NCBI GenBank assembly: GCA_017478085.1
Contig: JAFVEE010000008.1
Span: forward strand, 1-32,434
Length of the DNA stretch: 32,434 bases
Direction of reading: 5' to 3'
Source: Prevotella sp.
GTDB taxonomy: Bacteria > Bacteroidota > Bacteroidia > Bacteroidales > Bacteroidaceae
The notes beneath the pieces were generated by a model. It was not told the origin of the DNA. It saw only the letters and a list, made by a program, of their open reading frames with translations, and did no database searches. Shown piece by piece: positions 1-32,434 of the stretch. Numbering within the stretch: the stretch's first letter is position 1; each line of letters starts with the position of its first letter. The position numbers and the translations under genes are program-made.

Positions 1-2424
1 GACGCGATCCTGACGGCCACGGTGACGGCGACGGTGACGGCTGCGGGCGGAAGCATCACGGCCAGCGCGACGTTCAACGGCACGGCCTACACCGACACGA
101 AGACCGACCAGTTGGGCCGCAGCGACGGGCGCGACGGCAGCGAAGCGAACCCCTACGCCATCGGCAGCCCCGAGGCGCTGGCCCTGCTGTCGGACTACGT
201 CAACGCGGGCAACAACGCTAGCGGCCTGCACTTCGAGCAGACGCAGGACATCGACATGAGCAGCGCCGGACGCTCGGCCGAAGGACGCTCGCAAGGCGAG
301 AACTTCACGCCGATTGGCAGCAAGGCCAATGACTTCAACCCCACGCCGTTCAACGGCACCTACGGCGGCACGGGCTACTACGCCGGAACCATCACCCTCG
401 GCGCGGCCACCAAGACGGGCTACACGTTCGACGGCTGGTACCGGAGCGCTGACCTCAGCGGCGACGCCGTGACCACCATCGGCGGCGGCCAGACGGGCGA
501 CGTGGAGTTGTGGGCCAAGTGGACGGCCAACCGCTACGCCATCGCCTTCGACGGCAACGGCGCGACGGGCGGCACAATGTACAACGAACTCTTCGACTAC
601 GACGAGGCCAAGGCCCTGACCGCCTGCACCTACACCCGCACGGGCTACCACTTCACGGGCTGGAACACCGAGCGTGACGGCAGCGGCACCAGTTACGAGG
701 ACGAGACCAAGGTGCAGAACCTGACCGCCGAGCAGGGCGGCACCGTGACGCTCTACGCGCAGTGGCGCCTGCAGCACCGCTTCAACTACGACGAGGGCAT
801 CTTCCGCTGCTACAACGCCGCCAACAGCAACGAGGTCTATTGGGCCTACGCGGGCGAGACGGTGAAGGTGGAAGTGTGCGACGGCAGCAGCGAGTACACC
901 ATCTACGTGACCGCCGAGGACGGCACCGCCATCGCGTTCGACACCGAGACCAGCACCTTCACCATGCCCGACCAGGAGGTGTACGTCACCTCGACCAGCG
1001 TCAAGAAGATGGCCTACACCACCATCCTGCTCGACGACTTTGATGCGTGGACGGACGTGGTCTATCTCTACGACGCCAGCCAGCCCACCGTCACGCCCAC
1101 CGTCACCGTCATGGATGGCGAGACCGTGCTGACCGAGGGCACCGACTACACCCTTGAGATAACCAACAACACGGGCAGCGCCACCCAGATGGTCACCGCC
1201 ACCGGCACCGTCACCGGCAAGGGCGGCTACGTGGGCACCACGACCCAGACCTTCCGCATCACGCCCTTCAACATCGCCAACTGCGAGATTCGGGGGACGC
1301 TGGAGGCGTACGACGACGGGTACGGCGTGTACTATCCGCTCTCTGAAAACGTGGAGGTTTGGAATGGCGAGACGCAGTTGACGCTCGACACGGACTATAG
1401 CCTCAGCATCGCAGACGCCGATTCTTACGAGGTCGGCCATTTCTACAATGCCACCGTCAAGGGCACGGGCGACTGGGGCGGCTCGAAGACCTTCCAGTTC
1501 CAGGTCGTTGAACTGAAGCACACCGTCGTGTTCGATGCCAACGGCGGCACGGGCACGATGGCCAGCGACGTCGCCACCAAGGGCCAGCATTACACTCTGC
1601 CCGAGTGCGCCTTCACCGCCCCCGACGGCAAGAAGTTCAGCCACTGGGTAGCCAGTTGCGAGCCTGACGAAGAGAAACAGCCCGGCGACTACTTCACCGC
1701 ACCGTACATCTGGAGCGAGAACGACGTCGTGACCATCACCGTGACGGCCTACTGGAGGGAGTGTGAGACCGTCAGCGTGACGCTGGCTCCTGCGGGCTAT
1801 GGCACCTACTACGACTCGACGAACGACATCATCCTGCCCACTGGCATAAAGGCCCGCATCGTCACTAATAACGATGGCTATGGCTCGCTGACCTACCAGA
1901 CCATCGCCGACGGCGACAACCTCGCAAGCAACGTCATCCCCGCCGGCACCGCCGTGATGCTGCAGACGGCCCCGACTGCCGAGCCGCAGCAGCATGTCCT
2001 CATACTCTCCAGTAAGTCGGCAGACCGCTACGAAGGCGAGAACCTGCTCCACGGCAGCGACGAGGCCACTACGACCTACGGCGGCAGCCTCTACTACAAG
2101 CTGACCTACGGCTCGCAGAACGGTCACGAGGATCTCTTCGGCTGGTACTGGGGTGCCGAGAATGGTGCTGCCTTCATCAGCCCCGCCCACAAGGTCTGGC
2201 TCGCCCTGTCCGATTACGACCCAGGCGAAGGACAGGGCGGTGCTGAGGATGGCCGCCGCTTCATCAACCTGCCTGAATGGGAGGAGGCCAGCGGCATCCG
2301 CTCTCTGTCTAAGGAGTCAAGGAGTGAAGGAGTCTGGTACACCCTCGAGGGCAAGCGCCTCAGCGGCCAGCCTGCCGCCAAGGGTCTCTATATCAACAAT
2401 GGCCGCAAGGTAGTGATTCGCTAA
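1..2424 (+). CDS. Secreted InlB-type B-repeat protein, 5' end outside the window
   Basis: The frame is open from base 1, so the gene starts upstream; the GTG at 22 is not a credible start. The first visible part (about bases 130-380) has the pattern seen before GLUG-type repeats: SEANPYAIGSPEALALL, then FEQTQDIDMSS, then FTPIGS and FNGTYGGTG. It passes abruptly into Listeria-Bacteroides (Flg_new/InlB B) repeats, recognised by GYTFDGWY...LWAKW, IAFDGNGATGG...GYHFTGW...LYAQW and VVFDANGGTGT...FSHW...AYW. Such proteins are usually cell-surface or secreted adhesin-like proteins. The C-terminus (WYTLEGKRLSGQPAAKGLYI followed by a basic end) resembles the short C-terminal tail of Prevotella exported proteins, perhaps a type IX sorting signal. 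The linker just before it is encoded by a fragment of an intergenic palindromic repeat (2307-2333). The ligand is unknown. Confidence 0.8.
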   Translation, partial: DAILTATVTATVTAAGGSITASATFNGTAYTDTKTDQLGRSDGRDGSEANPYAIGSPEALALLSDYVNAGNNASGLHFEQTQDIDMSSAGRSAEGRSQGENFTPIGSKANDFNPTPFNGTYGGTGYYAGTITLGAATKTGYTFDGWYRSADLSGDAVTTIGGGQTGDVELWAKWTANRYAIAFDGNGATGGTMYNELFDYDEAKALTACTYTRTGYHFTGWNTERDGSGTSYEDETKVQNLTAEQGGTVTLYAQWRLQHRFNYDEGIFRCYNAANSNEVYWAYAGETVKVEVCDGSSEYTIYVTAEDGTAIAFDTETSTFTMPDQEVYVTSTSVKKMAYTTILLDDFDAWTDVVYLYDASQPTVTPTVTVMDGETVLTEGTDYTLEITNNTGSATQMVTATGTVTGKGGYVGTTTQTFRITPFNIANCEIRGTLEAYDDGYGVYYPLSENVEVWNGETQLTLDTDYSLSIADADSYEVGHFYNATVKGTGDWGGSKTFQFQVVELKHTVVFDANGGTGTMASDVATKGQHYTLPECAFTAPDGKKFSHWVASCEPDEEKQPGDYFTAPYIWSENDVVTITVTAYWRECETVSVTLAPAGYGTYYDSTNDIILPTGIKARIVTNNDGYGSLTYQTIADGDNLASNVIPAGTAVMLQTAPTAEPQQHVLILSSKSADRYEGENLLHGSDEATTTYGGSLYYKLTYGSQNGHEDLFGWYWGAENGAAFISPAHKVWLALSDYDPGEGQGGAEDGRRFINLPEWEEASGIRSLSKESRSEGVWYTLEGKRLSGQPAAKGLYINNGRKVVIR
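2307..2333 (+). repeat. Fragment of GTCTAAGGAG palindromic element inside a CDS
   Basis: These 27 bases differ at one position from 3517-3543, the left arm of the intergenic element at 3511-3640. They also match the left arm at 2436-2462 more loosely. Here they are read in frame as SKESRSEG, a charged linker immediately before the C-terminal tail of the B-repeat protein. Confidence 0.8.
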
Positions 2425-2429
2425 GGATC

Positions 2430-2560
2430 TTTTTTGTCTAAGGAGAAAAGGAGGAAAGGAGGTGCGCCTATGGCGCATACAGAACTCCAAAACTCCTATA
2501 CTCCTTAGACAAAAACCAAGGTATTAATCCTTAGAATCCATTGAATCCTTAGACAAAAAA
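2430..2560 (+). repeat. GTCTAAGGAG palindromic element, copy A
   Basis: The left arm at 2436-2463 and right arm at 2483-2510 are an imperfect inverted repeat: GTCTAAGGAG pairs with CTCCTTAGAC, followed by further GGAG/CTCC blocks. An inner perfect stem TGCGCC-TAT-GGCGCA closes the loop. T-runs before and A-runs after extend the palindrome. A tail of TTAATCCTTAGAATCC type follows at 2524-2557. The element starts only 6 bases after the stop of the B-repeat gene, so the RNA hairpin could end that transcript. A full homologue is at 3511-3640 in the same orientation. Confidence 0.8.
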
Positions 2561-2591
2561 AGAAAAGAAATAATTAAATCCATAGAAAACA

Positions 2592-2750
2592 ATGAACAAG
2601 AAAGTATATCAGAAGCCTGCCATGCAGGTAGTGAAGATTCAACACCAGTGCAACATCCTTGCTGGCAGTCCCGGAACCCATGATGAGTATAGCAGTGGCC
2701 CCAGCTACTCCCGCGAGGCTCGCGGCTGGTCCAACGACGAGGACGAGTAA
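2592..2750 (+). CDS. Small 52-residue peptide of unknown function
   Basis: An ATG at 2592 opens 52 codons ending in TAA at 2748-2750. The peptide begins MNKKVYQKPAMQVVKIQHQ, continues NILAGSPG, and ends in an acidic stretch (WSNDEDE). Short proteins with the layout basic N-terminus, KP-x-M-x-VV, a small hydrophobic stretch with Gly/Ser, then a variable polar tail are common in Prevotella and relatives, often annotated only as hypothetical. No signal peptide or transmembrane segment is evident. The start is preceded by A/T-rich sequence (AAATCCATAGAAAACA), as is usual in Bacteroidota. The gene follows palindromic element copy A by about 30 bases. It could be a regulatory peptide or the precursor of a secreted peptide; I cannot tell which. 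Confidence 0.65.
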   Translation: MNKKVYQKPAMQVVKIQHQCNILAGSPGTHDEYSSGPSYSREARGWSNDEDE

Positions 2751-2793
2751 CCCGCCCCCGCCATGACACGACCGACCATCCTACAGACACAAA

Positions 2794-2828
2794 CATCCCC
2801 CGCACGGCGCAAGGCTGTGCAGGGGATG
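2794..2828 (-). terminator. Hairpin between convergent peptide and toxin genes
   Basis: CATCCCCCGCAC (2794-2805) pairs with GTGCAGGGGATG (2817-2828), a 12-bp stem with one C-A mismatch and an 11-base loop. On the minus strand it is followed by TTTGTGTCT, so it probably ends the toxin-antitoxin transcript. It also lies 44 bases after the stop of the convergent peptide gene and might serve both. Confidence 0.5.
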
Positions 2829-2855
2829 CTGTTATGGTCGTTGAGAAGAAGAGGT

Positions 2856-3176
2856 TTATTCGCAGAACATCTGCCTGAAGACATCTTGCAGCGTGGCAAT
2901 CTCATCACTGGCAAGCGTTGCCGCACGATTCTTCAGTCGCCGCTTGTCAATAGTGCGTATCTGGTCGGTTGCAATCTCGCCATCACGACCCATGATATGA
3001 CACCTCACGCGATAAGGATAGCCATGAATAGCCGATGTCACGGGAACAATTATCACGGTGTCAAGATGGTCGTTCAACTCCTGGGGACTGACAATGACGC
3101 AAGGGCGAATCTTCTGCATCTCGGCACCGATGGTGGGGTTCAGATCAACCCAGTACACATCATACTGGCTTACCAT
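2856..3176 (-). CDS. MazF/PemK-family endoribonuclease toxin
   Basis: This 106-residue protein has the MazF/PemK family pattern. It opens with QYDVYWVDLNPTIGAEMQKI, where the Gly-x-Glu-x-x-Lys and following RPCVIVSP form the conserved strand-loop of the family, and continues with VIIVPVTS. In the family, an Arg in the RP motif and a Ser/Thr in the second motif take part in RNA cleavage; both motifs are present. It is a cytoplasmic, sequence-selective mRNA-cutting toxin neutralised by its antitoxin. Length is typical (about 105-120). The start overlaps the last 7 bases of the antitoxin gene, which suggests translational coupling with antitoxin made first. It is probably expressed from the promoter at 3434-3464. 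The RNA sequence it cuts cannot be read from the protein. Confidence 0.9.
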   Translation of the reverse strand: MVSQYDVYWVDLNPTIGAEMQKIRPCVIVSPQELNDHLDTVIIVPVTSAIHGYPYRVRCHIMGRDGEIATDQIRTIDKRRLKNRAATLASDEIATLQDVFRQMFCE

Positions 3177-3406
3177 TTCCAGTCCTCCATCGTTTCGTCC
3201 TCAAACACGTCGGCAGCCATCAGCCTGTCCTCGCCGTCGGCATGTGCCTGCTTTGCCGCAGCAGCCCAGCCCTTGCGCGTGGCCGCGCCTTGCGACTGCT
3301 CCGTGAGGAACATCACCACAAGATGTTTCTCCTCGGGGGTCAGCTCCTGCATCATCCCGATATACGGAGCCATCCGCGTAGATTTCAATCTCTGTATTGT
3401 CGTCAT
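3170..3406 (-). CDS. Antitoxin partner of the MazF-type toxin
   Basis: This 78-residue protein lies directly upstream of and overlaps the toxin gene by 7 bases, the usual order of a type II module. The middle contains LTPEEKHLVVMFLTEQ, a helical segment; the C-terminus is acidic with aromatic residues (DVFEDETMEDWKW). Acidic, Trp-containing tails like this are how MazE-type antitoxins occupy the toxin's active site, so I infer that this part binds the toxin. I do not see an obvious AbrB-type or ribbon-helix-helix DNA-binding domain, so whether it autoregulates is unclear. The assignment depends mainly on position and size. The start is the first Met after a good promoter at 3434-3464. Confidence 0.8.
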   Translation of the reverse strand: MTTIQRLKSTRMAPYIGMMQELTPEEKHLVVMFLTEQSQGAATRKGWAAAAKQAHADGEDRLMAADVFEDETMEDWKW

Positions 3407-3433
3407 AATCCTAACATATCTGGTTTATGGCAG

Positions 3434-3464
3434 CAAAGTTACACATTATTTCCGAAACGACAAA
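3434..3464 (-). promoter_or_regulatory. Bacteroidota-type promoter of the toxin-antitoxin module
   Basis: On the minus strand TTTTG (top-strand 3461-3465) is followed after 19 bp by TAACTTTG (3434-3441). This matches the Bacteroidota consensus TTTG, 19-21 bp, TAnnTTTG. The antitoxin start codon is 28 bases downstream. Confidence 0.75.
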
Positions 3465-3510
3465 AGAAACAGCAATAAATCGTCAAGCTCCGCGACACGG
3501 GCAGCATCCA

Positions 3511-3640
3511 GTCTTTGTCTAAGGAGTCAAGGAGAGAAGGAGTAGCGATGCCTGCAAAAAAATCCTATACTCCTAAACTCCTTAGACAAAAAACAAAGTC
3601 TTAATCCTTAGAATCCTTGAATCCTTAGAATCCTAAAAAC
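3511..3640 (+). repeat. GTCTAAGGAG palindromic element, copy B
   Basis: The left arm starts at 3517 (GTCTAAGGAGTCAAGGAG) and the right arm (CTCCTAAACTCCTTAGAC) ends at 3588, with flanking T- and A-runs. The tail at 3601-3633 (TTAATCCTTAGAATCC and relatives) matches the tail of copy A. The 359-bp gap between antitoxin (3406) and SusD (3766) therefore holds, in order, the toxin-antitoxin promoter, this element and the 22-bp palindrome array. Confidence 0.8.
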
Positions 3641-3743
3641 AACGGAGCCTCCATTGCGATGCGATGGGGGCTCCGTTGCGTTGTAATGGAGGCTTCGTTA
3701 GATTGCAACGGAGGCCCGGTTAAGGGGTAACGGAGGCTCCGTT
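3641..3743. repeat. Five-unit array of 15-bp palindromes at 22-bp period, locus 1
   Basis: Units start at 3641, 3663, 3685, 3707 and 3729. Each is a 15-mer related to AACGGAGGCTCCGTT, separated by 7-bp spacers of variable sequence. Only the last unit is a perfect palindrome; the others carry one to three departures. The array begins 22 bp beyond the stop codon of the last gene of the seven-gene unit. Its function is unknown; an RNA 3' end or a multi-site protein-binding region are the obvious options. Confidence 0.9.
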
Positions 3744-3765
3744 GCAAAGAAGCGGATATGGGGGG

Positions 3766-5559
3766 CTACTCGCCCAGGCCCAGTTTCTTGTTCCAGTTCA
3801 GGTACCAGGCATTGGTGTTCATGAGCTTAGACTGAAGCGAAGCATCGAGCACACCATTGCGCTGGGCCACACGGTTGGCAAGGAACGAGGGATCGCCACG
3901 ACGCAGGGCAATGCGCATGAGGTCGTAGAAACGCTGACCCTCGAAAGCAAACTCAAGAGCACCCTCGTTGACGATCATACGCTCGATGCTGTCGATCTGA
4001 AGTTCCAGGCTGTCGGCCGTGGTGAACTCCGGGAACTTGTAGTACTGGTTGGCACGCGAATCGCCCGAGCCACGGCTGTGGATGCCCTGCTGGGTGGCGG
4101 TGTAAGTGGCCGATCCTTCGAGCACATAGTACTGGTTCTGGAAGTCGAACTGCTTGATGTAGGCCGAGTCGCTGACACTGGTATAGTAGGGCAGCACGCC
4201 CGAAGCGATGCTCTGGTTGCTGATGCCCTCCTCGAGCACCTTGAAGGCCATACGGGGATAGCCGGCACGGTTCAGGGCCTCGGCCATGTGCAGATAGACC
4301 ATCTGGCGGCGCCAGATGTTGACGTGGCGATACATAAACTTGTAGATCTGCTGATAGGTGACCTGCTCGTTGTTCTTGCCACGGAAGTTGTCGGTGGTGC
4401 GCCACCAGTCCAGCAGACGCAGGTCGCCGGTCTGGTTGTCCTCGAGCGTGCGGGGGGCGTAGATGGTATCGCCCTCGGTGGTCACCATGCAGTACCACTG
4501 CTGCTCGGAGAGGTCCTTCAGGCTCTGCGAGGGCACGATGCTGACGTGGTAGTCGTTGTCGTCGCGCGAGTTGAAGAGCACGCGCAGCTGGTTGTAGTGG
4601 GCATTGGCCACCGAGTCGTACTCAGCCGAGATGGGAATCTCGGTGATGAGCTCGCCACGGGTGCTGTAGGCGTTGCCGAACGACAGGCTGCCCACGTACT
4701 GATAGCGCCAGGTGGTGGGCTGACGATGGCCCCACGTAGCGGCATCGGTGCCGGTAGGATAGGAGTTGGCCTCGCCATTGCGGGTGTTCAGATAGTTGTA
4801 GTAGCACAGGGCAGCCTCACGATAGTGACCGGCCCAGAGGTTCAGCTCGCCCAGCATGATCCAGAGGGGGAAGTAGCTGAGGCGGGTGTCGACGCCACTG
4901 ATGGTGCCCAGGCCGGGATAGTCGCGCTGGTAGGTGGGCACCAGGGGGGTGAGGTCGGCAATGAGGCGGTCGCACAGGGGAGCAATGCCAATGAGCTCGT
5001 AGCTGCTCTCGGCATCGGCATCCTGCTTGGTGAGGATGGGCTTGGTGACGTAGCGCACCTGGCCATAGTTCAGGGCCAGCTGCAGGTAGGTCCAGGCCCG
5101 ATAGGCCTTCACGGCAGCATACTCGCGCATGAAGATGTACTCGTCGCGGTTGTTCTTCAGGGCGGTGTCGGCATGCTCGATGAAGTAGTTGCAGTTGTTG
5201 ATCACGGCATAGTAGTCGCGCGGCTGGTTGTAGATGTTGTCGTCGTCGATGCTGAAGTTATAGATCTGACGCACGTTGGCCGGTGCATAGTCGGTCAGCT
5301 CGACCAGGTCGCCACGCAGCTCGCCCAGCAGGATGGTGCGGTCGGCCAGCAGCTGCAGCTTGTCCATAATGCCCACCACGGAGTAGATGGTGTCGACGGC
5401 ATTGTTCAGGTGCTCCTGGTCGGCGAAGAGAACGTGGTCGGACTCCTGCTCGAAGAAATCCTCGCAAGAGGACAGGCCCATACCAACCACCATGGCAGTG
5501 GCAACACCGCAGCACACCCGACCAGCCTTACTGAAAAATTTATTCTTGAAACTAATCAT
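3766..5559 (-). CDS. SusD/RagB-family surface lipoprotein (last gene of unit)
   Basis: A 597-residue outer-membrane lipoprotein. The signal peptide ends in the lipobox LSSC with lipidated Cys32, followed by the acidic stretch EDFFEQESD, consistent with surface export in Bacteroidota. SusD proteins form the lid over the partner SusC barrel and capture the ligand before import. Family features include the N-terminal pattern of VDTIYSVVGIMDKL, tetratricopeptide-like helices with YLQLALNYG, and the C-terminal EGALEFAFEGQRFYDLMRI, the most recognisable SusD motif. Length is usual (about 500-600). It follows its SusC partner by 46 bp. Substrate cannot be deduced. Confidence 0.93.
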   Translation of the reverse strand: MISFKNKFFSKAGRVCCGVATAMVVGMGLSSCEDFFEQESDHVLFADQEHLNNAVDTIYSVVGIMDKLQLLADRTILLGELRGDLVELTDYAPANVRQIYNFSIDDDNIYNQPRDYYAVINNCNYFIEHADTALKNNRDEYIFMREYAAVKAYRAWTYLQLALNYGQVRYVTKPILTKQDADAESSYELIGIAPLCDRLIADLTPLVPTYQRDYPGLGTISGVDTRLSYFPLWIMLGELNLWAGHYREAALCYYNYLNTRNGEANSYPTGTDAATWGHRQPTTWRYQYVGSLSFGNAYSTRGELITEIPISAEYDSVANAHYNQLRVLFNSRDDNDYHVSIVPSQSLKDLSEQQWYCMVTTEGDTIYAPRTLEDNQTGDLRLLDWWRTTDNFRGKNNEQVTYQQIYKFMYRHVNIWRRQMVYLHMAEALNRAGYPRMAFKVLEEGISNQSIASGVLPYYTSVSDSAYIKQFDFQNQYYVLEGSATYTATQQGIHSRGSGDSRANQYYKFPEFTTADSLELQIDSIERMIVNEGALEFAFEGQRFYDLMRIALRRGDPSFLANRVAQRNGVLDASLQSKLMNTNAWYLNWNKKLGLGE

Positions 5560-5605
5560 AATTGCTCATTATTAATTATTCATTATTCATTAGTGTTGGC
5601 CACTC

Positions 5606-8600
5606 TTACAGGTTGATCTTCACACCAGCCACGAACGAGCGGCTCTGGCCCAGCTGACCCATATCGATGCCCTGACCGAGCACGGCATTGGTAGAGGAGA
5701 ACTCGGGGTCGCTGCCCAGGTAGCGGGTGAGGGTGAACACGTTGTTGGCCTGTACCCAGAACTGCAGGCCCTGCAGGAACTGCGAGTTCACGGGCAGGTC
5801 GTAGCTCAGGGTGACGGTCTTCAGGCGCAGGTACGAGCCATCCTCGATCCAGCGGTCGCTGAAGCGGCTGTTGCCCATGGGATCCTGGAACTGAATGCGG
5901 GGCATGTCGGTCTGCTGACCCTCAATCTGCCAGCGCTGGGTCATGGCCACGGTCTGGTTCATGAAGCGGTTGCCGCCCTCGAGCTGCTGGCGCATGTAGT
6001 TGTAAACGTCGTTGCCCAGCGAGTAGTTGAAGCGCACGTCGAGCTTGAGGCGCTTGTAGCTGAGCGAGGTGAAGATGTTGCCATAGATGTCGGGATTGGG
6101 GTCGCCAATGACCACGCGGTCGTAGTCGTTGATCTCGCCCACGCCGCCGTGGGTCTGGTCGAGGTCGACGAACTTCACGTCGCCAGCCTGGAAGTAGGTG
6201 CGGGTGATGCCGTTGTCGCCCAGGATGTACTGGGCAGCGGCGTCGGCCTCAGCGGTGGTGGCGTAGACGCCCTCGGTCTTGTAGCCATAGAACAGGTTGG
6301 CAGCCTGGCCCACACGGGTGAGGATGGTGGCGCCACCCACCTGGGTGAGCATCTCCTCGCGGCCATCGGCCAGCTCCTTGATCTTGTTCTTGTAGTGGCC
6401 CACGCTGGCACCCAGCTGCCACTTCCAGTCCTTGAGCTCGAGCACCTTGGCCGTGGCGGTCACGTCGAAGCCCTCGTTCTGCATCTTGCCGCCGTTGCTC
6501 CAGTTCTGCTCCAGGCCAGAGAGGTAGCCCAGCGACTGGTAAGTGAGCAGGTTGTCGGTGGTAGAGCGGAAGTAGTTCAGGCTGAAGCCCAGGCGGTTGC
6601 CAATGAGGCTGGACTCGAGGCCCACGTTCAGGCGGCGGGTGGTCTCCCACTGGATCTCGTCGTTGCCAATGCCGGCGAAGGTAAGGCCGGCGGCACTGGT
6701 GGAGCTCTTCATGTACTGGCGGGCCACGAAGTAGCTGCGGGCAGCGTTGTAGTCGATGTCGTCGTTACCCGAGATGTCGAAGCCAGCCGTCAGGCGCAGG
6801 TAGTTGATGCTGGGCACCTTGGCCAGCCAGGGCTCGTTGGTGAGCACCCACGAAGCCTGCACGCCGGGGAACACGCCCCAACCGGCACCGAACATCTTGA
6901 AGCCGGCGTCCTTGCCGAAGCGCGACGAGCCCTCAATGGTCAGGTTGGCCTGCACGTAGTAGCGGTTCAGGTAGTTGTAGTCGGCCTGGGCATAGTAGGC
7001 CAGCGAGTTCCAGTCGGCTGCATCGCCCTCGGTCGAGGAGTTGCGCAGGCCCGAGGAGAGGAACGGGGTCTTATCGGAACCGGTGTTGTAGCCCCAGCCC
7101 ACGTTCTGCTTGAAGCTCTCGAACTGCAAGCGCACGCCGCCGAACACGCCGATGCTGTGGGCATTGTAGCGGTTCTGCCAGCTGAGGCGGGTGTCGCTAT
7201 AGACGGAGTTCTGCTTGGAGAAGAGCGAGCGGCGCTCGTTTTCCATCTTGTCGCCCACCGAGGCCACATAGTAGCTGGGCACGCCGTTCAGGGGGATGTA
7301 GTACTCCTCCTTGGTGTTGATGAGGTTGTAGCTGAAGTGCTCCTGCAGCGACAGGTGCTGATTGAACACATAGCGCGGGGTAACGGCAATGTTGAGCATG
7401 GAGTTCTCGAAGCGGTTCTTGTTCTCGGCATCGGCATACTCATTGAGTGCGGCGGGGTTGGCCAGTCGCCAGTTGTAGCTGGGATAGTCCTGCAGGGCCT
7501 GGTTGAGGTAGGACTCGTCGGTAATTTCCCACTGACTGTCGGAGAAGTGGGGCTGCAGGTTGGCATCGACACCGTAGCTGTAGGGATTGAGGAAGGGGCT
7601 CTTCACGTAGGCCAGGAAGCTGGGCGACGTGGGGGTGCCCTCGTCGTAACTCAGGGGTGCGCTGTCGTCGCGGATGGTGCGCGTCTGGTTGCCGAACGAG
7701 GCATCGAACTTCACGAAGAAGTTGTCGAGCAGGGTGATGTCGGTGTTGAAGCGAATGTTCAGACGGTTCACATCGTTGTACTTCAGCGGGCTGTTGGCCA
7801 TGGTGTAGTTCACCGAGAGGTTGTAGTTGGCCACGGCGTCGCCACCCTCTACGTTGATGCCGTAGTTCTGGGTCACGGCCTCATGGTAGACGTAGTCTTT
7901 CCAGTCGGTGTAGTTGCCATGGTACATGCGATAGTAGTAGGCATTGTTCTCGTCGAGGAACTGGAAGTCGCTCAGCTTGGTGCCGGTGGTCTTGAGCAGG
8001 TCACTGGCATAGCCACGATACTGGTCCTCGCTCATCATGGAGACGAACTTGGGCTGCAGCGTGATACCGGCCGAGGCCGAGGCGGTGATGCGGGTGGCCA
8101 TGGAGTGCGAGCGCTTGGTCTCGATGAGGATGACGCCATTGGCACCCTTGGCGCCATAGAGGGCTGTGCCATTGCGCATCACGGTGACCTTCTGAATGTC
8201 GAGCAGGCTCAGGTTCGACACGATGTCGTTGAAGAAGCCTGCATGGAGCAGCTCGCGGCCATACTGCTGGTCGATGGGCACACCGTCGATGACGATGAGC
8301 GGCTGGGCATTGACGTTGAGCGAGTTGATACCATTCATAAAGATGGTGCCACCCACGCCGGGGGTGCCGTTGTGGCCGGTGGTGCGGGCGAAGGCGCCCA
8401 GCTGCTTCTGGATCTCGTCCTTCACGTTGTAGGCGTTGCTATACTTGAAGTCGGTGGCATCGTAGTTGCTGAGCACGTTGACGCCGGTGCTGTAGTCGGG
8501 CGAGAAAATGGCCGAGTGCATGCACACGTCGAACTGGCGCTCGTCGGGCTGCAGGCCCATACGCACGGCGTTGAAGTCGGGCGAGGTGACATAGAGCGAG

Positions 8601-8887
8601 GTGGCCAGCTGGGGCACCTTCAGCTCGTAGGTACCATCGTCTTCGGTGAGCACACTGTAGCCCTTGAAGTCGGAGGCCTGGACGATGGCACCCGGGATAG
8701 GCTTGCCAGTAGCGGCGTCGAGCACACGGCCCTTCACCGTTCGGGTGTCGTACTGCTTCTGCTTCGGTGCGGCCTTGCGCACAACGGCCTCCTCCTGCTC
8801 CTCGTCGTCAAAGTCCTCGTCCTGGGCGGAGAGGCTCAGCGGGAAGGCCATTAGCATCGTAAGTCCAAATAAGATATATCGTTTCAT
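5606..8887 (-). CDS. SusC/RagA-family TonB-dependent outer-membrane transporter
   Basis: A 1093-residue transporter. Residues 1-21 are a signal peptide ending SLSAQ. Residues 22-50 are an unusual charged segment, first acidic (DEDFDDEEQEE) then basic (VVRKAAPKQKQ). Residues 51-125 are a carboxypeptidase-regulatory-like domain (VKGRVLDAATGKPIPGAIV). The plug domain follows at about 155-260, with QPLIVIDGVPI and the SusC signature VTVMRNGTALYGAKGANGVI. The remainder is the 22-strand type barrel. It would import a ligand captured by the SusD encoded 46 bp downstream, powered by TonB-ExbBD. No clear TonB box of the LxEVVVTG type is seen between the regulatory-like domain and the plug. The barrel ends in Asn-Leu rather than the commoner terminal Phe. 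The sequence is clearly diverged from the other SusC of this unit. Confidence 0.95.
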   Translation of the reverse strand: MKRYILFGLTMLMAFPLSLSAQDEDFDDEEQEEAVVRKAAPKQKQYDTRTVKGRVLDAATGKPIPGAIVQASDFKGYSVLTEDDGTYELKVPQLATSLYVTSPDFNAVRMGLQPDERQFDVCMHSAIFSPDYSTGVNVLSNYDATDFKYSNAYNVKDEIQKQLGAFARTTGHNGTPGVGGTIFMNGINSLNVNAQPLIVIDGVPIDQQYGRELLHAGFFNDIVSNLSLLDIQKVTVMRNGTALYGAKGANGVILIETKRSHSMATRITASASAGITLQPKFVSMMSEDQYRGYASDLLKTTGTKLSDFQFLDENNAYYYRMYHGNYTDWKDYVYHEAVTQNYGINVEGGDAVANYNLSVNYTMANSPLKYNDVNRLNIRFNTDITLLDNFFVKFDASFGNQTRTIRDDSAPLSYDEGTPTSPSFLAYVKSPFLNPYSYGVDANLQPHFSDSQWEITDESYLNQALQDYPSYNWRLANPAALNEYADAENKNRFENSMLNIAVTPRYVFNQHLSLQEHFSYNLINTKEEYYIPLNGVPSYYVASVGDKMENERRSLFSKQNSVYSDTRLSWQNRYNAHSIGVFGGVRLQFESFKQNVGWGYNTGSDKTPFLSSGLRNSSTEGDAADWNSLAYYAQADYNYLNRYYVQANLTIEGSSRFGKDAGFKMFGAGWGVFPGVQASWVLTNEPWLAKVPSINYLRLTAGFDISGNDDIDYNAARSYFVARQYMKSSTSAAGLTFAGIGNDEIQWETTRRLNVGLESSLIGNRLGFSLNYFRSTTDNLLTYQSLGYLSGLEQNWSNGGKMQNEGFDVTATAKVLELKDWKWQLGASVGHYKNKIKELADGREEMLTQVGGATILTRVGQAANLFYGYKTEGVYATTAEADAAAQYILGDNGITRTYFQAGDVKFVDLDQTHGGVGEINDYDRVVIGDPNPDIYGNIFTSLSYKRLKLDVRFNYSLGNDVYNYMRQQLEGGNRFMNQTVAMTQRWQIEGQQTDMPRIQFQDPMGNSRFSDRWIEDGSYLRLKTVTLSYDLPVNSQFLQGLQFWVQANNVFTLTRYLGSDPEFSSTNAVLGQGIDMGQLGQSRSFVAGVKINL

Positions 8888-8933
8888 ATCGTTCCTATTT
8901 TGTTTCGTTAGGGTTCATATTCTCTTGGTCAGT

Positions 8934-10721
8934 TTATTGCTCATCGGTGGCTTCCAGATGGGGCCTGAAGATGATACAGTCGATGCGCAGGGTGTTGTCG
9001 AACATGCCAGCCGACAGCAGGAAGGTGGGAATGTTGCTCAGGATGCGAATCTGCACCTGCGCATTGTCCAGGCCGAAGGAGCAGGTGGGGAAGACCACCT
9101 TGGTGCCCAAGCTGATGGTATCGACGTCGAGGCCGCTACCTTTGCCCTTGCCCTGCGTTCCATTGTAGGAGCCCAGCTGGTACTTGGCATTGTTGAAGAC
9201 CTTGTCGTTGGCATCGGTGATGTTCTCGCGCGAGGGGCCGGTGCCATCGAGATCCTTGTACAGGCGCCACGCGGCAAAGCTGGTGGGCAGCAGGCGGGTC
9301 ACGGTGCTGTCGGCAGCATCGGCGGGAACGGTCACGATATAGATGTCGTAGGGCACGTTGGAGAGCACGTTGGGCACCTGGATGGCGATGTCGGGGTTGT
9401 TGACAGCGGCATTCTTCGGGTGAATTTCCAGATAGGCATTGCCCGACACGCGGTTGTAGTACTTGCTCCACGACGGCACGCGCACGGTGCTGAAGCGTCC
9501 GTAGGTGGTGTTGGCATCGTAGATGATGGAGGCGTTCTCGCCCTCGACCACGATGTCGCGCAGGAAGGTCTGGCGGGGATCCACGTTCCAGGTCTGGGCC
9601 TTGAGCACCTCGCCGTTGCTGCACTTGATGCGCTCTACATCGCTGAAGACGCCGCCCTGTGCCAGCGGGTTCTTGTACTCGTAGTAGGCCAGGGTGTCGC
9701 TGCCCCACATACGCTTACGCATGGAATAGGACACGGCGTTGTAGGAACGCACCGAGTCGACGCGGGTGATGCCGTCGGTGGCATAGCGGTTCAGGGCCGG
9801 GTTGGTGGTCATGCTGAAGGCAGTGCCCTCCATAATGGCCAGACGGGGCTTGGCCCAGCGCAGCGAGTCGTAGTTGTCGACCAGTTCGTGGTACTGGAAG
9901 TAGGGCTCGTACTGGTTGAGCAGGCGGGCCCAGTCTTCGTTCTTGGGCATGAGCATCCAGTAGGTACTGTCCTCGCTGTTGATGCGTCCCAGCTCGAAGA
10001 ACAGCTCGTTGTACTTCACCATGACCGAGTCGAGGTAGGTGGTCTTACCGTTCTTGATGTCGCCGGGAACCGAGAGGTCCTCGTCGAGCTCATAGCGGTA
10101 GTAGTGCGAGTTGTAGAGGAAGGCGGCCACGCTGTCGAGGTCGCTGTCGGTGCGCACATACTCGAAGATGTTGTTGTAGAACCGGACCGGCTGCTGCAGC
10201 GTGAAGAGCACGCCATTGTCGTAGAGCGTGTTGGAGCTGAGCAGTTGCTCGCCACCGAAGGTCTGGCCATTGAGCACGATGTACTTGCCGTTCATCATCA
10301 CGATCGAGTCGTTCTTGGCCGATGCATCGGCCACCGAGTGGGTGTAGCGGGCAATGTGGTTCTGCAGGAACTCCTTGATGGCGCGGTTGTCGGCCAGGCG
10401 CACGCCCTCGGCAGCCTCCTGCCGGTAGAGGGCAATCACGCTGTCGGCCTGAGCGCTCGTGAAGTTGGCATTGGAGGGAGCAAAGACGGTGAACATCTGG
10501 CTGCTCTTGAGCGACTTGTCGTAGCCGCAGGCCTCGACCACCCGGCGGAAGTTGCTCAGCTGGTCGTTCTGCTCCAGGGCCTGCCAGAGCGTTCCCTCGT
10601 TGGCACCCGCCAGAGGCGTGTCAACATAGTGGTCGTCCCAGGTCTCGGTACAGGCCGTGAAGGTGAGGGCGGCCACGGCCAGCCCTATCACCTTTTTATT
10701 ATGCTGAATGAATCTGATCAT
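8934..10721 (-). CDS. Fasciclin-domain surface lipoprotein, 595 residues
   Basis: The lipobox FTAC (Cys24) is followed by TETWDD. A fasciclin (FAS1) domain spans about residues 40-180, shown by NFRRVVEACGYDKSL, FTVFAPSNANF, FLQNHIARYTHS, a stretch on NGKYIVLNG, and DNGVLFTLQQPV. A second, weaker FAS1-like unit follows (FEYVRTDSDLDSVAAFL, STYWMLMPKNEDW). The C-terminal third is predicted beta-rich (YLEIHPKN, VPYDIYIVTVP, VQIRILSNI). FAS1 domains mediate adhesion or ligand binding in several kingdoms. Sitting between SusD and SusC genes, this protein is probably an accessory surface lipoprotein of the import complex. It begins 33 bp after the previous gene ends; ligand unknown. Confidence 0.85.
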   Translation of the reverse strand: MIRFIQHNKKVIGLAVAALTFTACTETWDDHYVDTPLAGANEGTLWQALEQNDQLSNFRRVVEACGYDKSLKSSQMFTVFAPSNANFTSAQADSVIALYRQEAAEGVRLADNRAIKEFLQNHIARYTHSVADASAKNDSIVMMNGKYIVLNGQTFGGEQLLSSNTLYDNGVLFTLQQPVRFYNNIFEYVRTDSDLDSVAAFLYNSHYYRYELDEDLSVPGDIKNGKTTYLDSVMVKYNELFFELGRINSEDSTYWMLMPKNEDWARLLNQYEPYFQYHELVDNYDSLRWAKPRLAIMEGTAFSMTTNPALNRYATDGITRVDSVRSYNAVSYSMRKRMWGSDTLAYYEYKNPLAQGGVFSDVERIKCSNGEVLKAQTWNVDPRQTFLRDIVVEGENASIIYDANTTYGRFSTVRVPSWSKYYNRVSGNAYLEIHPKNAAVNNPDIAIQVPNVLSNVPYDIYIVTVPADAADSTVTRLLPTSFAAWRLYKDLDGTGPSRENITDANDKVFNNAKYQLGSYNGTQGKGKGSGLDVDTISLGTKVVFPTCSFGLDNAQVQIRILSNIPTFLLSAGMFDNTLRIDCIIFRPHLEATDEQ

Positions 10722-10754
10722 AATTCTTAATTCTCAATTCTTAATTCATAAATC

Positions 10755-12914
10755 TTATAGGTCGTCCTCGCGCATCTCACCGTCGCTGATGCCATAGACG
10801 CTCTTGGGCACCACCTCGATGTAGTCGAGCATGCACTCGTTCTTGCCTCGCACGATCTTCGTGGCCTTGCGAATGCGCACATAGTAGTACTTGCCGGGCT
10901 CCATATTGGCCGTGCAGAGCACGATGCGGAAGGTGTTGGCAATGTCGGCGAAGTGGGTCTTCGAGCTCTGGTCGCCGGTGCCGCAGCCGCAGCCCCAGGC
11001 ACCGCGATAGAAGCCCTTGTTCTTCAGCACCTTCTGGTCGTTGGTCAGGATGTCCTCGGCCTCAGTGTCGCCCTCGCCATTGTCGGGATAGGCCAGCTCA
11101 CGAATCTTGGTATAGCCCGTGACGGCCGAACCGCCCACGGGGGTATAGGTCAGGTTGAAGCTGGTGCCCAGCAGTTCGGCATTGTTCATCTGCACGTCCA
11201 TATCGACGGGCACGCCCTGGGGCTCGGTGGGCACTTCCTTCTCGCCGAAGTAGAACTGGCAGATGGTGCGCACGCCGGCCATGGCTGCATAGCCCAGACG
11301 CACCTGGTAGGTACCGGCCACGGGCACGGGAGGCAGACGGAAGCTCACGTCGAAGTTGCCCTGGGTGATCATCTCGTCGCCACTGTACGACCAGTAGCCC
11401 GAACGCGGATGGCGGTACACGAAGTAGCCGTCGCCGCTCATGGTCACACCCGTCAGGTAGCCATCGGGATAGTAATAGTTGTAGCCCACCTCGGGCATCT
11501 TGTCGAGGATGGCATCCTTCTGGTGAATCTGGTAGTCGCCGTTCATGCGGTGGCCATTGGTCATCATCTCGGGGAACAGGGCCGACATGTCGATGCGCAT
11601 GCGGGCGTTGTCGACCACGTCGCGGGTATCGGTATTGAAGGCGACGATGTCGTTGATGTAGAAGTAGAAGCCGTTGGCGGCGTCGTTCTCATAGCCATTC
11701 TCCACGGTGTACTGCACCTCGCTGCCTTCAAGGGGTTTGGCCGTGAACTTGTCGTAGCGACGGTTCAGGTAGTGGCGCTTCAGCGTGGCATGGCTGCCCA
11801 GGCCGCTCACGTCGACGGTGTACTTCTCGACCTTCAGCATGGTGTACTGCAGCATCGTCTCATACCACTCGGTGGGGTTCATATAGTTGGTGAAGATGCC
11901 CAAGTCATCGCGCACGGTGAGGTACTCGGGCTTCTCCATCGAGCGGGGCAGGATGTGGTAGGCCATAAAGCGATAGAGCGGGTTGCGCGGATCGTCCAGA
12001 TGGTCGAAGCTGGTATAGTCCTGACCGGCATCGGCGGGGAAGGTCACGTCGTAGATGCTCTTGGCCAGGTCGTAGAGCTCGTGCAGGGCCTGCTCAGCGT
12101 TCTCCTTGGGGTCGGTCTTGATGTAGCCTCGCTGCAGGAGCACATCGTTGGGCACCATAAAGGCGGTGAAGCCGTAGTACTTGTGCTCAGGGGCCAGGGC
12201 AATCTCGTCGGGCTCGGCACCCGAGGTGTAGCGGTACTGGTACTCGGGCTGCTCGTAGCTCTCGTCCTCGTAGGGCATCATGGCCTCGTCGAGACCGGTG
12301 CGCTGCAGGGCCAGGTAGTACAGGCTGAGGCGCGGGTTCTTCTTGATGAGCTCGGGCACCATGCGGGTGGAGTTCTCAAGCACCACGTCAATCTGCTGCA
12401 CGATACCGTTCTCCACGGAGTCGTTCTGCGTGTTATAGTTGATGCGGGCCGTGCGGTTCAGCAGCACCACGGCATTGCCGTCGGCATCCTCGTCGCTGTC
12501 TGCCTGAATGAAACGGCGGTTCATGTTCATCACACCAGCGCCGATGTCGTAGGTAGAATAGGCCTTGTCGCTCGTCAGGTGGGTGCGGGCAATGGTGTCG
12601 CACTCCAGGTCGGTCAGCTCGGCTACCGATGAGCGGCCCTTCTGTGCCAGGTAGGCCTGCACGGCATCGTTGGTAGGCACGAAGCAGGTGTAGTGGCCGT
12701 AGGCCGAGAGCAGATCCATCAGTCCGGCACGCTCCACGATGGTGGTGAAGTCGCTATAGTCGCTGCGGTTCCTCAGGTAGTCGCTCATCATCTCGCCCGT
12801 GAACGAGTAGTAGTACTCGTCATCAGGCTCGTCGGAGCACGATGTCAGCACCGGCAGCGTGAAGGCCACTAAGGCCAGCAGGGCAAATATCTTGTTCTTC
12901 AGTTTCATAATCAT
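10755..12914 (-). CDS. Fasciclin-domain surface lipoprotein, 719 residues
   Basis: The lipobox LTSC (Cys26) is followed by SDEPDDE, a strong acidic surface-export pattern. A FAS1 domain covers about residues 40-170 (FTTIVERAGLMDLLSAYGHY, CFVPTNDAV, HLTSDKAYS). A second FAS1-like region follows (YYLALQRTGLDEAM, GFTAFMVPNDVLL, YRFMAYHILPRSM). The last roughly 270 residues look like a beta-sandwich (GTYQVRLGYAAMAGV, FNLTYTPVGG, KYYYVRIRKATKIV, MLDYIEVVP) of the kind found in Bacteroidota fasciclin proteins; I do not give it a family name. Two starts are possible, Met1 (12914) or Met3 (12908); the second gives the more typical MKLKNKIF signal peptide. It lies 30 bp after the upstream SusD gene. 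Confidence 0.85.
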   Translation of the reverse strand: MIMKLKNKIFALLALVAFTLPVLTSCSDEPDDEYYYSFTGEMMSDYLRNRSDYSDFTTIVERAGLMDLLSAYGHYTCFVPTNDAVQAYLAQKGRSSVAELTDLECDTIARTHLTSDKAYSTYDIGAGVMNMNRRFIQADSDEDADGNAVVLLNRTARINYNTQNDSVENGIVQQIDVVLENSTRMVPELIKKNPRLSLYYLALQRTGLDEAMMPYEDESYEQPEYQYRYTSGAEPDEIALAPEHKYYGFTAFMVPNDVLLQRGYIKTDPKENAEQALHELYDLAKSIYDVTFPADAGQDYTSFDHLDDPRNPLYRFMAYHILPRSMEKPEYLTVRDDLGIFTNYMNPTEWYETMLQYTMLKVEKYTVDVSGLGSHATLKRHYLNRRYDKFTAKPLEGSEVQYTVENGYENDAANGFYFYINDIVAFNTDTRDVVDNARMRIDMSALFPEMMTNGHRMNGDYQIHQKDAILDKMPEVGYNYYYPDGYLTGVTMSGDGYFVYRHPRSGYWSYSGDEMITQGNFDVSFRLPPVPVAGTYQVRLGYAAMAGVRTICQFYFGEKEVPTEPQGVPVDMDVQMNNAELLGTSFNLTYTPVGGSAVTGYTKIRELAYPDNGEGDTEAEDILTNDQKVLKNKGFYRGAWGCGCGTGDQSSKTHFADIANTFRIVLCTANMEPGKYYYVRIRKATKIVRGKNECMLDYIEVVPKSVYGISDGEMREDDL

Positions 12915-12944
12915 TCAACTTTTAAGTATAATACGTTTTACACC

Positions 12945-14693
12945 TCAATTTCCCGAAGTATTCGTGAAGCTGCTGTTCTCGCCGCTGCCGAATGCGGGGT
13001 TCTGCACGAGTGCATTGTTGACGCGCATTTCCTCCAGGTTGTAGGGCCAGAAGATGGCATCGATTTTCTTCAGACGGCGCAGGGCCACGGCCGAGTTGGG
13101 CAGGTCCTTGTAGCCCAGGTAGCCGGTGAGCACGTCGGTATTGCCGTCGCGCAGCGAGCGGCGCACCAGGTCGTACCAGCGCTTGCCCTCGAACATAAGC
13201 TCGCGCTGACGCTCTTCGAGCACCAGTTCCTGCATGGTCTCCTTCTTGGCCACGTAGCTCTTGGCCTGCAGGCTGTCGGTGATGATGGTCTGTAGGATGG
13301 AGCGGTTGTTCACGGCCTGCACCAGTTCGAAAGCCCGCGACAGCTCACTGCTGCCATCGCTGCCCATCTCGGTGAGGGCCTCGGCCTTGAGGAGCATGAT
13401 GTCGGTAAGACGGTAGATAATCCAGTTGCTGGTGTTGTCGTCCTTAGGATAGGGCGAGGTGACGGTGAGCATGTAGCTGTTGGTCGTCGTACCCGACACG
13501 GTGATGTCGTTCATACGCCTCACATACTTGTTGATGCCGTACTGCTTGGAGCCCAGGCTATACATGTTCTCGTAGTAGCGGGCATCGTACTTCTTGAAGA
13601 GGTTGCTCGACGAGTTCTCATCATAAATCAGATAGGCGGCGGGGCCCACATAGCCCTGGGGGTCGGTGGCATTGCCGTAGAGGGAGTTGACGGCGCCGTT
13701 GCGCATCATGCCCGAGCTGTTCATATAGACCAGCTCGAAGATGATCTCGTCGCTATCGCCCACGCCCACTGAGCTGTTGGTCTGGCCGAAGATGTTGTAG
13801 AAGGCACGGCCAAACTCGTTGGAGGTGCCATAGCGGCTGGCCTCGATGGGATAGCCGTTCAGTCGGCCATCCTGGTCGAGGTTACGTCCGGAGTACTTCT
13901 CCTTGTAGTAGTCCTTCTTCGAGTCGATGACCAGGTCGGCATACTTCACGCAGTTCTGGTAGTCCTGCTTCCAGAGGTACATCTCGCACAGCATGGAGTA
14001 GATGGCATCGCGGGTGATGCGGCCCGTCTGGTAGAGAGCCTGCGTGCTGGGGTAGCGCACCATGGCGTCGCCCTTCACGCTCTCCAGGTCGGAAATCAGG
14101 CTGTCGAGGATCTCGTTGAACGGCGTGGCGGCGATTTCCATTGGCTGGTTGTCGTCGGTGTAGGCCTCGGTGATGTAGGGCACATCGCGGAAGGTGCGAA
14201 TCAGGTAGAAGTAGCACAGGGCGCGCAGGGCCTTGGCCTCGGCCTCGGTGCTGCGCAGCATGGTCTCGGAGTAGGCGGGATCTTTCTCGGCCACCTGCGG
14301 AGCATAGAGCAGCACGGTGTTGCAGCGGTTGATCACGCCATAGAACTCATTGTAGGTCGTATAGCCGTTGCTGGCATCGATGTTCTCGTTGATGACGCGC
14401 TGCAGGTTCACCACATTGCTGATGTTGGTGCCCTTCTCGATGTTGTCGCTGCGGAACTCGCCCCACACCATCATGCGGCTCACCACATTCTCGGTCTGCA
14501 AGGCCGAGTAGCAGCTCACGAGCACATTGTCCACGTCGCTCTTCTCGTTCCAGAACTTCTCCAGCACGATGCGGTCCTGCGGTTCAATCTCAAGGAAGTC
14601 GCCACAGCTGGAAAAGAAGAGAGCCGAGGGAGAGAGGAGAGCCAGTGCAGCAAGGCCCCTCACCTTTTTATATATAGCATGTTTTCTCATCAT
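12945..14693 (-). CDS. SusD/RagB-family surface lipoprotein (third gene of unit)
   Basis: A 582-residue SusD homologue. The signal peptide ends FSSC (Cys30) followed by GDFLEIEPQDR, the classic SusD start. Next come WNEKSDVDNVLVSCYSAL and the tetratricopeptide-like region (EAEAKALRALCYFYLIRTFR, LYQTGRITRDAIYSMLCEMY). The C-terminal SusD domain contains LVLEERQRELMFEGKRWYDL, the strongest family motif. It would partner the SusC encoded 39 bp upstream (14733-18161). It is clearly different in sequence from the second SusD of the unit, so the two pairs probably do not share a recent duplication. Two Met codons (residues 1 and 2) are possible starts. Confidence 0.95.
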   Translation of the reverse strand: MMRKHAIYKKVRGLAALALLSPSALFFSSCGDFLEIEPQDRIVLEKFWNEKSDVDNVLVSCYSALQTENVVSRMMVWGEFRSDNIEKGTNISNVVNLQRVINENIDASNGYTTYNEFYGVINRCNTVLLYAPQVAEKDPAYSETMLRSTEAEAKALRALCYFYLIRTFRDVPYITEAYTDDNQPMEIAATPFNEILDSLISDLESVKGDAMVRYPSTQALYQTGRITRDAIYSMLCEMYLWKQDYQNCVKYADLVIDSKKDYYKEKYSGRNLDQDGRLNGYPIEASRYGTSNEFGRAFYNIFGQTNSSVGVGDSDEIIFELVYMNSSGMMRNGAVNSLYGNATDPQGYVGPAAYLIYDENSSSNLFKKYDARYYENMYSLGSKQYGINKYVRRMNDITVSGTTTNSYMLTVTSPYPKDDNTSNWIIYRLTDIMLLKAEALTEMGSDGSSELSRAFELVQAVNNRSILQTIITDSLQAKSYVAKKETMQELVLEERQRELMFEGKRWYDLVRRSLRDGNTDVLTGYLGYKDLPNSAVALRRLKKIDAIFWPYNLEEMRVNNALVQNPAFGSGENSSFTNTSGN

Positions 14694-14732
14694 TTCTAAT
14701 TCCTCATTAGTAAATTCATCAAATTATGTTGA

Positions 14733-17700
14733 TTAGAATCTCACGGTCACACCCAGGGTGTAGGACTTGGATCGAGGAGTCTGACCCGTATCGCAGGCAG
14801 GACCGTAGCCGCCGTAGGCCACTTCGGGATCGACGCCCGAGTACTTCGTGAGCACGAACAGGTTGTTGGCGCTCAGGTAGAAGCTCACGCCGCTCAGGCC
14901 GATGGTCTTCACCAGCTTCTTCTTCAGGGCGTAGGTCAGCTGCAGGTAGTTCAGTCGCAGGTAGTCGCCCTTCTCCACGAAGCGGTCGCTGATGAGCGTG
15001 TTGCGGTTGCTGTCGGCACCATAGAGTGCACGCGGAATGCTCGTCACGTCGCCTTCCTTGCGCCAGCGGTAGTTCACGGCCTCGGCCTGGTTGTTGTTCG
15101 AGATCATGGCCTCGAGGTCCAGACGCGACAGGTTCAGGATCTTATTGCCCAGACGATAAGTGAACTGGGTGCTCAGGCGCCAGTCGCCATAGTTGAAGGT
15201 GAAGCCGAAGCCACCGGTCAGCTTAGGCAGCGAGGTGCCCAGGTAGACGATGTCGAGTGCATTGATGTTGCCGTCGTGGTTCACGTCCTCGTAGATGGCA
15301 TCGCCACCCTTGAAGAAGCGGGTCGAGGTAGACTCGTTGTCGTAGGCAAAGGCCATGGGTATGGGCTTGCCCTCGTCGTCGACGATCACCTTGCCCTCGG
15401 CGTTCTGTGCCACAGGAGCCGTGAGGGGCATGCGCGTGGTCTTCAGCACGTCGGTATAGAACTGTTCAGGCAGGTTGCCGCTCAGGAAGTCGTTGACGAA
15501 GTCCTGATAGGTATTGTAGTTGCTCTGTATGAGCTGCGTCTTCCAGTTGGTCTCTAAGAAGTCGTAGGAGCAGTTGTAGACGCCCAGCGAGCGGAAGCCG
15601 TAGATGGAACCGAAGGCGTTGTGCAGCTGAATGCGGGTGAGCACCTGGCGGTTCACGTTGGTGAACGTGGAGTTCTGGTTCTTCAGCAGGTTCTCGTCCA
15701 TCTCCAGGATCTCGTTGCGGTTGTTACCGAAGTTCACGTTCATATCCATCGAGAACTTGCCCTTCTTGATGAGCTTGTTCGTGTCGATGTGGAACTCCCA
15801 GCCCATATTGCGCATCTTACCGTTGTTGCGATAGGGCAGCGTGGTGAAGCCGGCGTTCGAGGGAATGCGGAAGTTGGCCTGCAGAATGTCCTTGGTGGTC
15901 TGGGTGTAGCCCTCGAGGGTGACCTTCAGTCGGTCGTCGAGGAAGCCCAGGTCGATACCCAGGTTCCAGCTGTTGGTGCGCTGGGCGGTGAGGTTGGTCA
16001 GGCGGATGTTCTCCGGGCGCATCAGGCCGCTCATGTCCAGATAGGCACCGGTGCTGCTGTAGATAGAGGTGTACAGGTAGTCGCGCGAGGGCTGGTTACC
16101 GTTGACACCCCAGCTGGGACGCAGCGAGAGCATCGACAGGTACTTGGTGGCCCACTTCATCCAGGGCTCGTCGATGATGTTCCAGCGGAACGAGGCCGAG
16201 GGGTAGTAGACCCAGCGCTTGTCGGGACCGAACTTGGTGGTTCCCTCGGCACGCAGCGAGGCCGTGAGGCTGTACAGACCGCCCTTGTAGGCGTAGTGGC
16301 CTTGCAGCACGAAGTTCATGGAGCGCCACTCGCCGTAGCCCGACGAGATGCCGGTCACCAGGCTGCCTGCGTCAGGGCTCTCAATGCCGCCCGAAGGCAG
16401 GCCCTTGCCGCTGGTGCCCTGCGAGCTCGACGTACCCGTGTTCAGCTCGAAGCGGCCCATCAGTCCGGCCGAGTGGTCCTTGTTGGTGAAGGCGGGGGTG
16501 AGGGTGAGCTGCTGCTTGGTGTTGAACGACACGCGCTTCGACGAGCCGCTGTACGAGGTGTTGATGCCATCGTGCCAGTCAACGGTGGTCAGCTCGGCGG
16601 GGTAGAACGAATCGTCGTAGCTGTTGAAGATGTTCATATAGACCGATCCGCGCCAGTCCAGACGCCAGTGGTCCTCGTCCATGCCCAGGAGCTTGTAGTT
16701 GATGATGAGCTCGGGGTTCATGTCGTAGGTGGCCGACGTGTTCTTGGCCAGATGGGCCGAGGCCACGGGGTTGCGGTAGGCCTTCTGGTTGTCGGTCTTG
16801 CCGCTCGACGGGTTGAACACGTTGGAAGCGCTCTGCAGCATGTTGTAGTAGGCATCGGTGTCCTCGCCCGTGTCGGGGTCCTGCTCGTAGATGCTCATGT
16901 TAGGCATCTTCAGCATGGCCAGCCACAGCAGGTTGTCGCTGTTGCGGTGGTTCTTGGTGTAGGTCATGGCGAAGTTGGTGCTCACGCGGATGCGCTCCGA
17001 CACGTTGTAGTCCAGGTTCACGCGGGTTGAGAAGCGGTTCAGCTTCTGCTCGATGACCGAACCCGTCTCGTGGTCGAAGCCGCCCGAGATGCGGAACGTG
17101 GCCTTCTCGCCACCACCCTCAATGGTGAGGTAGTGGTTCTGGCGCAGACCCCACTGGGTCACGGCGTCGTACCAGTCGGTGTTGTTGTTGTACTGCTGGT
17201 ACTCCGAGTAGGTGGGGTCGTAGTTCAGCTCGCGGATGTTCGAGGCCTCATCGCTCTGGCGGGGGTTGAAGTAGCTCTCCTTGAGCAGCATGGTGTAGTC
17301 GTCGCCCGTCAGCAGGTCGTAGCCCTTGGGCTGGTAGGTGCCAGTGAGCTTCAGCGAGTAGGTGAGCTTCGGCTTGCCGCGGCTACCACGCTTGGTGGTC
17401 AGCTCGATGACGCCCGAGCCGCCCTGCGAACCGTAGATGGCCGTAGCACCGGCATCCTTCAGCACGGTGATCGAGGCAATGTCCTCTGGGTTCACGTTCA
17501 GCAGTTCGGCAAACTTCTCCTGGTTGGCACCAGCCAGGTCGAAGTTGTCCATATCGAGGTCGTTGCGAATGTTGCCGTCGACCACGATCAGGGGGTTACC
17601 GTTGGTCAGGTCCGAGACCGAGGTGGTACCACGCAGACGCATGGTTGATCCCGAGCCCAGGTCGCCGCCCGCCACGATGTCGAGACCGGCGATACGGCCC

Positions 17701-18161
17701 TGCAGGGCCTCGTCGACGGTGGTGATGCCCAGACCCTCGAACTCTTTCATCGACACGGTCTGCGTGGCAAAGGAGATCTCGCGCTCTGGTATGGCCAGGT
17801 TGTTGCCGGCCAGGCGGCGCTTCGACTTCACGGTCACTTCCTTCAGCACGGTGGCGCTCGACATCATGACCTTGAAGGTGGTCTTGTTGATGGGCAGGGT
17901 CTGCGTCTTCAGGCCCACGTAGCTGAAGCGTATCTTGTCTTTCTGGTTCTTCACCTTCATCGTGAAGTTACCATTCAGGTCGGTCACGGCGCTCTCGATG
18001 ATACGCCCCGTGGCATCGATCTCGCACACGGTGGCACCCATCAGCGGGCCCATGTCGTCGCTCACCGTACCGTGAACCGACGTTATCTGCTGTGCCTGCA
18101 GGCCTAAGGCCAGCGCGCACAGAATGGTCGTAAGGATATATCTGAGTTGTTTCATAGCCAT
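14733..18161 (-). CDS. SusC/RagA-family TonB-dependent outer-membrane transporter
   Basis: A 1142-residue transporter. A signal peptide ends near LGLQAQ (residue 24). A carboxypeptidase-regulatory-like domain covers about 28-100 (VHGTVSDDMGPLMGATV, YVGLKTQTLPI). The linker LKEVTVKSKR (106-115) resembles the usual TonB-box-containing LxEVVV segment. The plug covers about 135-258, with EALQGRIAGLDIV, MRLRGTTSVS, NPLIVVDG and LKDAGATAIYGSQGGSGVI, the SusC signature. The barrel ends KSYTLGVTVRF with the terminal Phe typical of outer-membrane proteins. It imports ligand presented by the SusD encoded 39 bp downstream. Only 3 bp separate it from the upstream fasciclin gene. Met1 or Met3 could be the start. 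Substrate is unknown. Confidence 0.97.
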   Translation of the reverse strand: MAMKQLRYILTTILCALALGLQAQQITSVHGTVSDDMGPLMGATVCEIDATGRIIESAVTDLNGNFTMKVKNQKDKIRFSYVGLKTQTLPINKTTFKVMMSSATVLKEVTVKSKRRLAGNNLAIPEREISFATQTVSMKEFEGLGITTVDEALQGRIAGLDIVAGGDLGSGSTMRLRGTTSVSDLTNGNPLIVVDGNIRNDLDMDNFDLAGANQEKFAELLNVNPEDIASITVLKDAGATAIYGSQGGSGVIELTTKRGSRGKPKLTYSLKLTGTYQPKGYDLLTGDDYTMLLKESYFNPRQSDEASNIRELNYDPTYSEYQQYNNNTDWYDAVTQWGLRQNHYLTIEGGGEKATFRISGGFDHETGSVIEQKLNRFSTRVNLDYNVSERIRVSTNFAMTYTKNHRNSDNLLWLAMLKMPNMSIYEQDPDTGEDTDAYYNMLQSASNVFNPSSGKTDNQKAYRNPVASAHLAKNTSATYDMNPELIINYKLLGMDEDHWRLDWRGSVYMNIFNSYDDSFYPAELTTVDWHDGINTSYSGSSKRVSFNTKQQLTLTPAFTNKDHSAGLMGRFELNTGTSSSQGTSGKGLPSGGIESPDAGSLVTGISSGYGEWRSMNFVLQGHYAYKGGLYSLTASLRAEGTTKFGPDKRWVYYPSASFRWNIIDEPWMKWATKYLSMLSLRPSWGVNGNQPSRDYLYTSIYSSTGAYLDMSGLMRPENIRLTNLTAQRTNSWNLGIDLGFLDDRLKVTLEGYTQTTKDILQANFRIPSNAGFTTLPYRNNGKMRNMGWEFHIDTNKLIKKGKFSMDMNVNFGNNRNEILEMDENLLKNQNSTFTNVNRQVLTRIQLHNAFGSIYGFRSLGVYNCSYDFLETNWKTQLIQSNYNTYQDFVNDFLSGNLPEQFYTDVLKTTRMPLTAPVAQNAEGKVIVDDEGKPIPMAFAYDNESTSTRFFKGGDAIYEDVNHDGNINALDIVYLGTSLPKLTGGFGFTFNYGDWRLSTQFTYRLGNKILNLSRLDLEAMISNNNQAEAVNYRWRKEGDVTSIPRALYGADSNRNTLISDRFVEKGDYLRLNYLQLTYALKKKLVKTIGLSGVSFYLSANNLFVLTKYSGVDPEVAYGGYGPACDTGQTPRSKSYTLGVTVRF

Positions 18162-18164
18162 TCG

Positions 18165-20993
18165 TTACTCGTTTGAAGCGTTAGCAATAGCGATCTTCTG
18201 GTTCACCTCGTCCTCCCAGCTGGTGAGCTGGCTCTCGGCGAAGAACAGTGCGCCGCTCTTCAGCCTGTGCACCACGCCGTCGCTGGTGGCATAGATCAGC
18301 TTGTTCTGGTCGTTGCCGCCACCCTTCTGCTGGGCCGTACTGGTCGATGCACCCTGGTTCCAGAACTCGCGGATGATCTTGTTGTAGAGACCGCTCTCGG
18401 TGTCGATGCTCAGCGAGCGGCCACTGATGGGATTGCCGGCGGCATCGAGTGCGGGCTGTGCGTGCCCGGCCTCGTCCATGGTGTACTGTCCCGTCACGGT
18501 CATGCTGGTGGCATCGGCGCTCACCTTCAGCGAGTAGAAGCGGTTGTTGGCAGGGTTCACCTTCGACGACTCGAAGGCGGTGTTGCTGATGCGTTCGCCA
18601 TTCACCAGCACCGAGTAGTCCTGCACGTGATAGCGAATGAAGTCCTGAATGCGGCTCAGGATGACCTCCTGGGCGATGGCGGCATTGGCGGTAGTGCCCC
18701 ACTTCGTGGCCGTGGCCTGTGCCAGGTCAGTAGCGGTGGGCAGGTAGCCGCGTGCCTGCAGGTCCTTGATGACCTCGTTGGTGGGTACGTAGACGGTGTA
18801 GTGGTAACCGTCGAAGAGCGACAGGTTGTAGTGGCCGTTGTTGGGATAGGCCTGCACCGAACCGCTGCTGGCCGAACCGCTCAGCGAGGTGGTGAAGAGG
18901 CTGCTGCTGTTGATCAGGCTGAAGAACTCGCTGAACTCAGGCGTGTTCTTCAGGACCGAGTAGACCGACTCAGTGCTGCTCATGGGAATGCCGCCCGACA
19001 TCTGGTACGACTTACCGTTGCCGATGCCGTTCTTCTCCTTGGTCTGGTCGTAGATCACGTCGACCACCACGGGCTGGTTGTTCTCGATGGCCAGGCTGTC
19101 GGTGGCGATGGGCAGGTTGGCCTCCTCCAGCTGGTAGCCGCCAGACACGGTCATCGTGTTCTCAACATCGGGGTTGAGCACGCGCACCACGCTGCCGGCA
19201 CGGGTCATGTAGTACTCCTGACCGCTGTTCAGCGCACCCACGATGATGAGCTGGTTCATCAGGTCCTTCAGTCGGTTCTCCACGATGTCGCGGGCCGTCT
19301 CGCTCTGCAAGGGAATGGGGTCGCGCTTCCAGCCGCCATTGCCGTCGCTGCGCAGCGGGTAGCGGCGGGCCTTCACGCGGTTGGCCACCTGCACGGTGGG
19401 GTCGGTGTCGTAGTAGAACTCATAGAGCATACCCTGTGTGGCGCCATAGAGCGTGGGGTCCACGTAGGTGAGCAGGGCGGTGTTGGTGGGCAGCAGCAGG
19501 CTGTAGGTGGCCTCCATTGACGACAGCAGCGACTTGAAGCCCAGCTGGTCGATGGCCCAGTAGATGATGTTCATCGTCTCCTTGTGGATCTGGGCGGGGA
19601 AGGCTACCGATGCGTAGCTCGACGGGGCGAACACCTTGTTGGTGAGGTAGACCACGCCGTTGCAGCCCATAAAGCAGGAGTCGACGTTCTCGGGCAGCAC
19701 GTTCATCGTGACCTGTGCGTCGTCGACGATGCTGGAGAACTTCGAGGGCACGGTGCTCACGAAGCTGTTCAGCATGTTGTTGTTCAGCAGGTCGGCCAGC
19801 ACATCGTCGGGCACGTTGTCCCACGTGCCGTACTGGTCGCGCAGTGCCGAGCCGCCGCCCGTCTGCCACCAGGCAGCCAGGGCCTCGTCGCTGGGCACCA
19901 GCATGGCGGCAGCATCGTAGTGGTAGTCAATGCCGTCGCGGTTGTATATGTATTGGTTCCATCCCGGGTCGAAGAGCAGGGTGGCATCGGGTGCCGTCAC
20001 GCCGTCGGGCAGCACGTCGTTGGCGCGCCCGCCGTTAGAGAGGTCGCTCAGGTAGCGCAGGTTGAAGACGACCGAGTCCTGCGGCGTGTAGCTGGTGTTG
20101 TACAGTCGGTTGTACTCCGTGAGCAGCGTGTTGTTGAAGTAGGGAGCCGAGAAGCGGTCAATGAGGTTCGACCAGCGGCTCATGTTGTTGGGGTGCTGCC
20201 GCAGGATCTCGGCCATGTTGTCGACGGGTTCCAGCACCTCGGCCACCTTATGTATGTAGCCGTTCTTACAGGTGATGTTCTCGGAGGTGACCTCCACGCC
20301 GTTGATCCACGACACGTTGATGCTGTTGGACCGTCCGTTCGACAGCTTCTGCATGTCCTCGTTGGTGATGCTGTTCACGCGCATGAACTCAGGCAGCAGG
20401 TGGATGATGGGTCGGGCGGTAGCGTCCTTGAACACCTTGATGGGCTTGCCGTTGGCCTGCAGCCTCTCCCACGCCTTGGTGGCGGGCATGGAGGCGGGGT
20501 TCAGGTCGGGCACCGAGTCGTAGATGCTCGTTGCCGTGAGTCGGCGCATGGACGCACCCTTGGTGGGATCTTCCGAGCTGCCGGTGGCGGCAGCGTTGGA
20601 GAGCAGCTCGATGAGGTAGGCATTGTTCACCATGGCGGTGTTGAGCAGCATGGTCTTCTGTGCCTTGGTGAGCTGACTGTAGGATCGCACGCCCCACCGG
20701 TTGGTCTGGAACCAGCGTTCGAAGGCAGCGTCGTCGGCGGCAAAGATGGTCTTCGAACCGGTATGGCCGAGCACTTCGGCCTGACCCAGGTCGTCGACCA
20801 GTCTGAGCAGCGTGGTGTAGCTTTGCCCGTCGGGGTCGTTTTGCAACCGCTCGTAGATAGAGTTGCCCAGCCAAGAAGGCTGTCCTGTGAGCATGTCGTC
20901 TTCGCACGACTGCAGGAGCGAGGCACTCATCAGCAGGCCGCAAGCGGCGATGGCCATCTTGCGGCTGTGTCTTACGATTAGTCTTCGTTTCAT
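18165..20993 (-). CDS. Four-domain fasciclin surface lipoprotein, first gene of unit
   Basis: A 942-residue lipoprotein with lipobox LQSC (Cys30) and EDDM after it. Four FAS1-like domains can be traced. One at about 43-257 has TTLLRLVDDLGQAEVL, KTIFAADDAAF and NGYIHKVAEVLEPV. One at about 261-458 has AAMLVPSDEALAAWW, LLNNNMLNS and GVVYLTNKVFAP. One at about 473-625 has IIYWAIDQLGFKSLLSSM and YSLLLPTNTALL. One at about 690-915 has FFSLINSSSLFTTSL, YTVYVPTNEVI and FIRYHVQDYSVL. The Phe/Leu-x-Pro-Thr/Ser-Asn pattern and the closing NG-hydrophobic strand are the FAS1 hallmarks. As first gene of the unit it is likely made at high level. It is probably a surface binding protein cooperating with the SusCD pair encoded next; the ligand is unknown. 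Confidence 0.88.
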   Translation of the reverse strand: MKRRLIVRHSRKMAIAACGLLMSASLLQSCEDDMLTGQPSWLGNSIYERLQNDPDGQSYTTLLRLVDDLGQAEVLGHTGSKTIFAADDAAFERWFQTNRWGVRSYSQLTKAQKTMLLNTAMVNNAYLIELLSNAAATGSSEDPTKGASMRRLTATSIYDSVPDLNPASMPATKAWERLQANGKPIKVFKDATARPIIHLLPEFMRVNSITNEDMQKLSNGRSNSINVSWINGVEVTSENITCKNGYIHKVAEVLEPVDNMAEILRQHPNNMSRWSNLIDRFSAPYFNNTLLTEYNRLYNTSYTPQDSVVFNLRYLSDLSNGGRANDVLPDGVTAPDATLLFDPGWNQYIYNRDGIDYHYDAAAMLVPSDEALAAWWQTGGGSALRDQYGTWDNVPDDVLADLLNNNMLNSFVSTVPSKFSSIVDDAQVTMNVLPENVDSCFMGCNGVVYLTNKVFAPSSYASVAFPAQIHKETMNIIYWAIDQLGFKSLLSSMEATYSLLLPTNTALLTYVDPTLYGATQGMLYEFYYDTDPTVQVANRVKARRYPLRSDGNGGWKRDPIPLQSETARDIVENRLKDLMNQLIIVGALNSGQEYYMTRAGSVVRVLNPDVENTMTVSGGYQLEEANLPIATDSLAIENNQPVVVDVIYDQTKEKNGIGNGKSYQMSGGIPMSSTESVYSVLKNTPEFSEFFSLINSSSLFTTSLSGSASSGSVQAYPNNGHYNLSLFDGYHYTVYVPTNEVIKDLQARGYLPTATDLAQATATKWGTTANAAIAQEVILSRIQDFIRYHVQDYSVLVNGERISNTAFESSKVNPANNRFYSLKVSADATSMTVTGQYTMDEAGHAQPALDAAGNPISGRSLSIDTESGLYNKIIREFWNQGASTSTAQQKGGGNDQNKLIYATSDGVVHRLKSGALFFAESQLTSWEDEVNQKIAIANASNE

Positions 20994-21010
20994 AGTTGTT
21001 AGTTATTTTT

Positions 21011-21018
21011 TAAAGTTA
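21011..21018 (-). promoter_or_regulatory. Possible -7 element of the seven-gene unit
   Basis: The minus-strand TAACTTTA matches TAnnTTTG at all but the last base and lies 18 bases before the start codon at 20993. No TTTG box sits at the right distance upstream, because that space is G/C-homopolymeric. It is a weak candidate, but no CAAAnnTA (the complement of the consensus) occurs elsewhere in 21181-21460. Confidence 0.3.
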
Positions 21019-21049
21019 TTGTTAGTGATTCGGGGGGAGGGGGGCTTTT

Positions 21050-21179
21050 GGGACTGATTGGGAGTCTTTGGGAGTTGTTGGGACTCTTTGGGACTTGTTG
21101 GGACTTGTTGGGACTTATTGGGAGTCTTTGGGATTAATTGGGACTGAGTGGGACTAATTGGGATTCATTGGGAGCCTCA
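21050..21179. repeat. Thirteen GGG units at exact 10-bp period
   Basis: GGG starts at 21050, 21060 and every 10 bp to 21170 on the top strand, with unit consensus GGGACTNNTT. Just before it, 21032-21044 is six G, A, six G. The period is not a multiple of three, so the stretch is not coding. The 467-bp gap between 20993 and 21461 holds this array, the CCGTCT array and a hairpin. Confidence 0.92.
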
Positions 21180-21222
21180 GATGGCCATCATGCCTCGCGA
21201 GCCATAGTGGCTATCTTTTTGC

Positions 21223-21363
21223 CCGTCTAAAAAATCCGTTCGTCCGTCTATCCGTCTAAAAAAACCGTTCGTCCGTCTATCCGTCTTAAAACCCGTCTAT
21301 CCGTCTTAAAAACCGTTCATCCGTCTATCCGTCTTGAAACCATCCGTCTACCCGTCTAAAAAA
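21223..21363. repeat. CCGTCT-rich tandem array
   Basis: CCGTCT occurs eleven times in 21223-21357 and once more at 21405. The longer unit is CCGTTCGTCCGTCTATCCGT followed by CTAAAA, about 27-29 bp, seen at 21236, 21265 and (with one change) 21313, with shortened units at 21292 and 21340. Spacers are A-runs. Confidence 0.85.
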
Positions 21364-21377
21364 TAAACGAAGGAAGC

Positions 21378-21412
21378 GGAGACGGGTTTTCTTGAGTGGT
21401 CTACCCGTCTCC
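21378..21412 (-). terminator. Hairpin downstream of the 1311-residue protein gene
   Basis: GGAGACGGGT (21378-21387) and ACCCGTCTCC (21403-21412) form a perfect 10-bp stem with a 15-base loop, 49 bases past the stop at 21461. On the minus strand a T-rich stretch (TTTATTTTTT) follows after about 10 bases. Both arms carry the same CCGTCT word as the array next to it. Confidence 0.45.
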
Positions 21413-21460
21413 ACTCCCTTGATCAGAGGTTATGGAGCTTTCGTTCCTTCAGCATCTATC

Positions 21461-24400
21461 TTACTTCAGGTTCAGCTTCTTCACGATCACGGCGCCGTTG
21501 CTGAGCGTCTGGCGCATGATCACGATACCCTTCTGCGGAGCCAGCGTGCGCTGACCGTTCATGGTGTAGTACTCGGTGCGGAGCACGGTAGCAGCCATGT
21601 TGCCGGCCACCTCCTTGATGCTGGTCACGCCGTCGCCAGTAGCCTCCTTGCTGCTGTTGGCACCATAGTAGAAGAGCTGGAAGTCGTCCATGATAGCCCA
21701 GGTGTTAGCGTCCTGAGTCTTGATACCGATGCGCAGCGAGCCGTCGGCACCCACCTTGGCATACACCTTGTTCTGGTAAGGCTTCGACTCGAGGTTGAAG
21801 AACACTACCGACGACACCATGTCGCTGGGAATGTAGACCGTCTCGCCAGCCTCGTTGGTGGTGCTGCCGCCAACCTTGGTCTCAACCGTCTCCTCGTCGC
21901 CGGTCTCCTCGTTCATCTTGGTCTCGATGATGGTGGGCTGCTCGGCCTGTGCACCCTCCAGGATGGCCTTCACCAGCTTCTGGTTCTCAGTGGGCTGCTC
22001 GGCCTTCAGGTCGGTGTTGGCATAGAGCACGGTGTTGGTCGACTCGGCATTGTCCTTGCGGAAGAAGGCGTTGGCACGCACCTCGTAGATGCCCTCGGGC
22101 AGACCGTAGAACACCTGGTACATATCGAATGCCTTGTGGTAGTACTCCAGAGCCAGGGCACCCTTCTGGGTGTCGTCGTTACCGAAGTTGTAGCCGTCGG
22201 TACCCTTCCAGCCGTCGATGGCGTTGGTCTCAACACCCTCGATGACCTTCGAGAACTTAGCGCTCTGAACCATCTGCGTGAGCTCCTGAGGATTCTCGTC
22301 GCTGCCATAGAACTGAGTGGGAGCGTACTTCTTGCTGATGCAAGCATAGAACTTCTCGATCCACTCGTCGATGTTGGCCAGCGTGAGCTGCTTGCTGCTG
22401 GCAGCCTCGTCGAACTGGTTGCCCAGGCTCTCGGCCTCCATCACCCAGTCGTAGGTCACGATGCCCTCGTCGAGCTCGCCCGACTCCGACACGGCGGTCA
22501 GGGCGTCGTCGAGATCCTGGCGAGCGTCGAACACCTCGTCGACCTTGGCCAGCTGCTCCTTGTAGGCATCGATCTGCTTCATCAGGTCGTCGATCTCGCT
22601 GTCGAAGATGTCGTTCTGCGAAGCACGCAGGCGCAGGGCGCTGGTCCAGTCGCTGATGTTGGCCACGATGTAGCCATTGTCGCCCAGGTCGAGGATGGCC
22701 TGATCCAGAGCCTCAAGGCTGCTGTTCAGGTTGGCCATGCGCTCCTTGGCCTCGTTCAGGCCGTTCTTCGAAGCATAGAGGTCGGCCAGCACCTGGAACA
22801 TGGCGGGGCCGTCGGTGCCACCGATGGCAGCACGGGCAGCAGCCAGTGCATTCTGGATGCCCTCGGCCACGTCCTTGGTCAGACCAGCCGACAGCGAGGT
22901 CTCCACGTCGGCGATGGCAGCCTTCAGGGCCTCGTCTACCTTGGTGTGTTCGGTACCCCAGTAGGTCAGTTTGAAGTTATCGAAGATCACCCACGAGTCG
23001 CCCAGCTGGTTCGAGCTACCCTTCACGCCAATGCGCATGGGCTCACCGGCCGAGATCACAGCACCGTAGGCCGTGTTCATGTACATACCGTCGGCGAAGG
23101 CCACGGCAGCACTTGCCATGCCGTTGGGGAACCAGTAGACGGTACCGTCGTCGGCCGTGTTCGAGTTGTAGTCAGAGCTCTTCTTGTTAGTGGTCAGCAC
23201 GTTGCCCTCATCATCATAGCCAGCATAGAAGCCCTCGTCGGTAATCTGCTTGGGATCGCCGAAGATGTTGGTGAACGGGGTGGTGTTGTTGTTCATATAA
23301 ATATAGGTGGGAACCTGCATGTTGGGGTTGGCCTTGTAGTCAGCCCAGGCAGTGCCACGGCCATAGCGGTAGAAGCCCTGCACGCTGATCTCATACACGC
23401 CGATGGGCATGTCGTTCACCTGCTGATAGACATCGAACGAAGCGGTGTTCCAGCACTCGGCGCAGCTGTTCGACACAGCCACGTTGCCGGTCAGGTTGCC
23501 CTCGCGGGTCCAGCCCGTCCAGCTGTTGTCGAAGGCGGGGTTGGCCATACGGTCGGTCAGCTCAGTACCAGGCTTCACCTCAACACCCTTGATGATGTCG
23601 TCGATCATGCTGCGCAGGAAGGCAATCTCGGCTACGAGAGCCTCGTTGTCCATAGCACGCAACGCAATGATATGAATGGCAGAACCATTCTCGAAGTATC
23701 CGGGATACTTGTCAACATCCTGGTTGCAATAGCTGTGGAGCATCTGCACCACCATCGAGGAGCTGCCCTGGTCGATATACTTCTGCACGAAGTCCTTGGC
23801 GATAGCCACGCTGTCCTCATAGACCTTCCACAGGCGGATGTTCTCGCTCAGCGCGTTCTGGGCATTCTCCAGGTTAGCCTTGTAGGCCAGCACGTCGTCC
23901 TTGCCATTCACCTCGGGAATAGCCTTGGCAGCATTGTAGGCATCAACATACGACTGGGTGACAGCCGTAGCGGTGATCTCGGGAGCGGCATCGGCCAGCA
24001 CCTTGGCCCAGCCATAGAAGCGGTCGGCACCATTGCCGAAGAAGGTCAGCGAGAAGTCGTCGAAGATGGCCCATTCTGTAGCAATGTGATTTTCCTTCTT
24101 CACGCCAATGCGCAGGGTAGCGTCGGCGGGAATCTCCATGAACACGTAGTTCTTGTAGAGACCCAGCTCGTGCATGCAGTAGTTGGCAGAAGTCATGTAA
24201 TTAGGAATCCAGAAGCCGTTCGACTGAATCATGTCGGTGGTGCTTGAGGGAGGATTCTCAACGCTGGGAGCGCCAGCATAGATAGAAGCGATGGGGGTCT
24301 CCTCGGTCTGGTCGCCCACGGTTCCATAGAGGCGTGCAGCCTTAGAGGCAGCATCATTAGCAGTAAAGTGCTCGTAAGCCTCACTTGAGCTACCAGCACG

Positions 24401-25396
24401 ATAGAAAGCGTTCACGCCAATGGCATACAATCCAGGATAGAGCACCTTAACATCTTGATAGGTATTAAAGTCACGATCATAGTGCTCGGCATTGGTCGAA
24501 GTGTTGCCACCAGCACCGAATGCAGTGCCCTGCCAGCCCGTGAAGTTACCCACGGTGTCGAAGGTAGCGTTCGTAATCCAGCCCGAAGCGTCCTGCGGGT
24601 TGTGGCCCGTGGCGTTCTGCAGGTTGTTGGCCTTGGCCTCGTTGATTTCATCGATAGCAGCGTTAATCTGCTCCAGTGTTGCGTCCAGATTGTTGTAGAC
24701 GGCAACCCACTTGGCCACGTCGAGACCAGCAGCCTCGGCGCTCTCGATGGCAGCTTTCAGTTTCACAGACTGATCGTAAATATCCTTCAAGGGGCCATAG
24801 GCATTCCATTCGGGAACGGAATAGAACTCCCAGTCAATCCAGCCTTCCTCGAGGAACGGCGACAGGGCGCTGCCAGCAGCAGCATCGACGGCTGTACCCA
24901 CGAAGCCAGGATTGTTGGTGGGGTTCAGGGAAGGATTGGCGGGCGAAGCCTGCAGGCGATAGGTGTTTGCACCGTCGCCGGGCACTACCTGCCAGAAATA
25001 GTCAGGCTGCGTGCCACGGTCAACGAACATAGCGGTAGCGCTGTCGAAGAACACGAGCTTCCACGAATTCTTCACGGGAGAGAAATCATTGAAGAGCAGA
25101 GCAGCATCCTCAAGGGTCTTGCCATCGGGCACGGTGAAGCGGGCCAGGTTGGCACCGTCGCCCAGCGAGGCCTGTGTGCCCCAAGAGTTACCCTCGGTAA
25201 AGAACTGCTGTGCGCCCTTGTTGAAGAGCACATAGTAATTGCCTACCACGAACTGAGCGGGAGTACGCTCGATGGTCGACACGTCAACCGTGGGTGACGG
25301 TGCCTCCGGGGCAGTACGCTCAATGAGGTCAGCAGCATTTGCACTGAGGCCAACGAGCCACAGCGCACTCATGACGAGTAGTTTTGTAAACTTCAT
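21461..25396 (-). CDS. Large secreted protein with three lectin-like modules
   Basis: A 1311-residue protein with a signal peptide cleaved near SANA (residue 21). An N-terminal beta-rich domain covers about 45-195. Three related modules then alternate with helical stretches: about 268-455, 605-825 and 1040-1270. Each module begins with a phrase like NATFD...GWQG or NPAFDNSWTGW, has a PxGxYxIxVxAFYR strand, and ends with the signature TLRIGVK...W-x-I-x-D-D/N-F-x-L-x-Y/F-x-G. This layout suggests galactose-binding-like beta-sandwiches that bind carbohydrate. The helical spacers (DATLEQINAAIDEINEAKAN) resemble FIVAR-type stalks. No catalytic motif is seen. The C-terminus (YYTMNGQRTLAPQKGIVIM, then a Lys-rich end) resembles Prevotella secretion tails. 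It is transcribed toward the fasciclin-SusCD unit, but a terminator probably separates them. Function is inferred, not known. Confidence 0.8.
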   Translation of the reverse strand: MKFTKLLVMSALWLVGLSANAADLIERTAPEAPSPTVDVSTIERTPAQFVVGNYYVLFNKGAQQFFTEGNSWGTQASLGDGANLARFTVPDGKTLEDAALLFNDFSPVKNSWKLVFFDSATAMFVDRGTQPDYFWQVVPGDGANTYRLQASPANPSLNPTNNPGFVGTAVDAAAGSALSPFLEEGWIDWEFYSVPEWNAYGPLKDIYDQSVKLKAAIESAEAAGLDVAKWVAVYNNLDATLEQINAAIDEINEAKANNLQNATGHNPQDASGWITNATFDTVGNFTGWQGTAFGAGGNTSTNAEHYDRDFNTYQDVKVLYPGLYAIGVNAFYRAGSSSEAYEHFTANDAASKAARLYGTVGDQTEETPIASIYAGAPSVENPPSSTTDMIQSNGFWIPNYMTSANYCMHELGLYKNYVFMEIPADATLRIGVKKENHIATEWAIFDDFSLTFFGNGADRFYGWAKVLADAAPEITATAVTQSYVDAYNAAKAIPEVNGKDDVLAYKANLENAQNALSENIRLWKVYEDSVAIAKDFVQKYIDQGSSSMVVQMLHSYCNQDVDKYPGYFENGSAIHIIALRAMDNEALVAEIAFLRSMIDDIIKGVEVKPGTELTDRMANPAFDNSWTGWTREGNLTGNVAVSNSCAECWNTASFDVYQQVNDMPIGVYEISVQGFYRYGRGTAWADYKANPNMQVPTYIYMNNNTTPFTNIFGDPKQITDEGFYAGYDDEGNVLTTNKKSSDYNSNTADDGTVYWFPNGMASAAVAFADGMYMNTAYGAVISAGEPMRIGVKGSSNQLGDSWVIFDNFKLTYWGTEHTKVDEALKAAIADVETSLSAGLTKDVAEGIQNALAAARAAIGGTDGPAMFQVLADLYASKNGLNEAKERMANLNSSLEALDQAILDLGDNGYIVANISDWTSALRLRASQNDIFDSEIDDLMKQIDAYKEQLAKVDEVFDARQDLDDALTAVSESGELDEGIVTYDWVMEAESLGNQFDEAASSKQLTLANIDEWIEKFYACISKKYAPTQFYGSDENPQELTQMVQSAKFSKVIEGVETNAIDGWKGTDGYNFGNDDTQKGALALEYYHKAFDMYQVFYGLPEGIYEVRANAFFRKDNAESTNTVLYANTDLKAEQPTENQKLVKAILEGAQAEQPTIIETKMNEETGDEETVETKVGGSTTNEAGETVYIPSDMVSSVVFFNLESKPYQNKVYAKVGADGSLRIGIKTQDANTWAIMDDFQLFYYGANSSKEATGDGVTSIKEVAGNMAATVLRTEYYTMNGQRTLAPQKGIVIMRQTLSNGAVIVKKLNLK

Positions 25397-25496
25397 AAGC
25401 TGTTTTAAATTTGTAAAGTTAGTAAATATTAATAATTAGGTTTGTAAAAAATACGTATTAGCGGCCCAATGAAGGCCATGGTTTTGATATCGGGTG

Positions 25497-25504
25497 CAAA
25501 TATA
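25497..25504 (-). promoter_or_regulatory. Possible -7 element for the 1311-residue protein gene
   Basis: The minus-strand TATATTTG matches TAnnTTTG exactly and is about 100 bases before the start codon at 25396. No good TTTG box is present 19-21 bp upstream. The AT-rich leader contains a second, imperfect TAACTTTA about 20 bases before the ATG. Confidence 0.4.
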
Positions 25505-25613
25505 ATCAAAATTTTAATAAGTCGTATCATTTTTCACGGTTTTTTTCATTCACCCCGTGTTTTTTCTACACTCATAAGGCTTTTTTGGTGTTTTTCGAAG
25601 TGGGTGGTGTTGC

Positions 25614-25731
25614 AACGGAGGCTCCGTTAATGCTCAACGGGGGCCCCGTTGAACGTCAATGGAGGCTCCGTTGATGTTCAGCCGAGGCTCCGTTAATGGT
25701 CAACGGAGGCTCCGTTAATTTTCAACGGAAA
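25614..25731. repeat. Five-unit array of 15-bp palindromes at 22-bp period, locus 2
   Basis: Units start at 25614, 25636, 25658, 25680 and 25702, with a partial sixth (AACGGA) at 25724. The type sequence AACGGAGGCTCCGTT is the same as at 3641-3743. Unit 2 is AACGGGGGCCCCGTT, changed in both arms so that symmetry is kept. The 7-bp spacers nearly all end in TC. In the 588-bp gap 25397-25984 this array lies between an AT-rich leader (25397-25613) and the long inverted repeat. Confidence 0.92.
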
Positions 25732-25749
25732 TATGGGTATTTTTTTAAA

Positions 25750-25967
25750 CGCGAATGACCGTGAATGAAACGTGAATTTGCCGTGAATATTTTTCGCCTG
25801 CGGCGCTACATGAATATTCATAAATGGACATAAATTAATCAAAAATATTTATGAAAAATTTATGGTTATTTATGGTCATTTATGTAGCGCCGCAGGCGAA
25901 AAAAATATTCACGGCAAATTCACGTTTCATTCACGGTCATTCACGTAGCGCCGCAGGCGAAAAAAAG
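25750..25967. repeat. Long inverted-repeat element downstream of the hydrolase gene
   Basis: The arm 25750-25811 is the reverse complement of 25882-25945 apart from one mismatch and a 2-base length difference in an A-run. The sequence between is itself partly symmetrical (ATAAATGGACATAAAT against ATTTATGGTCATTTAT). The word GTAGCGCCGCAGGCGAAAAA occurs here at 25884 and 25945 and inverted at 25790. It directly follows the hydrolase stop codon and may end that transcript. Confidence 0.88.
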
Positions 25968-25984
25968 TATTCGCGTGACCGCAA

Positions 25985-28900
25985 TCACCTGAGGACCTTG
26001 CGTACTGCGGTGCCCTGCTTCTCGATGCGGAGGCCACGGGTGGCGGAGGAGGCGGGACGGCCCTGGAGGTCGTAGACGGCGGGGGCGGTGGTCGAAGGGA
26101 TAGCAGCGGAAGAGACGGCATCGGCGATGTGGCCGAAGCTCATCTTCACCCCCTGCCACGACGTGAGCTTCGTGAGCTGGTCGCGACCGGGCAGGTAGGC
26201 CTCGCGGGCAGGCAGGGTGTACATGCCATTCACGAAGTCGGCCTCGGTGAGCTCCTTCCACTCGCCGTCGACAAAGACGATGGTGCCCACGCTGCCGGGC
26301 AGGAAGGAGAAGAGCATGCTGCTGGTGAAGGTGCCGAAGAGGCCGTTGCTGCCCGAACGGGCCAGCTTGACGGCCTCGCCGCTCTCAATGAAGTCGGCGT
26401 AGGGCTGGGTGGTGTAGTAGACGCACGAGTAGCCGGCCTCCTGATGGTCTATGGGCTGCAGGCAGATGTAGTCCTGACCGTCCTCGGTGAGCAGGCCGGC
26501 CACCTCGAAGAGCTGCACGCCCACGCCGGGCGCGTAGTCGTAGGGCAGACAGACGGTGCCCCAGGGGCTGGCCGCAGCCGGACGACGGAACACGGGCATC
26601 TGGTAGAGCTGGAAGGCGGTGGCACACCACCAGCCCTCGCGCTTGTCGGGATTGCCCGAGAGCGACTTGTAGGCCCCGTCGATGGCGCCCTGCTTAGAGC
26701 CCTGGAAGCCAATGGTCAGGCTGCCGCCGTCGGTCACGTAGACGGGGGTGGTGCGCAGCGTCTCCCACGGCTCTTCGGTGAGCCCCAGGGTGGGATATTC
26801 GAAGCGGTCGTAGGTGAGGGCGGGCGAGGCGACCGTCTGGCCGTCGGTGGTGGTGATGAAGGCGTGCTGGTCGGAGAGGCAGTAGTGCTCGGTGAGGGCC
26901 TTGCACTGCAGGTAGTAGAAGCCCTCGGGCAGGTTCTTCACCTCCTGCTTGATGGCCATGGTCTCGGTAGAGGTGGCGTCGACGTTGTTCCACCAGGCGT
27001 TCCAGCAGGTCAGGCCGCACACGGTGTTGCGGCGCTGGTCGCCTCCCTGGAAGGTGCCGGCCTTGCCAGTCCAGCCAGTAGAGTTGGTGGTGAAGCTGGG
27101 GTTCTCGACCAGCGAGGTGGCGGTGAAGCCGTCGAGGCCGGGCAGTCCCAGGGCGGTAAGGGCCTCGGCCTGGGCGGCCTCGCGGGCCTGGGCGGGGGCT
27201 TTCGCCAGCCGGTCCATATACTCGGCATAGCAGCGCTGCAAGCTGCCGACGAGGCTCTCAGCCGGGCCCGTCAGGCCGTCGGCCTGCTGCTTCCACTCGG
27301 CGCAGATGGCGGGATAGGAATCCTGGTAGTAGTCGATGGCGGCCTGCATGCGCTGCTGCTCGTAGGCCAGGGCATCCTGGAAAGCCTGCTCGGGGTCGTC
27401 GAAGAGGCGGCACAGCATGATCTTGTCTACCTGGCCATTGCCTAACCAGCGGAAGCTGACGGTGACCTTCTGGTGGCTGCCGGTGTCGAAGTTGCCCATC
27501 TGCAGCTGCCAGTCGCCGGTCTTGGTGGTCTGGAAGGCCAGCTCGGGCGTGCCGTCGCTGAGGGTGACGCTCTGGTAGATGCCGCCCAGGTTGCGAATCG
27601 ACACAACAAAGAGGTAGCGCGTGTTGGGCAGCACGTCGAACTCGGACTTCAGGCCGCCGGCGGTGGCATCGCCCAGGTTCGACCACGACAGCAGGTTGGC
27701 ACCGCCGTCGGGGCCTCCCACGGGAATGACCTGGAAGTTAGGGTAGCTGATGGGCAGGCCCAGGCCGTTGGTCCAGCCGGTGAAGCCCAGGTCGAAGTCG
27801 CCGTTGGTGATGATGTTGCCGCCCACGTACATGCGCTTGTCGCCCACGGTGATGGCATCGCCCGAGGTGACATCTTCGATGACGCAGGTCTGCACCGACG
27901 AGTAGAGGTCTTGCGAGAGCAGACTCTTCAGGTAGATGCGGTAGCGGTAGCCGTCGCGCGAGGCGGGGTCGGTGTAGGTATAGGTGGCGGGCACCTCCTG
28001 CTGGGCGGGCGAGGCGATGGTCTCCCAGGTCTGGCCGCCGTCGGTGCTGCGCTGCACCTGCATGTCCTTGTTCCACTCGCCGTTCTGGTCGTACCAGCTC
28101 AGGCTGGCGCTCTGGGTGCCCTTGTCGTAGGCCACGGTGAAGCGCGAGGCAGCCTTCTGGGCGGGCAGCTTGGGGGCGTGGTTGGTGCCCTGGAAGCCCA
28201 GTCCGGGGTTCTGCTGTGCATACCAGGTGCCGGCCTGGGTGAGGTTGCCGTCCTTATAGATGCGCGAGGGGTCGCGCTCGCTGTTCCAGTAGAAGTAGCG
28301 CTCCACGTAGTTCCAGGAGTTCAGCTTGTTGACGATGCTCTGCACGGCGGTGGCGTTCTGGGCCTCGGTCACGCCGCTGGCAAAGGCGCCGTTGTTGTTC
28401 CACGAGGCACCCCACACCCACTCCGAGATCCAGATGGGGCGGCCATAGCTGTTGTACCAGCCCTGCAGGTTGTTGAAGGAGCCCTCGGTCCAGTAGCAGT
28501 GCATGTCGAGGATGTCGCAACGCCAGCCACGGGCGTCGATAGAGTCCAGGAAGGCGCGCAGGTGGTTCAGCGAGCCGTCGTGGCTGGAGGGCGAACAGAG
28601 GCGCATGCCGGTGGCCATGAGGTTCTCCCAGTTGGCCAGGATCTGGTCTACCGTCTGGGGATGGTCGTCGGCGCTGTTGCCCGGCTCGTTGTTGGTCTTC
28701 AGGTGGGGGGAGTAGGTCACCTGTCCGCAGGCAGCGGCCGAGGGCCAGTCTTCGTAGATGTGATGGGGAATGCACTCGCAGTCCATGCCGCGGTCTTCGC
28801 CCAGGCCGAAGGAGTAGCAGCCCTGCACGTTGGTGGCATCGGTGGCCGCCTTGCGGGTGTCGTTGGCCAGGCCGGCCTTGCTGAAGTCGTACCAGCGGAA

Positions 28901-29521
28901 GATGCGGTAGGAAGAGATGGTCTGGTCGAGGGCCAGGGGCATAGTGGCCACCTCGAGGTCGGCATTGGCGGCAATGTAGCAACGGCTGTAGCCACGGCCT
29001 CCGGCACGGGTGGAGAAGGTGACCATATAGCCACGCTTCAGCTTGAAGGAACGAATCTGGTTGTTGAGCTTGGCGGCGCTCAGGGTGTTCATAAATCCGC
29101 CATTGTGTTCAAGGCCGAAGTCGTTCACGGCGGTGCCTTGGAAGTTCTGTTCGGAGTAGACGGTGAGGGGCTTCAGGGCCGAGGCGTAGGGCATGATGAT
29201 GCAGCCACGGTTGTACATCTTCACCTGGCAGTTGGTGTTGTTGCGGGCCTGCTCGCCGTTGATTCTGACGTGGGGCAGCAGGGCGACGGCTGCCGAGGGC
29301 TTCACGCCCTGCAGGATGAGCACGGCGTGGTCGGTGTTGACGAGGTTCACCACGCCCTCGTCGCCGAAGGGGGTCTTCGAGGTGACGACGTAGTCTACGT
29401 CGGCAGTCACGTCGACGCTGGTGGTCACCTGCGAAACGGTGGTCTTGGTGTTGGCCGCCAGCAGCTGCGCCACGGAGAGGAACAGCCCTGCAGCCACCAT
29501 AAGTAAGCGGTGTTTTTTCAT
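25985..29521 (-). CDS. Multimodular glycoside hydrolase resembling GH128
   Basis: The start is ATG 29521, giving MKKHRLLMVAAGLFLSVAQL, a proper signal peptide, and 1178 residues; an upstream in-frame Met (29593) would add 24 residues spanning the promoter. Residues about 200-450 are a TIM-barrel core of the Glyco_hydro_cc type. Glu279 in TNNEPGNSADD is the likely acid/base. Glu367 in RPIWISEWVWGA is the likely nucleophile, with DMHCYW between them. GH128 enzymes cleave beta-1,3-glucan, but the substrate here is inference and another clan GH-A family is possible. A fibronectin-III-like domain (about 455-545), a CBM-like sandwich (about 562-708: NGDFDLGFTGWTNG), a helical spacer, and a module related to those of the neighbouring 1311-residue protein (about 800-975) follow. 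The C-terminal tail is YDLQGRPASSATRGLRIE. It is secreted or surface-bound. Confidence 0.8.
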   Translation of the reverse strand: MKKHRLLMVAAGLFLSVAQLLAANTKTTVSQVTTSVDVTADVDYVVTSKTPFGDEGVVNLVNTDHAVLILQGVKPSAAVALLPHVRINGEQARNNTNCQVKMYNRGCIIMPYASALKPLTVYSEQNFQGTAVNDFGLEHNGGFMNTLSAAKLNNQIRSFKLKRGYMVTFSTRAGGRGYSRCYIAANADLEVATMPLALDQTISSYRIFRWYDFSKAGLANDTRKAATDATNVQGCYSFGLGEDRGMDCECIPHHIYEDWPSAAACGQVTYSPHLKTNNEPGNSADDHPQTVDQILANWENLMATGMRLCSPSSHDGSLNHLRAFLDSIDARGWRCDILDMHCYWTEGSFNNLQGWYNSYGRPIWISEWVWGASWNNNGAFASGVTEAQNATAVQSIVNKLNSWNYVERYFYWNSERDPSRIYKDGNLTQAGTWYAQQNPGLGFQGTNHAPKLPAQKAASRFTVAYDKGTQSASLSWYDQNGEWNKDMQVQRSTDGGQTWETIASPAQQEVPATYTYTDPASRDGYRYRIYLKSLLSQDLYSSVQTCVIEDVTSGDAITVGDKRMYVGGNIITNGDFDLGFTGWTNGLGLPISYPNFQVIPVGGPDGGANLLSWSNLGDATAGGLKSEFDVLPNTRYLFVVSIRNLGGIYQSVTLSDGTPELAFQTTKTGDWQLQMGNFDTGSHQKVTVSFRWLGNGQVDKIMLCRLFDDPEQAFQDALAYEQQRMQAAIDYYQDSYPAICAEWKQQADGLTGPAESLVGSLQRCYAEYMDRLAKAPAQAREAAQAEALTALGLPGLDGFTATSLVENPSFTTNSTGWTGKAGTFQGGDQRRNTVCGLTCWNAWWNNVDATSTETMAIKQEVKNLPEGFYYLQCKALTEHYCLSDQHAFITTTDGQTVASPALTYDRFEYPTLGLTEEPWETLRTTPVYVTDGGSLTIGFQGSKQGAIDGAYKSLSGNPDKREGWWCATAFQLYQMPVFRRPAAASPWGTVCLPYDYAPGVGVQLFEVAGLLTEDGQDYICLQPIDHQEAGYSCVYYTTQPYADFIESGEAVKLARSGSNGLFGTFTSSMLFSFLPGSVGTIVFVDGEWKELTEADFVNGMYTLPAREAYLPGRDQLTKLTSWQGVKMSFGHIADAVSSAAIPSTTAPAVYDLQGRPASSATRGLRIEKQGTAVRKVLR

Positions 29522-29554
29522 AATGGAATATTGTTTTGAGTTAGTTTCTGGCGG

Positions 29555-29586
29555 CAAAGATACGAAGTTTTTGCGAAAACAACAAA
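29555..29586 (-). promoter_or_regulatory. Bacteroidota-type promoter of the hydrolase gene
   Basis: On the minus strand TTTG (top-strand 29583-29586) is followed after 20 bp by TATCTTTG (29555-29562), an exact match to the consensus. The start codon at 29521 lies 34 bases downstream, which supports that start and excludes the longer reading frame. Confidence 0.8.
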
Positions 29587-29640
29587 TAATCAAACTTAAA
29601 AGACGAGAAAAACAGGGGGGAACGGCAATTACCGGGGGGC

Positions 29641-29917
29641 TTTTTCGCCTGCGGGGCTACGTGAATGGCTGTTCTTTTTCGCCTGCGGCACTACGTGAAT
29701 GACCGTGAATATAACGTGAATTTTTCGTGAATTTTTTCTTTTTTTCGTCTGCGACGCTACATGAATATTCATAAATGGACATGAATTAATCATAAATATT
29801 TATGGAAAATTTATGGCTATTTATGGTCATTTATGTAGCGCCGCAGGCGAAAAAATATTCACGGCAAATTCACGTTTCATTCACGGTCATTCACGTAGCG
29901 TCGCAGACGAAAAAAGT
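29641..29917. repeat. Long inverted-repeat element upstream of the hydrolase gene
   Basis: Bases 29757-29917 are nearly identical to 25806-25967 and lie in the same orientation. The left side carries three inverted copies of the core word (29641, 29675, 29741) and the right side two direct copies (29835, 29895). The inner pair is mismatched: the left copy CGTCTGCGACGCTAC matches the outer right copy exactly, not the inner one. The 465-bp gap between the hydrolase and pnp holds the hydrolase promoter, this element and the pnp terminator. Confidence 0.88.
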
Positions 29918-29929
29918 CATTCGCGTAAA

Positions 29930-29965
29930 AAAACGGAAAGGATTCGCGTCGATCCTTTCCGTTTT
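29930..29965 (-). terminator. Rho-independent terminator of pnp
   Basis: AAAACGGAAAGGAT (29930-29943) and ATCCTTTCCGTTTT (29952-29965) form a perfect 14-bp stem with an 8-base loop. On the minus strand the stem runs directly into a run of seven T, 22 bases after the pnp stop codon. Confidence 0.9.
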
Positions 29966-29986
29966 CTATCTCAGGGCATTCGCCGT

Positions 29987-32431
29987 TTAGAAGTCCATGT
30001 GGTCCAGGGCATCACTGAAGTCGCGGGGCTCGCGGTTGGCCTCGGGATCGTGATACTCGTCGCCCAGGCTCTGCTTCAGCTTGTCGGCGAAGTCGCTCTG
30101 CTCGCGACGGGGAGCACGCTCACCACGCTCGGGACGGGGGCGACGCTCGCCACGCTCGGGACGCTCACCGCGCTCGGGACGGGGACGGCGCTCGCCGCGC
30201 TCAGGACGCTCACCACGCTCGCGGCGGGCGGGACGCTCCTGATAGCCCTCGGGCTTCTCGATGAGCACGCGGTGCGACAGCTTATACTTGCCGGTCTTCG
30301 GGTCGATCTCAAGCAGCTTCACCTGGATGTGGTCGCCCTCCTTGATGCCAGCCTCCTCGACGGTCTCGAGGCGCTTCCAGTCGATCTCGCTGATGTGCAG
30401 CAGACCGTCCTTGCCGGGCATGATCTCTACGAAGCAGCCGTAGGGCATGATCGAGCGCACCACACCGTCGTAGATCTCGCCCACCTCGGGGATGGCCACG
30501 ATGGCACGGATCTTGGCCACGGCAGCGTCGATGCACTCCTTGTTGGGGCCGCTGACCTGCACCTTGCCCACGCCATCCTCTTCGTCGATGGTGATGACGG
30601 TCTTGGTGTCTTCCTGCATCTGCTGGATGATCTTGCCACCAGGGCCAATGACGGCACCGATGAACTCCTTCGGAATCTCGAAGGCCACGATGCGGGGCAC
30701 CTGAGGCTTGAAGTCGGCACGGGGCTCACTGATGGTGTCGGTGAGGCAATTCAGGATGTGCTCGCGACCAGCCTTGGCCTGCATGAGGGCCTTCTCGAGG
30801 ATGTCGAACGACAGGCCGTCGCACTTGATATCCATCTGCGTGGCGGTCAGACCGTCGCGCGTGCCGGTGGTCTTGAAGTCCATATCGCCCAGGTGATCCT
30901 CGTCGCCCAGAATATCGCTCAGTACGGCATACTTATCCTCGCCGGGGTTCTTGATAAGACCCATGGCGATGCCGCTGACGGGCTTCTTCATGGGAACGCC
31001 AGCGTCCATCAGGGCCAGCGTGCCGGCGCAGACGGTAGCCATCGACGAGGAGCCGTTCGACTCCAGAATCTGGCTCACCAGACGCACCGTGTAGGGGAAG
31101 TCCTCGGGAATCTGGCCCTTCAGACCGCGCCAAGCCAGGTGGCCGTGACCAATCTCGCGACGGCCTACGCCGCGCTGTGCCTTGGCCTCGCCGGTGCAGA
31201 ACGGGGGGAAGTTATAGTGCAGGAGGAACTTCATATAGCTCTTGTCGAGCACGTCGTCGACGAGCTTCTCGTCGAGCTTGGTGCCCAGGGTGCAGGTCGA
31301 CAGCGACTGCGTCTCACCACGGGTGAAGATGGCACTGCCGTGAGGCATGGGCAGGGGCGACACCTCGCACCAGATGGGGCGGATGTCGGTGGTCTTGAGG
31401 CCATCGAGGCGGATGCCCTCGTCGAGGATGCAGCGGCGCATAGCGTCGCGCTCCACGTCATGGTAGTAGCGGTCCATCATGGCGGCGTAGTCCTCGTCGC
31501 TGATTTCAGCCGAGGGAGATGCCTCGGCCACAGCGGCGGTGCCCGTAGCTTCTCCAGCGGGACTGGCAGCGCGCTCGGCGAAGAACTTCTCCTTGAAGTC
31601 CTCGAGCAGCTTCTCGAAGGCATCGGCGCGGTCCTGCTTGGGCAGGGCCTGCTTGGTGATGTCGTAGGCGGGCTGGTAGAGCTCCTTGTTCATACGCTCG
31701 CGCAGGGCCTCGTCGTTGATCTCGTGGTCGTACTCGCGCTTCACGTCCTTGCCCAGCTCCTTGCTCAGCTCGGCCTGCAGCTCGCACATAGGCTTGATGG
31801 CCTCCATAGCGGCCTTCAGGGCGCCCAGCAAATCCTGCTCGCTGACCTCCTTCATCTCGCCTTCTACCATCATGATGTTTTCGGCAGAGGCACCCACCAT
31901 AATGTCCATGTCGGCGTGCTTCATCTGCTCGAAGGTGGGGTCGATGACGTACTCGCCATTCACGCGAGCCACGCGAACTTCCGAGATGGGACCCTCGAAA
32001 GGTATGTCGCTGGCAGCCAGAGCAGCAGAGGCGGCAAAACCAGCCAGTGCATCGGGCATGTCCACGCCATCGGCGGAGAAGAGAATGACATTTACATAGA
32101 CCTCAGCATGATAATTGCTGGGGAAGAGGGGACGCAGGGCGCGGTCCACCAGACGACAGGTCAGAATCTCGTCGTCGTTAGCCTTACCCTCGCGCTTCGT
32201 GAATCCGCCCGGAAAGCGTCCGGCTGCGGAATACTTTTCTCTGTACTCTACCTGCAAGGGCATGAAATCTGTTCCGGGAACTGCATCTTTGGCGGCACAA
32301 ACAGTGGCCAGGAGCACGGTGTTGTTCATGCGCAACACGACGGAACCATCGGCTTGTTTTGCCAGTTTCCCGGTCTCGATGCTGATGGTCCTGCCATCAG
32401 GCAACTCGACTGTCTTTGTAATAACGTTCAT
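29987..32431 (-). CDS. pnp: Polyribonucleotide nucleotidyltransferase (PNPase)
   Basis: A complete 814-residue PNPase, a cytoplasmic trimeric enzyme that degrades RNA 3'-to-5' with phosphate and makes nucleoside diphosphates. Order of domains: first RNase PH fold (about 1-145, [20 protein letters not shown]), helical domain, a longer than usual Ala-rich linker at about 290-310, second RNase PH fold, KH domain (578-649, with GPGGK at 597-601) and S1 domain (from about 650, [20 protein letters not shown]). The catalytic segment [19 protein letters not shown] is intact; Asp512, Asp518 and Lys520 correspond to the E. coli active-site residues. The E. coli enzyme has 711 residues; the extra length is mainly a C-terminal Arg/Gly/Glu-rich tail (733-777) followed by an acidic end. 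The ATG lies 3 bases from the window edge, so its promoter is outside. Confidence 0.98.
30101..30235 (-). repeat. pnp: Coding tandem repeat of the PNPase tail
   Basis: Residues 733-777 contain a 15-residue (45-bp) unit, of the form [15 protein letters not shown], present about twice with flanking partial copies. The DNA units are very similar, so the tail has probably grown by slippage and may vary in length between strains. Confidence 0.75.
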
Positions 32432-32434
32432 CTA

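Follow-up and report, generated by a model that had tools for sequence, protein, structure and literature searches.

The stretch of DNA analysed here, referred to as the window, comprises 32,434 nucleotides of a Prevotella sp. draft assembly (contig C101; assembly size 3.13 Mb, 76.6% complete) and contains, between two genes, a compact array of short palindromic sequences. At positions 25614-25716, five 15-bp dyads (AACGGAGSCTCCGTT) follow one another in exact 22-bp steps. Units 1 (25614-25628) and 5 (25702-25716) both read AACGGAGGCTCCGTT and match the pattern AACGGAGNCTCCGTT without a mismatch, unit 3 (AATGGAGGCTCCGTT, 25658-25672) departs from it at one position, and units 2 (AACGGGGGCCCCGTT, 25636-25650, changed in both arms) and 4 (AGCCGAGGCTCCGTT, 25680-25694) depart from it at two. 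A degenerate sixth position at 25724-25731 retains the left half-site AACGGA only (8/14 matches). A sister array of the same family, also of five units (at 3641, 3663, 3685, 3707 and 3729), occupies 3641-3743. The window thus holds 10 units with no more than three mismatches to AACGGAGNCTCCGTT where 1.37 are expected, a number reached in none of 100 shuffles, and two units in 22-bp register appear in none of 200 shuffles of the intergenic stretch and none of 30 shuffles of the window. No shuffle yields a five-unit run, and several observations of the earlier note are borne out: the array at 25614, the like five-unit 22-bp array at a second, independent locus, the difference between the spacers of the two arrays, and the perfect non-consensus palindrome formed by unit 2.

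Both flanking genes lie on the minus strand. The gene at 25985-29593, which encodes a glycosyl hydrolase catalytic core domain (PF11790, Glyco_hydro_cc), directs its 3′ end towards the array, so that the array is situated downstream of the hydrolase gene, as had been claimed. On the other side, a gene of 1311 aa (21461-25396) has its 5′ end towards the array; no Pfam domain matches it at E 0.001. Between the array and the start of this gene is a promoter-like sequence, TATATTTGC (25504-25496, minus strand), which was read from the sequence and resembles the Bacteroidetes -7 box.

The window also holds other repeats. A second dispersed repeat is present at 25749-25967 and 29640-29926, consisting of long inverted repeats made from 10-bp units of the GTGAATGACC/ATTTATGGTC type with TTTTTCGCCTGCGGCGCTAC ends. 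Identity between the two copies reaches 95% over some stretches, and part of the repeat also adjoins another array of the same genome (L057, 95% over 61 nt). About 12 copies of a 10-bp unit, TTGGGACTNN, recur with helical period between two genes at 21048-21173. Tandem CCGTCTATCCGTCTTAAAA repeats with a period of 20-48 bp occupy 21223-21363, and a similar array of CCGTCTAACCGTC resides at another locus of the relative G034 (L262). The motifs CTCCTTAGACAAAAA and AATCCTTAG are repeated at 2430-2560 and 3510-3634, where they flank the stretch 2600-3500 on both sides.

The array belongs to a large family within its own genome. The 13-mer ACGGAGNCTCCGT occurs 90 times there, as against 0 occurrences of the reversed control, and a sequence-only profile built from 13 arrays (R1) gives 164 strand matches, from 150 scored of 698 candidates. 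The stretches around these matches contain 89 runs of at least two units, of which 68 have five units, 12 six, 7 four, 1 three and 1 two; most six-unit runs have one weak end unit. The step between confident neighbouring units is 22 bp in all 327 of 327 cases, in a test that permitted 20-24 bp with a penalty. The number of arrays in this genome must be higher than that of the extracted runs, because a broader profile (R2) revealed five further arrays with other inner letters. At the loci L452, L453, L455 and L456 of the same assembly the inner letters are mixed (TTC, TTA, AAG, TAT), and adjacent units often look, by eye, like inverted versions of each other. Included among the 89 runs are three aberrant arrays (L009 at 1412-1536, L078 at 1956 and L097 at 632), which are similar to one another and in which the outer AA/TT has become TA/TA or TT/AA, mostly symmetrically.

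Conservation resides in the units and hardly in what separates them. Over 435 units the frame is Y-AA-Y-G-R-R-G-S-C-Y-Y-C-R-TT-R, with AA, the first G, GSC, the last C and TT conserved at 92-97%; mismatches are mainly transitions (524 vs 88). The five inner letters of the spacers are close to random. Spacers within an array are nonetheless more alike than shuffled ones (identity 0.41 vs 0.276), which is scarcely so for same-numbered spacers of different arrays (0.284 vs 0.271), and the likeness within arrays is far stronger in direct (z 3.7 to 6.9) than in inverted orientation (z 0.9 to 2.8). Flanking sequence is mostly unshared in this genome: 20 of 8785 alignment rows between arrays extend at least 30 bp past the array, and weak mirrored preferences are all that the flanks display. 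From the direct-type likeness of the spacers and the unshared flanks, most arrays therefore look as if they had grown locally by direct duplication and had not been copied as blocks.

A further regularity concerns the order of units. Units 1, 3 and 5 are better conserved than units 2 and 4 (P 1.4e-4), unit 3 is the best conserved of the five (P 7e-7), and the worst-kept arms are those that face unit 3, namely the right arm of unit 2 and the left arm of unit 4 (P 0.0025). From this pattern, the five units would seem to function together, as a single assembly centred on unit 3. Outside the array, a weak preference for GC or AT also seems, by eye, to alternate every 11 bp or so. The counts of arms and half-sites were made on 78 of the 89 runs, omitting the three aberrant arrays and eight runs that could not be reduced to five units, and the weaker end unit was dropped from six-unit runs; units were detected by a match threshold, whose cut-off effect was allowed for and had no visible influence.

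The symmetric double change in unit 2 had been taken in the earlier note as a sign that symmetry itself is selected, a claim that covariation between arms in a wider alignment was to decide. In that alignment the arms do not co-vary, and units with identical arms are rarer than independence predicts, so the claim is not supported. Among the 390 units of the 78 five-unit arrays there are 9 perfect non-consensus palindromes where independent arms would give 15.5, and at the two most variable pairs both arms are changed in 14 and 11 units, against expectations of 21.9 and 19.8. Units with identical arms number 90 of 428 (108.5 expected, P 0.004) in all 86 runs of the main type, or 94 of 442 (106.9 expected, P 0.03) once the three aberrant arrays are added. 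The sign is the same throughout four other genomes (6 of 97 vs 13.4, 21 of 92 vs 32.1, 8 of 73 vs 14.1 and 16 of 67 vs 19.9, the last not significant). Between adjacent arms in inverted orientation, the numbers of mismatches correlate negatively, with rho -0.18 (P 4e-4) for the two arms of one unit and rho -0.25 (P 9e-6) for arms on either side of a spacer; between direct neighbours there is no correlation. Once the conservation of the half-sites is taken into account, there is if anything a tendency away from perfect symmetry, possibly owing to the instability of strong inverted repeats. The exception is provided by the aberrant arrays, whose outer letter pairs are symmetric in 9 of 14 units (4.2 expected, P 0.006); these units come from arrays that can be aligned to each other and so are not independent. 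A single symmetric double change is thus no proof of selection for symmetry, as these numbers demonstrate.

These data also bear on the possibility that the arrays act after transcription as RNA hairpins, for example as terminators or stabilisers of mRNA. The RNA of the array at 25614-25716 folds far better than its shuffles (z -6.45), a property that inverted half-sites of any origin confer. Compensatory changes are not in excess in the main family, the outer pairs of the aberrant arrays being the exception, and the negative correlation between adjacent inverted arms also speaks against hairpins. Pairs of the G-T (wobble) type have no strand preference (246 vs 255), do not cluster by array (P 0.51 and 0.20) and have no visible link to the direction of genes. 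A long hairpin formed by the whole array, as suggested by the predicted fold, was rejected, since the centre bases of units 1 and 5 (34/75) and of units 2 and 4 (28/76) are not complementary. The window has no Rfam match at the gathering score, and hairpins have no need of an exact 22-bp spacing. Arms that are independent, or less alike than that, and the lack of wobble bias speak for recognition of half-sites and against hairpins.

The position of the arrays relative to genes is informative for the hairpin reading and for one other. By a crude gene caller, 2 of the 89 arrays overlap an ORF. The 68 arrays with both neighbours lie in 30 tandem, 20 divergent and 18 convergent gaps, a distribution not different from that of 21 other gaps (P 0.26), and the median distance from the array is 17 bp for 3′ ends of genes (n=66) and 137 bp for 5′ ends (n=70). 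In the relative G084, 0 of 40 elements are within an ORF; 17 are convergent, 19 tandem and 4 divergent, compared with 27, 50 and 24 among all 101 gaps that measure 150 bp or more, those with arrays included. Hairpins would be at home close behind stop codons and in the convergent gaps favoured in G084 (17/40 vs 27/101), but the 20 of 68 arrays in divergent gaps of the own genome are difficult to reconcile with them, and overall we consider the hairpin explanation unlikely. Even less probable is that the array is a local operator, the site of a repressor for one gene. Its location about 110 bp upstream of the promoter-like site of the gene at 21461-25396 would suit such a function; the 89 runs in the genome would not, nor would the 18 of 68 arrays in convergent gaps, where a simple repressor operator is needless.

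The arrays extend across the genus in a form that keeps the skeleton and changes the letters. A search for a four-unit skeleton in one genome per GTDB species returned at least 107 stretches, and among the matches listed 105 of 107 are titled Prevotella or Prevotellaceae; the other two are from Bacteroidales KA00344 and Parabacteroides An277. Profile R2 was built from 27 arrays drawn from many species and captures the skeleton YAA-N4-GSC-N4-TTR repeated every 22 bp. In the genus it matches 94 of 299 genomes and in the order 6 of 247, the own genome being counted in both (5 of 246 without it); of the five other matches in the order, one, from the same family, looks real by eye and four look like chance. 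Profile R1 matches 44 of the 299 genus genomes, and a pattern of exact pairs proved too strict, with one match, in the own genome. The genus survey with R2 scored 15 candidates per genome, and its copy counts are therefore lower bounds. In 205 of the 299 genus genomes there is no array at the R2 threshold, so the system is either dispensable or undetected there.

The inner letters are specific to lineages: CGGA in the own genome, TTTC/TTTG in P. koreensis, AATC/TTTC in SUG1800, AAGT/TAGT in Prevotella sp. 885 and CGGG in RUG11619. The number of units can be close to fixed, with four in 23 of 24 arrays of P. koreensis and 23 of 23 of the MAG SUG1800, and five in 11 of 13 arrays of Prevotella sp. 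885 and 68 of 89 of the own genome. In other lineages it varies, from 4 to 8 in RUG11619 and from 7 to 9 at four loci of bin.14; for P. koreensis, SUG1800, Prevotella sp. 885 and RUG11619 the loci were found with a pattern requiring at least four units. Under a permissive rule, which counts A/T-rich edges too, arrays of G084 and its sister G017 have 4 to 8 units, with a mode of 6 in G084. In two other species, arrays (L224, L174 and L221) reach 9-12 units by a loose rule, so the number of units is not fixed everywhere.

Tandem sites in helical register are also a feature of plasmid iterons and of ParR centromeres, and the arrays could conceivably be repeats of this sort that were recruited to, or left in, the chromosome. 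A search of 72,556 plasmid and 50,697 phage records returned nothing that matches the window array, and a single IMG/VR contig carries a three-unit skeleton (L258, 1391-1451), on which basis a phage or plasmid origin was rejected. The core of L258 resembles the SUG1800 type, and the contig possibly represents host DNA or a prophage flank. Some 90 chromosomal arrays are also quite unlike a plasmid origin, and descent from iterons or centromere repeats is highly improbable.

Several observations indicate that the arrays are subject to turnover, and in some species to dispersal. In Prevotella sp. 885 the array is embedded in a dispersed repeat of about 400 bp; parts of one copy from both flanks match all 12 other array loci examined at 82-94% identity, and the element has shared ends without, by eye, a clear terminal inverted repeat. 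In G084 the arrays constitute an ordered element: 21 of 22 can be framed on a CCTATTG end unit, by which the frame was chosen, and in that frame the middle spacer reads GCACGGT in 19 of 21. Between G084 and its sister G017, four arrays are anchored on both sides, of which three keep the element, while the fourth place has no array between the anchors. In the three that are kept, an entire inner block may be different within identical surroundings, as with CAGCCGC versus CCTACGG. Cores with CCGTAGG are common in G017 and absent from the best 12 listed of G084, the reverse being true of GAGCCGC. Such swaps of cores are what exchange between copies would give.

Positions, too, appear to change hands. 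One locus was followed in relatives through a neighbouring gene that is 75-80% identical over the whole match, and 0 of 29 relatives' loci, which share with the own-genome locus only the gene on one side, have two units in register; the places of arrays so appear to turn over between species. Of the best 40 pairs of neighbour genes compared with named genomes, about four share, by hand inspection, an array beside the same gene (L153/L079, L163/L105, L203/L011 and L219/L015), which on a rough estimate is no clear excess.

A serious rival explanation, although with a probability well below even, is that the arrays are neutral or selfish dispersed intergenic repeats of a PINSR-like or REP-like kind, whose half-sites serve as recognition sites for the machinery that multiplies or exchanges them, the host gaining nothing. 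The longer dispersed repeat of Prevotella sp. 885, of which the array is the core, and the common end unit and nearly constant middle spacer of the G084 arrays speak for this, as do occurrence in all types of gap, motifs that differ by species and the 205 of 299 genus genomes without an array at threshold. Against this, flanks in the own genome are mostly unshared, and register and unit number are kept despite spacers that are saturated with change, which plain neutral copies would not do. The candidate partner, a RAYT-type Y1 transposase (PF01797), was rejected: it is present in 16 of 34 genomes, once in the own genome, and is absent from the array-rich G084 and G017.

Comparison with described systems helps to delimit what is new. 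The closest described relative is probably PINSR of P. intermedia, a 188-bp intergenic repeat reported in 2015, of which one strain has 177 copies and another 184; in the accessible text of the source it is described as non-coding, without terminal inverted repeats, lineage-specific, without known function and, by PCR, absent outside one clade (PMC4755523). The present arrays are likewise intergenic, non-coding (2 of 89 overlap an ORF) and of high copy number. The array element of G084 (2 contigs; 153 strand matches, from 150 scored of 1348 candidates) resembles PINSR in setting and rough number, in a comparison by description and not by letters, and the core of the window array differs from that of the G084 element. 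However, the accessible PINSR description does not include an architecture of 22-bp half-sites, whereas here a skeleton is found genus-wide with other inner letters. The literature searched contained no other paper naming PINSR and no description of the phased 22-bp architecture.

Palindromic repeats of the REP/BIME type, which are associated with RAYT transposases, occur in more than 100 copies per genome and are regularly spaced, as far as the accessible account describes them (PMC2817692), and the arrays resemble them in both respects. But BIMEs, on that account, alternate in orientation, whereas spacers of the main family are alike in direct and hardly in inverted orientation; the few arrays of the own assembly with other inner letters do, by eye, look inverted. 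The BrickBuilt MITE of Porphyromonas gingivalis, from a related genus, is an intergenic tandem repeat with a 23-nt period, terminal inverted repeats and a variable repeat number, in 19 copies, according to the accessible part of its description (PMC4596501). Its 23-nt consensus, by our own reading of that part, is not palindromic, unlike the units described here, and a relation was rejected.

In geometry, the arrays resemble operators of the Lrp/AsnC (feast/famine) regulators. As set out in the accessible portions of the sources, these proteins bind imperfect dyads of 13-17 bp (15 bp for Ss-LrpB) with centres two or three turns apart, and Ss-LrpB dimers lie side by side, three of them wrapping about 100 bp (PMC4046817, PMC2995911); BarR provides a further source for the binding geometry of the family, again in the part accessible (PMC4977709). 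Dyads of about 15 bp at two turns are what the arrays contain (15-bp units, with all 327 steps at 22 bp). In the accessible descriptions, Lrp/AsnC operators consist of one or a few sites per control region, whereas some 90 chromosomal arrays with species-specific inner letters exist here. Genes of the Lrp/AsnC family do not discriminate, since 36 of 36 genomes have them whether or not arrays were detected; the array is therefore said to work like an Lrp-type array and not to be one. The recognition helices of two conserved Lrp paralogs are nearly invariant among the 28 of 40 genes with usable reading frames, the 12 left out including both genes of G000; near-invariant helices would fit a constant skeleton, although they prove nothing.

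The best reading of the evidence is that half-sites, and not hairpins, are conserved, in helical register and between genes. A protein-binding role, as put forward in the earlier note, would fit best with the exact two-turn spacing and with half-sites that are conserved without covariation. We regard it as about an even prospect that the array belongs to a class of operator arrays, specific to Prevotella, that lie between genes in helical phase and serve a putative DNA-binding protein. Each unit consists of two 7-bp half-sites that face each other around a G or C, and the 22-bp repeat amounts to about two helical turns, which places every dyad on the same face of the helix. The two-turn spacing, the 15-bp dyads, the half-sites that do not co-vary and the small number of units point to protein dimers arranged side by side on that face. 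Four or five such dimers might cooperatively bend or wrap about 90-110 bp, and the wrapped array could then have an architectural role or mark the boundary between one transcription unit and the next. Single arrays would grow through local direct duplication of a 22-bp unit, in some species they would have spread within larger dispersed repeats, and exchange between copies could render the inner letters alike within a species. Conceivably, however, the conserved units reflect copying history and recognition by a dispersal machinery, and not a host function.

A broader form of the operator-array reading is more tentative, and we consider it rather doubtful: that the arrays belong to a chromosome-organising system of Prevotella in which a multimeric protein wraps 90-110 bp at about 100 boundaries of transcription units, the geometry (22-bp steps, typically four to five dimers) being frozen across the genus and the recognition letters being rewritten at all sites together in each species. 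If the link to PINSR holds, what was described as a single repeat would be widened into a genus-wide architecture, which may in turn give PINSR a structural frame. Spacing that is exact to the base, a nearly fixed number of units and letters that differ between species make the arrays an unusual natural experiment on how many sites are rewritten at once. They may also offer a way to find a major DNA-binding protein in a genus that is abundant in humans and in the rumen.
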